From Geodermatophilus obscurus DSM 43160 (lineage in GTDB: Bacteria > Actinomycetota > Actinomycetes > Mycobacteriales > Geodermatophilaceae), in contig NC_013757.1 of NCBI RefSeq assembly GCF_000025345.1, forward strand, positions 3,534,001-3,598,000: a DNA stretch of 64,000 bases, given 5' to 3'. Below, piece by piece: positions 1-64,000 of the stretch. Below the pieces are notes generated by a model. It worked only from the letters and a program-made list of their open reading frames with translations. It was not told the origin of the DNA and made no database searches. Every line of letters starts with the position of its first letter. The first letter of the stretch is position 1. Made by a program: the position numbers and the translations under genes.

Positions 1-1016
1 GCGGCGGCTACCCCGACCAGTACCGCGGCACGGCGCAGCAGCGGACCGGACGCCACCAGCCGGGCGCGGAACCCGGTGCTGTCGGGTGGCACCTGCTCGG
101 GGACCAGCCGGTGCCGGCCGGGAACCTGGTGGGTGAGCTCGGTGCGCGGGCCCCGCCCGGTGCGGGCGAGCTCCTCGTCGGGCACCCCGGCCCGCGGCAA
201 CCGCACCGGCTCGGGACGACAGGCGTGCCGCAGGTCGAGGGCGAAGGCGGCGGCCGACCCGCGGTCGTGCGGGTCGGGGGACAGCCCGCGGGTGATCACC
301 GCTAGCAGGTCCGCAGGCGCGTCGGGGGCGAGCTCGGCGAGGTCGGGCAGCACGCCGTCAGCGGCGACCCGCAGCGTGTCGGCCGGCGTCGCGGCGTTCC
401 ACGGCGCCACCCCGGTGAGCGCGTGGAAGGCCGCCGCGGCGACACCGAAGACGTCGGACTCCGGCCCGGGAGCGCCGCCGCGGGCCACCGTCGGGTCGAC
501 GTAGGCCGGTGTCACCTCACCGACTGCCTCCTCACCCAGCACCCGCGCCACCCCGAGGTCGGTGAGCACCGGGCGGCCCTCGGCGGTGAAGACGACGTTG
601 CCCGGGGAGAGGTCGCCGTGCACCACCCCGCGCTCGTGCGCGTGGGCCAGCGCGGCGGCCACCGGGGCCAGGGCGGTGACCACCTCCCCCGGTCGCAGCC
701 GGCCGCGGCGGGCCAGCAGTGCGGCCAGGCTGCCGCCGGACAGCAGGTCGAGCACCAGGGCCACGCGCGGCTGCCCGCCACGGCGCGGTCCGTGCACGAC
801 CTCGTGCAGCCGGACCAGGTGCGGGTGGTCGAGCTCGCCGAGCAGCGCCGCCTCACGCGCCTGCCGCTCGGCGTCCCCGGCGACCAGCAGCTTCACCGCC
901 ACCGGTGCGCCACCGGACCGGGGCACCGCCCGCCACACCTCACCGGACCCGCCCCGGCCGAGCAGCTCCTCCAGCCGGTAACCGGGGACGACGGGCGCGG
1001 ACGGGGGCGAGGGCAT
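1..1016 (-). CDS. Ser/Thr protein kinase, transmembrane, C-terminus cut by window edge
   Basis: The start is inside the window and 338 residues are visible. The kinase domain begins at once: glycine loop LGRGGSGEVW (residues 19-28), VAVKLL with the ATP-binding Lys42, catalytic loop HGDLSPGN with Asp135, and metal loop DLG (Asp153). The usual HRD and DFG are therefore HGD and DLG, which makes this a non-RD, divergent but probably active Hanks-type kinase. A Pro/Arg-rich linker follows, and a hydrophobic run (VLVGVAA) starts exactly at the edge, consistent with a membrane anchor and an extracellular sensor beyond the window. TACGGT lies 7 nt before the ATG with no Shine-Dalgarno sequence, suggesting a leaderless message. 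Substrate unknown. Confidence 0.85.
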   Translation of the reverse strand, partial: MPSPPSAPVVPGYRLEELLGRGGSGEVWRAVPRSGGAPVAVKLLVAGDAERQAREAALLGELDHPHLVRLHEVVHGPRRGGQPRVALVLDLLSGGSLAALLARRGRLRPGEVVTALAPVAAALAHAHERGVVHGDLSPGNVVFTAEGRPVLTDLGVARVLGEEAVGEVTPAYVDPTVARGGAPGPESDVFGVAAAAFHALTGVAPWNAATPADTLRVAADGVLPDLAELAPDAPADLLAVITRGLSPDPHDRGSAAAFALDLRHACRPEPVRLPRAGVPDEELARTGRGPRTELTHQVPGRHRLVPEQVPPDSTGFRARLVASGPLLRRAAVLVGVAA

Positions 1017-1023
1017 GGCGGGC

Positions 1024-1029
1024 ACCGTA
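1024..1029 (-). promoter_or_regulatory. -10 element for kinase (leaderless type)
   Basis: TACGGT on the minus strand ends 7 nt before the kinase ATG and matches the actinobacterial TANNNT -10 consensus. The transcript would begin at or next to the start codon. Confidence 0.45.
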
Positions 1030-1122
1030 GGCGGCCACGCGATGACCCCGCTCCGGCTGTCCACAGGGGTCGGCCTGCTCCACAGAGCCGGGCCCGGACG
1101 GGTGGCACCGCGGTGGGCGTCC

Positions 1123-1128
1123 TAGGTT
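1123..1128 (+). promoter_or_regulatory. -10 element for FAD oxidoreductase (leaderless type)
   Basis: TAGGTT ends exactly 6 nt before the ATG at 1135 and no Shine-Dalgarno sequence is present. Confidence 0.5.
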
Positions 1129-1134
1129 CGGGCC

Positions 1135-2379
1135 ATGCCGCTGCCCGCCCGCGCCCAGGTCGTCGTCGTCGGAGCCGGGCTGGCCGGGCTGTCGGCGGCC
1201 CTCCGGCTCGCCGCAGCGGGTGTGGACGTGCACGTCGCCGAGGCCGCTTCGCACGCCGGCGGCCGGCTGGCCACCGAGCGGGTCGACGGATTCGTCGTCG
1301 ACCGCGGCTTCCAGGTGCTCAACACCGGGTACCCGCGCGCCGTCGACCTCGACCTGCCGGCCCTCGACCTGGGCTGGTTCTGGCCGGGCGCAACGATCCG
1401 GGTCGACGGCCGCCGGTCCCGGGTGGTCGACCCGCGGCGACGGCCCACGGCCGCGCTCGACACGCTCCGGGCACCGATCGGCTCCCCGGTGCGCAAGGCC
1501 GCGGTCGCCGCCTACTCCGCCCGGGCCGCCTACACCTCCGTCGACCGGCTGTCGCGGGAGCCCGAGACCTCCGCCGAGGAGCGGCTGCGGCGGGCCGGCG
1601 TCGGTGACACCGCACTGGAGCGCTTCTTCCGGCCGTTCCTCGCCGGCGTGCTCCTGGAGGACCGGTTGGAGACCTCGAGTCGGTACCTGGACCTGCTGTG
1701 GCGGAGCTTCGCCCGCGGGGCGATCGGCCTGCCGGCCCGCGGCATGCAGGCGGTCGGCGAGCAGCTGGCCGGGCGGGTCGGCGCCGGCCGCGTGCACCTG
1801 GGCGTCCGGGTCACCGCCGTGAGCGGCGACGCGGTGACCACCGAGGCCGGGCGCACCCGCGCCGACGCGGTCGTCGTCGCCACCGACCCCGACACCGCCG
1901 CCGCGCTGGTCCCCGGGCTGACGGCGTCCGCGCCCCGGCAGGTGACCACCCACCTGCACGTGCTGCCGTCCTCGCCGACCGGGGAGCCGCTGCTGGTCCT
2001 CGGCACGCCCGGCGGGCGGCTGGTGAACAGCGCCGTGCTCACCGACGCCCAGCCCGCCTACAGCCCCGACGACCGGGCGCTGGTCGCCAGCTCCAGCCTG
2101 GCGCCGACCCGGGAGCCCGACGTGCGGGCCGAGGTCGCCGCGCTGCACGGGATCGGCCCCGGCGACCTGCAGCACCTCACCTCGGTCACCGTGCCGCAGG
2201 CCCAGCCCGCCGCCGTCCCGCCGCTGCGCCTGCGGCAGCCGGTGGACCTGGGCGGCGGGCTGTTCGTGGCCGGCGACCACCGCGACACCCCGTCCATCCA
2301 GGGCGCCATGGCCAGCGGCGCCCGGGCCGCCCGCGCCGTCCTGCGGGCCCTCTCCCCCGACCAGCGAGGAGCTGCCTGA
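1135..2379 (+). CDS. FAD-dependent amine-oxidase/phytoene-desaturase-like oxidoreductase
   Basis: A 414-residue flavoprotein. The Rossmann dinucleotide site VVVVGAGLAGLSAA (residues 9-22) is followed by the AGGR motif that contacts FAD. The C-terminus carries the second FAD-contact motif, GLFVAGDHRDTPSIQGAMASG. This layout is that of the NAD(P)/FAD-dependent amine oxidase and phytoene desaturase superfamily; the substrate cannot be read from sequence. No carotenoid gene is adjacent. It is followed 2 nt later by the peptidase-E-like gene, so the two are probably cotranscribed. The start is chosen because TAGGTT stands 6 nt upstream (leaderless). Confidence 0.85.
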   Translation: MPLPARAQVVVVGAGLAGLSAALRLAAAGVDVHVAEAASHAGGRLATERVDGFVVDRGFQVLNTGYPRAVDLDLPALDLGWFWPGATIRVDGRRSRVVDPRRRPTAALDTLRAPIGSPVRKAAVAAYSARAAYTSVDRLSREPETSAEERLRRAGVGDTALERFFRPFLAGVLLEDRLETSSRYLDLLWRSFARGAIGLPARGMQAVGEQLAGRVGAGRVHLGVRVTAVSGDAVTTEAGRTRADAVVVATDPDTAAALVPGLTASAPRQVTTHLHVLPSSPTGEPLLVLGTPGGRLVNSAVLTDAQPAYSPDDRALVASSSLAPTREPDVRAEVAALHGIGPGDLQHLTSVTVPQAQPAAVPPLRLRQPVDLGGGLFVAGDHRDTPSIQGAMASGARAARAVLRALSPDQRGAA

Positions 2380-2381
2380 CC

Positions 2382-3116
2382 GTGCCCGCCACCGCACCGA
2401 CCATCCTGGCCACCAGCATCGGCTTCGACTCCCGCCGCCGCGGCCCCTACGACTGGGCACCGGGCCCGGTCTTCGACCTCGCGTTCCAGCTCGCGGGCGC
2501 GCCCGACCGGCCGCGGTTGTGCTACCTCGGCACCGCCACCGGCGACGACCCGGTGCGGGTGGCCGGCGTGTACGGGGCCTTCGCCGGCAGCGGGGTGCAG
2601 GTCAGCCACCTGAGCCTCTTCCCCATGCCCACCGTTGCCGACCTGCGCGCGCACCTGCTGGCCCAGGACGTCGTCTGGGTCGGCGGCGGCAGCGTCGCGA
2701 ACCTGCTCGCGGTGTGGCGGGTGCACGGGCTCGACGAGGTGTTCCGCGAGGTGTGGGAGGCCGGTGTCGTGCTGGGCGGGGTGTCGGCCGGATCGCTGTG
2801 CTGGCACGTCGGCGGCACCACCGACTCCTACGGCCCCGATTTGCGCCCGGTGACCGACGGGCTCGGGCTGATCCCGACGTCCAACGGCGTCCACTACGAC
2901 TCCGAGGAACAGCGCCGTCCGCTGTACCACAGGCTCGTGGCCGACGGCACGCTGCCCGCCGGGCACGCCACCGACGACGGCGTGGGGCTGGTTTACCGCG
3001 GCACCGAGCTGGTCGAGGCGGTCGCCGACCGGCCGGACAAGGCCGCCTACCGGGTGGAGCGGGGCCCCGACGGCACCGCGGTCGAGACCCGCATCGAGCC
3101 CCGGCGGCTGCGCTGA
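2382..3116 (+). CDS. Peptidase E-like (S51 family) protein
   Basis: A 244-residue protein of the class I glutamine-amidotransferase fold. The nucleophile elbow GGVSAGSLCW carries the serine typical of S51 dipeptidase E rather than the amidotransferase cysteine. The N-terminal VWVGGGSVANLL strand and the later TDDGVGLVYRG segment also fit the family. Peptidase E cleaves Asp-X dipeptides, and cyanophycinase relatives share the fold, so the exact substrate is open. The GTG start at 2382 is chosen because GAGGAGCT sits 8 nt upstream, just inside the end of the preceding gene. The reading frame is open further upstream, but only as a shadow of the oxidoreductase. Confidence 0.82.
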   Translation: MPATAPTILATSIGFDSRRRGPYDWAPGPVFDLAFQLAGAPDRPRLCYLGTATGDDPVRVAGVYGAFAGSGVQVSHLSLFPMPTVADLRAHLLAQDVVWVGGGSVANLLAVWRVHGLDEVFREVWEAGVVLGGVSAGSLCWHVGGTTDSYGPDLRPVTDGLGLIPTSNGVHYDSEEQRRPLYHRLVADGTLPAGHATDDGVGLVYRGTELVEAVADRPDKAAYRVERGPDGTAVETRIEPRRLR

Positions 3117-3125
3117 GGACGGGCT

Positions 3126-3131
3126 TAGGCT
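3126..3131 (+). promoter_or_regulatory. -10 element for lipB (leaderless type)
   Basis: TAGGCT ends 6 nt before the GTG start of lipB. The identical hexamer and spacing occur before the leuS leader peptide. Confidence 0.5.
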
Positions 3132-3137
3132 GGACGA

Positions 3138-3779
3138 GTGACTGAGCTGCAGGTGATCCGGGCGGGCACGGTCCCCTACGAGGAGGCCTGGGGGCGCCAG
3201 CGCGAGCTGCACGCCGCCCGGGTGGCCGGCGAGGGGCCCGACACGCTGCTGCTGCTCGAGCACCCGCCGGTCTACACCGCGGGCAAGCGCACCGAGCCGC
3301 ACGAGCGCCCCTTCGACGGCACTCCGGTCATCGACGTGGACCGCGGCGGCAAGATCACCTGGCACGGCCCCGGGCAGCTCGTCGGCTACCCGATCGTCCG
3401 GTTGGCCGACCCGGTCGACGTCGTCGCCCACGTGCGGCGCCTGGAGGCGGCGCTCATCGAGGTGTGCGGCGGTCTCGGCCTGGCCACCGAGCGGGTCGAG
3501 GGCCGCAGCGGCGTGTGGGTGCGCGCCGACGGTCGCGGCCCGGACCGCAAGGTCGCCGCCATCGGGGTCCGGGTGGCCAGGGGCGTGACCATGCACGGGT
3601 TCGCGCTCAACTGCGACCCCGACATGTCGGCGTTCGGCAACATGATCCCCTGCGGGATCGTGGACGCCGGCGCCACCTCGCTCACGACCGAGCTCGGCCG
3701 CGACGTGACCGTCGCCGAGGTCATCGACCAGGTCGAGCAGGCGGTGCGTGAGGTGCTCACGGCCACCGTCCCCGCCTGA
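3138..3779 (+). CDS. lipB: Octanoyl-[acyl carrier protein]:protein N-octanoyltransferase
   Basis: LipB transfers octanoyl groups from ACP to lipoyl domains of 2-oxoacid dehydrogenases and the glycine cleavage H protein; LipA then inserts sulfur. At 213 residues the length is normal for the family. Visible signatures are [11 protein letters not shown] (residues 70-80), the catalytic Lys138 in [18 protein letters not shown], and the acyl-thioester Cys172 in MIPCGI. It starts with GTG 6 nt after TAGGCT, with no ribosome site. The partner lipA lies 6.7 kb downstream on the same strand. In mycobacteria the two are adjacent, so leuS and two other genes now sit between them. Confidence 0.95.
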
Positions 3780-3782
3780 CCC

Positions 3783-3837
3783 GGCCCCCTCCCGAGGCTC
3801 ACCCCGAGTCTGCGAGGGGTGAGGAGGACGGGGTCCT
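3783..3837. repeat. 55-bp imperfect palindrome, copy A
   Basis: Outer arms GGCCCCCTCC and GGACGGGGTCCT enclose a CTCACCCC/GGGGTGAG stem with core CCGAGTCTGCGAGG. It fills the gap between the convergent lipB and leuS genes, so it could also act as a bidirectional terminator. Two other copies of exactly the same length are at 31810 and 51858. Confidence 0.7.
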
Positions 3838-3843
3838 CCCTCT

Positions 3844-6735
3844 TCAGCCGAGGACGAAGTTGACCAGCCGGCCGGGGACGGCGACGACGCGGCGCACCGT
3901 CTTCCCGTCCAGGTGCGCGGCGACCTTGTCGTCGGCCCGGGCCGCGGCCTCCAGCGCGGCGGCGTCGGCGTCGGCCGGCACCGTCACCTGGGCCCGCACC
4001 TTGCCGTTGACCTGGACCGCGACCTGCACGGTGTCCTCGACCAGCCAGCGCTCGTCGGCCACCGGGAACGGGTGCCAGGCCAGCGACTCGCCGTGGCCGA
4101 GCCTCGCCCACAGCTCCTCGGCGATGTGCGGGGCCAGCGGCGCGACCAGCAGCACCAGCGGCTCGGCCACCGACCGCGGCACCGCGGAGTCCGCCCCGTA
4201 GGCCTGGGTCAGGTGGTTGGTCAGCTCGGTGATCCGGGCGATCGAGATGTTGAACCGCAGCGTCGACATCCCGTCCCGGACCCCGGCGATCGCCCGGTGC
4301 AGCGCCCGCAGCGTCTCCTCGGCCGGCTGGATGTCGTCCGCCGCCCGGACCGCGCCGGTCTCCTCGTCGACGACGACCCGCCAGATCCGCTGGAGCAGCC
4401 GCTGCGAACCGACGACGGCCTTGGTCTCCCACGGCCGGGACTGCTCGAGCGGGCCGGTCGACATCTCATAGACCCGGAGCGTGTCCGCGCCGTACGCGCC
4501 GATCATCTCGTCGGGCGTCACCATGTTCTTCAGGCTCTTGCCCATCTTCCCGTACTCACGGTTGACCGGCCGGCCCTCGTGGAGGAACTGCCCGTCGCGC
4601 TCCTCCACCTCGGCGGCGGGCACGTAGAAGCCGCGCTCGTCGGTGTAGGCGTAGGCGGAGATGTAGCCCTGGTTGACCAGCCGCCGGAACGGCTCCTCGC
4701 TGCTGACGTAGCCCAGGTCGTGCAGCACCTTGTGCCAGAAGCGGGCGTACAGCAGGTGCAGCACGGCGTGCTCCATGCCGCCTACATACAGGTCGACGCC
4801 ACCGACGTCGCCGGGCTCCCGCGGACCCAGCCAGTAGCGCTCCAGCTCCGGGTCGACCATCTGCGTGTCGTCGGAGGGGTCCAGGTAGCGCAGGTAGTAC
4901 CAGCAGGAGCCGGCCCAGTTGGGCATCGTGTTGGTCTCGCGCCGGTACTTCCGCAGGCCCTCGCCCAGGTCCAGCTCGACCGTCGTCCAGTCGGTGACCC
5001 GGGACAGCGGCGGCTCCGGCGCGGAGTCGGCGTCGTCGTCGTCGAAGGTCTTGGGCGAGTAGTCGTCGACCTCGGGCAGCAGCACCGGCAGCATCGACTC
5101 CGGGACGGCGACCGGCAGGTCGTCCTCGTCGTAGACCACCGGGAACGGCTCGCCCCAGTAGCGCTGCCGGCTGAACAGCCAGTCGCGCAGCTTGTAGGTG
5201 GTCGTCGCCTCGCCGTGGCCGTGCTGCACCAGCCAGTCGGTGATCGTCGCGATCGCGGTCGCCTTGTCCAGGCCGTTCAGCGAGATCTCGTCGTTGGCCG
5301 AGTTGATCATCGCGCCGGCGCCGGTGTAGGCACCGCCGTCGAAGTCCTCCGGCGGCTGCACCGTGCGGACCACCGGCAGGCCGAAGACCTGCGCGAACTC
5401 GAAGTCGCGGTTGTCCTCGCCCGGAACGGCCATGATGGCGCCGGTGCCGTAGCCGGTCAGCACGTAGTCGGCGATGAACACCGGCAGCTCGCGACCGTTG
5501 ACCGGGTTGACCGCGGTGACGCCCAGCCAGACGCCGGTCTTCTCCCGCGCCTCGTTCTGCCGGTCCAGCTCGGAGCGGCGAGAGGCCTGCCTCTGGTAGT
5601 CCCGCACCGCCGCGGCCGGGGTCGCCGCACCGCCGGTCCACCGCGGGTCGGTGCCGTCCGGCCACGCGGTGGCGGTCAGCGTCTCGACCATCGGGTGCTC
5701 GGGCGCCAGCACCATGTAGGTGGCACCGAACAGCGTGTCGGGCCGGGTGGTGAACACCTCGATGCTCCGGTCCCCGACGGGGAACCGGATCCGCGCACCG
5801 GTCGAGCGGCCGATCCAGTTGCGCTGCATCTGCTTCACCGAGTCCGACCAGTCCAGCCGGTCCAGGTCGGCCAGCAGTCGCTCGGCGTAGGCGGTGATCC
5901 GCATCATCCACTGGGTCAGCGGACGCCGGAACACCGGGAAGTTGCCGCGCTCGGAGCGCCCGTCGGGCGTGACCTCCTCGTTGGACAGCACCGTGCCCAG
6001 GCCCGGGCACCAGTTCACCGGCGCCTGGTGCAGGTAGGCCAGCCGGTGCGCGTCGACGACCCTCCGCCGCTCCACGCCGTCCAGCTCGGCCCACGGGCGG
6101 CCGGTCTCGTTCGTGCCCGGCGCCGGCTCCCGCGTGCCGGCGTCCAGCTCGGCGACCAGCTCCTCGATCCGCCGCGCCCTCCCGGCGTCCTCGTCGAACC
6201 AGGACCCGAAGATCTGCAGGAAGATCCACTGGGTCCACTTGTAGTAGCCCGGGTCGATCGTGGCGAAGGTGCGGCGCTCGTCGTGGTCGACGCCCAGCCG
6301 GCGCAGCTGCCCCTTGATGGCCGCGATGTTGGCCTCGGTGGTGATCCGCGGGTGCTGCCCGGTCTGGACGGCGTACTGCTCGGCGGGCAGGCCGAAGGCG
6401 TCGTAGCCCATCGGGTGCAGCACGTTGGCGCCGTCCATGCGACGGAACCGGCTGGTCGCGTCGGTGCCCAGGTAGCCCAGCGGGTGGCCGACGTGCAGGC
6501 CGGCGCCCGAGGGGTACGGGAACATGTCCATCACGAAGGCCTTCGGCCGGTCGGCGACCCGCTCGAAGCCCTCGCTGAGCCGGCCGACGGGGTTCGGCGT
6601 GTGGAACGTCCCCTCGGCCGCCCAGCGGTCCTGCCACGCCAGCTCGATCCGCTGCGCCAGGGCGGGCGTGTAGCGGTGCGGCGGGACGTCGCCCACCACC
6701 TGATCGGCGCTGGGCTGGTCGGCCGTCTGGCTCAT
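3844..6735 (-). CDS. leuS: Leucyl-tRNA synthetase
   Basis: A class I aminoacyl-tRNA synthetase charging tRNA-Leu. It has 963 residues, close to the mycobacterial enzyme. The HIGH-type signature is [16 protein letters not shown] near the N-terminus. The CP1 editing domain includes [19 protein letters not shown] and the [12 protein letters not shown] segment. The KMSKS loop reads KMGKS in [16 protein letters not shown]. The C-terminal anticodon-binding and tail region ([11 protein letters not shown]) is complete. AGGAG lies 8 nt before the ATG. Upstream on the same strand is a leader peptide with three consecutive Leu codons and a terminator hairpin, so expression is probably attenuated by charged tRNA-Leu level. 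The convergent lipB is 64 bp away. Confidence 0.97.
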
Positions 6736-6780
6736 CGTGGTGCTCCTGGTCTTCGGGGGCTCGTACCGGCGGCGGACAGC

Positions 6781-6806
6781 AAAAGACCCCTCACGCAGGA
6801 GGGGTC
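6781..6806 (-). terminator. Attenuator (intrinsic terminator) in the leuS leader
   Basis: On the minus strand GACCCCTC pairs with GAGGGGTC around a 6-nt loop and is followed directly by TTTT, 46 bases before the leuS ATG. A Rho-independent terminator placed inside a 5' leader is the hallmark of attenuation. T-runs are rare in this GC-rich DNA, which makes it stand out. Confidence 0.75.
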
Positions 6807-6840
6807 GCCGTGCTGACTGGGGGTCTCAGGTCAGCACGGC
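6807..6840 (-). promoter_or_regulatory. leuS leader hairpin (11-bp stem)
   Basis: A perfect 11-bp inverted repeat (6807-6817 with 6830-6840, 12-nt loop) lies between the leader peptide and the terminator and overlaps the end of the peptide. Its loop contains AGACCCC, complementary to the GGGGTCT of the terminator 3' arm. The two structures could therefore exchange depending on where the ribosome pauses. Confidence 0.6.
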
Positions 6841-6866
6841 CGCGCAAGCAGGAGCCGCCTGGTCAC
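6831..6866 (-). CDS. Leucine leader peptide (attenuation) upstream of leuS
   Basis: A short open frame reading MTRRLLLARPC and stop, with GTG start and Leu codons CTC, CTG, CTT in a row. TAGGCT ends 6 nt before the GTG with no clear ribosome site, so the mRNA probably begins at the start codon, as for known actinobacterial leader peptides. The stop codon lies inside the 3' side of the 11-bp hairpin. Ribosome stalling at Leu codons would cover the first arm of the hairpin and change folding of the downstream terminator. No experimental support is available from sequence alone. Confidence 0.65.
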   Translation of the reverse strand: MTRRLLLARPC

Positions 6867-6871
6867 CCCGC

Positions 6872-6877
6872 CAGCCT
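6872..6877 (-). promoter_or_regulatory. -10 element of the leuS leader transcript
   Basis: TAGGCT on the minus strand with 6 nt to the leader GTG, the same hexamer and spacing as at lipB. Confidence 0.5.
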
Positions 6878-6970
6878 ACCGCGCGCGGCCACCCGGCCCG
6901 GCCTCACCCGCGAGGGGGATGCCGTCCCCGTCGAGTCGAGACGGGGGCGCCCCCGACCGAGACCACTGAC

Positions 6971-9424
6971 GTGCCATTGACACAGCGGGCCACCACGCCC
7001 TCCGGCCGCCTCCTGGCGGTGACGCTGGCGGCCCTGGCCCTGTTCACCACCGGGGTGTGGACCCGGCCGGACGGCGAGGGCTGGGCGATCGCCTACGACC
7101 TCGTTCTCTACAACCTGGTCTACGTGGGGGCCGCACTGGTCTGCGCCGCCGCGGCCCGCCGCGCGGAGGCCGACCGGATGGCCTGGTGGGCGATGACGCT
7201 CTCCCTCGCCTGGGGGCTCGTGGGCAACCTGGTCTACAGCCTGCTGGTCGCGCCGATGCCCGAGGAACCGTTCCCGTCGATCGCTGACTTCTGCTACCTG
7301 GTCTACTACGTCCCGCTCTACGTCGCCCTGATCGGGTTGATCCGCGCCCGCGTCTCGCGGTTCCACGCCAGCATGTGGCTCGACGGCATCGTCGGCGCCC
7401 TGGGCGCGGGCGCCGTCGCGGTCGCCGTCCTGCTGGGTCCGGCCCTGGAGGTCACCGAGGGCGACGTCGCCGCCGTGCTCACCAACCTCGCCTACCCGGT
7501 GGCGGACGTCGTCCTGCTGGCCCTGCTCGTCGGCGTGAGCGCGATGCTGGGTGTCCGGCGCGAGCGCACGCTGCTGCTCGTCGGCGCCGCGATCGCGGCC
7601 AACCTGGTCGGTGACATCGTCTACCTCGACCTCGCCACCGCCGGCGTCTACGTCGAGGGTGGGCCGCTGGACCTCGCCTGGCTCTCCGCGATGGCGCTGT
7701 TCGCGCTGGCCGCGCACGGCAGCGACCGGGACACCGTGCAGGCGTCGGCACAGAGCGGCGAGGGGGCAGGCACGCGGGTCGGCTGGCGCGTCCTGGCCCT
7801 GCCCCTGGCCTGCAACCTGGGGAGCCTGGTGATCCTCGCCGCCGGCTACGGGGACCGGTTCTCCTCCGCGGCCGCCTGGCTCGCCGTGGGGTGCGTCGTC
7901 GCGGCGCTGGCTCGCACCGCGATCACCTTCCGTGAGGTCCGTGCCTTCCACGAGGTCCGCGAGCAGGCCCGGACCGACGAGTTGACCGGCCTGCCCAACC
8001 GGCGGGCGCTGATGGACGAGGCCCGCCGGATGGTGGCCACCGCCACCGCCCGCCACCCCGCCGCGCTGCTGCTGCTCGACCTCGACGGCTTCAAGGAGGT
8101 CAACGACAGCCTGGGGCACCACGCCGGCGACAGCCTGCTGCGGCAGGTCGGCCCCCGGCTGCGCGACGCCCTGCGGGCCACGGACACGCTCGCCCGGCTG
8201 GGCGGCGACGAGTTCGCCGTCCTGCTGCCGGACTCGGCCCTCGACGGGGCCCAGGAGCGTGCCGAGCGGATCCGTGAGCTGCTGCTGCAGCCCTTCACCG
8301 TCGAGGGGATCCGGCTGCACGTGGGCGTGAGCATCGGCGTCGCCACGGCCCCCGTCCCCGCGGCGACGGTGCAGGAACTGCTCCGCTGCGCCGACGTCGC
8401 CATGTACGCGGCGAAGTCCAGCCGGGCGGGCGTCCGCGCCTACGTCCCCGACCCGCGCGGCGGCATCGGGGACCGCCTGCACACGATGGAGGAGCTGCGG
8501 ACGGCGCTGGAGGACGGCGACCAGCTCGCCGTCCACCTGCAGCCGCAGGTCGCCCTCGACGACGGCCGCGTCGTCGGCGCGGAGGCCCTGGTCCGCTGGC
8601 ACCACCCGACCCGCGGCCTGCTCTCTCCCGCCGCACTGCTCCCCGCCGCCGAGCAGGCCGGGTTGCTGCGGCCGCTGGCCGACGCCGTGCTGGAGCTGTC
8701 CCTCAGCGCCGCCGCCTGCTGGTGGCGGGACCGCCGCGTGCCCGTCTCGGTGAACCTGTCAGCCGCGGACGTCACCGACCTCGACCTGCCCGCCAAGGTC
8801 GCCGGGGCCCTGGCGCGGCACGGCCTGCCGGCCGCGGCGCTGACCCTCGAGCTGGTCGAGGACACCCTCATGGCCGATCCCGACCGGGGGCGTGTCGTCC
8901 TCGGTGACCTGCGGCGGCTCGGGGTCCGGACGTCCATCGACGACTACGGCACCGGTTACAGCTCGCTGGCCTACCTGCGCCACCTGCCGGCCGACGAGCT
9001 GAAGCTCGACCGGAGCCTCACCCGGGACGTCGGCCGCGACCCGCGGGCAGCGGCGATCGTCCGGCACACCGTGGCGCTCGCCCACGACCTCGGCCTCACG
9101 CTGGTGGCCGAGGGCGTCGAGGAGGACGACACCGGTGACGTGCTCGGTCCGGTGGAGGTGCGCAGCCGCACCCGACGACGCCGTCCAGCCCTCCCCCGGC
9201 CGCCGTCCCGAGGACCGCACTCGGGGTGTGCCGCCCGCGGTGAGCGGGCAGGATGGCCGCCGACACGATCAACTGGAGGTGCATCCCGTGTTCCGCAAGA
9301 AGACGCACGGCCAGATCATCGGCGAGGAGCTGCAGGAGGGCCTCGCCCACATCGGGACGGCGGTGGCGGAGGCCCGGAAGGCGGCGACGGACCAGCTGGC
9401 GCCGCGCGTGGAGGCCGCCCGTGA
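6971..9424 (+). CDS. Membrane GGDEF-EAL cyclic-di-GMP protein with truncated EAL domain
   Basis: About the first 310 residues form a multi-pass membrane sensor (roughly eight hydrophobic segments). The GGDEF domain has DELTGLPNRRAL, an inhibitory RATD site and an intact GGDEF. The EAL domain has GAEALVRW, VSVNLSA, ELVED, SIDDYGTGYSSLAYL, ELKLDRS and ends LVAEGVEE. The usual last part of EAL (LGCDxxQGYxxxRP) is absent. After about 9135 the frame continues as Arg-rich sequence that overlaps the next gene out of frame, so the natural C-terminus has been lost by deletion or frameshift. Synthase activity looks intact, while phosphodiesterase activity is doubtful. The GTG start is chosen just before the first membrane helix. 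Confidence 0.75.
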   Translation: MPLTQRATTPSGRLLAVTLAALALFTTGVWTRPDGEGWAIAYDLVLYNLVYVGAALVCAAAARRAEADRMAWWAMTLSLAWGLVGNLVYSLLVAPMPEEPFPSIADFCYLVYYVPLYVALIGLIRARVSRFHASMWLDGIVGALGAGAVAVAVLLGPALEVTEGDVAAVLTNLAYPVADVVLLALLVGVSAMLGVRRERTLLLVGAAIAANLVGDIVYLDLATAGVYVEGGPLDLAWLSAMALFALAAHGSDRDTVQASAQSGEGAGTRVGWRVLALPLACNLGSLVILAAGYGDRFSSAAAWLAVGCVVAALARTAITFREVRAFHEVREQARTDELTGLPNRRALMDEARRMVATATARHPAALLLLDLDGFKEVNDSLGHHAGDSLLRQVGPRLRDALRATDTLARLGGDEFAVLLPDSALDGAQERAERIRELLLQPFTVEGIRLHVGVSIGVATAPVPAATVQELLRCADVAMYAAKSSRAGVRAYVPDPRGGIGDRLHTMEELRTALEDGDQLAVHLQPQVALDDGRVVGAEALVRWHHPTRGLLSPAALLPAAEQAGLLRPLADAVLELSLSAAACWWRDRRVPVSVNLSAADVTDLDLPAKVAGALARHGLPAAALTLELVEDTLMADPDRGRVVLGDLRRLGVRTSIDDYGTGYSSLAYLRHLPADELKLDRSLTRDVGRDPRAAAIVRHTVALAHDLGLTLVAEGVEEDDTGDVLGPVEVRSRTRRRRPALPRPPSRGPHSGCAARGERAGWPPTRSTGGASRVPQEDARPDHRRGAAGGPRPHRDGGGGGPEGGDGPAGAARGGRP

Positions 9425-10451
9425 GGCGAGCGGCCCGGCGCTGGACGCCGCCATGGGTGCGGTCGCGCCCAAGGTCGCCGCCGCGGTGGCCGTCGCCGCA
9501 CCCGCCGTCGAGGCCGCCCGGGACGCGCTGACCCCGCGGGTGGAGGCCGCCCGCGACGCCCTCGGCCCCCGCGTCGTCGCGACCCGCGACGCGCTGACCC
9601 CCCGGGTCGAGGCCGCGCGCGAGGCCGCCGCCCCGCACCTGGCCGCCGCGGTGACCGCCGCCCAGGCCGCGGCCGCCAGGGCCGCCACCGACCTGGGCCC
9701 CCGCGTCGAGGCCGCCCGCGAGGCGGCGCAGAAGACGCTGGTCGAGGACCTCGTCCCCCGGGTGGTCGCCGCCCAGGCCGCCACGCTGGCCTACGCCGCG
9801 CCCAGGGTGCTGGCCGCCCGCGAGGCGGTCACCCCCGTGCTCGAGACCACCCGTGAGTCGCTCGCCTCGGGACTGGGCAGCGCCCGTGACGAGCTCGACC
9901 TGCGCCGCCTGGAGCTGGCCGCCGTCACCGCCAAGGCCGCGAAGAAGCGGGGCGAGCTGGAGAAGGCGGCGGCGAAGAAGCGCCGGGAACTGGAGAGGAA
10001 GGCCGCCAAGGCGGGTAAGGGGGGAACGCGGAAGGTCGGGATCGAGCCCCAGCCGCGGCGCTGGCCGTGGCTGCTCGCCGTCCTCGGCATCGTCGCCGCC
10101 GTGGCGGTGGTGCTGCGCCGTCGCAGCGGCTCCGATGACCTGTGGACCCCCGCCCCCACCGGCGACGGGCCCGTGCCGAGCTACCGAGAGGACCCCCTGC
10201 CCATGTCCAAGACCGTTTCCACCGCCCAGACCACGCCTGGCGACGCCACGCCGCCGGACACCGACGCCGGCTCGTGGGCGCAGCAGTCCAAGCCCACCGA
10301 GAGCCCCGGCTCCGCCACCCCGGGCACCGCCACGACCAGTCCGGACGACCCGGCGCTGGACACGGCCACCGCCTCCCCGAACGACCAGCCGCAGACCGCC
10401 TCCGGTGGGATCGGCTCCGACTCCGAGGACCCGCGCAACCCGGCGACCTGA
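9288..10451 (+). CDS. Ala-rich amphipathic-repeat membrane protein
   Basis: A 387-residue protein with no enzyme signature. Residues about 40-200 are Ala-rich repeats with a period of 11 such as DALTPRVEAAR, DALGPRVVATR, DALTPRVEAAR, typical of long amphipathic helices that lie on membranes (apolipoprotein/synuclein type). A Lys/Arg coiled coil follows (KKRGELEKAAAKKRRELE), then one transmembrane helix WPWLLAVLGIVAAVAVVLRR and a Ser/Thr/Pro/Asp-rich tail. It resembles actinobacterial DUF5324-like proteins in style. GGAGG stands 9 nt before the GTG. The upstream GGDEF-EAL frame overlaps its first 137 bases because that gene is damaged. Function unknown. Confidence 0.75.
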   Translation: MFRKKTHGQIIGEELQEGLAHIGTAVAEARKAATDQLAPRVEAAREASGPALDAAMGAVAPKVAAAVAVAAPAVEAARDALTPRVEAARDALGPRVVATRDALTPRVEAAREAAAPHLAAAVTAAQAAAARAATDLGPRVEAAREAAQKTLVEDLVPRVVAAQAATLAYAAPRVLAAREAVTPVLETTRESLASGLGSARDELDLRRLELAAVTAKAAKKRGELEKAAAKKRRELERKAAKAGKGGTRKVGIEPQPRRWPWLLAVLGIVAAVAVVLRRRSGSDDLWTPAPTGDGPVPSYREDPLPMSKTVSTAQTTPGDATPPDTDAGSWAQQSKPTESPGSATPGTATTSPDDPALDTATASPNDQPQTASGGIGSDSEDPRNPAT

Positions 10452-10472
10452 CCGCACCCCGCCCCTGAGCAG

Positions 10473-10502
10473 CGACGCCCGCCTCGACCGAGGCGGGCGT
10501 CG
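10473..10502 (+). terminator. Hairpin terminator after the repeat protein
   Basis: A perfect 14-bp inverted repeat (10473-10486 with 10489-10502), GC-rich and without a T-tract, between the gene end at 10451 and lipA. Confidence 0.65.
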
Positions 10503-10515
10503 CCGTCTCCAGGGG

Positions 10516-10521
10516 TACCGT
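10516..10521 (+). promoter_or_regulatory. Possible -10 element for lipA
   Basis: TACCGT ends 8 nt before the lipA ATG. There is no ribosome site, so the leader would be very short or absent. Confidence 0.4.
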
Positions 10522-10529
10522 GGTCGATC

Positions 10530-11504
10530 ATGAGCGAGACGGTGGCCCCGACCCCCTCGTCCGACACCCCGCTGGCACCCTCCGGCCGCAAGCTGCTGCG
10601 CCTGGAGGTCCGCAACAGCCAGGTGCCGATCGAGCGCAAGCCGGAGTGGATCAAGACGCGACTCAAGACCGGCCCGGAGTACACCGAGCTGAAGTCGCTG
10701 GTCCGCCGCGAGGGCCTGCACACCGTCTGCGAAGAGGCCGGCTGTCCCAACATCTACGAGTGCTGGGAGGACCGGGAGGCCACCTTCCTCATCGGCGGCG
10801 ACCAGTGCACCCGGCGGTGCGACTTCTGCCAGATCGACACCGGCAAGCCGGCCGACTTCGACGCCGACGAGCCGCGCCGGGTCGCCGAGAGCGTCGCCAC
10901 GATGCAGCTGCGGTACGCCACCGTGACCGGCGTCGCCCGGGACGACCTGCCCGACGGCGGCGCCTGGCTCTACGCCGAGACGGTCCGGCAGATCCACGCC
11001 GCCGTCCCCGGCTGCGGCGTCGAGCTCCTCATCCCCGACTTCAACGCCGACCCCGACCAGCTCGCCGAGGTCTTCTCCTCCCGGCCCGAGGTGCTCGCGC
11101 ACAACGTCGAGACCGTGCCGCGCATCTTCAAGCGGATCCGCCCCGGCTTCCGGTTCGAGCGGTCGCTGGCGGTGATCACCGCCGCCCGCGAGGCCGGGCT
11201 GGTCACCAAGTCCAACCTGATCCTGGGCATGGGTGAGGAGCCGCACGAGGTCGTCGAGACGATGCAGGCCCTCCACGACGCCGGCTGCGACCTGCTCACG
11301 ATCACCCAGTACCTGCGCCCCTCGCCGCGGCACCACCCCGTCGTCCGCTGGGTCAAGCCCGACGAGTTCGTCGGCTTCCAGCAGACGGCGGAGGAGATCG
11401 GTTTCCCCGGCGTGCTCGCCGGGCCGCTGGTCCGCAGCTCCTACCGGGCCGGGCGGCTGTACCAGCAGGCCGTCGAGGCGCGCGGGCTGACCCGCTCGAT
11501 CTGA
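10530..11504 (+). CDS. lipA: Lipoyl synthase
   Basis: A radical-SAM enzyme that inserts two sulfurs into protein-bound octanoyl chains. The 324 residues carry both iron-sulfur clusters. The auxiliary cluster uses Cys67, Cys72 and Cys78 ([12 protein letters not shown]) plus the C-terminal serine ligand in VRSSYRAG. The radical SAM cluster is CTRRCDFC (Cys93, 97, 100). Unlike most bacterial lipB-lipA pairs, lipB is 6.7 kb upstream. The following DUF4191 gene is its usual actinobacterial neighbour. The reaction releases 5'-deoxyadenosine, which may be relevant to the MtnA-like/aldolase pair at 25-26 kb. Confidence 0.97.
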
Positions 11505-11579
11505 GGACGTCGCTCTTCGGCCCGCTGCAGCGGCCCGCCGCGAGCTCGCGAGCAGCGGGGGGCAGCGGGGTCCTCCGAC

Positions 11580-11585
11580 TATCCT
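11580..11585 (+). promoter_or_regulatory. -10 element for DUF4191 gene (leaderless type)
   Basis: TATCCT ends exactly 6 nt before the ATG at 11592, supporting that start over an in-frame GTG at 11586. Confidence 0.5.
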
Positions 11586-11591
11586 GTGGGT

Positions 11592-12434
11592 ATGGCACGC
11601 AGCAGGCCCACCGACTCCCCCGCGCCCGCCGGCACCGGCAAGGCCGCCACCGGGCCCGGCTCCCGCTTCCGCGGCCGGAGCGGGTCGACCGGGGCCACGG
11701 CTTCCGGCCGGGGCGCAGGCAAGGTCGGCAAGGACGGCCGGCCCAAGGTCGGCCGGCTCAAGAAGGTCGGCAACCAGGCCCGCATGATCAAGCAGGCCTA
11801 CTCGCTGACCCGCAAGAACGACCCCAAGCTGCCCTGGGTCATGCTCATCGCCTTCATCGCGGTGGCCGCCGTCATCGAGCTGATCGCCATCCTCTTCGGG
11901 GCGCCGTTCCTCTTCCTGCCCATCGCGATCCTCTTCGGCGCGCTGGCCGCGATGATCGTCTTCGGCCGCCGCGCGCAGGGCTCGGCCTACCGCCAGGTGG
12001 AGGGTCAGCCCGGCGCCGCGGCGTGGGTGCTCGAGGGCATGCGCGGCGACTGGCAGGTCTCCTCCGGCGTCGCCGGCACCACGCAGCTGGACGCCGTCCA
12101 CCGGGTGACCGGCCGGCCAGGCATCATCCTGGTCGGCGAGGGCGTGCCCTCCCGCGTGCGCCCGCTGCTGGCCCAGGAGAAGAAGCGCGTCGCCCGCATC
12201 GCCGGCGACGCCCCGATCTACGACGTCCTCGTAGGCGACGAGGCGAGCCAGGTGCCGCTGCGCAAGCTCAGCGCCCACGTGATGAAGCTGCCCCGCAACC
12301 TCTCCGGCGGCGAGCTCAACGCCCTGCGCAAGCGGCTGTCCGCGCTCGGCGGGTCGCGGATGCCGGTGCCCGGCGGCCCGCTGCCCGGCGGCCGGCAGAT
12401 GAGCGTCAGCCAGCGCCAGGTGCGCCGGCGGTAG
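11592..12434 (+). CDS. DUF4191 family membrane protein
   Basis: A 280-residue protein orthologous in context to Rv2219, which also follows lipA. The N-terminus is basic and Gly/Ser-rich. Two adjacent transmembrane helices follow (about residues 78-120, WVMLIAFIAVAAVIELIAIL then FLFLPIAILFGALAAMIVFG), and then a cytoplasmic domain containing WVLEGMRGDWQ and LVGEGVPSRVRPLLAQEKKR. The role is unknown, but the conserved adjacency to lipA and glnA1 suggests membrane or central-metabolism housekeeping. The ATG start is supported by TATCCT 6 nt upstream. Confidence 0.88.
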   Translation: MARSRPTDSPAPAGTGKAATGPGSRFRGRSGSTGATASGRGAGKVGKDGRPKVGRLKKVGNQARMIKQAYSLTRKNDPKLPWVMLIAFIAVAAVIELIAILFGAPFLFLPIAILFGALAAMIVFGRRAQGSAYRQVEGQPGAAAWVLEGMRGDWQVSSGVAGTTQLDAVHRVTGRPGIILVGEGVPSRVRPLLAQEKKRVARIAGDAPIYDVLVGDEASQVPLRKLSAHVMKLPRNLSGGELNALRKRLSALGGSRMPVPGGPLPGGRQMSVSQRQVRRR

Positions 12435-12445
12435 GACGACGCGAC

Positions 12446-12479
12446 GAGAGCCCCCGTGCCGGCCGGCCCGGGGGCTCTC
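12446..12479. terminator. Bidirectional terminator between DUF4191 and RDD genes
   Basis: GAGAGCCCCCG pairs with CGGGGGCTCTC around a 12-nt loop. It lies between two convergent genes. Confidence 0.7.
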
Positions 12480-12485
12480 CTGCGT

Positions 12486-12905
12486 TCAGTCCCGGACGAC
12501 CGCGGTGTCGGTCAGCCGGTCGTGCAGCCCGCGCCCATCGGCGTCCACCACGAGGGCGGGCACCAGCACCATGAGCAGGCCCGTGCGGACGACGGCCCGC
12601 CACAGCGCCAGCCGTTGCCCGGGCCGCGGGTGGGCCAGCCGCAGCCCGAGCAGCCGCATCCCGGGTGTCTGCCCGAAGGCGACCAGGGTGCCGACGGTGA
12701 TCAGCGCGAACGACAGCAGGCTCCAGTTGCCGGGCAGCGACGGAGCGGTGAACAGGCCCGCGACCAGCGCCGCGGCGATGGCGTCGAGGGAGAAGGCACC
12801 GACCCTGCTGGAGAAGGTCGCCAGCGAGCCGGGACCGTCGGAGGGCAGTCCCAGTGCGGCACCGCGCGGGCGCTCCTGAGAGGGTGGCTGCACGTCCCCG
12901 ACCAT
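12486..12905 (-). CDS. RDD family membrane protein
   Basis: A 139-residue protein with two to three hydrophobic helices, the family hallmark SSRVGAFSLDAIAAALVAG (Arg-Asp-like entry into the first helix) and FGQTPGMRLLGLRL, then the DRLTDTAVVRD ending typical of RDD proteins. It is the positional equivalent of Rv2219A, lying between the DUF4191 gene and glnA1. The ATG is chosen 7 nt after a TACGCT hexamer. The longer open frame upstream lacks hydrophobic or conserved sequence and crosses the glnA1 operator. Function unknown; the family is often linked to transport. Confidence 0.85.
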   Translation of the reverse strand: MVGDVQPPSQERPRGAALGLPSDGPGSLATFSSRVGAFSLDAIAAALVAGLFTAPSLPGNWSLLSFALITVGTLVAFGQTPGMRLLGLRLAHPRPGQRLALWRAVVRTGLLMVLVPALVVDADGRGLHDRLTDTAVVRD

Positions 12906-12912
12906 GACCCTC

Positions 12913-12918
12913 AGCGTA
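12913..12918 (-). promoter_or_regulatory. -10 element for RDD gene (leaderless type)
   Basis: TACGCT on the minus strand ends 7 nt before the ATG at 12905. Confidence 0.4.
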
Positions 12919-12984
12919 GGAGGCGCCCGCAGGACACCCGCCCGGCCGACGGGCAACGGGGCCGGCGACACGCCGGAAGCCGTT

Positions 12985-13011
12985 GTTACGGGGCCGAAAC
13001 ACCCGAGACAC
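12985..13011 (+). promoter_or_regulatory. GlnR-type operator upstream of glnA1
   Basis: GTTAC-N6-GAAAC-N6-GACAC matches the actinobacterial GlnR box (gTnAc-n6-GaAAc repeats). It ends about 20 bases upstream of the TAGGTT -10 element, a position suited to activation under nitrogen limitation. Confidence 0.7.
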
Positions 13012-13032
13012 CCGGGGGCAACCGCCCGCTCG

Positions 13033-13038
13033 TAGGTT
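13033..13038 (+). promoter_or_regulatory. -10 element for glnA1
   Basis: TAGGTT is followed by a leader of about 28 nt with GGAGGA before the ATG, so glnA1, unlike many neighbours, has a conventional ribosome site. Confidence 0.5.
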
Positions 13039-13072
13039 CGCAACCGGCTGTCCGCCCCAACCCGGAGGATCG

Positions 13073-14506
13073 ATGTTCACCAGTCCCGACGAGGTCGCCG
13101 CCTACATCCGCGACAACGACGTCGAGTACGTCGACGTCCGCTTCTGCGACCTGCCCGGCGTCATGCAGCACTTCACGATCCCGGCGTCCACCTTCGGGGA
13201 GGACACGTTCTCCGAGGGCCTCGGCTTCGACGGGTCCTCGATCCGCGGGTTCCAGGCGATCAACGAGTCCGACATGCTGCTGCTGCCGGACGCCAACAGC
13301 GCCTTCCTCGACCCGTTCCGCCGTCACAAGACGCTGAACGTCAACTTCTTCATCCACGACCCGATCACGCGCGAGGCCTACAGCCGCGACCCGCGCAACG
13401 TCGCGAAGAAGGCCGAGGCGTACCTGGCCAGCAGCGGCATCGCCGACACCGCCTACTTCGGCGCCGAGGCGGAGTTCTACGTCTTCGACTCGATCCGCCA
13501 CGGCACCGGGATCAACGAGGGCTACTACCACATCGACGCGGTCGAGGGCTCGTGGAACACCGGCTCGCTGACCGGCGAGAACGGCGGCCCGAACCTGGGC
13601 TACAAGACCCGCCCGAAGGGCGGCTACTTCCCGGTCGAGCCCTACGACCACCAGAGCGACCTGCGCTCGACGATGATGACCAACCTGACCGCCGCGGGGC
13701 TGCAGCTCGAGCGCGGGCACCACGAGGTCGGCACCGGCGGTCAGGCCGAGATCAACTACAAGTTCGACACGCTGCTGCGCTCGGCCGACAGCCTGATGCT
13801 GTTCAAGTACATCATCAAGAACACCGCCTGGGCCGAGGGCAAGAGCGTGACGTTCATGCCCAAGCCGCTCTTCGGTGACAACGGTTCCGGCATGCACTGC
13901 CACCAGAGCCTGTGGAAGGACGGCGAGCCGCTGTTCCACGCCGAGACCGGCTACGCGGGCCTGTCCGACATGGCACGGCACTACATCGGTGGGCTGCTCG
14001 CCCACGCGCCGTCCCTGCTGGCCTTCACCAACCCGACGGTGAACAGCTACCACCGGCTGGTGCCGGGCTACGAGGCCCCGATCAACCTGGTCTACTCGGC
14101 CCGCAACCGCTCGGCGTGCACCCGCATCCCGATCTCCGGTGACAGCCCCAAGGCCAAGCGCATCGAGTTCCGGGTGCCCGACCCGTCGGCCAACCCCTAC
14201 CTCGCCTTCTCGGCGATGCTGATGGCCGGGCTGGACGGCGTGAAGAACAAGATCGAGCCGCCGGCCCCGGTGGACAAGGACCTCTACGAGCTGCCGCCCG
14301 AGGAGGCCCTGGGCATCGAGAAGGTCCCGGCCTCGCTGGACGCCGTCCTCGACCGGCTCGAGGTCGACCACGAGTACCTCATCGACGGCGGGGTGTTCAC
14401 CCCCGACCTGATCGAGACGTGGATCGAGTACAAGCGGGAGAACGAGATCGACCCGATCCGGCTGCGTCCGCACCCCCACGAGTTCGCGATGTACTACGAC
14501 ATCTGA
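13073..14506 (+). CDS. glnA: Type I glutamine synthetase, adenylylatable
   Basis: Main glutamine synthetase making Gln from Glu, ammonia and ATP; 477 residues. Signatures: [12 protein letters not shown] at the N-terminus, [11 protein letters not shown], the ammonia/glutamate site [18 protein letters not shown], the ATP site [35 protein letters not shown], and the adenylylation loop with Tyr in [10 protein letters not shown]. The Tyr makes it a target of GlnE, encoded 23 kb downstream. The start is set by GGAGGA 5 nt before ATG. GlnR box and -10 are upstream and a strong terminator follows. Orthologous by context to mycobacterial glnA1. Confidence 0.97.
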
Positions 14507-14521
14507 GCCCGGCACTCCGCT

Positions 14522-14560
14522 CCGCGGCCCCCGCCCTCGTACAGAGGGCGGGGGCCGCGG
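14522..14560 (+). terminator. glnA1 terminator hairpin
   Basis: A perfect 17-bp GC stem (14522-14538 with 14544-14560) with a 5-nt loop, 15 bases after the glnA1 stop. Confidence 0.8.
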
Positions 14561-14714
14561 TGCGTCCGCGGGCACAAGGCGGCCCGGCCGCCCGGGAGCG
14601 GACCCCGGTACCGTGCAAGCCGATGTGTCAATCCCCGGGGACGAGGTCGTCCGCGACGGTCGGAGACGTCCCGACCGCGTCGTCGTGGGTCCAACAGCGA
14701 GAAGGCGAGAGTTC

Positions 14715-16253
14715 ATGACCACCGACGGCAACCGCACCAGCGTGGCGGTGATCGGCGCCGGACCCGCAGGGCTGACCGCCGCCTACGAGCTGGTCCGTCG
14801 CCAGGTCCCGGTCACCGTGCTGGAGGGTGACTCGATGGTGGGCGGCATCAGCCGCACCGCCGAGCGGGAGGGCTGGCGGTTCGACATCGGGGGTCACCGG
14901 TTCTTCACCAAGGTCCCCGAGGTGGAGGCCCTCTGGCACGAGATCCTCCCCGACGAGGACTTCCTCCTCCGGCCGCGGATGAGCCGCATCTTCTACGACG
15001 GCAAGCTCTACGACTACCCGCTCAAGGCCGGCAACGCCCTGGGCAACCTCGGCCCGGTCGAGGCCGTGCGCTGCGTCGCGTCCTACCTGTGGGCGCGGAT
15101 CCGCCCGCCGAAGAACCAGGACACCCTCGAGGGCTGGATCGTCGCCCGCTTCGGTAAACGCCTCTACCAGCACTTCTTCAAGACCTACAACGAGAAGCTC
15201 TGGGGCGTCCCGGTCGACCAGCTGCCGGCCGACTTCGCCGCCCAGCGGATCAAGAACCTGTCGCTGACCGGTGCGGTGATCAACGCGCTGACCCCCAAGC
15301 GCAACCAGAAGGACATCACCTCCCTCATCGAGGAGTTCCAGTACCCCAAGTACGGGCCCGGGATGATGTGGGAGACCGCCGCCCGCAAGGTGCAGGAACG
15401 CGGCGGCACACTGGTCATGGAGGAGAAGGTCCGGACCGTGCACTGGGAGCCCGGTCGCGGCGTCACCGGCCTCACCACCGAGGTCACCGGCGGCTACGGC
15501 TCCGGCGCGGGCGCCCCCGACGCGACCCGGACCGACATCGGGGCCGAGAAGCACTACGAGGCCGACCACGTCATCAGCTCGATGCCGTTCTCCTCGCTGG
15601 TGCACGCCCTCGACCCCAAGCCCCCGGCGGAGGTGCTGGCGGCGGCCGACGGCCTGAAGTACCGCGACTTCCTCACCGTGGCGCTGGTGCTCCCGGTCGA
15701 GGCCGGCTTCCCGGACAACTGGATCTACATCCACTCCCCCGACGTCCAGGTCGGCCGGATCCAGAACTTCGGCTCCTGGTCGCCGTACCTGGTCAAGGAC
15801 GGGCGCACCTGCCTGGGCCTGGAGTTCTTCGTCAACGTCGGCGACGACACCTGGAACCGGTCCGACGAGGACCTCATCGCCCAGGGTGCCCGTGAGCTGG
15901 AGCAGCTCGGGCTGGCCAAGGCCGCCGACGTCGAGCGCGGCTTCGTCGTCCGGATGCCGAAGGCCTACCCGTTTTACGACGCCGGGTACAAGGACAACGT
16001 CGAGGTCATCCGGCGCTGGATGGAGACGAACACGCCGAACCTGCACCCGGTCGGGCGCAACGGCATGTTCCGCTACAACAACCAGGACCACTCGATGATG
16101 ACGGCGATGCTGACCGTGCAGAACATCGCCGACGGCACCAAGCACGACATCTGGGACGTCAACGTGGAAGAGGACTACCACGAGGAGGTCTCGTCCAAGC
16201 GCTCGGACGCCACGGCGGACGACCACGGGAGCCCGCGCCCGACGGCGGCGTGA
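14715..16253 (+). CDS. UDP-galactopyranose-mutase/protoporphyrinogen-oxidase-like flavoprotein
   Basis: A 512-residue FAD protein. The dinucleotide site is VAVIGAGPAGLTAAYEL, followed by GGISRT and FDIGGHRFF, the pattern of the amine-oxidase/UGM-like group in which IGGH contacts the flavin. The C-terminus contains RNGMFRYNNQDHSMMTAM, typical of this subfamily, which is commonly encoded beside glycosyltransferases. The likely role is in envelope sugar or polyprenyl-linked glycan chemistry; the exact substrate is unknown. Stop and next start overlap as GTGA, so it is translationally coupled to the following membrane protein. The ATG at 14715 has only a weak AAGGCGAGAG upstream. Confidence 0.8.
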   Translation: MTTDGNRTSVAVIGAGPAGLTAAYELVRRQVPVTVLEGDSMVGGISRTAEREGWRFDIGGHRFFTKVPEVEALWHEILPDEDFLLRPRMSRIFYDGKLYDYPLKAGNALGNLGPVEAVRCVASYLWARIRPPKNQDTLEGWIVARFGKRLYQHFFKTYNEKLWGVPVDQLPADFAAQRIKNLSLTGAVINALTPKRNQKDITSLIEEFQYPKYGPGMMWETAARKVQERGGTLVMEEKVRTVHWEPGRGVTGLTTEVTGGYGSGAGAPDATRTDIGAEKHYEADHVISSMPFSSLVHALDPKPPAEVLAAADGLKYRDFLTVALVLPVEAGFPDNWIYIHSPDVQVGRIQNFGSWSPYLVKDGRTCLGLEFFVNVGDDTWNRSDEDLIAQGARELEQLGLAKAADVERGFVVRMPKAYPFYDAGYKDNVEVIRRWMETNTPNLHPVGRNGMFRYNNQDHSMMTAMLTVQNIADGTKHDIWDVNVEEDYHEEVSSKRSDATADDHGSPRPTAA

Positions 16254-17773
16254 GCCAGGTACCCGGCGCCCGCCGCCGGCCCGAGCCCCTCGAGGGCGGC
16301 GGGCCGGCGGCGGGCGCCTCCGCGTCCGGGGGCGGGACGTCCACCCGCCCGGGCCCGGGCACCCGCGCCGTGCGGCTGGCCCGCCGGCACCTGGCCTTCC
16401 TCCTGCTGCTCGCCCTGGCGGCCGCCGCCCGGGCCTACGTCACGGCGGCGTACTCGACGGCCCTGTGGTTCCCGGACTCGGGCACCTACGTGGACCGCGC
16501 GGCGTGGGTCGAGCCCGCCGTCGACCGGCCGTGGGGCTACTCGGCCTTCCTCGCCCTGCTGAACCCGGTGACGACGTACCGCGAGGTGGCCGTCGTCCAG
16601 CACGTCCTCGGGCTGGCGGTGCTGGTGCTGGTCTACGTGCTGCTGCAGCGCCGCGGCGTCGCGCGCTGGGTCAGCCTGCTGGCCGTCGTCCCCCTCGGGT
16701 TCGACGCCTATCTGCTCGACATCGAGCACTTCATCCTGGCCGAGACGCTGTTCGTGTTCCTCATGACCGCCGCGGTGGTGCTCCTGCTCGTGCGCCAGCG
16801 CCCGGGGCCGCTGCTGGTCGCGACGGTCGGCGTCCTCATGGGGCTGCTGACGCTCACCCGCTCGGTCGGGCTGTTCCTCGTGGGCGTCCTGTTCGTCTAC
16901 CTCGTCGTCCGGTTGCTGGTGCGGACCCTGCGCTGGACGGCGGTCGTGGCGTTCGTCGGCGGGGTCGCGGCGGTGCTGCTGCCCTACGCGGTCTGGTTCG
17001 GCAGCGTCCACGGCTCGCCGGGGCTCACCGCCTACACCGGCCACTTCCTCTACGGCCGGGTGGCCACCTTCGTGCAGTGCGAGGAGCTGGACGTGCCCGC
17101 GCGGCTGCAGCCCCTCTGCCCGACGGACCCGCCCGAGGAGCGGCGCCCCGGCGACCAGTTCGTCTGGTTCGCCGACAGCCCGGCCAACGCGGTCGAGAGC
17201 GGCGTCCGGGTGTGGTCGGAGGACGACCTGCGGGAGTTCGCCCTGGTCGCCATCAAGGGGCAGCCGCTGGACTACCTGCGCCAGCTCGTGTCGGAGACCG
17301 TGCACTACGTCGAGCCCGGCCGGGTCTCCGGCCCGCAGGACACCTGCCCGACCTGGTGGGCGTTCCCGTACCCGGAGCCGGTGGAGCAGTACGACTGCAC
17401 GCCGGTGCTCGCCCCCGGGCCGTACGGCTACGACGAGGAGATGGTCGGCAACCTGCGCTCCTACCAGCGCTACTTCTACACCCCGGGTCCGGTGCTGGGC
17501 GTCTGCCTGCTCGTGGGCCTCGGCGCCCTGCTGGCGCGCCGGCGCGGCTGGCAGGACCGGCTGGACCCGGCCCTCCTGGCGCTGCTGGGGCTCACCCTCA
17601 TGGCCGGTCCGGCAGCGACCGCCTCGTTCGACTTCCGCTACGTGCTGCCCACGCTGGCCGTCCTGCCCCCGGCCGCTGCCCTGGCGCTGCGCGGGGTCTC
17701 CCTACGGCGACGGCGGGCCGAGCGGGCTGCCGCGGAGGAGCCCCGGCCGGAGCCCGCACCGGCGGCCGGCTGA
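16250..17773 (+). CDS. Polytopic membrane protein, probable GT-C glycosyltransferase-like
   Basis: A 507-residue protein with about ten hydrophobic helices, starting with an Arg-rich cytoplasmic tail. The first periplasmic loop has the FPDSGTYVDRA acidic motif, similar in position to the catalytic Asp loop of GT-C enzymes that use polyprenyl-phosphate sugars. A large extracellular loop near residues 270-400 has several Cys (FVQCEEL, PLCPTD, DTCPTWW, YDCTPV) that may form disulfides. It overlaps the preceding flavoprotein by 4 nt (GTGA), implying a shared pathway, probably cell-envelope polysaccharide. No firm family assignment; the GT-C idea is inference. Confidence 0.7.
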   Translation: MSQVPGARRRPEPLEGGGPAAGASASGGGTSTRPGPGTRAVRLARRHLAFLLLLALAAAARAYVTAAYSTALWFPDSGTYVDRAAWVEPAVDRPWGYSAFLALLNPVTTYREVAVVQHVLGLAVLVLVYVLLQRRGVARWVSLLAVVPLGFDAYLLDIEHFILAETLFVFLMTAAVVLLLVRQRPGPLLVATVGVLMGLLTLTRSVGLFLVGVLFVYLVVRLLVRTLRWTAVVAFVGGVAAVLLPYAVWFGSVHGSPGLTAYTGHFLYGRVATFVQCEELDVPARLQPLCPTDPPEERRPGDQFVWFADSPANAVESGVRVWSEDDLREFALVAIKGQPLDYLRQLVSETVHYVEPGRVSGPQDTCPTWWAFPYPEPVEQYDCTPVLAPGPYGYDEEMVGNLRSYQRYFYTPGPVLGVCLLVGLGALLARRRGWQDRLDPALLALLGLTLMAGPAATASFDFRYVLPTLAVLPPAAALALRGVSLRRRRAERAAAEEPRPEPAPAAG

Positions 17774-17890
17774 CGTACCTCGATCCCGTCCCGGGCCCCG
17801 CCGCGAGCCTGGTGAGTGGAAGGACCCCCTTGCCCCCCACCGCTCGCGAGCTCGCAGCGGGCCCCTGCAAGCGGGCCGAGAAATCCTTCT

Positions 17891-18241
17891 TCAGGCTGCG
17901 TCGCCCTCCAGGCCGAGGTCCTCGAGACCGGCCATGACCTCGTTGGTCTGCAGGGTCACCAGCCAGGCGAGCGCGTGGTCCTCCACCGGCCGGCCCGAGA
18001 CGTCGGCGATGGCCTCGAGCTGGGCGGCGACCAGACCACGGGCGGCCTGGTAGACGTCGGCCGCGCTCACCGCCGTCCCGAGCTCGGCGAGCCAGAGCCG
18101 GCCGTCCCGCAGCACGCGGACCTCCGGCCGGCTCCCGACCCCGAGGTCGGCGGCCGCGCTGGCGAGCAGGGACATGCCGGCGCGCAGCTCGGTGCGGCGA
18201 TCACGACGGCGGGGCGACGACGGCACGGACACGGGTGCCAC
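17891..18241 (-). CDS. Conserved-looking hypothetical protein, 116 aa
   Basis: A small soluble protein without a recognised domain. After a basic N-terminus it is mostly helical with balanced charge (VYQAARGLVAAQLEAIADVSG, HALAWLVTLQTNEVMAGLEDL). Codon usage is normal for the window. It starts with GTG and has no strong ribosome site; an internal ATG at MSLLASAAAD would give a shorter form. It is convergent with the membrane gene at 17773 and separated from it by a GC-rich tail related to the intergenic repeats. Confidence 0.55.
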   Translation of the reverse strand: MAPVSVPSSPRRRDRRTELRAGMSLLASAAADLGVGSRPEVRVLRDGRLWLAELGTAVSAADVYQAARGLVAAQLEAIADVSGRPVEDHALAWLVTLQTNEVMAGLEDLGLEGDAA

Positions 18242-18377
18242 CTCTCGGACGGGCCCGTGGGGCCACGGCTACGTGCCCTCGATCTCGGCAGTCCCGGGCG
18301 CCGGCCGGACGGCTCGGCACACGGATGTGACACCGCGGATCTCCCGTGACGGGCGAGCCGGGTCGTCGCACACGGAC

Positions 18378-18413
18378 GCGGCCCCGGTCCCCTCTGCAGG
18401 GGGCCGGGGCCGC
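18378..18413 (-). terminator. Terminator of the cstA-ybdD operon
   Basis: A 16-bp stem with one G-U pair (18378-18393 with 18398-18413) and a 4-nt loop, 15 bases after the ybdD stop on the minus strand. Confidence 0.7.
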
Positions 18414-18427
18414 GGTCGTGGTCGGCC

Positions 18428-18640
18428 TCAGCAGCAGCGGCTGACCGGGTTGCGCTCCCGCTCGTCAGCGCGGCGCCGCTCGAACTCCCGCCGGCTCATC
18501 GGCTCGTGCCCGTGCTCGGCGCAGTGCCGCAGGTAGTCGTCCCACCGCGCCTCCCCGGTGAGCTCCTTGAGGTACCAGTGCACCCCTCTGAGCGCCCGGG
18601 TGACAGCTGACCGGACGGCGGTCGCGTTCCCGTCGATCAC
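18428..18640 (-). CDS. ybdD: YbdD/YjiX family small protein
   Basis: A 70-residue DUF466 protein ending in the characteristic RCC dipeptide tail, with WYLKELTGEARWDDYLRHCAEHG and PMSRREFERRRADERERNP matching the family. YbdD-like proteins are encoded next to CstA/BtsT pyruvate/peptide transporters and are thought to be needed for their function. The GTG start overlaps the cstA stop by 4 nt (GTGA), so the two are translationally coupled. A terminator follows. Confidence 0.9.
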   Translation of the reverse strand: MIDGNATAVRSAVTRALRGVHWYLKELTGEARWDDYLRHCAEHGHEPMSRREFERRRADERERNPVSRCC

Positions 18641-20874
18641 CGCGACGGACCCTCCTCCGTGAAGGTGCCGTGGCCCCGCGTGCCCGCGCCGACCAGCCGC
18701 TCCTGCTCGGCCATCGCGCGCTTCTCCTCCGCGGTCGCGAACAGACCGGAGGGCTCGACGATCGACGACGGCACCGCCGGCTCCTCGGTGGTCGGCACCG
18801 CGCCGCGTGCCCGGAGCGCCCGGGCGATCACGACGACGGCGTTCACCACCACGACGAGGACCAGGAGCGCGAAGACGGCCTGCAGCACGCCGTTCAGCGT
18901 CGAGTTGTAGATGATCCGGTCCATCTGCTCGGCGCTCTGCGCCGGTGCCAGGAGCTCCCCCGCCGCCTGGGCGTCGGCGTACCGCTGCCGCTGCGCGAAG
19001 TAGCCGACCCTCGGGTCGGCCGAGAACACCTTCTGCCAGCTCGCCGTCATCGTGATGATCAGGTCCCAGGCCAGCGGGATCCCGGTCACCCAGGCGTACT
19101 TAGCCTTGCCGTGCTTGATCAACAGCACGGTGACGAGGGTCAGGGCGATGCCGGCCAGCAGCTGGTTGGCGATGCCGAACAGCGGGAAGAGCTGGTTGAC
19201 GCCACCGAGGGGGTCGGTGACCCCGACGTAGAGGATGTAGCCCCACAGCGCGACCACCACGGCGCTGGCCATGATGTTGCCCGGCCGCCAGGACAGGTCG
19301 CCGAAGCGCTTCCAGACGTTGCCGATCGTGTCCTGGAGCATGAACCGGCCCACGCGGGTGCCGGCGTCGACGGCGGTGAGGATGAACAGCGCCTCGAACA
19401 TGATCGCGAAGTGGTACCAGAAGGCCGCCATCCCGGCGCCGAACGCCTGCGACAGGATGTTGGCGATGCCGACGGCCAGGGTCGGCGCGCCGCCGGTGCG
19501 GGAGACCAGGCTGGGCTCCTGGATCGCCGCGGAGGCCGCTGCCAGGTCCTGCGCCGTGGTGTCGAAACCCAGCCCGTTGACGTAGGCGGCGGCGCTCTCC
19601 GCCGTGCCGCCGGTGACGCCGGCCGGCGCGTTCATCGCGAAGTAGAGCCCCTGGTCGATGACCACCGCCGCGATCAGGGCGCTGATGGCGACGAAGGACT
19701 CCATGAGCATGCCGCCGTAGCCGATCAGGCGGACCTGGCCCTCCTTGGCGACCATCTTCGGCGTCGTCCCGGACGAGATCAGGGCGTGGAAGCCCGACAG
19801 CGCGCCGCAGGCGATGGTGATGAAGACGAACGGGAACAGCGAGCCGGCGAAGACCGGGCCGGTGCCCTCCCGGGCGAACTCGCTGACCGCGTCGGCCTGC
19901 AGCACCGGCCGGGCCAGGAGCAGGCCGACGGCGAGCAGGACGATGACGCCGATCTTCATGAACGTCGACAGGTAGTCGCGCGGGGTGAGCAGCAGCCACA
20001 CCGGCAGCACCGAGGCCACGAACCCGTAGACGACGAGCGCGAGGACCAGCCACTCCTTGGAGAGCGTCAGCGCCTCACCGAGCCCGGTGTCGTCGATCAG
20101 GCCGCCGCCGATGACCGCGGCCAGCAGCAGGACGACGCCGATGGCGGTGGCCTCGAGGACGCGGCCTGGCCGGATGGTCCGCAGGTAGACACCCATGAAT
20201 AGGGCGATCGGGATGGTCAGGGCGATGGAGAACACGCCCCACGGGGACTCGGCGAGCGCGTTGACGACGATCAGCGCGAGCACGGCCAGGATGATGATCA
20301 TGATGGCGAAGACGGCGATGAGCGCCGCGATGCCGCCGACGATGCCGATCTCCTCGCGGACCATCTGGCCCAGGCTCTTGCCGTTGCGGCGCATCGAGAA
20401 GAACAGCACGGTCATGTCCTGCACCGCACCGGCGAAGATGACGCCGACGATGATCCAGATGGTGCCGGGCAGGTAGCCCATCTGCGCGGCGAGCACCGGC
20501 CCGACCAGCGGGCCGGCGCCGGCGATCGCGGCGAAGTGGTGCCCGAACAGCACCCGCCGGTCGGTCACGTCGAAGTCGATCCCGTTGTGCAGCCGCTCGG
20601 CCGGGGTCGCTCGCCGGTCGTCGACCTGGAGCACCCGGCGCGCGATGAACTTCGCGTAGAAGCGGTACGCGATGGCGTAGGAGGACAGCGCGGCGAACAG
20701 GATCCAGAGGGCCGAGACCGTCTCGCCGCGCGCCAGGGCGAGGACTGTCCATGCGACAGCGCCGACGATGGCCACCGCCGTCCAGACGAGGACGGTCTTG
20801 AGCGACGGACGCCGACGGCCGGCCCCTCCCGGGGGTCCTCCGTCGGTGTCGGACCTGCTGACGGTGGTGGACAC
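18637..20874 (-). CDS. cstA: Carbon starvation protein A (pyruvate/peptide transporter family)
   Basis: A 745-residue polytopic inner-membrane protein with about 16-18 helices. Family motifs include AIAYRFYAKFIARRVLQVDD, the FGHHFAAIAGAGPLVGPVLA block and SGFHALISSGTTPK. CstA-type proteins import pyruvate or peptides during starvation and stationary phase. The GTG start at 20874 is chosen because AGGGAGGG stands 6 nt upstream; the open frame extends 29 codons further but lacks conserved sequence. It forms a two-gene operon with ybdD. Confidence 0.93.
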   Translation of the reverse strand: MSTTVSRSDTDGGPPGGAGRRRPSLKTVLVWTAVAIVGAVAWTVLALARGETVSALWILFAALSSYAIAYRFYAKFIARRVLQVDDRRATPAERLHNGIDFDVTDRRVLFGHHFAAIAGAGPLVGPVLAAQMGYLPGTIWIIVGVIFAGAVQDMTVLFFSMRRNGKSLGQMVREEIGIVGGIAALIAVFAIMIIILAVLALIVVNALAESPWGVFSIALTIPIALFMGVYLRTIRPGRVLEATAIGVVLLLAAVIGGGLIDDTGLGEALTLSKEWLVLALVVYGFVASVLPVWLLLTPRDYLSTFMKIGVIVLLAVGLLLARPVLQADAVSEFAREGTGPVFAGSLFPFVFITIACGALSGFHALISSGTTPKMVAKEGQVRLIGYGGMLMESFVAISALIAAVVIDQGLYFAMNAPAGVTGGTAESAAAYVNGLGFDTTAQDLAAASAAIQEPSLVSRTGGAPTLAVGIANILSQAFGAGMAAFWYHFAIMFEALFILTAVDAGTRVGRFMLQDTIGNVWKRFGDLSWRPGNIMASAVVVALWGYILYVGVTDPLGGVNQLFPLFGIANQLLAGIALTLVTVLLIKHGKAKYAWVTGIPLAWDLIITMTASWQKVFSADPRVGYFAQRQRYADAQAAGELLAPAQSAEQMDRIIYNSTLNGVLQAVFALLVLVVVVNAVVVIARALRARGAVPTTEEPAVPSSIVEPSGLFATAEEKRAMAEQERLVGAGTRGHGTFTEEGPSR

Positions 20875-20997
20875 GGTCGCCCTCCCTGCGTGTGCAGACA
20901 GCGCCCGGGCGACGCTGTCCTGTGGACGCAGGGAGCATGCCAAGCCCCCGGCCCGGTCCACCAGGAGGGGCGCGGGTCGTGACCGGCCCGTAACCCG

Positions 20998-22128
20998 TCA
21001 GGCGTACCCCCAGACCTCCTGGGCCGTCTCGACGACGAGGGCCAGCTTGGCGATCTGCTCGTCGCGGGTCAGCGCGTTGCCCTCCACGGTCGAGGAGAAC
21101 CCGCACTGCGGGGACAGGGCCAGCTGCTCCAGCGGCACGAGGCGGGCGGCCTCGTCGATGCGCCGCTTGAGGTCGTCCTTGCTCTCCAGCTCCGGGCGCT
21201 TGGTGGTGACCAGGCCCAGGACGACGCGCCTGCCCGGCGGCACGAAGCGCAGCGGCTCGAACCCCCCGGAGCGGGCGTCGTCGTACTCCAGGAAGAACCC
21301 GTCGACCTCCAGGCCGCCGAACAGTGCCTCCGCGACGAAGTCGTAGCCGCCTTCGGCCACCCACGAGGAACGGAAGTTGCCGCGGCACATGTGCGTGGTG
21401 ACCGTCAGCCCCTCCGGGCGGCCGGCCAGCGCGGCGTTGATCTGCCGGATGTAGCGCTCGTGCTGGTGCTCGGCGTCGCGCCCCTGCGCGGCCAGCTCGG
21501 CGCGCTGCGCCGGGTCGTTGAGGTAGGCCAGGCTGGTGTCGTCGAGCTGCAGGTAGGTGCAGCCCTGCGCGGCGATGCCGCGCACCTGCTGGGCGTAGGC
21601 CGCCGACAGCGCGTCCCAGAAGGCGTCCTCGTCGGGGTAGACGGCCGGGTCGATCGCCGCGGCGCCGCCGCGGTAGTGGACCATCGAGGGCGACGGGATG
21701 GTGAGCTTGGCCGTCTGCCCCTCCCCCACGACCGACTGCAGGTAGGCGAAGTCCGGGCCGAAGATCGGCTCGTCGATCGAGAGCGGCCCGTCGACGTGCA
21801 GCCCGGCCGGCGTGAAGTCGATCGTCCCGTCGGCGTTCTTGAAGTGCACGACGATGTCCTCGCCGGTGACCTTGGTGATGCCGTCGATGGCGTAGATGAA
21901 GTCCATGTGCCAGGAGGCGCGGCGGAACTCGCCGTCGGTGGCGGTGCGCAGGCCGACGTCCCCCTGCAGCCGCACGACGTCGGCGATCGCCTCGTCCTCG
22001 GTGCCGCGCAGCTCGGCCGCGTCGATCTCCCCGGCGGCGAAGCGGGCGCGGGCGTCGAGCAGGCGCTGCGGGCGCAGGAGGCTGCCGACGTGGTCGGCGC
22101 GGAACGGCGGTCCGGAGGTGTCGGTCAT
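20998..22128 (-). CDS. MetE-type cobalamin-independent methyltransferase (YxjG-like)
   Basis: A 376-residue single-domain homologue of the MetE catalytic barrel. Visible features: FRADHVGSLLRP at the N-terminus (substrate loop), the LQLDDTSLAYL strand, zinc-site HMCRGNF with His and Cys, and LALSPQCGFSSTVEGN supplying the third Cys ligand. Such short MetE-like proteins are annotated as 5-methyltetrahydropteroyltriglutamate-homocysteine methyltransferases, though many may use other methyl donors. The ATG at 22128 is chosen because the domain begins there; upstream codons are unconserved. It stands alone, with the divergent small gene at 22215. Confidence 0.85.
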   Translation of the reverse strand: MTDTSGPPFRADHVGSLLRPQRLLDARARFAAGEIDAAELRGTEDEAIADVVRLQGDVGLRTATDGEFRRASWHMDFIYAIDGITKVTGEDIVVHFKNADGTIDFTPAGLHVDGPLSIDEPIFGPDFAYLQSVVGEGQTAKLTIPSPSMVHYRGGAAAIDPAVYPDEDAFWDALSAAYAQQVRGIAAQGCTYLQLDDTSLAYLNDPAQRAELAAQGRDAEHQHERYIRQINAALAGRPEGLTVTTHMCRGNFRSSWVAEGGYDFVAEALFGGLEVDGFFLEYDDARSGGFEPLRFVPPGRRVVLGLVTTKRPELESKDDLKRRIDEAARLVPLEQLALSPQCGFSSTVEGNALTRDEQIAKLALVVETAQEVWGYA

Positions 22129-22202
22129 GGCCCTGAGCTTGCCCCCCGGCGCGGCGTGTCGCACCGCTCACGCCACTGCGGTGCTGCCGCCCCGCGGCGG
22201 GG

Positions 22203-22208
22203 TAGGCG
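22203..22208 (+). promoter_or_regulatory. Possible -10 element (TAGGCG) for the 88-aa gene
   Basis: TAGGCG ends 6 nt before the ATG at 22215. It lacks the final T of the consensus, but the same TAGGCG with 6-nt spacing precedes the gene at 61760. Confidence 0.35.
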
Positions 22209-22214
22209 GTGCAC

Positions 22215-22481
22215 ATGAGCGACCCCTTCGAGATCCAGGCACAGGGTGAGTCCGAGTTCGTCGTGCGGCTGCGCGGCGACGGCGGGGAGAGGGAGTCCTG
22301 GTTCCGGCTCAGCCCCGGGCTGCGTGAGGAGCTCGGCCTGGAGGTGGACGACGAGGAGCTGGTCCGGCGGACCGTCCGCTTCCTCCTCGGGCACCAGGAG
22401 GTGGCCGACTTCCCCGACATCGTCGAGATCGAGGACGTCGTCGCGGGTTACCCCGACTACCTCGACGCCGTCCGCGGCTGA
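22215..22481 (+). CDS. Small acidic hypothetical protein, 88 aa
   Basis: A soluble acidic protein (ESEFVVRLRGDGGERESWFRL then LVRRTVRFLLGHQEVADFPDIVEIEDVVAGYPDYL). No family recognised with certainty; the compact alpha/beta pattern and good codon bias support a real gene. The start is set at ATG 22215, 6 nt after a TAGGCG hexamer, over an in-frame GTG at 22209. The DUF488 gene follows 18 nt later on the same strand, so the two may be cotranscribed. Confidence 0.65.
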   Translation: MSDPFEIQAQGESEFVVRLRGDGGERESWFRLSPGLREELGLEVDDEELVRRTVRFLLGHQEVADFPDIVEIEDVVAGYPDYLDAVRG

Positions 22482-22499
22482 CCGCTCCGGGACACCACG

Positions 22500-22862
22500 G
22501 TGATCCGGATCGTCCGGGTACACGAGGTCGACCCCGGCGTCCCAGGGGCCCGCTTCCTCGTCGACCGGCTGTGGCCGCGCGGGGTCGCCCGGGACGCCCT
22601 GGAACTGGACGGCTGGCTCCGCGACGCCGCTCCCAGCGACGAGCTGCGCCGGTGGTTCGGCCACGACCCGGCCCGGTGGGCGGAGTTCCGCCGCCGGTAC
22701 GTCGCCGAGCTCGACGCCTCCCCCGAGACCTGGGCGCCGCTGCGGGACGCAGCCGCCGAGGGTGACCTCGTCCTCCTCTACGCCGCCCGGGACCGCGAGC
22801 ACAACAACGCCGTCGTCCTGCGCGACCACCTCGAGCAGGCGATCGGCGCCCCCGGACGGTGA
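22500..22862 (+). CDS. DUF488 family protein (YeaO-like)
   Basis: A 120-residue protein matching the YeaO/DUF488 pattern throughout: VDRLWPRGVARDALELDGWL, APSDELRRWFGHDPARWAEF, RRYVAELD, and LLYAARDREHNNAVVLRDHL. Biochemical role unknown in the family; the WPRGV and HDP residues are near invariant. GTG start. It is separated by 18 nt from the preceding small gene and convergent with a secreted protein gene across a hairpin terminator. Confidence 0.88.
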   Translation: MIRIVRVHEVDPGVPGARFLVDRLWPRGVARDALELDGWLRDAAPSDELRRWFGHDPARWAEFRRRYVAELDASPETWAPLRDAAAEGDLVLLYAARDREHNNAVVLRDHLEQAIGAPGR

Positions 22863-22886
22863 GGTCCCGGCCGGCGACCACGGGCA

Positions 22887-22928
22887 GCGCTCCCCGTCGG
22901 GCCGGGTCAGGGGCCCGACGAGGAGCGC
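22887..22928. terminator. Bidirectional terminator hairpin
   Basis: Two nested stems (GCGCTCC/GGAGCGC and CGTCGGGCC/GGCCCGACG) form a 16-bp hairpin with one bulge per side between convergent genes. Confidence 0.7.
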
Positions 22929-22940
22929 AGCGGGACGAGG

Positions 22941-23555
22941 TCAGCCCTTCTTGGTCCACTCGATGCGGATGTCGTCCTTCACCCGCTCGTCACGGCAGCC
23001 GTCGCGATCGGCGTCGGCGCACCAGACGACGTACTGCGTGCCCGGCTTGCTGTCGTTGTTCAGCCGGGCGTGGAACTCGAGGTCACCGGCCTTGCCCGTC
23101 CGCTGGTAGCTGGACTGGAAGCACAGGTCCATCCGGCCGTCACCGTCGGTGTCCGACAGCTTCGAGTACTCCCGTCCGCCGGCGTCCGGGTCGGGGCAGG
23201 CGCTGATGTAGCCGACCCCCGAGCTCTGGAAGGAGGCCGGGCCGTTCTTCTTCGCACCCTTGCGGTCGAGGAAGCAGGCGTCGTTGTGCACGTTGCGGTT
23301 CGTCGCACCCCGGTCGCTGAGCTGCTGCCTGTCCTCCTGGTCGGGCCGGGCGCAGGACGAGTCGTCCTCGACGTCCGGGTTCTCCGTCGGCATGCCGTTG
23401 TCGGGGTTGATGTAGGAGGCGGCGCGCACGCCGCCGTAGCCGCCGCCCCCGTAGCTCCCGCCGTCGCCACCGTGGGCCAGCGCAGGGGAGGTGCTCAGTC
23501 CCAGCGCGGCGGCGCCCATGGTCGCGATCACTGCGGTCCGGATTGCCAGTCGCAT
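22941..23555 (-). CDS. Secreted protein with EF-hand-like calcium loop
   Basis: A 204-residue protein with a clear Sec signal peptide (MRLAIRTAVIATMGAAALGLSTSPALA, cut expected after ALA), then a Gly/Tyr stretch and a mature region with six cysteines. LSDTDGDGRMDLCF matches a Ca2+-binding DxDxDG loop as in EF-hand or thrombospondin type 3 repeats, and a second loop-like segment is CADADRDGCRDE. Function unknown; an extracellular Ca-binding structural role is plausible. AAGGAGCTCCTC precedes the ATG, a strong ribosome site. The 239 bases upstream hold its promoter region, with a TACGTA candidate, and no gene. Confidence 0.8.
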   Translation of the reverse strand: MRLAIRTAVIATMGAAALGLSTSPALAHGGDGGSYGGGGYGGVRAASYINPDNGMPTENPDVEDDSSCARPDQEDRQQLSDRGATNRNVHNDACFLDRKGAKKNGPASFQSSGVGYISACPDPDAGGREYSKLSDTDGDGRMDLCFQSSYQRTGKAGDLEFHARLNNDSKPGTQYVVWCADADRDGCRDERVKDDIRIEWTKKG

Positions 23556-23794
23556 GAGGAGCTCCTTCGGTGTGGCCCGTCGTCCCGACCCGGCAGGCGC
23601 GGGTCACTGGTACGTACGGGGCCCCACTGCGATCCGTTGGAGATCCGCACGACCCTTCTGTGTCCGGGGTCATCCCCGATGGCCGCCGGTCCCCATGGAG
23701 GCCCGACGGATCATCCCGGGCGCCAGCCGGACCACACTGCTGTCCTGCTCCTCCAGCAGGGCGCGGAGGCGGATGGGGCCTGCTCGTGCGCCTG

Positions 23795-24865
23795 TCAGCG
23801 GTACATCGGCACCAGGACCGGGACGGCGGCGTCCCGGAAGGCCGGCGTCACCCCGTCGTCCTGACGCACCAGCTGCAGCAGCTCGGCCACCTCGTTGCCC
23901 TGGGGGTACACCGGCAGCTCCGCGATGGCGCGCAGCGACGTCAGCACCTCGTCCTGGGCCGGACCGATGACCTCCGGGTCCTGCTCGGCCCGGGCGAGGA
24001 GGTCCCGCAGGGCGCGGTCGGGCTCCGGGTCCGCCAGCTGCTCCAGGGTGGGGACGGCGGCGTCGGCGAAGACCTGGCTCAGCTCGCCCCGCGCCGCGGC
24101 GTCCCGCACGTCGGCCAGCAGCTCGGCGGCACGCTCGGCGGTCCGGTCGGCGGGGACCTCGTGGTCCAGGGCGGTGAAGGGGTCGACCAGGCCCGGTCCG
24201 GCCGGCCCGACGGCGGGCGGGTCCGCGTCCACCGTCTGCACGAGGTCGATCAGCCGGTTGGGCCGGACCATGCCGGCCAGCACCTCCTGCACCCGCTGCC
24301 CGACGGTGGGGGCGAGCGCGCCGTCCGCGACCGCGGCGCTGATGGCGTCGTGGGCGGCGACCGCGGTCGAGCGCTGTTCTCCCCCGCCGAGCACCTCCAC
24401 CTGCCGGAGGTGGTCGAGCACCTCGTCCACCGCAGGTCCGGCAGCGCCAGGATCCTGCTCCTCCAGGTCCTCCAGGTCGCTGATCGTGGCCCGCAGCTGC
24501 TCGTCCGGCATCCGGGCGACGGCGGGTAGGGGCGGGAGGCTGACCGGCGCCGGGCCGGCGGAGGGGCCGGGCGCAGCGGATCCGGCTCGCGGTGTGCTCC
24601 CGGACGGGTCCCCGACGACGGTGGCGCCCGCCCAGAGCGCCAGGCCGAGGACCGCGACGACCAGCACCGTCCACGCCGACCACCTCGCCAGGCGGCGAGC
24701 GGCAGGATCGGGTCGCCGGTGGGCGGGTCCACCGGCCGGCCGGTCGGGACCACGCACAGGGTGTTCGGCTTCGGGCACGACCTGCTCCCGGATCGCGCGC
24801 GGCTCCCGCCACCGATCGGGGCGGAGGGGTCCATCGTGCACGAGCAAGGGCGGTTGCCACATCAC
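23795..24865 (-). CDS. Single-pass membrane protein with helical extracellular domain
   Basis: A 356-residue protein of no recognised family. The first 60 residues are basic/Pro-rich and cytoplasmic, followed by one helix WTVLVVAVLGLALWAGATVV, a Pro/Ser/Gly linker and an acidic, Ala/Leu-rich helical region. This region contains loosely repeated segments of about 90 residues, each with the pattern QLxxTIxDLEDLxEQDPxxxGPAxDEVLxxLRxxEVL; compare residues near 125-160 with those near 300-335. GTG at 24865 is followed by ATG, and both lack a good ribosome site, so the exact start is uncertain. Confidence 0.6.
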   Translation of the reverse strand: MMWQPPLLVHDGPLRPDRWREPRAIREQVVPEAEHPVRGPDRPAGGPAHRRPDPAARRLARWSAWTVLVVAVLGLALWAGATVVGDPSGSTPRAGSAAPGPSAGPAPVSLPPLPAVARMPDEQLRATISDLEDLEEQDPGAAGPAVDEVLDHLRQVEVLGGGEQRSTAVAAHDAISAAVADGALAPTVGQRVQEVLAGMVRPNRLIDLVQTVDADPPAVGPAGPGLVDPFTALDHEVPADRTAERAAELLADVRDAAARGELSQVFADAAVPTLEQLADPEPDRALRDLLARAEQDPEVIGPAQDEVLTSLRAIAELPVYPQGNEVAELLQLVRQDDGVTPAFRDAAVPVLVPMYR

Positions 24866-24998
24866 CCGGCCGGCTCGCCGTCCTGCCGACGGTGCGGGGC
24901 TCGGGGCCGGCGACGCGCTCCGAGCCCGATGGGCACCCGGCGCGACGGGGTCCCGCAGGCGGCGTGCGGCCCGGTGGGTGGGTTTCCGTCCTGCCGGG

Positions 24999-25640
24999 TC
25001 ACGACGGGTCGTGACGGAGGCCGGCGAGGGCCTCCGGCGGGAAGGTGCAGCCCGTGTCGCCGAGCAGCAGTGCGCGATAGGTGGCCGTGGCCGCCTCTTC
25101 CAGGTTCAGCGCCCGTCGGAAGGCCATGCCGAGGTCCGGCCCCAGCGCCGAGCAGCCGTGGTGGGACAGGACGATGCAGTCGTGCTGCCGTGCCTGCTCG
25201 GCAGCCCCGTCGGCGAGCTCGTCGGAGCCGTTCGGGGAGTACGGGACCGTGCCGACCGACCGGACGTAGCAGGCGTGGTCGAGGGTGATCAGCCGGATCC
25301 GGTGGCCGAGGGCGTCGACCAGGACGGCGTGCTGCGGGTGCAGGTGCACGACGGCGTTCACGTCTGGGCGGGTGCGGTACGTGCGCTGGTGCAGCTTCCA
25401 CTCGCTCGACGGACGCTCGGCACCGGCGGTGACCTCGCCGTCCAGGGTCACCACGCTGAAGTCCGCGGGCGTCAGCCGGTCGAGCCACGTGCCGGCCGCG
25501 GTCACCACGAACTCGGTCTCCCCCGGCAGCCGAGCGGAGAGGTTGCCGCCGCTGGCCAGCACCAATCCGCGCTCCACCGCCAGGCGGCCCACCTCGACGA
25601 GCTGGTCGACCGCCTCCGCACGTGTCGCGGGTGCCCTCAT
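24999..25640 (-). CDS. Class II aldolase/adducin family protein
   Basis: A 213-residue zinc aldolase fold. Metal and catalytic residues are visible: SGGNLSARL near the N-terminus, the acidic residue in SSEWKLHQ, the HxH pair in VVHLHPQHA, and the third histidine in LSHHGCSALG. Relatives include fuculose-phosphate aldolase, methylthioribulose-1-phosphate dehydratase MtnB, and the 5-deoxyribulose-1-phosphate aldolase DrdA. Its ATG overlaps the stop of the upstream MtnA-like gene (ATGA), which favours a salvage role for methylthioadenosine or 5'-deoxyadenosine sugars over free fucose. Confidence 0.87.
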   Translation of the reverse strand: MRAPATRAEAVDQLVEVGRLAVERGLVLASGGNLSARLPGETEFVVTAAGTWLDRLTPADFSVVTLDGEVTAGAERPSSEWKLHQRTYRTRPDVNAVVHLHPQHAVLVDALGHRIRLITLDHACYVRSVGTVPYSPNGSDELADGAAEQARQHDCIVLSHHGCSALGPDLGMAFRRALNLEEAATATYRALLLGDTGCTFPPEALAGLRHDPS

Positions 25641-26710
25641 GCGGCGAAGTAGGACGCCACGTCGGACGGCGCGAACCGCCCCCGGTCGGTGACCACGACG
25701 CTGACGAACCGCGCCGGGGTCACGTCGAAGGCTGGGTAGACACCGGTGACGAGTCCGGACGCCGTCCGGCGGCCGAGGCACTGCAGCACCTCCCGCCCGT
25801 CCCGGTCCTCGAGCTCGACGGCGGCCGCGTCCGGCGCGTGCCGGTCCGGGGCCTGGACGAGCGCCAGGTACGGCACGCCGAAGGTGTGCGCGGCGATCGC
25901 GATCTGCAGGGTTCCGATCTTGTTCACCACGGAGCCGTCCATGGTGACGCGGTCGGCGCCGGTCACGAAGGTGGTGACGTCGCCCCGGCTCATGAGGTGT
26001 GCGGGCATGCCGTCGGTCACCAGCCGCGTGGGGACGCCCATCTCCGCGAGGCTCTCCGCCGTCAGGCGGGCGCCCTGCAGGTAGGGCCGCGTCTCTGTGC
26101 ACACGGCGTCGATGCGCTTGCCCGAGCGCAGCACCGCTGCGACGGTCTCGGTGAGATAGGACTCCGCCCAGCAGTGCGTGAGGACCGTCGCGCCGTCCGG
26201 GATCAGCGTGGCGGCGTGCTCCCCGAGGCGCCGGTGACCGGCCCGGTGCCGCTCCGCGACCGCCCGGGCAGCTCGCTCGACGGCGGCTCCCGGCAGCTCC
26301 CCGGCGTCCACCGCAGCCGTCCCGACCGCCAGCAGCTCGGCGACGACGTCCCGGATGCCGTTGTTCGTCGGTCGGGTGGACACCAGCCGGCCGCCGGCCC
26401 CGGTCAGGAACTCCCGTCGTGCGCGTGCCGTCCGGAGCCGGTCGGCCTCCCGGGCGGCGAGCGTCATCCCGCCGGCGGCCGCGAACAGCGGGCCGAGGCT
26501 CTGGGTGACCATCTCCTCGATCGCCCGGGCCACGTCCTCGTGGCTGCGGCAGGTCACCCAGGTCCGCTCGAGGGGGAAGACGCGGCGGTCCAGGATCCGG
26601 ACGGCGTCCGGCTCGACGACGACGCTCTCCCCGACCAGGGTCGGAACCGGGACGTGCACGGGGTCGATCGTCGGCGGGGAGCCGGCCGACACGCGGACGG
26701 GGACAGTCAC
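25637..26710 (-). CDS. MtnA/eIF-2B-alpha-like sugar-phosphate isomerase
   Basis: A 357-residue member of the methylthioribose-1-phosphate isomerase / eIF-2B alpha superfamily. The catalytic Cys is in VLTHCWAES and the catalytic Asp in VTGADRV; ETRPYLQGARLTAESL and DGMPAHLMSRGDV are the family substrate-binding blocks. The usual ATRPTAVNL segment is STRPTNNGIRDV and the usual THCNAG is THCWAES, so it is divergent from housekeeping MtnA. Coupled by a 4-nt overlap to a class II aldolase, it resembles the isomerase-aldolase part of 5-deoxyribose/5'-deoxyadenosine disposal. No kinase or phosphorylase gene is adjacent. Confidence 0.82.
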   Translation of the reverse strand: MTVPVRVSAGSPPTIDPVHVPVPTLVGESVVVEPDAVRILDRRVFPLERTWVTCRSHEDVARAIEEMVTQSLGPLFAAAGGMTLAAREADRLRTARARREFLTGAGGRLVSTRPTNNGIRDVVAELLAVGTAAVDAGELPGAAVERAARAVAERHRAGHRRLGEHAATLIPDGATVLTHCWAESYLTETVAAVLRSGKRIDAVCTETRPYLQGARLTAESLAEMGVPTRLVTDGMPAHLMSRGDVTTFVTGADRVTMDGSVVNKIGTLQIAIAAHTFGVPYLALVQAPDRHAPDAAAVELEDRDGREVLQCLGRRTASGLVTGVYPAFDVTPARFVSVVVTDRGRFAPSDVASYFAA

Positions 26711-26771
26711 CCGACGATGATCGCGGCTGGAGCGGACGTCTGCCAGATCCCGGTGACGTGCCGCTGGCTCG

Positions 26772-26797
26772 GGAATCTACAGCCGCTACTGCAAGTT
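26772..26797 (+). promoter_or_regulatory. Sigma-R/SigH-type promoter of the hsp20 gene
   Basis: GGAAT at 26772-26776, exactly 18 bases, then GTT at 26795-26797. This is the GGAAT-N18-GTT consensus of thiol-oxidative/heat stress sigma factors SigR (Streptomyces) and SigH (Mycobacterium). It lies 48 bases upstream of the ATG. Confidence 0.7.
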
Positions 26798-26845
26798 CAT
26801 AGGGATGTCAGGACCACGACCAGACCCTCGAGAGGAGGGCGCACC

Positions 26846-27289
26846 ATGACGCTCCCCGTCCGTTCCCCGTCCCGCTCCGCTGCGCGATGGGACCCCCTGC
26901 GTGAGCTCGACGAGCTCTACGAGCGGGTGAACACGCTGTGGCAGTCCGGGCTGAGCGGCGCCCTGGACCAGTGGTCCCCGCTGGCCGACGTCGAGGAGAC
27001 CGATGACGCCTACACCGTCGAGATCGACCTCCCCGGCGTGGCGCGTGAGGACGTCGACATCCAGCTCGACGACCGCCGGCTGACCGTCTCCGGCGACATC
27101 GAGGAGAAGGAGCGCACGGGCATCCTGCACCGGCGCACCCGCAGGGTCGGCCGGTTCCACTACTCGGTGACCCTGCCGGGCGACGTCGACGCGGACGGCG
27201 TCAGCGCCCAGCTGCACGATGGCGTGCTGACGGTGCGGGTGCCGAAGTCCGCGCAGGCCAAGCCGCGGCGGATCCCCATCAGCAGCTGA
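26846..27289 (+). CDS. Hsp20/alpha-crystallin small heat shock protein
   Basis: A 147-residue ATP-independent chaperone. The alpha-crystallin domain spans about residues 45-135: YTVEIDLPGVAREDVDIQLDD, LTVSGDIEEKE, GRFHYSVTLPGDVDADGVSA, LHDGVLTVRVPK. The C-terminal I-x-I motif for oligomer docking appears as RIPIS. GAGGAGGG stands 7 nt before the ATG. Open frame extends far upstream but only as antisense to the isomerase gene. The SigR/SigH-type promoter just upstream suggests induction by heat or disulfide stress, as for mycobacterial acr2. Convergent with the molybdenum hydroxylase operon. Confidence 0.93.
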   Translation: MTLPVRSPSRSAARWDPLRELDELYERVNTLWQSGLSGALDQWSPLADVEETDDAYTVEIDLPGVAREDVDIQLDDRRLTVSGDIEEKERTGILHRRTRRVGRFHYSVTLPGDVDADGVSAQLHDGVLTVRVPKSAQAKPRRIPISS

Positions 27290-27305
27290 TTCCGGGACGG
27301 TCGTG

Positions 27306-27335
27306 CGCCGGTGGGCCCGCCCGGGTCCACCGGCG
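27306..27335. terminator. Bidirectional terminator between hsp20 and the xanthine dehydrogenase-like operon
   Basis: CGCCGGTGG pairs with CCACCGGCG around a 12-nt loop, between two convergent stop codons. Confidence 0.6.
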
Positions 27336-27341
27336 CGACCG

Positions 27342-29627
27342 TCAGGTGCCGGTGATGTGCTCCGGGCGGATCGGCACCCGGCGCAGCGGCCGCCCGCACG
27401 CGGCCCGCACCGCGGCGGCCACCGCCGGCCCGGAGGAGATCGTCGGCGGCTCCCCCACCCCGCGGACGCCGTAGGGCGCGTGCGGGTCGGCGTACTCGAG
27501 CACCTCCACCTGCATCGGCGGCACGTCGAGGATCGTCGGCAGCAGGTAGTCGGTGAACGACGGGTTGCGCACGTGGCCGTCGGTCACCACGACCTCCTCC
27601 ATCAGCGCCAGCCCCATGCCCTGCGCGGACCCGCCGTGGATCTGGCCGACGACGGCGTCGGGGTTGATCGCCTTGCCCACGTCCTGGGCGGTGTCCAGGG
27701 CGACCACCTTGACCAGGCCGAGCTCGACGTCGACGTCGACCACCGCGCGGTGTGCCGAGAACGCGAACTGCACGTGCGCGTCGCCCTGGCCGGTCTCCGG
27801 GTCGACGGCGTGGGTGGGCCGGTGCCGCCACTCCACGGTCTCCTCGACTGCGTCGTCCCCGAGGACGTCGGCCAGCCCGGCGAGCACCTCCCCGCCGGCG
27901 CCGACGACCTTGTCGCCGTCCAGCGCCAGCCCGGCGACCGGCCGGCCGAGCGCGACCGCGGCCCGCTGCAGCACCGCCGTCCGCACCGCCTCGCAGGCGG
28001 CCTTGACCGCCCCGCCGGTGACGTAGGTCTGCCGGGACGCCGACGTCGACCCCGCGGAGCCGACCGCGGTGTCGGCGGGGACGACGACCACCCGCTCCAC
28101 GCCGAGCTCGGTGCGGGCGATCTGCTGCTGCACGGTGACCAGCCCCTGGCCGACCTCGGCCGCGGCGGTGTGCACGGTGGCCACCGCCTCTCCGCCGGTC
28201 ACCTGCAGCCGCACCCGCGCGGTGGAGTAGTCGTCGAAGCCCTCGGAGAAGCCGACGTTCTTGTAGGTGACCGAGTAGCCGACGCCGCGGCGCACACCCT
28301 CGCCGTGGGTGGTGTTGCCGACCGCGCCGGGCAGGTCCCGCAGGTCGGGCTGCCCGGGCAGCGCCGGCGGCAGCGGCAGGTCGGCGACGCGCTGCAGCAG
28401 CTCGGCGACGGGGGCGGTGGAGTCGATGACCTGGCCGGTGATGTTGCGGTCGCCCTCCTGCACGCCGTTGCGGCGGCGGATCTCCACCGGGTCGACCCCG
28501 ACCGCGGCGGCGAGCTCGTCCATCAGCGCCTCGTGCGCGAACGCGGCCTGCACGCAGCCGAACCCGCGCATCGCCCCGCACGGCGGGTTGTGGGTGAACA
28601 CCCCGTAGGCGTCGACCGCCACCGACGGGAAGCGGTACGGGCCCAGGCCCAGCGTGCCCGCGTTGCCGACGACCGCGGCGGTCGAGGAGGCGTAGGCGCC
28701 GCCGTCGAGCAGCACGTGCGCCCTCGCGTAGACCAGGGTGCCGTCGCGCTCGGCGCCGAACTCGTAGGTCATCGTCGCCGGGTGCCGGTGCACGTGGCCG
28801 TAGAAGGACTCCTCCCGGCCGTAGCTCATCTTCACCGGCTTCCCGGTGCGCAGGGCCAGCAGGCAGGCGTGCACGTGCACGGAGAGGTCCTCGCGGCCGC
28901 CGAACGCGCCGCCGACACCGGCGAGGGTCAACCGCACCAACTCCTTCGGCATGCCGAGGGCCAGGCAGATCTGCCGTTGGTCGACGTGCAGCCACTGGGT
29001 GGCGACGTAGAGGTCGACGCCGCCGTCCTCGGCCGGGACGGCGAGCCCCGACTCCGGCCCGAGGAACGCCTGGTCCTGCATGCCGACCTCGAAGTCGAGG
29101 CTGACCACGACCGGCGCCGTGGGGTGCTCCTCGCCGCGGCGCAGCCGCAGGTGCCGCACCAGGTTGCCGCCGGGGTGCACCAGCGGGGCGTCGTCGTCGA
29201 GGGCCCGGCGGGCGTCGGTGAGGGCGGGCAGCACCTCGTAGTCGACGCGGATGCGCGCCGCCGCGCGGCGGGCGGTCTCCGGGTGGTCGGCGGCGACCAG
29301 CGCCACCGGCTCGCCCTCGTAGCGGACGAACTCCGCGGCCAGCACCGGCTGGTCGGCGTGCTCGAGGCCGAAGGCGTTCTCCCCGGGGACGTCGTCGGCG
29401 GTGAGGACGGCGCTGACGCCGGGCACGGTGAGCGCCTCGGTGACGTCGATCCGCCGGATGCGGGCGTGCGGGTGCGGGCTGCGCAGCGTCACGCCCCACA
29501 CCATGTCGTCGTGCCAGAGGTCGCTGGCGTAGGCGAACTCGCCGGTGACCTTGAGGGTGCCGTCGGGGCGCTGCGCGTTCTCCCCGATCCGGCCGGTGGT
29601 GCGGGCCGCGGTCAGCGTGGTGGTCAT
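27342..29627 (-). CDS. Xanthine dehydrogenase-type molybdopterin-binding large subunit
   Basis: A 761-residue catalytic subunit. Moco and substrate motifs: VGGAFGGRED, CGAMRGFGCVQAAFAHE, an EVGQGLVTVQQQ segment near the cofactor, GSAQGMGLALMEE, and the catalytic glutamate in GVRGVGEPP. The CGAMRGFGCVQ form resembles PucD/XdhD purine-type enzymes more than CO dehydrogenase, which has a Cys-containing VAYRCSF loop not seen here. Electrons pass via the 2Fe-2S and FAD subunits encoded just upstream. ATG overlaps the preceding stop (ATGA). Purine substrate is inferred; no purine regulator or transporter is adjacent. Confidence 0.9.
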   Translation of the reverse strand: MTTTLTAARTTGRIGENAQRPDGTLKVTGEFAYASDLWHDDMVWGVTLRSPHPHARIRRIDVTEALTVPGVSAVLTADDVPGENAFGLEHADQPVLAAEFVRYEGEPVALVAADHPETARRAAARIRVDYEVLPALTDARRALDDDAPLVHPGGNLVRHLRLRRGEEHPTAPVVVSLDFEVGMQDQAFLGPESGLAVPAEDGGVDLYVATQWLHVDQRQICLALGMPKELVRLTLAGVGGAFGGREDLSVHVHACLLALRTGKPVKMSYGREESFYGHVHRHPATMTYEFGAERDGTLVYARAHVLLDGGAYASSTAAVVGNAGTLGLGPYRFPSVAVDAYGVFTHNPPCGAMRGFGCVQAAFAHEALMDELAAAVGVDPVEIRRRNGVQEGDRNITGQVIDSTAPVAELLQRVADLPLPPALPGQPDLRDLPGAVGNTTHGEGVRRGVGYSVTYKNVGFSEGFDDYSTARVRLQVTGGEAVATVHTAAAEVGQGLVTVQQQIARTELGVERVVVVPADTAVGSAGSTSASRQTYVTGGAVKAACEAVRTAVLQRAAVALGRPVAGLALDGDKVVGAGGEVLAGLADVLGDDAVEETVEWRHRPTHAVDPETGQGDAHVQFAFSAHRAVVDVDVELGLVKVVALDTAQDVGKAINPDAVVGQIHGGSAQGMGLALMEEVVVTDGHVRNPSFTDYLLPTILDVPPMQVEVLEYADPHAPYGVRGVGEPPTISSGPAVAAAVRAACGRPLRRVPIRPEHITGT

Positions 29628-30094
29628 CGGGCCGCCTGCCGCCGCGTGGCCAGCCGGACCGCGTCGAGGATCTTCTCGTAGCCGGTGCAGCGGCACAGGT
29701 TGCCGGCCAGCGCCTCGCGGATCTCCGGGTCCGACGGCTCGGGAACCCGGGCCAGCAGGTCGTGCGCGGCAACCACCAGCCCCGGGGTGCAGAAGCCGCA
29801 CTGGACGGCGCCGGCCTCGACGAAGGCCTCCTGCACCGGGTGCAGCGCCTGCCCGGCAGCCAGCCCCTCGACGGTGGTGACCTCGCGGCCGATCGCCTGC
29901 CCGGCGGCGACGAGGCAGGCGCACACCGGCTCGCCGTCGAGGTAGACGGTGCAGGAGCCGCACTCCCCCTGCTCGCAGGCGTTCTTGGCGCCGGGCAGGC
30001 CCAGCCGCTCGCGGAGCAGGTGCAGCAGGCTCTCCCCCGGCCAGACGTCGTCCGCAGTGCGCTCGGTGCCGTTCACGGTGGTGGTGACGCGCAT
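29624..30094 (-). CDS. Molybdenum hydroxylase 2Fe-2S subunit
   Basis: A 156-residue iron-sulfur subunit. The plant-type 2Fe-2S cluster ligands are CEQGECGSC with the fourth Cys in PVCACL. The C-terminal helical domain binds the second cluster through QCGFCTPG and CRCTGYEKI. It transfers electrons between the Moco subunit and the FAD subunit. It overlaps the FAD gene by 1 nt (TGATG) and the large-subunit gene by 4 nt, so the three are stoichiometrically coupled. Confidence 0.94.
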
Positions 30095-30954
30095 CAGGCG
30101 GCCCTCCTCAGGTCGTCCCAGGCCCAGGTGACGGCGCGGCGGGCCAGCACGGCCAGCGAGTGCCGCCGGTAGGCCGCCGTCCCCCGGACGTCGTCGATCG
30201 GTGAGGCCGCCGCGGCCACCCGCTCGCCGAAGGCCCGCGCCAGGCTCTCCGGCAGCGGACCCCGGGTGGCCCAGTCCAGCTCGCCGGCGAGGAACTCCTC
30301 GGCCTCGGCGGCGCGGCGCGGGGTGGGCGCGGCCGACCCGATGCCGGTGCCCACGGCCTGCCGGTCGGGGTGCAGCGCGAGGGCGAACGCCGACACCGAG
30401 ATGACCATGGCGTTGCGGGTGCCCACCTTGCAGAACTGCTGCGGCCCTCGCGCGGTGCGCACGTGCACGGCGGCGATCAGCTCGTCGGGCTCGAGGGCGT
30501 TGCGCTTCACGCCGGTGAAGAACTCGGCGACCGGGATCCGGCGGGTGCCGCGGGCCGCGGAGGCCACCTCCACCTCGGCGCCGGCCGCGAGCAGCGGCGG
30601 GTGCGCGTCACCGGCCGGGGACGCCGACCCGAGGTTGCCGCCCACCGTGCCGCGGACCCGGATCTGCGGCGAGCCGACGGTGCGTGCGGCCATCGCCAGC
30701 CCGGGCAGCCGGTCGCCGAGCTCGGTGATCACCCGGGCGTAGGGGACGCCGGCGCCCAGCCGGACCGTGCCGTCCTCGACCGACCACTCGCGCAGCTCGC
30801 CGATCCGCGTGAGGTCGAGCAGTGCCCCGGGTCGGCGGCGGTCGAAGTTCAGCTCGACCATCACGTCGGTGCCGCCGGCGATCGGCAGCGCGTCGGGCCG
30901 CTCGGCCCGGACCGCGAGCGCGTCGTCCCACGACGACGGCTGCAGGAAGTCCAT
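30094..30954 (-). CDS. Molybdenum hydroxylase FAD-binding subunit
   Basis: A 286-residue flavin subunit (CO dehydrogenase medium-chain fold). FAD-contact motifs are LPIAGGTDVMVEL near the N-terminus and VRGTVGGNLGSASPAGDAHPPLLA in the middle, in place of the common TIGGN. First gene of the three-gene operon, in the order FAD, 2Fe-2S, Moco. GAGGAGGGG lies about 4 nt before the ATG at 30954. The open frame continues far upstream only as a shadow. No dedicated Moco insertion (XdhC) gene is nearby, so maturation factors must be elsewhere. Confidence 0.92.
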   Translation of the reverse strand: MDFLQPSSWDDALAVRAERPDALPIAGGTDVMVELNFDRRRPGALLDLTRIGELREWSVEDGTVRLGAGVPYARVITELGDRLPGLAMAARTVGSPQIRVRGTVGGNLGSASPAGDAHPPLLAAGAEVEVASAARGTRRIPVAEFFTGVKRNALEPDELIAAVHVRTARGPQQFCKVGTRNAMVISVSAFALALHPDRQAVGTGIGSAAPTPRRAAEAEEFLAGELDWATRGPLPESLARAFGERVAAAASPIDDVRGTAAYRRHSLAVLARRAVTWAWDDLRRAA

Positions 30955-31058
30955 CCGCCCCTCCTCGTCCCCCGCACGGTGTGCCGAGCACTGTGCACGA
31001 GGTGTGTGACGATCAGGGAACAGCGCGTCGCGGACGATGACAAGCAGGCCCCGCGGTA

Positions 31059-31637
31059 TCAGGCGGTGGCGGTCTCCAGGGTCTCGACCATCGCGTCGAG
31101 GACGGCGACCGCCCGCTCGTGGTCCCCGCCGGGCAGCTCCACGGCGTCGGCCAGCAGGGTGCGGCCGTCGAGGTCGAGCGCCCAGGTCGTGATCCGGGTG
31201 CCCTCCGGGTGGAGGCCGAGGGTCGTCACCTGCTGGGTGCGCACCGCCTGCCGGCCGCCGACCTCCAGCTCGGTCCGCGTCACCTCGTCGGGCACCGGCA
31301 CGGCGACCTCGGTCAGGGGGCCGTCGACGACCTGCAGGGTCACCGGCGCCGTCCGCACGTCGGATGCCTCGGGGACGACGACCTCGCCGGGCCCGAACCA
31401 GCTGCAGGCGGGCAGCACCCCGGCGTCGTTGGTCGACCAGTCGGCGGGGAACGCGACCGTGTAGCCGGCGGGGCTCGTGCACGAGGCGGCAGCCACCTCC
31501 GGGCCCGGCTGGACCACCGCGACGGCCTGCGACACCCGGTCGACGGCGACCGCCTGCGGTGCCGGCCCGACGGCCGGGGAGGCGCAGGCGGTGAGCGCGA
31601 GGAGCGGGGCAGCAGCAGCGATGGTGCGGGAACGCAC
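31059..31637 (-). CDS. Secreted lipoprotein of unknown function
   Basis: A 192-residue protein with a lipoprotein signal peptide: RSRTIAAAAPLLALTAC with lipobox LTAC, Cys expected to be lipidated. The mature part starts with a Gln/Val-rich linker, then CTSPAGYTVAFPADW and LPACSWFGPGE, whose two Cys may pair, then beta-rich sequence. No family assigned. The GTG start at 31637 is chosen for its signal peptide and AGGAGG about 9 nt upstream. A longer frame to 31868 would hide the signal peptide and run through an intergenic repeat, so it is not believed. Confidence 0.75.
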   Translation of the reverse strand: MRSRTIAAAAPLLALTACASPAVGPAPQAVAVDRVSQAVAVVQPGPEVAAASCTSPAGYTVAFPADWSTNDAGVLPACSWFGPGEVVVPEASDVRTAPVTLQVVDGPLTEVAVPVPDEVTRTELEVGGRQAVRTQQVTTLGLHPEGTRITTWALDLDGRTLLADAVELPGGDHERAVAVLDAMVETLETATA

Positions 31638-31809
31638 GGGTCGAGGTCCTCCCGGTCGGGGTCGGCCAGCGGACCTCCCCTGCCCAGCGGCTCCGGATCC
31701 CGAACACGGAGCGAACCGGCCGGCACCGGATCGTGACCCTCGGGCGACGCGTCGGCGAACGGCCCCACGCGGGGAGCCGCCGCCGTCGACCTCCCTGCAG
31801 GGTCCCGCA

Positions 31810-31864
31810 GGCCCCGTCCGGAGGCTCGCCCCGAGCCTGCGAGGGGTGAGAGGGACGGGGTCCT
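31810..31864. repeat. 55-bp imperfect palindrome, copy B
   Basis: Outer arms GGCCCCGTCC and GGACGGGGTCCT, inner stem CTCGCCCC/GGGGTGAG, core CCGAGCCTGCGAGG. It lies 32 bases after the 5'-nucleotidase stop on the minus strand. The rest of 31638-31895 shows no gene. Confidence 0.7.
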
Positions 31865-31895
31865 TCAACGAGTGGCCGGGGGCAGGGGCCCTTCG

Positions 31896-33653
31896 TCAGC
31901 CGACCCGGGTGATGCGGTCCAGCGCCGGGGCCGGGACCGGCGAGTCGGCGCCGAGGTAGGCGGTGAACGCGTCGAGGTCGATCGCCCCGGTCACGGGGTT
32001 CGTGCCCCCGGTCAGCACGGAGAACCCGTCACCGCCACCGGCCAGGAAGTTGTTCACCGTGACCCGGTACGTCTCGTCGGCCGTCACCGGCGCGCCGCCG
32101 ATCTGCAGCGACGCGTCGGGGACGCGGGTGCCGGTGCAGGGGTCCGCACCGGCCGCCGCGGGCGTGCCGGCGGGGTCGACCTGGTACCGGACGCCGTCCG
32201 AGACGTACAGCACCCGTCCCACCTGGTACTGCTGCTCGAGCAGGCAGTTGAGCTGGGCTCCCGTGAGGTCGAGGGTCACCAGGTTGTTGGCGAACGGCTG
32301 GACGGTGAACGCCTCCTCGTAGGTCACCTCGCCGGCAGCCAGGTCGGCGCGCACACCGCCGGGGTTCATGAACGCCGCGACCGCACCCTGCTCGTCGTCG
32401 GTGGCGGCGAACTGGGCGTCGGCGATGACGTTGCCCAGGGTCGACTCCGCGCCGTCGAGCGGGTCCTCCTGGGCGCGGGTGAGGTCGACGGCGACCGAAC
32501 CGACGACCTCGGCGGCGATCGGGCCGAGCACCTCGCGGTAGCGGGCGATGAGCGCGGTCTGCTCCGGGTCGGCGGCCACGGTGCGCTCGACGACCACGTT
32601 GTCGGCGGTCGCCGTCTCGTGGATCACGTCACCGGTGCGCCCGTCCAGCTGCAGGTCGATGTCGGTGACCAGGCGGCCGTTGGAGCCGGCGCTGGTGACG
32701 ACCTTCCCGTCGAGCAGGCAGTTGTAGGCCTGGTGGGTGTGCCCGCTGACCACGACGTCGATCGCGTCGGACATCCCGGTGGCGATGTCGACGATCGGCC
32801 CGGTGAGGCCGGCACACCCGTCGACGTCCCACGCCTCCGGTCCGCTCTGGGTGCCGCCCTCGTGCAGCAGGACGACGATCGCCTCGACGCCCTGGGCCTG
32901 CAGCTCCGCCGCGTAGCGGTCAGCGGTCGCGACCTCGTCGGCGAACTCCAGCCCGGCCACGCCCTGCTGGCTGACGATCTGACCGGTGCCCTCCAGGGTC
33001 ATCCCGATGAACCCGATCTCCACCCCCTGCACCCGGTGGACGGCGTAGGGCGGCAGCAGTGGCTCACCGGTCTCGGTGACGAAGGCGTTGGCCGACAGGT
33101 ACTGGAAGGCCGCCCCCTCGTACGGCGTGCCGTCGACGCAGCCGTCGACGGGGTGGCAGCCGCCGTCCTGGATGCGCAGCAGCTCGGCCGAGCCCTCGTC
33201 GAACTCGTGGTTGCCGACGCTGGCGTAGTCCAGGCCGGCCAGGCCGAGCGCCTCGATGGTCGGCTCGTCGTGGAACGCCGCGGACAGCAGCGGCGAGGCG
33301 CCGATCAGGTCACCGGCGGCGACGGTGATCGTGTTGTCCTTCCGCTGCTCCTCGGCCAGGGCGGCCAGCTGGGTGTCCAGGTACTCCGCCCCGCCGGCAT
33401 CGACGGTGGGCGCGGTCGCAGCCCCGCCACCGTCGGGGTCGGGGCCGGTCTGGACCCGCCCGCCGGAGCCGCTCGGCGGCTCCAGGGCACCGTGGAAGTC
33501 GTTGAGGGCCAGCAGTTGCACGTCGACCGGTCCCGGACCGGAGGGGTGCTGCGGCTCGGCAGCGGCGGGCAGGGCCGCGGCCACGGTCAGCCCGGCGAGC
33601 GTGGTCGTCACGGCGGCCGCGACGGTCGTGCGGCGGAGGACGGTGGGTCGCAT
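31896..33653 (-). CDS. Secreted 5'-nucleotidase / UDP-sugar hydrolase family metallophosphoesterase
   Basis: A 585-residue exported enzyme. Signal peptide RTTVAAAVTTTLAGLTVAAA ends near ALPAAAEP. The N-terminal metallophosphoesterase domain has LLALNDFHG, AAGDLIGASPLLS, SVGNHEFDEG, VVLLHEGG and VVSGHTHQAY, together giving the dinuclear metal site. The C-terminal 5'-nucleotidase domain has NVIADAQ, FMNPGGVRADL, VQPFANNLVTLDLTG and FLAGGGDGFSVL, the substrate-stacking region. The likely job is to release phosphate or nucleosides outside the cell. ATG is preceded by GGGAGG. Longer upstream frame is a shadow. Confidence 0.92.
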   Translation of the reverse strand: MRPTVLRRTTVAAAVTTTLAGLTVAAALPAAAEPQHPSGPGPVDVQLLALNDFHGALEPPSGSGGRVQTGPDPDGGGAATAPTVDAGGAEYLDTQLAALAEEQRKDNTITVAAGDLIGASPLLSAAFHDEPTIEALGLAGLDYASVGNHEFDEGSAELLRIQDGGCHPVDGCVDGTPYEGAAFQYLSANAFVTETGEPLLPPYAVHRVQGVEIGFIGMTLEGTGQIVSQQGVAGLEFADEVATADRYAAELQAQGVEAIVVLLHEGGTQSGPEAWDVDGCAGLTGPIVDIATGMSDAIDVVVSGHTHQAYNCLLDGKVVTSAGSNGRLVTDIDLQLDGRTGDVIHETATADNVVVERTVAADPEQTALIARYREVLGPIAAEVVGSVAVDLTRAQEDPLDGAESTLGNVIADAQFAATDDEQGAVAAFMNPGGVRADLAAGEVTYEEAFTVQPFANNLVTLDLTGAQLNCLLEQQYQVGRVLYVSDGVRYQVDPAGTPAAAGADPCTGTRVPDASLQIGGAPVTADETYRVTVNNFLAGGGDGFSVLTGGTNPVTGAIDLDAFTAYLGADSPVPAPALDRITRVG

Positions 33654-33799
33654 GGGTGCCTCCCAGGGAAGCGGGCCGGGCCGTCCCGGCTCGGACCCGA
33701 CTCTGCGCAGGCGGGGTGGACAGAGCGTGTCGGCCACGAGGCGGAGGGCGCAACTCGGCCCGGCGTCCCGGCGACCGGTCGGTCCCCGACGCCCGGTGG

Positions 33800-34648
33800 T
33801 CAGCCGGTGCGCTGCTCCACCATCCGGGCGGCGACCCGGCGGATCCGGTCGGCCTGCCGGGAGAGCACCAGGTCCAGCACCCGGTTCACCGGCGGCACCT
33901 CGCCCAGCCGGGCCAGGCCCATCCACCGGGGGACGGCGACCGTGCGCGACCACGGCGAGGTCAGGCAGCCGGCGATCTGGCCGGCCACCCGGTCGGGGCG
34001 CACGCCCGGGGAGAGCCGGCCGCGGGCGTCGGCGTCCGACGCCGGTGGAGAGCCGTGCCCGCGGGCCAGCCACTCGGTCGACACCGGCCCGGGGTTGACC
34101 GTGTGCACCCGCACGCCGCGGGCGGTCACCTCCCGCCGCAGCCCCTTGACGAAGCCGTGCACCCCGGCCTTCGTCGCCGAGTAGACGGTCAGCGGCGGCA
34201 CCTGCGACCACGCCGCGGCCGAGGCGACGGTCACGACGTCGGCCCGTCCCCGCTGCGCCGCCGTGTCGAGCAGGTGCGGCAGCGCGATCCGGGTGAGCTC
34301 CACGACGCCGGTCAGGTTGAGCCCGATCAGCCGCTCCACGGCGTCGCCGGGCATGTCCTCGACCAGCCCGGCCCAGCCGAGGCCCGCGTTGAGGACGACG
34401 GCGTCGAGCCGGCCGTGCTCGTCGAGGACGCGGTCGAGCAGTCGTGCCCGGTCGACCGCGTCGGCGACGTCGGCCACCACCGTGCTGACCCCGGGCAGCC
34501 CGGCGACGGCGCGCTCGAGCCGGTCGCCGCCGCGGGCGCACGTCACCACCCGCGCGCCGTCGCGGGCGAGCCGGGTGACGGTGCTGCGGCCGATGCCGGC
34601 GCTGCCGCCGGTGACGAGGACGACGCGGCCCGCGGAGCTGGAGTCCAT
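33800..34648 (-). CDS. Short-chain dehydrogenase/reductase
   Basis: A 282-residue SDR. Cofactor motif VTGGSAGIG (residues 12-20), structural LNAG, catalytic Ser in VASAAAWSQ, and YSATK with the Tyr and Lys of the active site; NPGPVSTEW follows. The basic residue in ARGGDR after the second strand suggests NADP(H). The C-terminal 50 residues (VPRWMGLARLGEVPPVNRVLDLVL) resemble SDRs acting on lipid-like substrates, but the substrate is not defined. Divergent from the diiron-protein gene; the shared 59-bp gap should contain both promoters. TAGAAG ends 6 nt before ATG. Confidence 0.88.
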   Translation of the reverse strand: MDSSSAGRVVLVTGGSAGIGRSTVTRLARDGARVVTCARGGDRLERAVAGLPGVSTVVADVADAVDRARLLDRVLDEHGRLDAVVLNAGLGWAGLVEDMPGDAVERLIGLNLTGVVELTRIALPHLLDTAAQRGRADVVTVASAAAWSQVPPLTVYSATKAGVHGFVKGLRREVTARGVRVHTVNPGPVSTEWLARGHGSPPASDADARGRLSPGVRPDRVAGQIAGCLTSPWSRTVAVPRWMGLARLGEVPPVNRVLDLVLSRQADRIRRVAARMVEQRTG

Positions 34649-34707
34649 GGACCCCTTCTACCCGTGGAGGGACACCACACCCCCGACGCGCATCGACCGC
34701 CCCGGCG

Positions 34708-35736
34708 GTGGGCATGGGAGCGCTCATGCGCCTGCCCGAGCCAGGGGGCTCCCTCACCCACGCCCTGTGCACCGACCTCAGCACCGGCACCCTGTCCCCC
34801 GCGACCGTCCAGCTCGCGGAACGGACGGCGGCCGCCTCGACCGACCCGCTGACCGACGAGGACCTCCAGCTGGCCCTCGCGATCTGCTACGAGCTGCACT
34901 ACCGCGGCTTCGACGGCGTCGCCGAGGACTGGGAGTGGGACCCGGACCTGCTGCGGCTGCGCGCGCACCTGGAGCGGGTGCACGTCGCGGCGCTGCGCGA
35001 GCTGGTCGGGGAACTCGAGGTCACCGACGAGCCGGTCGACCGGCAGCTCACCGCCCTCATCGCGGCCGACGACGGCCCCTCGCTGTCGCGGTACATGGCC
35101 CGCACCGGCTCGCTGCAGCAGTGGCGGGAGTACCTCACGCTGCGCTCGGTGTACCACCTCAAGGAGGGCGATCCGCACACCTTCGCCGTCCCCCGGCTGT
35201 CGGGGCGCACCAAGGCGGCGATGGTGGAGATCCAGGCCGACGAGTACGGCGGCGGCTCCCCCGCCCGGATGCACAGCGAGCTGTTCGCCGGCATGATGCG
35301 CGACCTCGGTCTCGACGCCGGCTACGGCGCGCTGTGGGACGACGCCCCCGCCGTCGCGTTCGCCTCGGTGAACACCATGTCGCTGTTCGGGCTGCACCGG
35401 CGCCGGCGCGGCGCGGCGCTGGGGCACCTGGCCTGCGTGGAGATGACCTCCTCCGAGCCGTCGCGCCGCTACTCGGCCGGGCTGCGCCGGCTGGGCTTCG
35501 ACGAGTCGACGACGGTCTTCTACGACGAGCACGTCGAGGCCGACGCGGTCCACGAGCAGATCGCCTCGGTGGACATGTGCGGTTCCCTGGTCGCCGGCGA
35601 GCCCGCGCTCACCGACGACGTCCTCTTCGGCGCGGCCTGCTCGCTGGCGATGGACGGCCTGGTCGCGCGCCACCTGCTGGGCGCCTGGGAGGCGGGTCGG
35701 TCGGCCCTGCGTGAGGCCCGCCCCATCGCCGCCTGA
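34708..35736 (+). CDS. Iron-containing redox enzyme family (heme-oxygenase-like diiron) protein
   Basis: A protein of up to 342 residues with an all-helical heme-oxygenase-like fold. Candidate iron ligands are Glu/His in [11 protein letters not shown], the [20 protein letters not shown] block, and the [17 protein letters not shown] helix near the C-terminus; this spacing matches the diiron redox (HDO-like) superfamily. Substrate unknown. The start may be GTG 34708, ATG 34714 or ATG 34726, and no ribosome site decides it. Proteins of this family are often neighbours of CDGSH iron-sulfur proteins; here a CDGSH gene is 1.6 kb away across the GAF/MCP gene. Confidence 0.8.
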
Positions 35737-35806
35737 CCTGCGACGTCGGGTCAACTCCCCAGCGCCGGCTGCCGAAGACAACGGGAGCCTGCTGAGGAGG
35801 ACGTCC

Positions 35807-37357
35807 ATGAGGTTCCGCACCACCCGTTCCGCGGTGCCACCCGCAGCGTCCGGGCCGCCACCCCGGGACAGCGAGGCGCTGGAACACGTGCTCGCTGCGC
35901 TCGACGGCGGCGTGACCGGGGAGGCCGACGCCCACCGCCAGGTGGTCCGGGCGCTCGGCGAGGCGCTCGAGCTGCCCTATGCGGCGGTGTGGCTGGTCGA
36001 GCCGTCCGGCGACCTGCGCCTCGACGGCGAGTTCGGGCGGCTCGCCCCCGACCTCGCCGCGGCCTGGCGCGGCGGACCGACGCTGCCCGCCAGGTCGGAC
36101 GTGGTACGGCAGGCGGTCGCCGGGCGGGTGGCGGTCTCCAGTGCGGACGGCGGGCCCGAGGCGGCTCGGCGCCGGGACACCGCGGCGGCCCTCGGCGCGC
36201 CGGAGGGAGCCTGGCTGCCGGTGTTCTCCGGTGACCGGCTGGTAGCCCTCCAGGAGTTCTACGCCGGGTTCCCGCTGCCCTTCCTCGGTGCCCGCGGCCA
36301 GAAGTGGACGTCGCTGAGCCGCGTCGCCGCCCATGCGCGGCAGGGTGCCGTCGCGACGGTGGCGCTCCGCGAGGCCGTCGACGACCGGGTCGCCGTCGCC
36401 GAGGTCGCCAGGACCCTCGGGCGTGCGCAGGACGCGCGGTCGGCGGTGCAGGCCGCGCTGGACACCGTCCGCACCGCGTTCGGCTGGGCCTACGGCTCCT
36501 TCTGGGAGCGCGACGAGGACGAGGACGTGCTGCGGTTCGGTGTCGAGTCCGGCTCGGCCGGCGAGGAGTTCCGCCGGGTGACCCTGGCCGCCAGCTTCGC
36601 CGAGGGCGTCGGCCTCTCCGGTCGCGCCTGGCGCGCCCGGGACCTGGTCTCCGTCCGGGACCTCGCGGAGGTCACCGACTGCGTCCGTGCCCCGGCTGCG
36701 CGGCGCGCCGGCGTCCGCTCCGGCGTCTGTTTCCCGATCACCGCCGACGGCAGGGTGATCGGGACGATGGACTTCTTCGTCACCGAGACCATCGACCTCT
36801 CCGAGTCCCGCGCCTCGGCGCTGCGCAACGTCCAGCAGCTGGTCTCGCAGCGCATCGAGGTGCTGCGGCGCGCGGAGCAGGACGCCGTGAACGCGCGGGC
36901 CCTGCTCGACACCGTCGCTCTGCTGCGCGAGGCCGCCGCGGACGCCGGCCGCGTCGCCGAGAGCGCCGTCGCCAAGGCCTCGGCGATGACCGCCGAGGTC
37001 GAGGCGCTGAGCCAGGCGTCGGCATCGGTGAGCGACGTCATCCGGATCATCTCGTCGATCGCCGACCAGACCAATCTCCTGGCGCTCAACGCGACGATCG
37101 AGGCGGCTCGCGCCGGGGAGCTGGGCCGCGGCTTCGCCGTCGTCGCCGGCGAGGTGAAGGACCTGGCCCGGGAGACCGCTGCGGCGACCCAACGCGTGTC
37201 GACGCAGATCACCGGGATCCAGACGAGCACCGACTCGGTGTCGGCCGGCATCCGCGCCACCAGCGAGGTCATCGGCCAGCTCGACGCGGTCCAGGCGCGG
37301 ATCGGTGCGGCGCTCGAGCAGCAGGAGCGGATGGCCACCGCGTTCGAGGGGCGCTGA
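35807..37357 (+). CDS. Soluble two-GAF methyl-accepting receptor-like protein
   Basis: A 516-residue cytoplasmic protein without membrane helices. Two GAF-like sensor domains occupy about residues 20-190 ([33 protein letters not shown]) and 195-355 ([40 protein letters not shown]). A compact MCP signalling coil follows; its tip reads [20 protein letters not shown] then [14 protein letters not shown], matching the canonical hairpin. GAGGAGGA precedes the ATG. No che genes are nearby, so the partner histidine kinase is encoded elsewhere or absent. Convergent with the CDGSH gene, with only 3 nt between stops. Confidence 0.9.
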
Positions 37358-37360
37358 TCG

Positions 37361-37675
37361 CTACGGGGCGTCCTCGTGCCCGGCCTCGCCCGCGATGCGC
37401 GCGGCCGGTCGCGGGCGGCTGGGCGCACTCGGGGCGGAGAACCCGGCCCGCTTGTGCGACCCGTCGCAGAACGGCTTGATGCCGGACTTGCCGCACCGGC
37501 ACAGCGCGATCGTCCCGCGGCCGGGGTCGATCTCCACGCCGTCCTGGTCGAGCAGCCGGAAGTCGCCGCGCACGATCAGCGGACCGTCCCGGTACGGGGT
37601 GATGGTGGCGCCGCCCTCGGACGACGGGGCGGGGTCCTCGCGGGGCTCGGAGGCGGCGGGGCGGGGGTGCGGCAC
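37361..37675 (-). CDS. CDGSH iron-sulfur domain protein
   Basis: A 104-residue protein with the signature CRCGKSGIKPFCDGSHKRAGF, giving the 3-Cys 1-His 2Fe-2S ligand set of mitoNEET-type proteins. A short beta segment ITPYRDGPLIVRGDFRLLD precedes it, as in the bacterial type. The role is redox or Fe-S transfer, unproven. The GTG start at 37675 follows GGGGAGGAG at good spacing; the open frame continues upstream but without conserved sequence. The 175 bases between it and glnE show no convincing gene. Confidence 0.9.
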   Translation of the reverse strand: MPHPRPAASEPREDPAPSSEGGATITPYRDGPLIVRGDFRLLDQDGVEIDPGRGTIALCRCGKSGIKPFCDGSHKRAGFSAPSAPSRPRPAARIAGEAGHEDAP

Positions 37676-37850
37676 GCTCCTCCCCTGCCCCGCGCGACCG
37701 GCTCGCACACCACCGGTACCGCCGGCTGCTCGTGACCGGCGACCGGGTGAGGGCCGACGAGTGCGCGCCGACCCGGGAGTCCCTCGTCCAGGTGCCGGGC
37801 GTGCGCCGGGGGCTCGGTGGGGCTCCTGGGACCCGGCCGAGGGCGTCCGG

Positions 37851-40800
37851 TCAGCTGCCGGGCTGTCCGTAGAAGACCTGCTCGACGACGCCGCGCGCGT
37901 GCCGGGTGGCCCGCCGGTAGTCGTCGAGGAACTGCCCCGGGTCGGCGTCCGGGCCGTACCCGCTCGCCCGCGCGACCCCGGCCAGCTCGGCACCGGGCCG
38001 GGGCAGCTGGTCGCTGGGCCGCCCGCGGACCAGGAACACCGCGTTGCGGGCCCTGCTGGCCAGCTCCCACGCCCGCTGCAGCGCCTCCGCCTGGTCGTCG
38101 TCGAGCAGGCCGGCCTCCCGCAGCGCGGTCAGCGCGGCCACCGTCGAGGTGACCCGCAGCTCCGGGTGCTCGCCGGCGTGCTCCAGCTGCAGCAGCTGGG
38201 CGGTCCACTCGACGTCGGCCAGCCCGCCGCGGCCCAGCTTGGTGTGCGTGGTCGGGTCCGCACCCCGCGGCAGCCGCTCCCGCTCGACCCGGGCCTTGAT
38301 CCGGCGGATCTCGGCGACCTGGTCGGCCGAGACGCCCCCGGCCGGGTAGCGGATCGGGTCGACGAGCTCGACGAACGCCGCGCCCAGGGCCTCGTCGCCG
38401 GCCACGGGGACGGCGCGCAGCAGGGCCTGCACCTCCCACACCGACATCCAGCGGTCGTAGTACTCGCGGTAGGAGTCCAGGCTGCGCACCAGCGCCCCCT
38501 GCCGGCCCTCGGGCCGCAGGTCGGCGTCGAGCTCGAAGGCCGGATCCGGTGCCGGCTCGCCGAGCAGCCGGCGCAGCGTGTGCGCGACCGCGTTGGCCGC
38601 CGCGGTCGCCTGCCCGTCCTCCGCGCCCGGCCGGGGCCGGTGCACGAACAGCACGTCGGCGTCCGAGCCGTAGGCCATCTCCCCGCCGCCGAGCCGGCCC
38701 ATGCCGATGACGGCGAGGTCGGTCGGGAGGTCGCCGGGCGCGGTGCCGGTCTCGGCGGCGTGCGCCCGAACCGCGACGTCCAGGCCGACCTGCAGCATGG
38801 CGACGGCGATGTCGGTCAGCCCGCGGCCGACCTGCCCGACGTCGAGCATGCCGAGCAGGTCCGCGGCGGCGACCCGCAGCAGCTCGTGCCGGCGCAGCCC
38901 GCGCAGCACCCGGATGCCGGCTCCGGGGTCCGCGGCCCGCCCGGCCGCCTGCCGCCACGCCGCGGCGAGGGCCGCCGCGGTGCGCGGGCGCAGCTCGTCG
39001 TCGTCGGCGAGGATCCGCAGCGCCTCGGGGGTGCGGGTCAGCAGCGCGGCGACGTACTGACTGGAGCCCAGCAGCGCGGCCAGCCGCTCGGCGACCTGCC
39101 CCTCGTCGCGCAGCAGCCGCAGGTACCACTGGTTGCCGCCGAGGGCCTCGCTGACCTTGCGGTAGGCCAGCAGCCCGGCATCGGGGTCGGCGCAGTCGGC
39201 GAGGGTCTGCAGCACGACCGGCAGCAGGTACTTCTGCATCGACGCCGACCGCGACACCCCGCCGGTGAGCGCGGCCATGTGCCGCAGCGCGCCGTCGGGG
39301 TCGGCGAAGCCGAGCGCCCGCAGCCAGTCGCCGGCCGCCTTCGACCCCAGCTGCGCGGCCTCCGGCGGCACCTTCGCCACGGCCGACAGCAGCGGCCGGT
39401 AGAACAGCTTCTCGTGCAGCCGGCGCACCTCGCGGGTGTGCAACGACAGCTCGGCGTCGAGGACGGCGACGGCGTCCCCGCGGTGGTCGGGCTTGTAGCC
39501 CAGCGACCGGGCCAGCCAGCGCAGCTGCTGCTCGTCGGTGGGCAGCAGGTGGGTGCGCCGCAGCCGGAGCAGCTGCAGCCGGTGCTCCACGGTCCGCAGG
39601 AAGCGGTAGGAGGCGATCAGCGTGTCGGCGTCGTCGCGGCCCACGTAGCCGCCGGCGCGCAGGGCGTGCAGCGCCGGCAGCGTGCCGCCCACCCGGAGCC
39701 GCACGTCGACCCGCCCGTGCACCAGCTGCAGCAGCTGGACGGCGAACTCGACGTCGCGCAGCCCGCCGCGGCCCAGCTTGAGCTCGCGCTCGGCCTGGGC
39801 GGGGGGGATGTTGTCCAGCACTCGCCGGCGCATCGCCTGCACCTCGCCGACGAAGCCGGGGCGCTCGCCGGCCTGCCACACCAGCGGGAAGAGCTCCTCG
39901 ACGTATTGCCGGCCGAGGTCCGGGTCGCCGGCGACCGGGCGCATCTTCAGCAGCGCCTGGAACTCCCAGGTGCTGGCCCAGCTGCGGTAGTAGGCCGCGT
40001 GGTTGGCCAGCGTGCGCACCAGCGCTCCGGCCTTGCCCTCGGGCCGCAGCGCGGCGTCGACCTCCCAGGCCGCCTCGTGGCAGATGCGCATCAGCGCGGC
40101 GGCGACCCGGGTGGCGCTCCTCAGCGCGGGCGCGGTGTCGGCCTCCGAGGGGTCGACCGGCTCGGCCACGAAGACGACGTCGACGTCGCTGACGTAGTTG
40201 AGCTCCCGGCCACCGGTCTTGCCCAGCGCGATGACCGCCAGCCGGCAGGCGGCGGCGTCGGCGGGCTGCTCGGCCACGGCGACGGCCAGCCCGGCGGTCA
40301 GCACGGCCGCGGCGATGTCGGCGAGCTCGGCGGCGACGTCCTCGGCGGCCAGGCCCTCCCCGAGGTCGCGCCCGGCGACGGAGAGGATGGCCCGCCGGTA
40401 GGCCAGCCGCAGGTCGGCGGCCCGCTGCGGGTCGGCGTCCGGCGCGCCCCTGCCCAGCCGCACGCCCCAGGGCGGGTCGTCGGGGTCGGCGCCGACGGCG
40501 ACGAGCATCTGCCGCTCCAGCGCCTGCGGCGTGGGCCGGGTGGGGCCGCGGCCGTCGCCGTCACCGTCGCCGTCGAGGACGGTCCAGTCGCCGGGGTGGG
40601 CGGCCAGGTGGTCGGCCAGGCCGGAGCTGGCGCCGAGCACGCCGAGCAGCCGGGAGCGCAGCAGCGCCGAGCCGCGCAGCCGGGCCAGCAGCGCGGCGGC
40701 CGAGCCGCCGGAGGGGTCAGCGGCGTCCAGGGCCTCGATCAGCCGGCGCAGCGAGCGGACGGCGAGGTCGGGGTCACCGGTGCGGGCCAGCGCGGAGACG

Positions 40801-40964
40801 ACCGGGCCGGCCTCGGGGTCGGCGGGCTCGTTGCGCTCGAGGTCCCACAGCCCCATCTCCGGCTCGGACAGCAGGCGGGCGGCCCGCTCGCCGTCGAGGA
40901 ACCCGAACCGGACCAGCCGGACGACGGCTCGGCGCGGGATCTCCGGCGCGCTGCTGGTGGTCAC
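37851..40964 (-). CDS. glnE: Glutamine synthetase adenylyltransferase/deadenylylase
   Basis: A bifunctional enzyme of 1037 residues that adenylylates GlnA1 at its Tyr when nitrogen is plentiful and removes AMP when it is scarce. It carries two nucleotidyltransferase domains: the N-terminal one with KTGGRELNYVSDVDVVFVAE and the C-terminal one with LGGGEMAYGSDADVLFVHRP. Each G-x8-SDxD pattern supplies metal-binding aspartates. Linker regions WEVDAALRPEGKAGALVRTL and FELDADLRPEGRQGALVRSL are the matching second halves. GTG start overlaps the upstream amidotransferase stop (GTGA). A DGDGDGDG stretch in the N-terminal region comes from a short GAC-GGC repeat. Confidence 0.96.
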   Translation of the reverse strand: MTTSSAPEIPRRAVVRLVRFGFLDGERAARLLSEPEMGLWDLERNEPADPEAGPVVSALARTGDPDLAVRSLRRLIEALDAADPSGGSAAALLARLRGSALLRSRLLGVLGASSGLADHLAAHPGDWTVLDGDGDGDGRGPTRPTPQALERQMLVAVGADPDDPPWGVRLGRGAPDADPQRAADLRLAYRRAILSVAGRDLGEGLAAEDVAAELADIAAAVLTAGLAVAVAEQPADAAACRLAVIALGKTGGRELNYVSDVDVVFVAEPVDPSEADTAPALRSATRVAAALMRICHEAAWEVDAALRPEGKAGALVRTLANHAAYYRSWASTWEFQALLKMRPVAGDPDLGRQYVEELFPLVWQAGERPGFVGEVQAMRRRVLDNIPPAQAERELKLGRGGLRDVEFAVQLLQLVHGRVDVRLRVGGTLPALHALRAGGYVGRDDADTLIASYRFLRTVEHRLQLLRLRRTHLLPTDEQQLRWLARSLGYKPDHRGDAVAVLDAELSLHTREVRRLHEKLFYRPLLSAVAKVPPEAAQLGSKAAGDWLRALGFADPDGALRHMAALTGGVSRSASMQKYLLPVVLQTLADCADPDAGLLAYRKVSEALGGNQWYLRLLRDEGQVAERLAALLGSSQYVAALLTRTPEALRILADDDELRPRTAAALAAAWRQAAGRAADPGAGIRVLRGLRRHELLRVAAADLLGMLDVGQVGRGLTDIAVAMLQVGLDVAVRAHAAETGTAPGDLPTDLAVIGMGRLGGGEMAYGSDADVLFVHRPRPGAEDGQATAAANAVAHTLRRLLGEPAPDPAFELDADLRPEGRQGALVRSLDSYREYYDRWMSVWEVQALLRAVPVAGDEALGAAFVELVDPIRYPAGGVSADQVAEIRRIKARVERERLPRGADPTTHTKLGRGGLADVEWTAQLLQLEHAGEHPELRVTSTVAALTALREAGLLDDDQAEALQRAWELASRARNAVFLVRGRPSDQLPRPGAELAGVARASGYGPDADPGQFLDDYRRATRHARGVVEQVFYGQPGS

Positions 40965-41701
40965 GCCGCACCCGCCCGGGCCCGGGCGCGGCTGCGCACC
41001 AGGTCGGCGAAGCGGCCGGCGAACGGCGCCCACACCTCCTCGAGGTCCGGGTGCACCGCGGCCGCGCGGGCGCAGATCGTCTCCCGGTCGAACGGGCTGG
41101 CGGCCACGCCGACGACGTCCTGCTCGGCCCACTCCGCGACGATCTCCGGCGTCGTCTCGATGTGGAACTGCAGGCCGTAGACGTGCTCCCCCACCCGGAA
41201 CGCCTGGTGCGCGTAGGCGGGGTTGCTCGCCAGCAGGGTGGCCCCGCGTGGCAGCTCGGCGATCTCGTCGTGGTGGAACTGGATCACGTCGGGGGTCATC
41301 GGGAGCGGGCGGAAGAGGGGGTCGGAGTCGGCGGCGTCCCGCTTGGCCACCAGGGTGGCGCCGACCTCGGGCCCGTCGACGCCCTTCCGCACGCGGCCGC
41401 CCCCGACCTCGGCGAGCAGCTGGGCGCCCAGGCAGACCGCCAGCGTGGGGACGTCGTCCCGCAGGGCCTCGGTCAGCAGGCGGCGGACCCCGACGAGCTC
41501 CGGGCTGGTCTGCTCGTCGTCCATCGCCGACTGCGGGCCGCCGAGGACGAGCAGCCCGTCGGAGCCCTCGAGGGTCGCCGGGAGCTCGTCGCCGGTGCCG
41601 AGGCGGCGCTCGTCGAGCTCCAGCCCGGCCGCGCGGAGCCACTCCCCCAGCCGGGCCGGCGGATCGGTCTCGGAGGGGACGACGACGAGCAGGCGGGCCA
41701 C
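40961..41701 (-). CDS. Class I glutamine amidotransferase (GMP-synthase-like)
   Basis: A 246-residue stand-alone GATase domain. Nucleophile Cys in LAVCLGAQLLAEVGGG; His and Glu of the triad in YGLQFHIETTPEI. LLVLGGPQSAMDD is the oxyanion strand region. Without a synthase partner the acceptor is unknown; the family includes GMP-synthase subunits and gamma-glutamyl hydrolases. It is translationally coupled to glnE (4-nt overlap), placing it in glutamine metabolism. GTG start lies 6 nt after TACCCT, so the operon appears leaderless. Confidence 0.88.
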   Translation of the reverse strand: MARLLVVVPSETDPPARLGEWLRAAGLELDERRLGTGDELPATLEGSDGLLVLGGPQSAMDDEQTSPELVGVRRLLTEALRDDVPTLAVCLGAQLLAEVGGGRVRKGVDGPEVGATLVAKRDAADSDPLFRPLPMTPDVIQFHHDEIAELPRGATLLASNPAYAHQAFRVGEHVYGLQFHIETTPEIVAEWAEQDVVGVAASPFDRETICARAAAVHPDLEEVWAPFAGRFADLVRSRARARAGAA

Positions 41702-41707
41702 GCGCCG

Positions 41708-41713
41708 AGGGTA
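41708..41713 (-). promoter_or_regulatory. -10 element for the amidotransferase-glnE operon (leaderless type)
   Basis: TACCCT on the minus strand ends exactly 6 nt before the GTG at 41701. Confidence 0.5.
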
Positions 41714-41762
41714 GTTCGCGCCGCGCGCCGTGTTCGGACCGGAGCGGCCCCTCCTGCAGAGG

Positions 41763-41942
41763 CCCGCCGCGAGCGGGTGACGAGATGGAACGGCCTCGTC
41801 GCAGGGACCCGCGCCGAGCCTGCGAGGTGCGGGGGGAGTGAGGTGCTGGAACGGCTCCCCTGCAGGGACCCGCCGCGAGCAGGTGACGAGATGGAACGGC
41901 CTCGTCGCAGGGACCCGTGCCGAGCCTGCGAGGTGCGGGGGG
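41763..41942. repeat. Pair of 74-bp direct repeats between glnA2 and the amidotransferase gene
   Basis: Copies at 41763-41836 and 41869-41942 differ at only two positions and have a 106-bp period. Each contains GTGACGAGATGGAACGG and the core CCGAGCCTGCGAGG that also occurs in the 55-bp palindromes. The gap is otherwise empty of genes. Confidence 0.75.
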
Positions 41943-41957
41943 CGACGAGGTCCTCTC

Positions 41958-43298
41958 TCAGAGGCCGGGCAGGTAGCGCTTGAGCTCCCACGGGGTCACG
42001 TTCTGCCGGTAGGCGTTGAACTCGGCCCACTTATTGCGCAGGAAGAACTCGAAGACGTGCTCGCCGAGGGTCTCGGCCACCAGCTCGCTGCCCTGCATGG
42101 CGGTGAGCGCCTCGCCGAGGGACACCGGGAGGTCCTCGTAGCCGGCGGCGCGGCGCTCGGTGTCGGTGAGCGACCAGACGTCGTCCTCGGCCTCCGGCGG
42201 TAGCTCGTAGCCCTTCTCGATGCCGCGCAGCCCGGCGGCCAGCAGGATCGCGAAGGTGAGGTAGGGGTTGCACGCGGAGTCCGGCGAGCGGACCTCCACC
42301 CGGGCCGACTGGCCCTTGTTCGGCTTGTACGAGGGCAGCCGCACGAGCGCCGAGCGGTTGGCCCGGCCCCAGGTGGCCGCGGTCGGCGCCTCGGTGCCGG
42401 CCAGCAGCCGCCGGTAGGAGTTCACCGTCTGGTTGGTGACGGCGGTGTACTCCTTGGCGTGGACGAGCAGGCCGGCGATGAACTGCTTGCCGGTGGTCGA
42501 CAGCTTCATCGGGTCGGCCGGGTCGTGGAAGGCGTTGCGGTCGCCCTCGAACAGCGACAGGTGGGTGTGCATCGCCGAGCCCGCCAGGTCGGTGAACGGC
42601 TTGGGCATGAAGGTGGCGTGCACGTGCTGCGCGAGCGCCACCTCACGGACGACGTGCCGCAGCGTCATGATGTTGTCGGCCATCGACAGCGCGTCGGCGT
42701 AGCGCAGGTCGATCTCCTGCTGGCCGGGCGCGACCTCGTGGTGGCTGAACTCCACCGAGATGCCCATCGCCTCGAGCGCGAAGACCGCCTCGCGGCGGAA
42801 GTCGTGGGCGACGTTGTGCGTGGAGAGGTCGAAGTAGCCGCCGTTGTCGGCCGGCTCGGGCGGGCTGCCGTCGCTGGGCTGGTCCTTGAGCAGGAAGAAC
42901 TCGACCTCGGGGTGGGTGTAGAAGGTGAAGCCCATGTCGGCGGCCTTCGTCAGCGCCCGGCGCAGCACGTGCCGCGGGTCGGCCCAGGACGGCGAGCCGT
43001 CGGGCGTGGTGAGGTCGCAGAACATCCGCGCGGTGTCGCTGGAGCCGCCCTTGGCCGACGGCATCACCTGGAAGGTGCCGGGGTCGGGCTTGGCGAGCAT
43101 GTCGGACTCGTAGACGCGCGCAAAGCCCTCGATCGCCGAGCCGTCGAAGCCGATGCCCTCGGCGAAGGCCGCCTCGATCTCCGCGGGCGCCACAGCCACG
43201 GCCTTGAGGTAACCGGAGACGTCGGTGAACCACAGCCGCACGAAGCGGATGTCGCGTTCCTCGAGGGTGCGCAGGACGAACTCCTGCTGTCGGTCCAT
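41958..43298 (-). CDS. glnA2: Type I glutamine synthetase, non-adenylylated (GlnA2-type)
   Basis: A 446-residue enzyme, the same length as mycobacterial GlnA2. It begins MDRQQEFVLRTLEERDIRFV like that ortholog. Signatures: GIGFDGSAIEGFARV, HPEVEFFLLK, SHHEVAPGQQEIDLRYADAL, FMPKPFTDLAGSAMHTHLSL, and NRSALVRLPSY. The region that holds the adenylylation Tyr in GlnA1 here reads LPPEAEDDVWSLTD, with no Tyr, so GlnE should not control it. ATG 43298 is chosen by homology; ATG 43307 (three codons upstream) is possible. A GlnR-type box lies 15-40 nt upstream. Confidence 0.95.
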   Translation of the reverse strand: MDRQQEFVLRTLEERDIRFVRLWFTDVSGYLKAVAVAPAEIEAAFAEGIGFDGSAIEGFARVYESDMLAKPDPGTFQVMPSAKGGSSDTARMFCDLTTPDGSPSWADPRHVLRRALTKAADMGFTFYTHPEVEFFLLKDQPSDGSPPEPADNGGYFDLSTHNVAHDFRREAVFALEAMGISVEFSHHEVAPGQQEIDLRYADALSMADNIMTLRHVVREVALAQHVHATFMPKPFTDLAGSAMHTHLSLFEGDRNAFHDPADPMKLSTTGKQFIAGLLVHAKEYTAVTNQTVNSYRRLLAGTEAPTAATWGRANRSALVRLPSYKPNKGQSARVEVRSPDSACNPYLTFAILLAAGLRGIEKGYELPPEAEDDVWSLTDTERRAAGYEDLPVSLGEALTAMQGSELVAETLGEHVFEFFLRNKWAEFNAYRQNVTPWELKRYLPGL

Positions 43299-43321
43299 GC
43301 TCGCCATGATCGCGTCCAGTC

Positions 43322-43337
43322 GTTTCCGTGGGGTGAC
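43322..43337 (-). promoter_or_regulatory. GlnR-type operator upstream of glnA2
   Basis: On the minus strand GTCAC-N6-GAAAC matches the GlnR a-b site. It ends 14 nt before ATG 43307 (23 nt before ATG 43298), unusually close to the start. Confidence 0.6.
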
Positions 43338-43474
43338 GTCCGCCCCCCAGCCTGCCCCGTCGCGCCGATCTGCACACGGGGCCCCGGCGACGGCGGGCGG
43401 CTGCGGCGCCGCGCCGGCGACACCCACCGGCGCGCACCGGCACCGGAGGGGGTCCGGGGCGGCCGGAGTCGATC

Positions 43475-43480
43475 TAGCAT
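43475..43480 (+). promoter_or_regulatory. -10 element for slipin gene
   Basis: TAGCAT, about 77 nt upstream of the ATG at 43558, gives a leader of about 70 nt with GGAGGG before the start. Confidence 0.4.
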
Positions 43481-43557
43481 GTGACCGCCAGCACGAGGGC
43501 GGCGCGGCCACGGGCGCGACCCCGCGTCCGGCCGCGGCGCCGCTGGCGGAGGGCGAG

Positions 43558-44397
43558 ATGGACGTCGTTCTCGCACTGGTCGTCATCGCCGTGCTCGGGC
43601 TGCTGGTGCTCGTGGGCGCGAGCGTCCGGGTGGTCACCCAGTACCAGCGCGGAGTGGTCCTGCGGTTCGGCCGGCTGCTCGGCGACGCCCGGCCGCCCGG
43701 CCTGACCGTCATCGCGCCGGGCATCGACCGGATGCACAAGGTGAACATGCAGATCGTCACCATGCCGGTGCCGGCGCAGGAGGGGATCACCCGCGACAAC
43801 GTCACCGTCAAGGTCGACGCGGTCGTCTACTACCGCGTGTTCGACCCGGTGCGGGTCGTCGTCGACGTGCAGAACTACCAGGCCGCGATCGCCCAGGTCG
43901 CGCAGGCGTCGCTGCGGTCGATCATCGGCAAGAGCGATCTCGACGACCTGCTGTCCAACCGCGAACGGCTCAACCAGGGCCTCGAGCTGATGCTCGACAA
44001 CCCGGCCGTCGACTGGGGCGTGCACATCGACCGGGTCGACATCAAGGACGTCGCGCTGCCGGAGTCGATGAAGCGGTCGATGTCCCGGCAGGCGGAGGCC
44101 GAGCGCGAGCGCCGGTCCCGGGTGATCACCGCCGAGGGCGAGCTGCAGGCCTCGCAGAAGCTGGCGCAGGCCGCTCAGGTGATGGCGACCCAGCCGGCCG
44201 CGCTGCAGCTGCGCCTGCTGCAGACCATGGTCGAGGTGGCCGCGGAGAAGAACTCCACCGTCGTCCTGCCGTTCCCCGTCGAGCTGCTCCGCTTCCTGGA
44301 GCACGCCACGCCCCCGTCCTCGGAGGCCCGGACCCCGAGCGCGGCCGGTGACCTGCCCGTCCTCCGGCCGACGACCCCGCCGGTGCCCGCGAGCTGA
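43558..44397 (+). CDS. SPFH/Band 7 slipin (stomatin-like) membrane protein
   Basis: A 279-residue protein. One N-terminal membrane helix (VVLALVVIAVLGLLVLVGAS) leads into the SPFH domain: QYQRGVVLRFGRLLGDARPPG, DNVTVKVDAVVYYRVFDP, and LRSIIGKSDLDDLLSNRE. The ERERRSRVITAEGELQASQKL coiled coil follows, then LRLLQTMVEVAAEKNSTVVLPFP, all diagnostic of the slipin subgroup. These scaffold membrane microdomains. Slipins often pair with a NfeD protease-like protein; none is adjacent. Divergent from glnA2 across a 259-bp region that holds the GlnR box. Confidence 0.92.
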   Translation: MDVVLALVVIAVLGLLVLVGASVRVVTQYQRGVVLRFGRLLGDARPPGLTVIAPGIDRMHKVNMQIVTMPVPAQEGITRDNVTVKVDAVVYYRVFDPVRVVVDVQNYQAAIAQVAQASLRSIIGKSDLDDLLSNRERLNQGLELMLDNPAVDWGVHIDRVDIKDVALPESMKRSMSRQAEAERERRSRVITAEGELQASQKLAQAAQVMATQPAALQLRLLQTMVEVAAEKNSTVVLPFPVELLRFLEHATPPSSEARTPSAAGDLPVLRPTTPPVPAS

Positions 44398-44420
44398 CGT
44401 GCCGGCTCCGGCTCGGGCGC

Positions 44421-44816
44421 TCAGCCGGTGCGGCGGCTGCCCCCTGCCTGCGCTGCCGCCCGCAGCGCCACGGCGAGCGCCGCCTCGAGGGCGAGGAAGG
44501 CGCCGCTCGGCCGGGCGGTGAGCCGGCGCTCGGCCACGCACCCGGCCGACCGCGCGACGGCCATGCCGGCGCCGGCGGCGCCCACCGTGCGCAGGACGGC
44601 GTCGTCCCCGGGTGTCGATCCCGACGCCGCGGTCAGGGACGCCGCGAGGGCCAGCGGGATGCCGGCGTGGACCGCCCGGACCTCCGTCCGCGCGTCGGGT
44701 GTGCCGGCGGCACCGCCGAAGAGGGCCGGCACCCGTGCGGGCGCGAGCGCGGCGACGACGCCGATGTCGGCACAGGCCCCCGCCGCCGAGCGGCGCAGGT
44801 GTCCTCGCAGGGTCAT
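44421..44816 (-). CDS. Small membrane protein, DUF4345-like
   Basis: A 131-residue hydrophobic protein with about four weak helices rich in Ala. The segment VPALFGGAAGTPDARTEVRAVHAGIPLALAA fits the pattern of DUF4345-like membrane proteins (P-x-FG, R-E-x-RA-x-x-G). The assignment is tentative. ATG at 44816 is chosen; upstream frame is antisense to nadE and should be ignored. It ends 23 bases from the slipin gene (convergent). Confidence 0.6.
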   Translation of the reverse strand: MTLRGHLRRSAAGACADIGVVAALAPARVPALFGGAAGTPDARTEVRAVHAGIPLALAASLTAASGSTPGDDAVLRTVGAAGAGMAVARSAGCVAERRLTARPSGAFLALEAALAVALRAAAQAGGSRRTG

Positions 44817-44898
44817 GCGGCGGAGGCCAGGCGTCGCGTGATCGTCCGGCCAGGTCCCCGCCTGGCCGCGTTCCGGGGGCGCGGACCAGGATGGGCAC

Positions 44899-46734
44899 GT
44901 GAGCGAACCCGTGCAGCTCCGCGTGGCCCTGGCCCAGGTCGACACCCGCGTCGGCGACATCGCCGGCAACGCCGCGCTGGTCACCACCTGGACGGCGATC
45001 GCCGCCGAGGACGGCGCCCACGTCGTCGTCTTCCCCGAGATGACCCTCACCGGGTACCCGCCCGAGGACCTCGTGCTCCGCGAGTCCTTCGCGCAGGCCA
45101 GTGAGAAGGCGCTGGTCGAGCTCGCCGGCGACCTGGCCGAGCGGGGGCTCGGCGACACCGCGGTCGTCGTCGGCTACCTCGCACACACCGAGGGCATTGG
45201 CCCGGCGACGACGGAGTCGATGCCCGGCGACGACGACCGCCCGGCCGACGCCAACCCGCGCCGCGGCGCACCCCGCAACGCCGCCGCGCTCCTGCACGGC
45301 GGCGAGGTCGTCGTCCGCTACCACAAGCGGCACCTGCCCAACTACGGCGTCTTCGACGAGGCCCGCTACTTCGTGCCCGGCACCGAGCTGCCGGTCGTGC
45401 GGCTGCACGGGGTGGACGTCGCGCTGACCGTCTGCGAGGACCTCTGGGTCGAGGGCGGTCCGTGCGGCGTCGCCGGGGAGGCCGGCGTCGACCTGGTGCT
45501 CTCCCCCAACGCCTCGCCCTACGAGCGGGCCAAGGACGACCTGCGCCTGCCGCTGGTCCGCCGCCGGGCGGCCGAGGCGCGGGCCACGGTCGTCTACTGC
45601 AACCAGGTCGGCGGCCAGGACGAGCTGGTCTTCGACGGCGACTCGATGGCCGTGGCGCCGGACGGCGAGCTGCTGGGCCGCGCGCCGCAGTTCGTCGAGC
45701 ACCTGCTGTGCGTCGACCTGCGCGTCGACCGCTCGGCCGTGCCCGACCGGCGCGAGGGCCGGTTCGGGCCGATGACGGTCACCCGGCACGTGCTCTCCGA
45801 GGAGCCGGTGCCCGCGTTCGACCCGCGGCCGGCCTCGGTCGCCGAGCCGCTGTCGGACTGCGAGGAGGTCTGGCGGGCGCTGGTGCTGGGCCTGCGGGAC
45901 TTCATCGACAAGAACGGCATGCCCTCGGTGGTGCTCGGCCTCTCGGGCGGCATCGACTCCGCCGTCTGCGCCGCCCTCGCCGTCGACGCGCTGGGCGCCG
46001 ACCGGGTGTACGGCGTCGGCCTGCCGTCGCGGTACTCCAGCGAGCACTCGCTCGCCGACGCCGAGGACCTCGCCCGGCGGACCGGGCTGCACTACTCCGT
46101 CGTCCCGATCGCGCCAATGGTCGACGCCTACCACTCGTCGGTGGAGCTCAGCGGGGTCGCCGCGGAGAACCTGCAGGCGCGGGTGCGCGGCACGCTGCTG
46201 ATGGGGTTGTCCAACCAGCACGGCCACCTGCTGCTCACGACCGGCAACAAGAGCGAGATCGCGGTCGGCTACTCCACGCTCTACGGCGACTCGGCCGGCG
46301 GCTTCGCCCCCATCAAGGACGTGCCGAAGACGCTGGTCTGGGCCCTCGCCCGGTGGCGCAACGAGTACGCGCGGGGGCGGGGGGAGACCGAGCCGATCCC
46401 GGTCAACTCGATCGAGAAGCCGCCGTCGGCCGAGCTCGCCCCCGGCCAGGTCGACACCGACTCGCTGCCCTCCTACGAGGAGCTCGACGCGGTCGTCGCC
46501 GACTACGTCGACCGCGACCTCGGGATGGGCGAGCTGCTCGAGCGCGGCCACGACCCGGAGGTGGTGGCGCGGGTGCTGCGGCTGGTGGACGCCGCGGAGT
46601 TCAAGCGCCGGCAGTCCGCGCCCGGAACGAAGATCAGCCTCAAGGCGTTCGGACGCGACAGGCGGCTGCCCGTCACCAACCGGTGGCGGGAGACGCTGCC
46701 CACCGTCCGTGAAGGAGCGGCATCACACCCATGA
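44899..46734 (+). CDS. nadE: Glutamine-dependent NAD(+) synthetase
   Basis: A 611-residue two-domain enzyme for the last step of NAD synthesis. The N-terminal nitrilase-type glutaminase has Glu in [16 protein letters not shown], Lys in [15 protein letters not shown] and Cys in LTVCEDLW. The C-terminal ammonia-dependent domain has the ATP loop [20 protein letters not shown] and [20 protein letters not shown]. Using glutamine as donor ties it to the neighbouring glutamine block. CAGGAT lies 6 nt before the GTG. Its stop overlaps the panB start (ATGA). Confidence 0.96.
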
Positions 46735-47561
46735 CGGAATCGGTGCTCTACGGCGGGACGTCCACCGCCCGGGTGCGGGTGCACCACCTGCAGCAGGCCA
46801 AGGAGCGCGGCGAGAAGTGGGCGATGCTCACCGCCTACGACACCTTCAGCGCGACCGTCTTCGAGGAGGCCGGCATCCCGGTGATGCTGGTCGGCGACTC
46901 CGCCGGCAACGTCGTCCTCGGGCACACCTCGACCGTGCCGGTCACCGTCGAGGACATCCTGGGGATGACCAAGGCGGTCACCCGCTCGACGAAGCGGGCG
47001 CTCATCGTGGCCGACCTGCCCTTCGGCAGCTACGAGGCGTCGCCGCAGCAGGCGTTCGCCACCGCCGTCCGGATGCTGAAGGAGGGCGGCGCGCAGGCGG
47101 TCAAGCTCGAGGGCGGGGTGCGGGTCGCCCCGCAGACCCGGATGCTGACCGAGAACGGCATCCCGGTGATGGCGCACGTCGGTTTCACGCCGCAGAGCGA
47201 GCACGCCCTCGGCGGCTTCCGGGTGCAGGGCCGCGGGGCCGGGGCCGAGCAGCTGCTGACCGACGCGCACGCCGTCCAGGAGGCCGGGGCGTTCGCCGTC
47301 GTCCTGGAGATGGTGCCGGCCGAGATCGCGGCGCAGGTGACCAAGGAGCTGTCGATCCCCACGATCGGCATCGGCGCCGGTGTCGACTGCGACGCCCAGG
47401 TGCTGGTCTGGCCGGACATGGCCGGTCTCACCAGCGGCCGGGTGCCGAGGTTCGTGAAGAAGTACGCCGACCTGCGCGGCGAGCTGCTGCGGGCTGCACG
47501 CGAGTACGCCGACGAGGTCCGCAGCGGCGTCTTTCCGGGGCCCGAGCACTCCTTCGACTGA
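46731..47561 (+). CDS. panB: 3-methyl-2-oxobutanoate hydroxymethyltransferase
   Basis: First committed enzyme of pantothenate/CoA synthesis, using methylene-THF. 276 residues. Motifs: [28 protein letters not shown], with metal-binding Asp, then [23 protein letters not shown] with the second ligand, [21 protein letters not shown], and [16 protein letters not shown]. It overlaps nadE by 4 nt, coupling NAD and CoA cofactor synthesis. panB also lies near glnA2 in mycobacteria (Rv2225), so this is conserved synteny. Confidence 0.97.
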
Positions 47562-47585
47562 TCGTCGGCTCCGCGGCCGGCGCCC

Positions 47586-47649
47586 AGTGGGCAGTTGCGG
47601 TCGCCGACACGGTCGGACACGCCGCGGAGAGCGACCGCAACTGCTCACT
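47586..47649. repeat. Long inverted repeat between panB and the F420 reductase gene
   Basis: 19-nt arms (47586-47604 and 47631-47649) match at 18 positions around a 26-nt loop. It lies between convergent genes and may serve as a bidirectional terminator. Confidence 0.7.
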
Positions 47650-47673
47650 CGCGCCGGGAACGGCGGTCCTTCG

Positions 47674-48369
47674 TCAGACGTCGGTGACGCGGATGCCGGC
47701 GTGCGCCTTGTACCGGCGGTTCACCGACACCAGGTTGATCGTCAGGGCCTCGACCTGGCGGGCGTTGCGCAGCCGGCCGGCGTAGATGCCGCGCATGCCC
47801 GGCAGCCGGCCGGCCAGCGCCTGCACGGTGTCAGTGGCCTCACGGACGTCGCCGACGACCATCACGTCGCCGTCCAGGGTGGGCCTGGAGAGGTCCTCAA
47901 GCAGCCGCGCCGACAGGTGGTGGAAGGCGCCGACCACGTGCGAGTCGGGCAGCAGCGCGGCGGCCTGCTGGGCCGCCGACCCCTCCGGGACGTCGAGCAC
48001 GTACGCGCCGAGCTCGTCGAAGGCCATGGGGACGACGCAGTCGACGACGACCTTGCCGGCCAGCGGGGTCGCGAGCTCCGCGAGGGTGTCGGCGTGCCCG
48101 GCGTAGGGGACGGCGACCACGACCAGGTCGGCCGCGCCCGCGACGTCGACGTTGGCACCGCCGGTCACCGAGACGTCGGTGCCCCCGGCTGCGGCAGTGG
48201 CCCGCTCGGCGACCTGCGCCGCGACCTCACCGGCCCGCTCGGCGTCCCGCGACCCCAGCAGCACGCGCTGCCCGGCCGCCGCCAGCCGGACGGCGAGCCC
48301 GCGGCCCTGCGGACCGGTGCCGCCCAGCACGCCGACGACCAGTTCCTCCACCGAGCGTCCGTCGGTCAC
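47674..48369 (-). CDS. npdG: F420-dependent NADP(H) reductase (NpdG-type)
   Basis: A 231-residue oxidoreductase exchanging hydride between NADP(H) and coenzyme F420. The NADP site is LVVGVLGGTGPQGRGLAVRLA, then LLGSRDAERA whose Ser/Arg bind the 2'-phosphate. LVVVAVPYAGH, VVDCVVPMAF and VGAFHHLSA are typical of TIGR01915 proteins, and the C-terminus ends in the usual INRRYKAHAGIRVTD-like helix. This implies that the organism makes F420. GTG 48369 is chosen because AGGAGGAGG stands just upstream; a longer start at 48420 lacks support. Confidence 0.88.
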   Translation of the reverse strand: MTDGRSVEELVVGVLGGTGPQGRGLAVRLAAAGQRVLLGSRDAERAGEVAAQVAERATAAAGGTDVSVTGGANVDVAGAADLVVVAVPYAGHADTLAELATPLAGKVVVDCVVPMAFDELGAYVLDVPEGSAAQQAAALLPDSHVVGAFHHLSARLLEDLSRPTLDGDVMVVGDVREATDTVQALAGRLPGMRGIYAGRLRNARQVEALTINLVSVNRRYKAHAGIRVTDV

Positions 48370-48459
48370 GCGTCCTCCTCCTGCGCCGCCGGACCGCCCG
48401 GCGTCATCGCCGCCGATCATGCCCTGGTCACGGAGCGTGGGGAGGAGGGTGGTCCTCCT

Positions 48460-48642
48460 TCAGTCGCCCTGCCACCGCCGGTCCTCCTCGGTCAGCTGCT
48501 GCTCGCGCTCGGCCACCGACTGCAGTGCGTGCTCGGCCTCCTCGCGGGTCGCGTACGGGCCCAGGCGGTGCCGCTCGGCGCACCCGTCCCGGTCCTCCAC
48601 GGTGTGGTGCTTGAGGCAGTAGAACCACGGTCCCTGCGCCAT
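48460..48642 (-). CDS. Small conserved actinobacterial protein, 60 aa
   Basis: Begins MAQGPWFYCLKHHTVED and continues RDGCAERHRLGPYATREEAEHAL, a pattern common in short actinobacterial hypothetical proteins. Cys and His spacing (C-x2-HH ... C) could bind a metal but is unproven. GAGGAGGACGCAC precedes the ATG, a strong ribosome site. Function unknown. Confidence 0.8.
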   Translation of the reverse strand: MAQGPWFYCLKHHTVEDRDGCAERHRLGPYATREEAEHALQSVAEREQQLTEEDRRWQGD

Positions 48643-48684
48643 GTGCGTCCTCCTCGGTCGTCGTCCGCTGGCGTTCCTTCCCGG

Positions 48685-49164
48685 TCAGACGTCGACCATC
48701 ACCTGGTCGTGCCGGGCGTAGAAGGCGGTCATCTCCTCCGGGGACGGCGTCCGGCCGCTGCGGCGCAGCTCGGCCATCTCGGCGAAGAACTGCTCCCGGG
48801 CGGTGCCGGGCGCGAAGAGGATGAGGAAGTCGGCCGGCTCGTCGCCGTCGTTGCGGAAGCCGTGCACGCCGCGCTCGTGCACCAGCGCGAAGTCCCCCGC
48901 CGAGTACGGCCGCCACGCCCCGTCGGCGTACACGGTGAGCCTGCCGGAGACCACGTAGAACGACTCGGAGAACGTCTGGTGGTAGTGCGGCGCGGCGCCC
49001 GGGCTGTGCGGCGCGAGCCGGTACTCGACCAGGCCGAAGCGGCCGGCGGTCTCCGAGCCGGGCGCGACCATGCGCAGCGCGCTGGTCCCTGCCTCGACCA
49101 TCGGGTGCTCGGCGAGGGTGCGGACGACGACCGTGCCGGGATCCGGGTGGGACACGGCCGTCAC
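48685..49164 (-). CDS. Cupin domain protein
   Basis: A 159-residue single-cupin protein. The metal site spans PHYHQTFSESFYVVSGRLTVY (H-x-H-x(n)-E pattern) and the second motif GDFALVHERGVHGFRND supplies the remaining His. The C-terminal helix (REQFFAEMAELRRSG) resembles cupins of the quercetin-dioxygenase-like group. Substrate unknown. Two possible GTG starts (49164, 49155); the first is taken and no ribosome site decides. Longer frame to 49308 is not believed. Confidence 0.78.
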   Translation of the reverse strand: MTAVSHPDPGTVVVRTLAEHPMVEAGTSALRMVAPGSETAGRFGLVEYRLAPHSPGAAPHYHQTFSESFYVVSGRLTVYADGAWRPYSAGDFALVHERGVHGFRNDGDEPADFLILFAPGTAREQFFAEMAELRRSGRTPSPEEMTAFYARHDQVMVDV

Positions 49165-49262
49165 CCTGGCACCGCCGCGCGGCGACGTCGACCCGTCCCG
49201 CTCACTGGGACGTTGGGGAACGACTGCGCAACGGAACTCCCTGTGAGGCCGCTGTGTGCGGC

Positions 49263-50420
49263 ATGCTGCCCCCCGTGACGGGGTGGCGACGCAAGGACAC
49301 CGACACACTCGTCAGGCGGTACGGCCCAGCCGTCAGCCCGGGGCCGGAACACCGGATCGCGGTGCTCGCCCTTGCCGCGCTCACCTTCGTCGCCGGCCTC
49401 ATCGGCATGGCGAACCTCTTCGTCGACGGGACGCTGCACCAGGGCGCCACCCGCAGCAGCTACACCGTCGCGATGGCCGCCTGCCTGGCGGCAGCCGTCG
49501 CGCTGGCTGTCCGGCAGCGGATCGGCCGGTGGCAGACCTTCGGGCTGGTGCTGCTCGTCGAGGTCGTCTACGTGATCGTCGTCCTCAGCATCTCCGAGCC
49601 GGCGCAGGCGACCCCGCTGATGCTGCTGTTCCCCTCGTTCGTCGCCGCCTGGTTCCTCGGCACCCGGATGCTGGGCGCCACCATGCTCGCGACGGTGGCG
49701 GCCTGCACGATCGCCCTCGAGCACACCTATGACGGTGTCCTGACGATCGCCGTGCAGGTGGCGATCAGCGCCGGCGCCCTGAACACCGCGGCGTTCGGCG
49801 TCCACGTGCTGCGCCGCCGGGTCCAGCGGCTGCTCGAGGCCACGCAGGCGCTGTCCCACCAGGACCCGCTCACCGGGCTGGCCAACCGGCGCTTCCTCCT
49901 GGAGCAGGCCCCGAGGGTCTGGCGACAGGCCCGCCGCGAGGGGTCGCGGGTGGCCGCGATGGTCCTGGACCTCGACCACTTCAAGCAGCTCAACGACGCC
50001 CACGGTCACGCCGCCGGGGACGCCGTGCTGCGGGCGGTGGCGACGTCCCTGGCGGCCACGGTGCGGCCCAGCGACGTGCTGGCGCGCACCGGCGGTGAGG
50101 AGCTGATCGTGCTCGGGCTGGTCAGCGACCCGGCCGAGGCGCACCGACTGGCCGAGCGGCTGCGGGCGGCGGTGCGCACCAGCCGCACCGACGAAGGGCA
50201 CGCGGTGACCGCCTCGATCGGCATCGCGCTGGACCGGCCGGTGGACGGCGAGGAGGCCGGCGACGCGATGTGGCGGCTGGTCGACCGCGCCGACGGCGCC
50301 ATGTACGCGGCCAAGCAGGCCGGCCGCGACCGCGTGGCCGCCGTCCTGCCCCGGCAGCGCAGCGGGCGCTTCGCCGACAGCATGGCACCGACCGGACGCG
50401 CGACCGGCGGAGCCGCCTGA
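49263..50420 (+). CDS. Membrane diguanylate cyclase (GGEEL variant)
   Basis: A 385-residue protein. About six membrane helices in the first 175 residues (HRIAVLALAALTFVAGLIGM onward), then a GGDEF domain beginning HQDPLTGLANRRFLLEQ. The metal-binding LDLDHFKQLNDAHGHAAGD is intact, the inhibitory site RPSD is present, and the signature is GGEEL instead of GGDEF/GGEEF; the last position varies in active enzymes. It should make c-di-GMP at the membrane. ATG 49263 is chosen; GTG 49275 is an alternative. Confidence 0.85.
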   Translation: MLPPVTGWRRKDTDTLVRRYGPAVSPGPEHRIAVLALAALTFVAGLIGMANLFVDGTLHQGATRSSYTVAMAACLAAAVALAVRQRIGRWQTFGLVLLVEVVYVIVVLSISEPAQATPLMLLFPSFVAAWFLGTRMLGATMLATVAACTIALEHTYDGVLTIAVQVAISAGALNTAAFGVHVLRRRVQRLLEATQALSHQDPLTGLANRRFLLEQAPRVWRQARREGSRVAAMVLDLDHFKQLNDAHGHAAGDAVLRAVATSLAATVRPSDVLARTGGEELIVLGLVSDPAEAHRLAERLRAAVRTSRTDEGHAVTASIGIALDRPVDGEEAGDAMWRLVDRADGAMYAAKQAGRDRVAAVLPRQRSGRFADSMAPTGRATGGAA

Positions 50421-50526
50421 AGCAGGACCTCGGCCTCCTCATCCACTCGCCGGCTGAGCGCGGGCCCGGGGCGAGGCCGCCACCGTTCGACCTGTGGCGA
50501 CGCCGGTTGTCTGCTCCACTCTCCCC

Positions 50527-51837
50527 ATGACGCTCGTCGCGCCGGACCCGACCCGCACGGTGCCGCTGCCGCTGCGCGAGCAGGCCGACGTCCGCGACCG
50601 GTGGCTGACCCAGCGGCTGCTCGACCTGCTGCCCGGGCTGATGGACCGCGCCGGCATCGACCTGTGGCTGGTCGTCGGCCGCGAGTACAACGAGGACCCG
50701 GTGCTGGCCACGCTGCTCCCGGCCACCTGGCTCTCGGCCCGCCGGCGCACGATCCTGGTGCTGCACCGCAGCGACGACGGCGTCACCGCGGCGGCGGTCT
50801 CGCGGTACCCGGTGGGCCAGTTCCTGCCGGCCTGGTCCCCCGATGCCGGCGGGCGGCCGCCGGCCGAGGACGCCCAGTGGGCTGAGGTCCGCCGCATCGT
50901 CGAGCAGGCCGCCCCGCAGCGGATCGGCATCGACGTCTCCGCGGACTTCGCCCTCGCCGACGGGCTGTCGCACACCGAGCACCGTCGGCTCACCGAGGCG
51001 CTGGGGCCGTGGGCCGACCGGCTGGTGCCGGCCGAGGACCTCGCGGTCGGCTGGCTGGAGACCCGGCTGCCGGAGGAGATCGCCGTCCTGGATCGGCTCA
51101 ACCGGCGGGTGCGCGAGGTGGTCGAGGAGGCCTTCTCCCCCGCCGTCCTGACCGCCGGTGTCTCCACCGGCACCGACCTGGCCTGGTGGCTCCGCCAGCG
51201 GCTGTCCGACCTGGGCGTCGAGCCGTGGTTCCACCCGGTGGTCGACGTGCAGCGCGCTGGGGTGGCGCCGCGCTGCGAGCAGGGCGCGCTGCTGCCGGCC
51301 GTCCCCTTCGACGTGCCGGTGGAGCCCGGCGACCTGGTGCACTGCGACGTCGGCCTGTCCAGCCTCGGCCTGAAGACCGACAGCCAGCGCAACGGCTACG
51401 TGCTGCGCCGCGGCGAGACGGACGCGCCGGCCGGTCTGCGGCAGGCGCTGGCCGTCGGCAACCGGCTGCAGGACCTCACCACGGCGGAGCTCGTCGCCGG
51501 ACGGACCGGCAACGAGGTGCTGGCCGCGGTCCGGTGCGCCGCGGCGGCCGAGGGCATCGACGGCGACGTCTACTCGCACCCGGTCGGGGTCCACGGCCAC
51601 GGCGCGGGACCGGCGATCGGCCGGTGGGACGACCAGCGCGGCGTCCCCGGCGCCGGCGACCGGGTGCTGCACCCGGACACCGTCTACGCCCTCGAGCTGT
51701 GCGTGCGGGTGCCGGTGGCCGAGTGGGGCGGCCAGCCGGTGCGCATGGCGCTGGAGGAGGGCGTGGCCCTCACCGAGGACGGCGTGAGCTACCTCGGCGA
51801 CCGGCAGACCGAGCTGCTGCTCATCCCCGACGCCTGA
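50527..51837 (+). CDS. M24 family metallopeptidase (Xaa-Pro aminopeptidase-like)
   Basis: A 436-residue protein with a creatinase-type N-terminal domain and a pita-bread catalytic domain. All five metal ligands are visible: Asp in HCDVGLSSLGLKTDSQR (two Asp), His in SHPVGVHGHGAGP, Glu in VYALELCV and Glu in MALEEGVALTEDG. Likely an aminopeptidase P/prolidase-like enzyme; substrate undefined. ATG chosen; no strong ribosome site. Convergent with an SDR gene across a 55-bp palindrome. Confidence 0.87.
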   Translation: MTLVAPDPTRTVPLPLREQADVRDRWLTQRLLDLLPGLMDRAGIDLWLVVGREYNEDPVLATLLPATWLSARRRTILVLHRSDDGVTAAAVSRYPVGQFLPAWSPDAGGRPPAEDAQWAEVRRIVEQAAPQRIGIDVSADFALADGLSHTEHRRLTEALGPWADRLVPAEDLAVGWLETRLPEEIAVLDRLNRRVREVVEEAFSPAVLTAGVSTGTDLAWWLRQRLSDLGVEPWFHPVVDVQRAGVAPRCEQGALLPAVPFDVPVEPGDLVHCDVGLSSLGLKTDSQRNGYVLRRGETDAPAGLRQALAVGNRLQDLTTAELVAGRTGNEVLAAVRCAAAAEGIDGDVYSHPVGVHGHGAGPAIGRWDDQRGVPGAGDRVLHPDTVYALELCVRVPVAEWGGQPVRMALEEGVALTEDGVSYLGDRQTELLLIPDA

Positions 51838-51857
51838 GGAAGGACCCCTCCAGGGGT

Positions 51858-51912
51858 GGCCCCGTCCAGGGCACCGCCCCGAGCTGGCGAGGGGACGGGA
51901 GGACGGGGTCCT
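51858..51912. repeat. 55-bp imperfect palindrome, copy F
   Basis: Arms GGCCCCGTCC and GGACGGGGTCCT with core CCGAGCTGGCGAGG. It sits between convergent stops at 51837 and 51916, and its right arm ends 3 bases from the SDR stop. Confidence 0.7.
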
Positions 51913-51915
51913 CGC

Positions 51916-52908
51916 TCAGGCCGAGGGACGCCGCCGGATGGCCCGCAGGAGCAGCTCACCCGGTCGTGCCACGGCGCCGGCGACCCGAGTGACCGGGCTG
52001 GTGGTCAGCACCTGGTCCGCGTAGGCGCCGCGCACCCGGCCGGGGCCCGGGGTCGGGGTGTCGAGGATGTCGGTGCCGTCGTCGGGCCGGTCGGTGGTCT
52101 GCAGCTGTCGGCCGGTCACCGACAGCAGCGCGTCGGTGAGCGCGGGACTGAACCGCTGCCCGGCGATGAAGCCCAGCGCGGCGTCGCCCACCGGGACCTC
52201 CCGCCGCGGGTGCACCGACGCCCGTACGACGGCCTCGGCGACCAGCTCGGGCGCGTAGACGGGCGGCGGCGGCTTGGGCATCCAGCCGAGCTTGGTGCGG
52301 GCGTGCTCGAAGAAGGGCGTGGCGATGCCGGCGGGCAGGATCTGGCTCACCTCGACCGGCGACCCCTCCTCGGCCAGCTCCATCCGCAGCGCGTCGTAGA
52401 AGGCCCGCAGCGCGAACTTGCTCGCCGAGTACGGCGCGTGCAGCGGGATGGACCGGTAGCCCTCCACCGAGCCGATGCCGATCAGCACGCCACCGCCGGC
52501 CCGCTCCAGCGCCGGGACGGCGGCCTGCGCGGCGGCCACGTGACCGATGTAGTTCACCTCGGTGACCCGGCGGAACTCGTCGAGGTCGATCTGCTTGACC
52601 GACCCCCAGATGCCGACCCCGGGCACGGTCACGAAGGTGTCGATCCGGCCGAAGCGGGCCTCGGCGGCGTCGACCAGCGCCCGGACGGCGGCCTGGTCGG
52701 TGATGTCGGTGGGGACGGCGACCGCCTCCGCGCCCTTCCGCGTGAGCTCCTCGACCAGCGTGCCGAGGGCCTCCTCACCGCGGGAGGCGACGACGATGCG
52801 GGTGCAGCCCTGCCGCGCGAACTCCAGCGCGGTCGCTCGCCCGATGCCGCTGGAGGCACCGAGGACGACGACCACCTGGTCGCTGACGGGACGTCGGGTG
52901 TCGGCCAT
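51916..52908 (-). CDS. Short-chain dehydrogenase/reductase with C-terminal extension
   Basis: A 330-residue SDR. Cofactor site VVLGASSGIGRATALEFARQG, Asn in NYIGHVAAAQAAVP, catalytic Ser in GIGSVEGYRSIPLHAPYSASK with Tyr and Lys. ILPAGIATPFFEHA takes the place of the usual NPG region. The last 90 residues extend beyond the core SDR fold, as in SDRs annotated only as oxidoreductase. TAGCCG ends 6 nt before the ATG; no ribosome site. Substrate unknown. Confidence 0.87.
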   Translation of the reverse strand: MADTRRPVSDQVVVVLGASSGIGRATALEFARQGCTRIVVASRGEEALGTLVEELTRKGAEAVAVPTDITDQAAVRALVDAAEARFGRIDTFVTVPGVGIWGSVKQIDLDEFRRVTEVNYIGHVAAAQAAVPALERAGGGVLIGIGSVEGYRSIPLHAPYSASKFALRAFYDALRMELAEEGSPVEVSQILPAGIATPFFEHARTKLGWMPKPPPPVYAPELVAEAVVRASVHPRREVPVGDAALGFIAGQRFSPALTDALLSVTGRQLQTTDRPDDGTDILDTPTPGPGRVRGAYADQVLTTSPVTRVAGAVARPGELLLRAIRRRPSA

Positions 52909-53119
52909 GCCGGTCGGCTACCCCCGCCAGGCCGGGCCGGAACGCCGGGCGCCCACTTCGCGGGGTCCCCGACGAGAAGGTCGCCCGGACCCTGGCGGAA
53001 GGCGCCATGAACGCCAGGGACCGAAGAATGCTGGCAAAAAGGTAGAAAAGCAGTATCAGGACGCTCCGTCGTGGCTCAAGATGAGAAGTGATGCCATCCC
53101 GCATGGCGGAGGTACCACC

Positions 53120-55510
53120 ATGTGGCTGTTCGCCAGCTACTCACGCAAGGACGAGACCGCGGTCCGAGGGCTGATCTCGGACCTGCAACGGGCCCACCTG
53201 TCCGTGTGGCACGACCAGGAGCTCCGCGGTGGCGACCCGTGGTGGCAGGACATCCTGCGGCGGATCCGTCAGTGCGACGTGTTCCTCTTCCTCCTGTCCG
53301 ACAACTCCCTGGCGTCCAAGCCGTGCCTGACGGAGCTGTCCTACGCGAGAGCGCTGGGTCTGCCGATCCTGCCCGTGCAGGTCGGCCCGGTGGGGAACAT
53401 CCGCCTCACCCCGGTCGCCGACATCCAGGTAGTCGACTACCGGGAGCGGACGCTGGCCAAGGGGATGGAGCTGCTCGACGCCATCCAGCAAGCCGTGACT
53501 GAGCGGCACCCGCTGCCCGAGCCCCTGCCGGAGCCACCGTCGGTCCCGTTCGAGTACCTACTCCGACTCGGATCGGCGATCGGGGCGGCCCAGCTGACCC
53601 CCGACCAGCAGGGCGACTTCATCCGGCAGCTGCGCGAGGTTCTGGAGACGGAAGACGACGAAGGGGTCAAGGACGACGCCCACGAGCTCTTGCGGGCGCT
53701 GCGCCGCAGGCCCGACATCACCTACCGGAACGCACAGGCGATCGACCGGCTGCTCGCCGACCTGGCCGCTGCAACCACCCCGGTGACGGTCCGCGGAGCC
53801 TCCTCCGCGGGCGAGGGGCCGCCGGCGTCACCGACGGCGGCCGACGACCACGAGCCGCAGAAGGCGGGGGCCGGCGACGTCGGCGCCGGCGGACGTCCGG
53901 GTCGCCGGCTGAGGACGGGATTGCACGCCGCGTCGTCCGGCCGACCCGAGCGGCTGCGCCGTACGCGCCGGCTTCTCACCGCGGGCGCGCTCCTGCTCGC
54001 ACTCGCAGCCCTGGGGGCGATCTGGCTCCTCGGCCGCGGCGACACGATCCCGCCCTCGGATGTCGTCCTCGCCCAGCCTGCTGCCGACGTCGGCCCCGAG
54101 CCGTTCGCCGAGTCCGCCGCTGCGGGACAGGGGGAGCCGCCGATCTCCTTGGCGGGCGCAGTCTCCGGGGCGACCCCGGGCCTCTACGGCGGCACGGGGA
54201 CGAATTCCTGCAACGCCCAGGGCTTGGCAGACTTCCTCGAGAAGCAGCCGACACTGGCAGCGGCATGGGGAACTGCCCTCGGCATCTCGGTCGAACAGGT
54301 CCGAACCTTCCTGGGCGGGCTCACTCCGGTGACCCTGCGCACCGACACCGCCATCACCAACCACGGCTTCCGCGATGACAGGGCCGTCCCCTTCCAGGCC
54401 GTGCTACAGGCCGGGACGGCGGTGCTCATCGACGCGTACGGCGAGCCGAAGGTCCGATGTGCCTGTGGTAACCCCCTCCAACCGCCGGAACAGCAGGCCG
54501 ACATGCCCTACGAGGGGCCGCGCTGGCCGGGATTCGAGGCCGAGACCGTCACGGAGATCAAGCCGGCGCCCTCCCCGGTCGAGGAGTTCGTCGTCCTCCG
54601 CCAGGACACCGGCGACTTCGTCGCCCGCCCGCAAGGGACCCAGGGAGACCAGGACGACCACCCCGATACCGCCGCCGAGCAACGGGCCCGTGAGTTGCCG
54701 ACGAGTTCGGCGGCCGGTTCGCCCTCCGACGACGGCGGGGCCGGCGAGCAGTCGAACGAGGGAGGCGAGAACGCGTCCGGCAACGGAACGGACGACTCCA
54801 GCACCGTTCCCGGCGAGAACCCCGGCACGGCGCCGGGGAACGGGAGCGGTGAGGGCACCGAGGACGGGCCGGACTCCCCGTCCGGCGGCACCGCCGGCGA
54901 CACGGAGGACGACGTGCAGACCCGCGACAGGGCCGTGGAGGGAGTCTTGCCCGGCGGCACCGACGGCGAGGCCGGCGGAGGCAGCGGAACCCCGCCCGGC
55001 GGCACCGACGGCGAGACCGGCGGAGGCAGCGGAACCCCGCCCGGCGGCACCGACGGCGAGGCCGGCGGAGGCAGCGGAACCCCGCCCGGCGGCACCGACG
55101 GCGAGACCGGCGGAGGCAGCGGAACCCCGCCCGGCGGCACCGACGGCGAGACCGGCGGAGGCAGCGGAACCCCGCCCGGCGGCACCGACGGCGAGACCGG
55201 CGGAGGCAGCGGAACCCCGCCCGGCGGCACCGGCGGCGAGACCGGCGGAGGCAGCGGAACCCCGCCCGGCGGCACCGACGGCGAGACCGGCGGAGGCAGC
55301 GGAACCCCGCCCGGCGGCACCGACGGCGAGACCGGCGGAGGCAGCGGAACCCCGCCCGGCGGCACCGGCGGCGAGACCGGCGGAGGCAGCGGAACCCCGC
55401 CCGGCGGCACCGGCGGCGAGACCGGCGACGGGACCGTGCTCGTGCCCGGCAGCGGCGACGACGCCGGCACGGGCGACAGCACCGTGCCCGACGCCGACCC
55501 GGCCGACTGA
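53120..55510 (+). CDS. TIR-transmembrane-DUF6777 protein with 15-residue tandem repeats
   Basis: A 796-residue protein. Residues 1-125 form a TIR domain (MWLFASYSRKDE, WHDQELRGGDPWWQDI, FLFLLSDNSLAS) with Glu72 in CLTELSYA at the position of the NADase catalytic glutamate. A helical linker follows, then one transmembrane helix (about 285-305, LLTAGALLLALAALGAIWLL). The extracellular DUF6777-like domain (about 340-470) has LYGGTGTNSCNAQGLADFL, the LRTDTAITNHG motif and RCACGNPL. The tail is acidic, then ten Gly-rich 15-residue repeats. Start at 53120 has GGCGGAGG 7 nt upstream; ATG 53081 is less likely. The architecture suggests sensing outside and a TIR effector inside. Confidence 0.8.
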   Translation: MWLFASYSRKDETAVRGLISDLQRAHLSVWHDQELRGGDPWWQDILRRIRQCDVFLFLLSDNSLASKPCLTELSYARALGLPILPVQVGPVGNIRLTPVADIQVVDYRERTLAKGMELLDAIQQAVTERHPLPEPLPEPPSVPFEYLLRLGSAIGAAQLTPDQQGDFIRQLREVLETEDDEGVKDDAHELLRALRRRPDITYRNAQAIDRLLADLAAATTPVTVRGASSAGEGPPASPTAADDHEPQKAGAGDVGAGGRPGRRLRTGLHAASSGRPERLRRTRRLLTAGALLLALAALGAIWLLGRGDTIPPSDVVLAQPAADVGPEPFAESAAAGQGEPPISLAGAVSGATPGLYGGTGTNSCNAQGLADFLEKQPTLAAAWGTALGISVEQVRTFLGGLTPVTLRTDTAITNHGFRDDRAVPFQAVLQAGTAVLIDAYGEPKVRCACGNPLQPPEQQADMPYEGPRWPGFEAETVTEIKPAPSPVEEFVVLRQDTGDFVARPQGTQGDQDDHPDTAAEQRARELPTSSAAGSPSDDGGAGEQSNEGGENASGNGTDDSSTVPGENPGTAPGNGSGEGTEDGPDSPSGGTAGDTEDDVQTRDRAVEGVLPGGTDGEAGGGSGTPPGGTDGETGGGSGTPPGGTDGEAGGGSGTPPGGTDGETGGGSGTPPGGTDGETGGGSGTPPGGTDGETGGGSGTPPGGTGGETGGGSGTPPGGTDGETGGGSGTPPGGTDGETGGGSGTPPGGTGGETGGGSGTPPGGTGGETGDGTVLVPGSGDDAGTGDSTVPDADPAD
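54953..55432 (+). repeat. 45-bp coding tandem repeat (10 full units plus a partial)
   Basis: Ten consecutive 45-bp units (54953-55402) encode GGT(D/G)GE(T/A)GGGSGTPP, and an incomplete eleventh follows. Units differ only at two codons, so the array is recently expanded and probably length-variable between strains. Confidence 0.95.
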
Positions 55511-55603
55511 TTCGCCGAGGAGCCGGGACGGGCGGGGCGTGGAGTCCGAGGAGCGACGTCCTACGGGTGGCGCGACGAGCTCCTGGACGGTGGTCCGCCG
55601 ACG

Positions 55604-55757
55604 TCACAACTCACGTGCCTTGCGCATCTGCCGACCATCGGCCTGTTGGAGGGCGTCGACCAGCTCGTGCTCGATCATCCTCGAGCGACGGAGATGTTCA
55701 GGAGCTCGACGATGTCCATCAGGCCTTCTTGCTGGCGTGGGCGTCCGGCGAGGTCGC
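55604..55757 (-). pseudogene. Frameshifted relic of a ChaB/Rho-N gene, C-terminal part
   Basis: The minus strand reads RQQEGLMDIVELLNIS, then after a one-base deletion RMIEHELVDALQQADG and KAREL stop. This aligns with TKEHLMDVAKRLDISGRSTM, ELVDAIQKAND and the end of the intact gene at 56273-56698, including 17 identical bases (ggcgtcgaccagctcgt). The deletion removes one base of the codon equivalent to Gly in DISGRS. The ChaB N-terminal part is missing here. Confidence 0.7.
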
Positions 55758-55763
55758 TAGAGT
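55758..55763 (+). promoter_or_regulatory. -10 element TAGAGT (leaderless type)
   Basis: TAGAGT ends exactly 6 nt before the GTG of the short frame at 55770. Confidence 0.45.
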
Positions 55764-55769
55764 TCGTTC

Positions 55770-55844
55770 GTGGGCTCTCCCCCCATGGCGCGATCCGCCG
55801 CCGCCGCCGGCAGCGGCCAGCACCCGTCCGTCGACCACGCGTAG
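55770..55844 (+). CDS. Putative 24-aa leaderless ORF coupled to the next gene
   Basis: GTG start 6 nt after TAGAGT, coding MGSPPMARSAAAGSGQ and a few more residues, ending in TAG whose G is the first base of the GTG of the following gene (TAGTG). It may have no product function and serve to deliver ribosomes to the downstream start, which lacks its own ribosome site. Confidence 0.4.
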   Translation: MGSPPMARSAAAAGSGQHPSVDHA

Positions 55845-56266
55845 TGGACGCGGACGACTGGTCCAAGGTCGTGCTCGCGGTGATCCCGGTGGTGGGCGCC
55901 GTGGCCAAGGTCCTCCGAGGGGCGGTCAGGGGTCGCCGCGGTCGGTTGTCCAGCGACGCAGACCTGCTCGCGAAGCTCCCTCCGGACAGCGCTGCGTACA
56001 AGCGCATGCTGGGGCACCTGGACGAGGAGGTCGGGCGCATCATCGAGGAGGAGGACAGGAAGCGCCGGGACGTCGTCGGGGTCGTGCTGGGTGTGGCCCT
56101 CCTGGCCGGGGCAGCAGCCCTCGTCGTCTCGGCATGGCACAGCGACAGGGACGTGTCCCCGTTCCTATGGGCGGCAGCGGCGGTGGTCGCGATCGTCGGC
56201 ACCGTCGGCCTGGTGCAGGACGCGATCCCGCGGGCACGGGACGACGCGGGCCGACCGATCAGGTAG
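55844..56266 (+). CDS. Small membrane protein with C-terminal helix pair, 140 aa
   Basis: MDADDWSKVVLAVIPVVGAVAKVL at the N-terminus is an amphipathic or membrane-associated helix. An acidic/basic helix follows (YKRMLGHLDEEVGRIIEEEDRKRR), then two membrane helices VVGVVLGVALLAGAAALVVS and FLWAAAAVVAIVGTVGLVQD. No family recognised. GTG at 55844 is preferred because of TAGTG coupling to a short upstream frame; the same frame is open back to 55646, but that part crosses the relic and is Arg-rich. It lies between the TIR gene and the ChaB gene. Confidence 0.6.
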   Translation: MDADDWSKVVLAVIPVVGAVAKVLRGAVRGRRGRLSSDADLLAKLPPDSAAYKRMLGHLDEEVGRIIEEEDRKRRDVVGVVLGVALLAGAAALVVSAWHSDRDVSPFLWAAAAVVAIVGTVGLVQDAIPRARDDAGRPIR

Positions 56267-56272
56267 GCCCAT

Positions 56273-56698
56273 CTAGCTCCTGTTCCGCGCCTCGGCGGTC
56301 GCCCTGTCGTTGGCCTTCTGGATGGCGTCGACCAGCTCGTCCTTGCTCATCGTCGAGCGGCCGCTGATGTCGAGCCTCTTGGCGACGTCCATCAGGTGTT
56401 CCTTGGTGGCGTTGGCGTCGACGCCGCCCTTGGTCCCACGGTTCGTGTCCCGGCCGCCCTCGGCCTGGGCGTCGCTCGGGCCCTCGTGGTCCTTGGGCTC
56501 CCAGTGGTCGCCGACCTTCTCGTGCGTGTGCTTGACCGCGGCCCAGGCCGTCTGGTTGGCCCGCCGCTCGTCGTCGTAGAAGTCCATCGCCGAGTCGTGC
56601 GCCTTGGTGAAGGTGCGCTGCGCCTTCTCGTCCGAGCGCTGCAGCGTCGAGGGGATCTCGTCCTGCTTCGCGTCGCCGCTCTTCGTCGTCTTCGGCAT
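56273..56698 (-). CDS. ChaB family protein with C-terminal Rho-N-like domain
   Basis: A 141-residue protein. Residues 1-70 are ChaB-like (DEIPSTLQRSDEKAQRTFTKAHD, YDDERRANQTAWAAVKHTHEKV). A polar linker leads to a C-terminal helical module LMDVAKRLDISGRSTM with DELVDAIQKAND, typical of Rho-terminator N-domain/SAP-like nucleic-acid-binding folds. Such fusions are common in soil actinobacteria with unknown function. GAGGAGGGGCG stands before ATG 56698. Two decayed copies of the same gene lie at 55604-55757 and 58556-58678. Confidence 0.87.
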   Translation of the reverse strand: MPKTTKSGDAKQDEIPSTLQRSDEKAQRTFTKAHDSAMDFYDDERRANQTAWAAVKHTHEKVGDHWEPKDHEGPSDAQAEGGRDTNRGTKGGVDANATKEHLMDVAKRLDISGRSTMSKDELVDAIQKANDRATAEARNRS

Positions 56699-56874
56699 CG
56701 CCCCTCCTCGGCCGGCCGTCCGCACTCGTGCTACCCGGCGCGCGTCGCCAGGTAACCGACCGGTCCCGGGCCGCGATCGTCACCGACCGCACGGGCCACC
56801 CGTTGGAGTGGGCTCGGCGTCCCAGCCCGTCGACCGGGCTGCTCGAACTGTCGATGGCACGGGCAGGAGGTGCC

Positions 56875-57438
56875 ATGAGCGACGGGTTCCCGCCACGGGG
56901 AGAGCAGGACGCGGCCGCCGACGCCCAGCCGGTGCGGACATCCGCGCCGGTGAAGGCGGTCGCGGTCGGCGTCCGTGCTGCACTGCTGGCCGGCGTCGCC
57001 GGGTTGATGGCACGGCGACCAGCTCGCCGGCGCGCCGACGTCACCGGCGCCCTGACCGAGGCCCGTTTCCGGGCCCTGTTCGAGGCGTCCCCGGTGGGTA
57101 TCGGTCTCTCCGACGAGCGCGGGGTGTTCGTCGCGGTCAACCCGGCGATGTGCCGGCTGTTCGGCCGACCGGCCGAGGAGCTCCTGGGCCGGTCCGCCGC
57201 ACCGTTCCACCACCCTGACGACCGACATGTGCATGCGGCGTCGGCCCAGCTGATCACCGCCGCGGAGGATGGGGTCGGGCGGGTGCAGAAGCGCTACGTG
57301 CGCCCCGACGGCACGGTCCGGACGGCGTGGCTGACCCTGACCCACATCACGGGCCCTGACGGGCGGCCGTGGACGCTGGCCCACGTGCAGGACGTCACGG
57401 AGCGGGTGGCCGCCGAGCAGGCGCTGCGCGAGTCGTAG
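56875..57438 (+). CDS. PAS-domain protein, N-terminal half of a GGDEF protein cut by an amber codon
   Basis: A 187-residue product. A short hydrophobic stretch (VKAVAVGVRAALLAGVAGLM) is followed by one PAS domain: RFRALFEASPVGIGLSDERG, NPAMCRLFGRPAEELLG, FHHPDD, YVRPDGTVRTAWLTLTHI, LAHVQDVTERVAAEQAL. AGGAGG precedes the ATG. It stops at TAG 57436, and the same frame continues directly as GAF-GGDEF. The linker ALRES-stop-ETVLAVARLVRRIR would be a normal PAS-to-GAF linker if TAG were GAG, a single-base change. So this is half of a recently broken gene, a readthrough case, or an assembly error. Confidence 0.8.
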   Translation: MSDGFPPRGEQDAAADAQPVRTSAPVKAVAVGVRAALLAGVAGLMARRPARRRADVTGALTEARFRALFEASPVGIGLSDERGVFVAVNPAMCRLFGRPAEELLGRSAAPFHHPDDRHVHAASAQLITAAEDGVGRVQKRYVRPDGTVRTAWLTLTHITGPDGRPWTLAHVQDVTERVAAEQALRES

Positions 57439-57444
57439 GAGACG

Positions 57445-58473
57445 GTGCTGGCCGTCGCGCGGCTGGTGCGGCGCATCCGCTCCGGGGTCGACGTCCGCGG
57501 CACGATCCTGGAGGCGGTCCGGGCCCTCGGCGGTGCCAGCTCGGCCCACCTGGTCGAGTACGAGGACGCCTGTGGGAGCCCGGGCGCGCGAACCGGCGAG
57601 GGGCCCGCCGCAGCGTCGAGCCTCGTGGTGACCGCCAGCGTGGGCGTCGACATGACGGGCACGCGCACACCGATCGACGCCACCTCCGTCTACGTCGAGG
57701 TGGTACGCAGCGGCCGACCGCTGTTCCTGGCCGACCCGGCCGCGGATCCGCTGTTCGCGGGCGACCTGCTGGCGGCGTCCGGCGCGCGGTCGGTGCTGGT
57801 CCATCCGGTGCAGTCCGGTGACGCCACGCTGGGTGTGCTCGTGGTCGCCTGGAACGAGCGAATCGACTCCGTGTCCGACCAGCGGGCGGCCACGGTGGAC
57901 CTGCTCGCCGACGAGACCGCTCTCGCGCTGGACAACGAGGTCCTGCTGCGCAGGCTCGAGCGCACGGCGGCCACCGACGCCCTCACCGGCCTGCCCAACC
58001 GCCGGTCGTGGGAGGCGGACCTGCCCGCCCTGATCGCGTCCGCCCGGCGCACCGGCGCGCCGCTCAGCATCGCGGTGGCAGACCTCGACCACTTCAAGGT
58101 CTACAACGACACCTTCGGCCACCAGGCCGGTGACGACCTGCTGCGCCGCTTCGCCGCTGTGTGCACAGAAGTCCTGCGCGAGCCGGACGTCGTGGCCCGC
58201 TGGGGGGGTGAGGAGTTCGTCATCGCCCTGCCCGCCTGCCCTGAGGCACACGCGCAGCGGGTGCTCGACCGGCTGCGCGCAGCAGTGCCCGAGGGACAGA
58301 CCTGCAGCATCGGCCTCGCGGTCTGGGACGGCGTGGAGAGCCCTGACGCGCTGCTGGCCCGCGCCGACGCGGCGCTGTACCGGGCGAAGGCGCTGGGGCG
58401 GGACACCGTGGCCTCGGCTGCGGTGGGCAGCAACTCCGGACCATCGATCCTGACGAGCTCGTCGGACTCGTGA
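57445..58473 (+). CDS. GAF-GGDEF diguanylate cyclase, C-terminal half
   Basis: A 342-residue part, in the same frame as the PAS gene and 6 nt after its TAG. GAF-like domain about residues 15-160 (TILEAVRALGGASSAHLVEYE, SVLVHPVQSGDATLGVLVVAW), then GGDEF domain from ATDALTGLPNRRSWEADL with VADLDHFKVYNDTFGHQAGDD, inhibitory REPD and an intact GGEEF. GTG 57445 could allow re-initiation, but no ribosome site is seen. The enzyme domain is intact, so activity could survive without PAS control. Confidence 0.8.
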   Translation: MLAVARLVRRIRSGVDVRGTILEAVRALGGASSAHLVEYEDACGSPGARTGEGPAAASSLVVTASVGVDMTGTRTPIDATSVYVEVVRSGRPLFLADPAADPLFAGDLLAASGARSVLVHPVQSGDATLGVLVVAWNERIDSVSDQRAATVDLLADETALALDNEVLLRRLERTAATDALTGLPNRRSWEADLPALIASARRTGAPLSIAVADLDHFKVYNDTFGHQAGDDLLRRFAAVCTEVLREPDVVARWGGEEFVIALPACPEAHAQRVLDRLRAAVPEGQTCSIGLAVWDGVESPDALLARADAALYRAKALGRDTVASAAVGSNSGPSILTSSSDS

Positions 58474-58555
58474 CGACACCAGAGCCGGTGGTGTGAGCGG
58501 TCCGCAGGCGGGACGACCGGGCAGGTCGACCACCGTTGACGGCGTCGCGACCACG

Positions 58556-58678
58556 CGGAACGCCGTCGTGCACGGGAGTGAGGCCGGCATCGGAGCGCTG
58601 CGCCCCTCGCGTGGGACCGCTGGTGGTGCCGGGGATCTCGTCCTGCCCGGCGTGCCCGCCGTGGGTCGTGTTCGGCAC
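58556..58678 (-). pseudogene. Decayed relic of a ChaB gene, N-terminal part
   Basis: The minus strand begins MPNTTHGGHAGQDEIPGTT, matching MPKTTKSGDAKQDEIPSTL of the intact gene; the start codon has changed from ATG to GTG. The segment ggggatctcgtcctgc is identical in both. An extra base in the following region shifts the frame (homology to RSDEKAQRTFTKAHD is visible only with a shift) and similarity then fades. The bases 58474-58555 show nothing else. Confidence 0.65.
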
Positions 58679-58696
58679 GCCGTTGCCCTACCGGTG

Positions 58697-59581
58697 TCAG
58701 CCCGCCACGAACGGGACCAGCGCGGCAACCAGCTCCTCCGGGGCCTCCTCCGCCATGTGGTGGCCGCTGTCGATGCGGCCGCCGCCGCGCAGGTCGCCGG
58801 TCCAGGCCGCCCAGATCCGCAGCGGGTCGCCGTGCAGGTCCTCGAGGTCGTCGTGGGCCGACCAGAGCACCAGCGTGGGGCAGGCGACTCGCCGTCCGGC
58901 GGCCCGATCGGCCTCCTCGGCGGCGCGGTCCACGGTCAGGCCGGCGCGGTAGTCCTCGAGCATGGCGTGCACCGTGGCGGGGTCGGCGATCGCACGGCGG
59001 AAGTCCGCGTGGTTCTCCTCGCCCATCTGCGCGGCCTTCCCCGGGGCCAGTGCGCCGTACCAGGCGTCGGGGTCGGCGCCGATGGCCCGCTCGGGCTTCT
59101 CCGGCTGGGCGAAGAAGAACCAGTGCCACCAGGCGGCGGCGAACCGGGCGTCGACGCGGTCGAGGTGCTCGACGATCGGGATGCAGTCGAGGACGGCGAG
59201 GTGGGTGACGGCGCCGGGGTGGTCGAGGGCCGTGCGCAGCGCGACGTAGCTGCCGCGGTCGTGTCCGACGACGGCGAAGCGCTCGTGGCCCAGGCCGCGC
59301 ATCAGCGCGACCACGTCACGGGCCATGGCCCGCTTCGCGTACGGCGCGTGGTCCTCGGTGGTCGGCGGCTCGGACGACCGCCCGTAGCCGCGCAGGTCCG
59401 GGCAGACGACGGTGTGCCCGGCCGCGGCCAGCAGCGGGGCGACCCGGTGCCAGGTGGTGTGCGTGCGCGGGTGCCCGTGCAGCAGGACGACGGGCGGGCC
59501 CGCGCCACCGACCCGCACCCGCAGCCGGACGCCGTCCGCCCCGTCCTGCCGCGTCTCCGCGACCCCCGGGAAGAAGGTCAC
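58697..59581 (-). CDS. Alpha/beta hydrolase, haloacetate-dehalogenase-like
   Basis: A 294-residue hydrolase. HGHPRTHTTW is the oxyanion loop; the nucleophile elbow is VVGHDRGSYVA with Asp, as in fluoroacetate dehalogenase and epoxide hydrolase types. DLRGYGRSS, WWHWFFFAQPEKPE and the late GHHMAEEAPEE with catalytic His also fit that group. Substrate specificity is not proven; Asp nucleophile excludes a simple esterase. GTG start is 1 nt after the upstream thioesterase stop. Last gene of the five-gene operon starting at 61609. Confidence 0.85.
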   Translation of the reverse strand: MTFFPGVAETRQDGADGVRLRVRVGGAGPPVVLLHGHPRTHTTWHRVAPLLAAAGHTVVCPDLRGYGRSSEPPTTEDHAPYAKRAMARDVVALMRGLGHERFAVVGHDRGSYVALRTALDHPGAVTHLAVLDCIPIVEHLDRVDARFAAAWWHWFFFAQPEKPERAIGADPDAWYGALAPGKAAQMGEENHADFRRAIADPATVHAMLEDYRAGLTVDRAAEEADRAAGRRVACPTLVLWSAHDDLEDLHGDPLRIWAAWTGDLRGGGRIDSGHHMAEEAPEELVAALVPFVAG

Positions 59582-59582
59582 C

Positions 59583-59975
59583 TCAGGACACCTGGAAGCG
59601 GCTCCAGTGGGCGCGCTCGTCGTCGGTCATGGCCCGGCTCGCGTCGGTGGCGAAGTCGAACAGGACCATCACCACGGAGGCGCGGATGGCGACCTCGTCG
59701 TCCTGCACCAGCTCCTGCCGCAGGGTGAGCGACCTGGTGCCCAGGCGGGTCACCGTGCTGCGCACGCACAGCCGCTCGCCCACCCGGTAGTACAGCTGGC
59801 GCAGGTAGTCGACCTCCAGCCGGGCGAGGATCAGCCCGCGGTCCCCCGGAGCTCCCTCGGCCATCGCCAGCCGCGCGTCCTCGATCAGGCTCAGCGCCCG
59901 GGCGTGGTTGACGTGGCCGAGGGAGTCCGGGTCCGACCAGCGCAGCTGGACGGCGTGCTCGTGCCGGGCGCTCAG
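59583..59975 (-). CDS. 4-hydroxybenzoyl-CoA-thioesterase-fold acyl-CoA thioesterase with apparent CTG start
   Basis: A 130-residue hotdog-fold protein. The defining N-terminal motif LRWSDPDSLGHVNHARALSLIEDAR includes the catalytic Asp and the GHVNH turn. No ATG, GTG or TTG occurs in frame between this motif and well inside the upstream gene. The first ATG (59864) lies after the motif and would remove the active site. CTG at 59975 overlaps the upstream stop as CTGA, mimicking ATGA/GTGA coupling, and gives normal family length. The CTG start is therefore inferred with fair confidence. Confidence 0.75.
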   Translation of the reverse strand: MSARHEHAVQLRWSDPDSLGHVNHARALSLIEDARLAMAEGAPGDRGLILARLEVDYLRQLYYRVGERLCVRSTVTRLGTRSLTLRQELVQDDEVAIRASVVMVLFDFATDASRAMTDDERAHWSRFQVS

Positions 59976-60202
59976 GGCAGGTCCGCGGTCTCTGCGGACT
60001 GACGGTGGGCGCCCTGGGCGTCGTCCGGGTCGGGGTGGACCGTCCGCTCCTCGGACTCGGCCAGGATCACCTCGGCGGCGACCTCCTCCATGCCGCTGCC
60101 GTGGAGTTCCTCCTCCTCGGGCAGCAGCTCCGCCCGCGTCTGGACGTTGTGCTCGGTGACGTTGGCCAGCGCCTCGGGGCTGGGCTCCTTGTTGGTGGTC
60201 AC
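59972..60202 (-). CDS. Small acidic hypothetical protein, 76 aa
   Basis: A highly acidic, probably disordered protein (ELLPEEEELHGSGMEEVAAEV, ERTVHPDPDDAQ). No family recognised. GTG start 1 nt after the DUF2795 gene stop and CTGA overlap with the thioesterase place it firmly in the operon. Function unknown. Confidence 0.65.
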   Translation of the reverse strand: MTTNKEPSPEALANVTEHNVQTRAELLPEEEELHGSGMEEVAAEVILAESEERTVHPDPDDAQGAHRQSAETADLP

Positions 60203-60203
60203 C

Positions 60204-60461
60204 TCAGAACCGCTGCTGCTCGGTGCCGATGCCCAGGGCGCGGGCGACGTCCTGCACGTTCTCGAACTGCTGGCCGGACGGCAGCCGGCGCAGGTCGGAG
60301 AGCACGCGGTCGGGGGCGTTGCCCTCCTGGGCCTTGGCCACGAGCGCGTCCTTGTCGGCCGGCCACACCTCCTTGCCGAGGGCCTCGGCGAGCGCGGCGC
60401 GGCGCTCGACGTCGCCGGTGGAGGTGCCGGGAGAGGTGGCGGGCTGGTGGGGGTCGGTCAT
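60204..60461 (-). CDS. DUF2795 family protein
   Basis: An 85-residue protein. The domain ALGKEVWPADKDALVAKAQEG with VLSDLRRLPSGQQFENVQDVARAL is the DUF2795 pattern (two helical halves, LPxxxF/Y). Small DUF2795 proteins are widespread in actinobacteria and of unknown function. ATG 60461 is preferred because AGGGAG stands 6 nt upstream; GTG 60479, overlapping the preceding stop as GTGA, is an alternative giving six more residues. Confidence 0.82.
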   Translation of the reverse strand: MTDPHQPATSPGTSTGDVERRAALAEALGKEVWPADKDALVAKAQEGNAPDRVLSDLRRLPSGQQFENVQDVARALGIGTEQQRF

Positions 60462-60475
60462 GTCGGTCTCCCTGG

Positions 60476-61609
60476 TCACTGGGCCGTGGGCGTGGAGTCG
60501 TCGGTGTAGCGGAGGATCGCCGCGACCGGGATGTCACCGGGCATCGCCGCCCGGGGGACGACGACGACGCCGGCCGCGCTCGCCACGGAAGCGGCGAGCA
60601 GCGCCCCCTCGGCCGGGACGACGGTGCCGTGGGTGCCCAGGGCGTCCATGTCGTGCTGGTCGACGCCGAGTTCGAGCGGCGAGTTGCCGACGATGAGCGT
60701 GTCGTCGGGGTCCTGCTGGTCGGCGAGGACCAGGGTCTCGACCTGGCCCTTGCGCAGCGCCTCGACCACCGCGGCCTTGCCCGTGACGGCCAGGCCGTGG
60801 GCGCCGGCGGAGGCCAGCTTCTCCACCGCGTCGGCCTCCTCGCGGGCCTCGTGCTCGGCCACGAGCTCGGCGGTCCGCTGGTCGACCGGCTCGCGGTCGG
60901 CGCCGGCGGCCCGGCCGCCCTCGTCCATGGAGACGATGAGTTCCGACCACAGGTCGCTGGCCCGGTCGGTGAGGATCTGCCGGGCCCGCATGTCGCCGGC
61001 GAGGAGCACGAAGCGCGGGTGCAGCCGGCGCACCAGCGAGGCGATGCGCTCCGCGACGTTGTCGGCGTTGTGGATCCACTTGTTCTCGGCGTTGTGCTGG
61101 TAGCGGTGGTGGGCCCAGCCGCCGCCCTGGAACTTGCGGATCTGGAAGCTGTCGCCCTCGACCTCGTCCTCGATCTCGGGCTTGCCGACGAGGGTGGCCA
61201 CCGAGATGTCGGCCCCCACCCGGTCGGTGACGACGACGATGTGCGGCACGCGTCCGGGCAGCTGCCGCAGGATCGGGAGCAGGTTCGGGGTCGGCGACCA
61301 CTCGGCGACCTCCTGCCGCGGCGCGCCCACCAGTGGCTGGTCCAGGACGACGGAGCCGTCAGCCGCGACGACGAGGGCCCGGCCCCGCAGCGTGGCGATC
61401 TCCCCACCCTCGTTGGCCTCCAGCAGCCGGCCGCGGACCGCCTCGACCACCGGCTCCGGCGCGCCCTGCTCGGTGAGCTTCTCGGCGATGGCGCGGACCC
61501 GCAGCTCCACCTCGGTGTCGGCGTTCTCGGTGGTGTGCGTCACGTCGGCGCACACGGTGGCGTAGGGCCCGGAGGCGGTGAAGACCGGTTCCAGGAAGGA
61601 CACGTCCAT
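60476..61609 (-). CDS. Rv2629-like protein, bacterial archaeo-eukaryotic release factor (baeRF) family
   Basis: A 377-residue protein resembling the dormancy-associated mycobacterial Rv2629. Blocks: ASGPYATVCADVTHTTENAD at the N-terminus, VLDQPLVGAPRQEVAEWSPTP, HIVVVTDRVGADISV, GGWAHHRYQHNAENKW (position of the release-factor GGQ-like loop), HPRFVLLAGDMRARQIL, and LVLADQQDPDDTLIVG. The family has the fold of eRF1/Vms1 and may act on stalled ribosomes or tRNA; the true role is not known. First gene of a tight five-gene operon. Confidence 0.85.
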   Translation of the reverse strand: MDVSFLEPVFTASGPYATVCADVTHTTENADTEVELRVRAIAEKLTEQGAPEPVVEAVRGRLLEANEGGEIATLRGRALVVAADGSVVLDQPLVGAPRQEVAEWSPTPNLLPILRQLPGRVPHIVVVTDRVGADISVATLVGKPEIEDEVEGDSFQIRKFQGGGWAHHRYQHNAENKWIHNADNVAERIASLVRRLHPRFVLLAGDMRARQILTDRASDLWSELIVSMDEGGRAAGADREPVDQRTAELVAEHEAREEADAVEKLASAGAHGLAVTGKAAVVEALRKGQVETLVLADQQDPDDTLIVGNSPLELGVDQHDMDALGTHGTVVPAEGALLAASVASAAGVVVVPRAAMPGDIPVAAILRYTDDSTPTAQ

Positions 61610-61747
61610 GGGGGTGGGACCACTCCTCGATCGCTGTGGGTCGGGTCGGCGGTTCGGGTCGGGGGGCTGCGACCCGGGCTGCCCGCCTCCGCCGCCTACC
61701 CACCGACCGTGCCCTCACACCCCGGTGTCGATCGGCCGGAGCACGGG

Positions 61748-61753
61748 TAGGCG
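61748..61753 (+). promoter_or_regulatory. Possible -10 element (TAGGCG) for DUF8129 gene
   Basis: TAGGCG ends 6 nt before the ATG at 61760, the same arrangement as at 22203. Confidence 0.35.
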
Positions 61754-61759
61754 GTCGGC

Positions 61760-62122
61760 ATGACCGAGCACGACCAACTGCCGCTGCCCGACTACGACCA
61801 CCTCCCCGTGGACGGGCTCACCTCCCGGATCCGCACGCTGGACGCCGCCGGGCTGGAGACCCTGCTGGAGTACGAGCGGGCGCACGCCGACCGGCTGCAG
61901 GTGGTGACGATCATGGAGAACCGGCTGGCCGCGCTGCGCGAGGGCGCCCAGCCCTCCGGTGGCGACCCCGCCGCCGCGGCCGCCGACGACCCGGTGCACG
62001 CCGGCGCCGGCTCCCAGGTCTCCGAGGCCACCAGCGGCCCGGCGATGAACCCGCCGTCCCAGGGCGACCCGACCAACCCGGCCCAGCCCCGCTCCAGCGG
62101 CTCGCACAAGAAGGGCGGCTGA
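61760..62122 (+). CDS. DUF8129-like small protein, 120 aa
   Basis: The N-terminal 55 residues (LPLPDYDHLPVDGLTSRIRTL, LLEYERAHADRLQVVTIMENRL) form the helical domain seen in many actinobacterial proteins of this group. The rest is Pro/Gly/Ser-rich and probably disordered, ending in a basic SGSHKKGG. Role unknown. Divergent from the Rv2629-like operon; the shared 150-bp gap holds both promoters. Confidence 0.8.
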   Translation: MTEHDQLPLPDYDHLPVDGLTSRIRTLDAAGLETLLEYERAHADRLQVVTIMENRLAALREGAQPSGGDPAAAAADDPVHAGAGSQVSEATSGPAMNPPSQGDPTNPAQPRSSGSHKKGG

Positions 62123-62136
62123 GCCCCTCCCCGCGC

Positions 62137-62192
62137 GAGATCTGCACAGTGGCGCTCATCGGGCACCCGATGGCCGCCACTGTGCAGATCTC
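62137..62192. repeat. 56-bp hairpin between DUF8129 and tadC
   Basis: Perfect 18-bp arms (62137-62154 and 62175-62192) enclose a second 7-bp inverted repeat (62157-62163 with 62166-62172). It lies between convergent genes, so it probably works as a bidirectional terminator; its length suggests a REP- or MITE-like origin. Confidence 0.8.
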
Positions 62193-62198
62193 TCGGGG

Positions 62199-63086
62199 TC
62201 AGCCGCCGAAGGCCGCGGCGATGTCCAGGACGGCGGGACCGAGCAGCACGATGAAGAGCGTCGGCAGGATGCAGAGGATCAGCGGGAAGATCACCTTCAC
62301 CGGGATCTGCATCGCCTTCTCCTCGGCCCGCTGCCGCCGCTTGAGCCGCATCTCCGCCGCCTGGGTGCGCAGCACGTCGGCGATCGAGACGCCGTACGCG
62401 TCGGCCTGCACCACCGCACGGATGAACCGGCGCAGGTCGGGCACCGCCGTCCGCTCGGCCAGCGCCAGGTAGGCCTCGCGGCGGGGCTGGCCGACGGCGA
62501 TGTCCTGCAGCGTGCGCACGAGCTCCTCGGCCAGCGGGCCGCGACCGTTGCGCCCGGCCCGCGCCATCGCCGCCTCGAAGCCGAGCCCGGCCTCCACCGC
62601 GATCGTCATCTGGTCGAGGGTGTCGGCCAGCTCCAGCGCGATCGCCTGCTGCCGCTCCTGCCCGCGGCTGTAGAGCAGCAGCTCGGGCACGACGTAGGCC
62701 ACGCCGGTCACCCCGACCGCCATGAGCACGGTCAGCGGGCCGGGGCCCGCCGTCACCACCAGCCCGCCGAGCGCCGCGGCCACCGCGGCGAGCACCAGCT
62801 TCGCCGCCACCAGCCGGGGCACCGGCCACTCCCCCGGGCGCCCGGCGGCGCCGGCCAGCCGGTTGAGCCGGGCGACCGTGCCGGCCGGGGTCAGGGCACG
62901 GACCAGCCCCGGCAGCAGCCGGGACCGCGGGCGGGCAGGCGCGGCGCCGGGCAGGTCCAGGCCGCGGGTCAGGTTGGCGCGGGTGCGGGCGGCGGCGTCC
63001 TGCGGGCGGGCCAGCAGCGCCCAGCCCAGCAGCGGGACGGCGAGGGCGACGGCCAGCGCGGCCGCGAGCACGGGGGTCGGCAGCAT
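62199..63086 (-). CDS. tadC: Type II secretion F-domain protein, TadC-like
   Basis: A 295-residue inner-membrane platform protein of the Tad/Flp pilus system. One N-terminal helix (PTPVLAAALAVALAVPLLGW), two further helices near residues 90-135, then the T2SSF domain LADTLDQMTIAVEAGLGFEAAMA and VVQADAYGVSIADVLRTQAAEMRLKRRQRAEEKAMQIPVK, ending with a hydrophobic helix pair. ATG overlaps the upstream tadB stop by 1 nt (TGATG). The longer frame to 63119 is not supported. Confidence 0.9.
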   Translation of the reverse strand: MLPTPVLAAALAVALAVPLLGWALLARPQDAAARTRANLTRGLDLPGAAPARPRSRLLPGLVRALTPAGTVARLNRLAGAAGRPGEWPVPRLVAAKLVLAAVAAALGGLVVTAGPGPLTVLMAVGVTGVAYVVPELLLYSRGQERQQAIALELADTLDQMTIAVEAGLGFEAAMARAGRNGRGPLAEELVRTLQDIAVGQPRREAYLALAERTAVPDLRRFIRAVVQADAYGVSIADVLRTQAAEMRLKRRQRAEEKAMQIPVKVIFPLILCILPTLFIVLLGPAVLDIAAAFGG

Positions 63087-64000
63087 CAGAACCGGATCGC
63101 CACGGTCTTCTTGAGCCACAACCCGCCGACGGTGAGCAGCACGACGACGGCGGCGATCATCAGGTAGCCGGCCAGGCCCTCGGTGAAGCCGGCCAGGTAG
63201 GCGGGGTTGGTCACCGACAGGAAGCCGACGATGCCGAACGGCAGGGCCATCAGCACCACCGCCGACAGCTTGCCCTCGGCCGACAGCGCCTTGACCTGCC
63301 GGCGGATGGCGTTGCGCTCCCGGATGGTGTGCCCGACCGTGTCGAGGACCTCGGCCAGGTTGCCGCCGACCTCCCGGTGGATGCCGATCGCCTGCGCGAC
63401 CCAGCGGAAGTCGTCGCTGTCCATCCGCTCGGCCACCTCGTCGAGGGCGTCGCCGAGATCGCGGCCCACCCGGGTCTCGTTGACGATCCGGGCGAACTCC
63501 TCCGACGTCGGCGCGGCGGCCTCGGTGGAGACGGCGTCGACCGCCCGCAGCAGGCTGTGCCCGGCGCGCAGGCTCGACGCCATCAGCTGCAGCGAGTCGT
63601 CCAGCTGGTCGGCGAACGCCGCCTGCCGCCGTCCGCGCTTCAGCCCGAGCAGCACCTTGGTGCCCAGCGGGGCCGCCGCCGCGAACACGACCGCCAGCAG
63701 CAGCCCGCCGAACAGCGAGCCCAGCGCCCCGAGGACGACGGTGGCCAGGCCCACCAGCAGGACGACGTCCGGTAGCGGCACCGCCACCCCCGCCCGTTCC
63801 AGCGCCGCCGTGCCGCGGGCCACCAGTCCGCGCCGGGCGAGCACCCGCTCCACCGCGGCGCCGGCCGCGGCCGAGGCGCCGGCCAGCGCGGACGCCGGCG
63901 GCGCCACCGTGGGGTCGAGCCGGGCCAGCGGCACCCGCCGTGGCCCGGCCGGGAGGACGACGAGGGCCAGCAGCAGGAGCGCGCCGGTGACCGCGAGCAG
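63086..64000 (-). CDS. tadB: Type II secretion F-domain protein, TadB-like (5' end beyond window)
   Basis: The C-terminal 304 residues are visible; the frame stays open to the right edge, where an N-terminal membrane helix (LLAVTGALLLLALVVLPAGP) begins. The T2SSF domain has DQLDDSLQLMASSLRAGHSLLRAVDAV and IGIHREVGGNLAEVLDTVGHTIRERNAIRRQVKALSAEGKLSA, followed by two membrane helices. It pairs with TadC to anchor the Tad pilus motor; the ATPase gene tadA is expected just beyond the window. Confidence 0.9.
   Translation of the reverse strand: MLAVTGALLLLALVVLPAGPRRVPLARLDPTVAPPASALAGASAAAGAAVERVLARRGLVARGTAALERAGVAVPLPDVVLLVGLATVVLGALGSLFGGLLLAVVFAAAAPLGTKVLLGLKRGRRQAAFADQLDDSLQLMASSLRAGHSLLRAVDAVSTEAAAPTSEEFARIVNETRVGRDLGDALDEVAERMDSDDFRWVAQAIGIHREVGGNLAEVLDTVGHTIRERNAIRRQVKALSAEGKLSAVVLMALPFGIVGFLSVTNPAYLAGFTEGLAGYLMIAAVVVLLTVGGLWLKKTVAIRF

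Follow-up and report, generated by a model that had tools for sequence, protein, structure and literature searches.

The DNA preceding leuS of the soil actinobacterium Geodermatophilus obscurus DSM 43160 very probably encodes a ribosome-operated, leucine-responsive transcription attenuator, a prediction from sequence that is based on its recognizable parts, their conservation within the family Geodermatophilaceae, a biased choice of leucine codons, compensatory changes in its stems, and a distance of 0-1 nt between its two hairpins. The leuS attenuator is thereby extended from Streptomyces to the whole of the Geodermatophilaceae and, though discontinuously, to numerous other families in the class; the codons of the leader point to what the attenuator probably senses. 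A gap in the accepted picture is also revealed: no competing helix of the usual sort was found, yet the two hairpins lie 0-1 nt apart in most leaders of three gene classes, so that the manner in which an antiterminator acts against a terminator becomes directly testable through hairpin spacing.

The genome of G. obscurus is a single contig of 5,322,497 bases, and positions are given here within the window, which is the whole 64-kb stretch of DNA that was analysed. A sequence-only reading had proposed a -10 element, a GTG frame with three leucine codons, a hairpin at the end of this frame, and a GC-rich hairpin followed by TTTT. All of these were confirmed on the minus strand (Table 1), the first hairpin being indeed of 11 bp; the elements are as that reading described them, but the end of their span had been set at 6877, one base short of the beginning of TAGGCT. 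A terminator scan of positions 6600-7100 returned two overlapping terminator-like sites, compared to a mean of 0.0 in shuffled sequences, and the 138-nt leader folds with a z-score of -2.40, equalled by two of 200 shuffles. Because the open reading frames of at least 80 aa immediately upstream on the minus strand all overlap the divergent GGDEF-EAL gene, the leader's own transcript is the most plausible target of the terminator. No Rfam family, whether T-box or another leader family, matched at gathering score within the 64-kb window. The best match at a relaxed threshold, Chlorobi-1 (17.9 bits, with a cut-off of 50), is located on the opposite strand and was judged to be due to chance.

Table 1. 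Features of the leuS locus of G. obscurus DSM 43160 (window coordinates).
Feature	Position	Strand	Basis and details
leuS, leucyl-tRNA synthetase, 963 aa	3844..6735	minus	TIGR00396, 897.9 bits; ATG at 6735
Shine-Dalgarno-like AGGAG of leuS	6743..6747	minus	sequence
U-tract TTTT	6781..6784	minus	sequence, terminator scan
Predicted intrinsic terminator hairpin GACCCCTC-CTGCGT-GAGGGGTC	6785..6806	minus	terminator scan; 55-sequence alignment
Stem 1, 3' arm GTCAGCACGGC, 0 nt from terminator	6807..6817	minus	sequence, covariation, abutment measurement
Stem-1 loop CTGAGACCCCCA, with AGACCCC at 6826-6820	6818..6829	minus	sequence
Stem 1, 5' arm GCCGTGCTGAC, including leader stop codon	6830..6840	minus	sequence, covariation
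Control codons CTC CTG CTT	6846..6854	minus	sequence and codon counts
Leader ORF GTG...TGA, MTRRLLLARPC, 11 codons, predicted leaderless	6831..6866	minus	GTG 6866-6864, TGA 6833-6831
Predicted -10 element TAGGCT	6878-6873	minus	sequence; 6-nt spacer 6872-6867, then start codon
Divergent GGDEF-EAL gene, on the other side of the leader from leuS	6971-9424	plus	

The leader element is conserved throughout the family. LeuS was matched in 109 of 112 genomes, and the element is present upstream of leuS in all 107 regions that were read, including that of G. obscurus; this set omits the three genomes without a LeuS match, two in which the 5' end of leuS is missing (G035 and G098), and the second leuS copy of G054. 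Two subsets were parsed further: 104 leaders by a stricter terminator pattern, which L153, L155 and L163 fail, and 105 leaders by stem parsing, which L130 and L167 fail. The T-run, which was expected to be conserved, is kept in most family leaders and interrupted in L153, L155 and L163, in which the layout is otherwise unchanged. The distance from TANNNT to the start codon is 6 nt in 51 and 7 nt in 53 of the 104 leaders when 4-10 nt is permitted and the start codon is picked by leucine count alone; the choice of start codon in the reading of 107 leaders, and in that of leaders outside the family, favoured a spacing of 6-7 nt. At least two adjacent leucine codons occur in 105 of the 107 leaders, a count that, like the others for this family, is not made up of independent cases since the sequences are related. 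The exceptions are L011, with Leu-Glu-Leu, and the frameshifted L143 of genome G004, in which one added base moves the frame off both the leucine run and the stop codon without visible damage to either hairpin. L143 is a candidate for natural loss of sensing, or else a sequencing error.

In an alignment of 55 sequences that was built without reference to structure, 99.4% of the cells in stem 1 and the terminator are paired, and four pairs in these stems have changed on both sides; neither value was reached by any of 500 shuffles. A weaker signal is the number of further pair types, which 64 of 500 shuffles equalled. The loop of stem 1 is variable in this alignment. The comparison of leuS upstream regions of relatives, proposed along with the sequence-only reading as its check, supported this part of it, with the leucine run retained and compensatory changes in the stems. 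Just past the U-tract, the stretch 6780-6765 (TGTCCGCC) is also well conserved in relatives. On visual inspection, the first codons of the leader seem to be its pairing partner in two genera (CCGGCGG with CCGCCGG, and CCGGTGG with CCACCGG), and a helix joining the start of the leader to the region beyond the terminator (GTCCGCC) appeared, also by eye, to covary between two genera.

Beyond the family, a covariance model made from the 55 Geodermatophilaceae sequences, at a threshold of E <= 0.01, has matches in 135 of 296 genomes of the class, G. obscurus included; 49 of the 134 other matched genomes come from two families, f21 (27) and f22 (22). Among the best 30 loci, leuS was found by tblastn in 29, and none was found in the 1643 bases of L215. 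Sixty further regions were picked, second and weak matches included: tblastn places 34 of them upstream of leuS (in the case of L221 only at E = 0.006), a further one, L270, probably precedes leuS too, 16 precede ilvB, six precede the gene for citramalate synthase, and three (L266, L275 and L277) precede neither leuS nor these. The ilvB and citramalate synthase assignments were made from translations read by eye, with three verified by NCBIfam; for citramalate synthase, L244 and L256 match TIGR00977 and the rest were identified by eye. The outside-family leuS set consists of 76 model matches minus L190 (the G. obscurus locus itself) and L225 (5' end cut), giving 74 leaders that were hand-picked from the list of a model that favours its own shape. 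Stem parsing failed for L221, L268, L240 and L241, giving 70 leaders, of which 68 have a loop of sufficient length for analysis. The ilvB/cimA set of 31 comprises 22 loci together with nine of a group of 11 ilvB loci, from which L281, whose start could not be placed, and L284, which showed no leader, were excluded.

The gaps in this distribution are partly real. The 20 unmatched genomes that were listed all belong to family f2, apparently mycobacteria-like, and 141 more genomes are unmatched. LeuS was matched in 26 of 30 genomes in which the model has no match, and a script found no leucine leader upstream of nine leuS genes that encode the same kind of LeuS in such genomes; because the DNA before these nine starts was read directly, the absence in these loci is real and not just a failure of the model to see the leader. 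In five of the nine (L292, L293, L294, L296 and L297), TANNNT directly precedes the leuS start by eye, as if leuS itself were leaderless. Part of the class has a second kind of LeuS (L301-L316), with open frames of 818-928 aa and similarity only over approximately residues 231-693. A crude look at 11 loci of this second kind found no leader with terminator; two of the 11 have a short LL-containing frame with no terminator match.

The choice of codons in the leaders differs greatly from that in the genes they precede. The 324 leucine codons of 105 family leaders are 142 CTC, 99 CTT, 82 CTG and one TTA, whereas the 2321 leucine codons of 30 family leuS bodies are 2099 CTG (90%), 188 CTC, 28 TTG, three CTA and three CTT; CTC and CTT together account for 241/324 in the leaders and 191/2321 in the leuS bodies. 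Outside the family, CTT makes up 86 of 220 leucine codons in 70 leaders versus 0 of 2405 in 32 leuS bodies, mostly of Streptomyces. Both CTC and CTT are decoded by tRNA-Leu(GAG). There are 48 tRNA matches in the G. obscurus genome, the weakest of which is not a tRNA gene according to ARAGORN, and the five tRNA-Leu genes have one copy each of the anticodons GAG, CAG, UAG, UAA and CAA. Since the leaders prefer CTC and CTT and the leuS bodies prefer CTG, the minor tRNA-Leu(GAG) is probably what is sensed. This enrichment of codons that are rare in leuS bodies is the strongest sign that the leader frame is translated and meant for stalling, and it supports the original proposal of a leucine leader peptide.

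Folding calculations, in which a ribosome was mimicked by masking the RNA through 16 nt beyond the P-site codon, link stem 1 to translation of the leader. With the A-site at the first, second and last leucine codon and at the stop codon, the mean pair probability of stem 1 is 0.95, 0.68, 0.27 and 0.00 in the family, and 0.96, 0.76, 0.26 and 0.00 outside it; in the calculation, stem 1 reports the position of the ribosome. The mean probability of the terminator is 0.99, 1.00 and 0.99 in the family, and 0.94, 0.97 and 0.92 outside it, for free RNA and for ribosomes at the second leucine codon and the stop codon, respectively. The terminator thus forms in free RNA with or without stem 1, and the thermodynamics of secondary structure alone predicts no regulation.

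An explanation for this behaviour is proposed in the placement of the two hairpins. The spacing between the terminator and the best stem found anywhere upstream, with no limit on the spacer, is 0-1 nt in 102 of 105 family leuS leaders, 59 of 70 other leuS leaders and 27 of 31 ilvB/cimA leaders, compared to 38 of 698 controls with shuffled upstream letters; the remaining leaders have spacings of -2, -1, 2 or 3 nt. A terminator hairpin closes partly inside the exit channel of RNA polymerase, and so the hairpin could be completed only once a closed GC-rich duplex touching its foot had opened. Stem 1 may therefore be an antiterminator by virtue of abutment, rather than by taking bases of the terminator. 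With an ample supply of charged tRNA-Leu(GAG), the ribosome would reach the stop codon inside the 5' arm of stem 1, stem 1 would be prevented, and the terminator would halt transcription ahead of leuS. In a shortage of this charged tRNA, the ribosome would pause on the leucine codons; its leading edge would then lie close to the foot of stem 1, and this stem could form. The closed stem-1 duplex would leave no single strand for terminator closure in the exit channel, keeping the abutting terminator from closing inside RNA polymerase and allowing readthrough into leuS. The start of transcription, its termination and its response to leucine at G. obscurus leuS are all predicted features of this scheme. 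A broader and decidedly tentative proposal, which may well fail, is that the leaders of actinobacterial leuS, ilvB and citramalate synthase genes share one design, a ribosome-gated antiterminator that acts as an abutting closed duplex with no base in common with the terminator, the 0-1 nt spacing being the switch, and that the leuS version reads the minor tRNA-Leu(GAG).

The switch that the sequence-only reading had put forward is of another kind, a pseudoknot in which the stem-1 loop, once stem 1 has formed, pairs with the 3' arm of the terminator. The loop AGACCCC of G. obscurus is complementary to GGGGTCT, as had been stated, and the duplex has an energy of -15.0 kcal/mol, whereas shuffled loops average -6.7, with 2% of 60 shuffles as good; the pairing is similarly strong in L004, L032 and L015, and a P1 loop that pairs with the 3' shoulder of P2 was proposed for the ilvB-II motif of Corynebacterium (PMC10272879, excerpt). 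Most family loops, however, lack such pairing, with a median shuffle rank of 0.37. Sixteen of 105 beat 95% of their shuffles, where approximately five would be expected if the sequences were independent, which, being related, they are not. Outside the family, eight of 68 loops exceed the same 95% mark, and the median rank is 0.65. Furthermore, the mean energy of the family's loop:arm duplexes (-7.7) is close to that obtained with loops of other species (-7.5), whereas stem 1 and the terminator are conserved. The pseudoknot, strong in G. obscurus and a few relatives, is an unlikely general switch and was set aside for want of conservation. These tests covered only the pairing of the loop with the 3' arm, and all other folds were nested.

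Such nested folds bear on a classical attenuator, in which an antiterminator helix would have bases in common with the terminator. Streptomyces leuS leaders have been termed classical attenuators, with antiterminator and terminator hairpins (PMC1262725, excerpt), and in some leaders, such as those of Streptomyces, a GGG ahead of stem 1 could by eye pair with the terminator CCC across a small bulge; this extension of stem 1 into the C-run is not conserved and was rejected. By the first measure, the terminator probability falls below 0.5 in some ribosome state in none of 105 family leaders and in six of the 70 leaders from outside; a second measure puts one of 107 family leaders below this value. 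No nested antiterminator emerged in the family when folding was constrained to each of three ribosome states or when the terminator lacked its 3' arm: with the 3' arm removed and the ribosome on the leucine codons, the terminator 5' arm has no upstream partner (mean pairing probability 0.055, above 0.5 in 0 of 107 leaders). Because the terminator forms in all states and its 5' arm is unpaired upstream, no classical overlapping antiterminator was found in the nested folds of the family, and this reading is considered highly unlikely. The least probable of the alternatives, and a very improbable one, is a terminator of fixed efficiency preceded by a leucine frame with no regulatory role on leuS. 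It would agree with the formation of the terminator in every ribosome state in free-RNA folding, and with results from S. coelicolor, where mutating codons of the ilvB and leuA leaders gave effects that did not fit classical attenuation (cited in PMC1262725, excerpt). It does not account for the leucine run, the rare codons and their position ahead of stem 1, which are conserved in the family and beyond while the loop varies.

Leaders of similar layout precede other genes of branched-chain amino acid metabolism. The ilvB gene of G. obscurus (L283, ahead of G000:C1:4272232 on the minus strand) is preceded by a leader, MRPACLLLVVA, with the same layout as at leuS; its stop codon lies at the base of a stem in direct contact with a terminator-like hairpin. 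Leaders rich in isoleucine and valine codons (e.g. MPSQVIIIVRRAG) precede citramalate synthase in L244, L245, L246, L247, L249 and L256, with hairpins 0-1 nt apart; among the matches listed in the literature, no title reports citramalate synthase leaders.

In classical attenuators of the E. coli trp type, a stalled ribosome decides the outcome at the terminator, and the antiterminator and terminator have a segment in common. In contrast, no such common segment was found in the nested folds of the Geodermatophilaceae leuS leaders. The closest known systems are the leuS leaders of Streptomyces: attenuators were predicted in S. avermitilis and S. coelicolor in 2005 by Seliverstov et al. (PMC1262725, excerpt), and leuL2 of S. 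lividans TK24 (MRAVRLLLSEPR) was described in 2021 as having a leaderless transcript with a hairpin and U stretch before leuS (PMC8079986, excerpt), and for these reasons the leuS attenuator is not a new kind. The likeness extends from a leucine leader before leuS, leaderless (by prediction in G. obscurus), to the hairpin and U stretch that follow. All 32 Streptomyces loci that were parsed have a leucine leader 6-7 nt after TANNNT and a terminator motif, and the match of Streptomyces loci to the covariance model built from Geodermatophilaceae alone indicates that the leader is homologous. The core of stem 1 differs, being mostly GCCGTGC/GCACGGC in Geodermatophilaceae and GCCGCGC/GCGCGGC outside. 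The excerpts of the two Streptomyces papers make no mention of the abutment, the choice of rare codons or the missing overlap. Hairpin clusters in termination are the subject of PMC8355165, and no paper on the Geodermatophilaceae leuS leader or on the abutment was found by titles and abstract openings among the matches listed, which mostly did not cover subscription journals.

The ilvB1NC leader of M. tuberculosis also has branched-chain codons, and a ribosome at its stop codon masks an antiterminator so that the terminator forms; replacement of its LVVI codons by alanine codons abolished induction (PMC13236596, excerpt), which provides a precedent for the attenuator proposed at leuS. It senses other amino acids and controls another gene, and it has experimental support, whereas the G. 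obscurus leuS attenuator is a prediction from sequence. Among six ilvB loci of family f2, which do not include M. tuberculosis itself, five have a leader and none was seen in L284; the hairpins are 0-1 nt apart in L280, L282 and L290, and overlap by one base in L288 and L289. The ilvB-II motif of Corynebacterium resembles the G. obscurus leader in having a frame over its first hairpin (P1), followed by a terminator (P2) and U tract, and differs in its predicted antiterminator between the P1 loop and the P2 3' shoulder (PMC10272879, excerpt), the G. obscurus counterpart of which is not conserved in Geodermatophilaceae.
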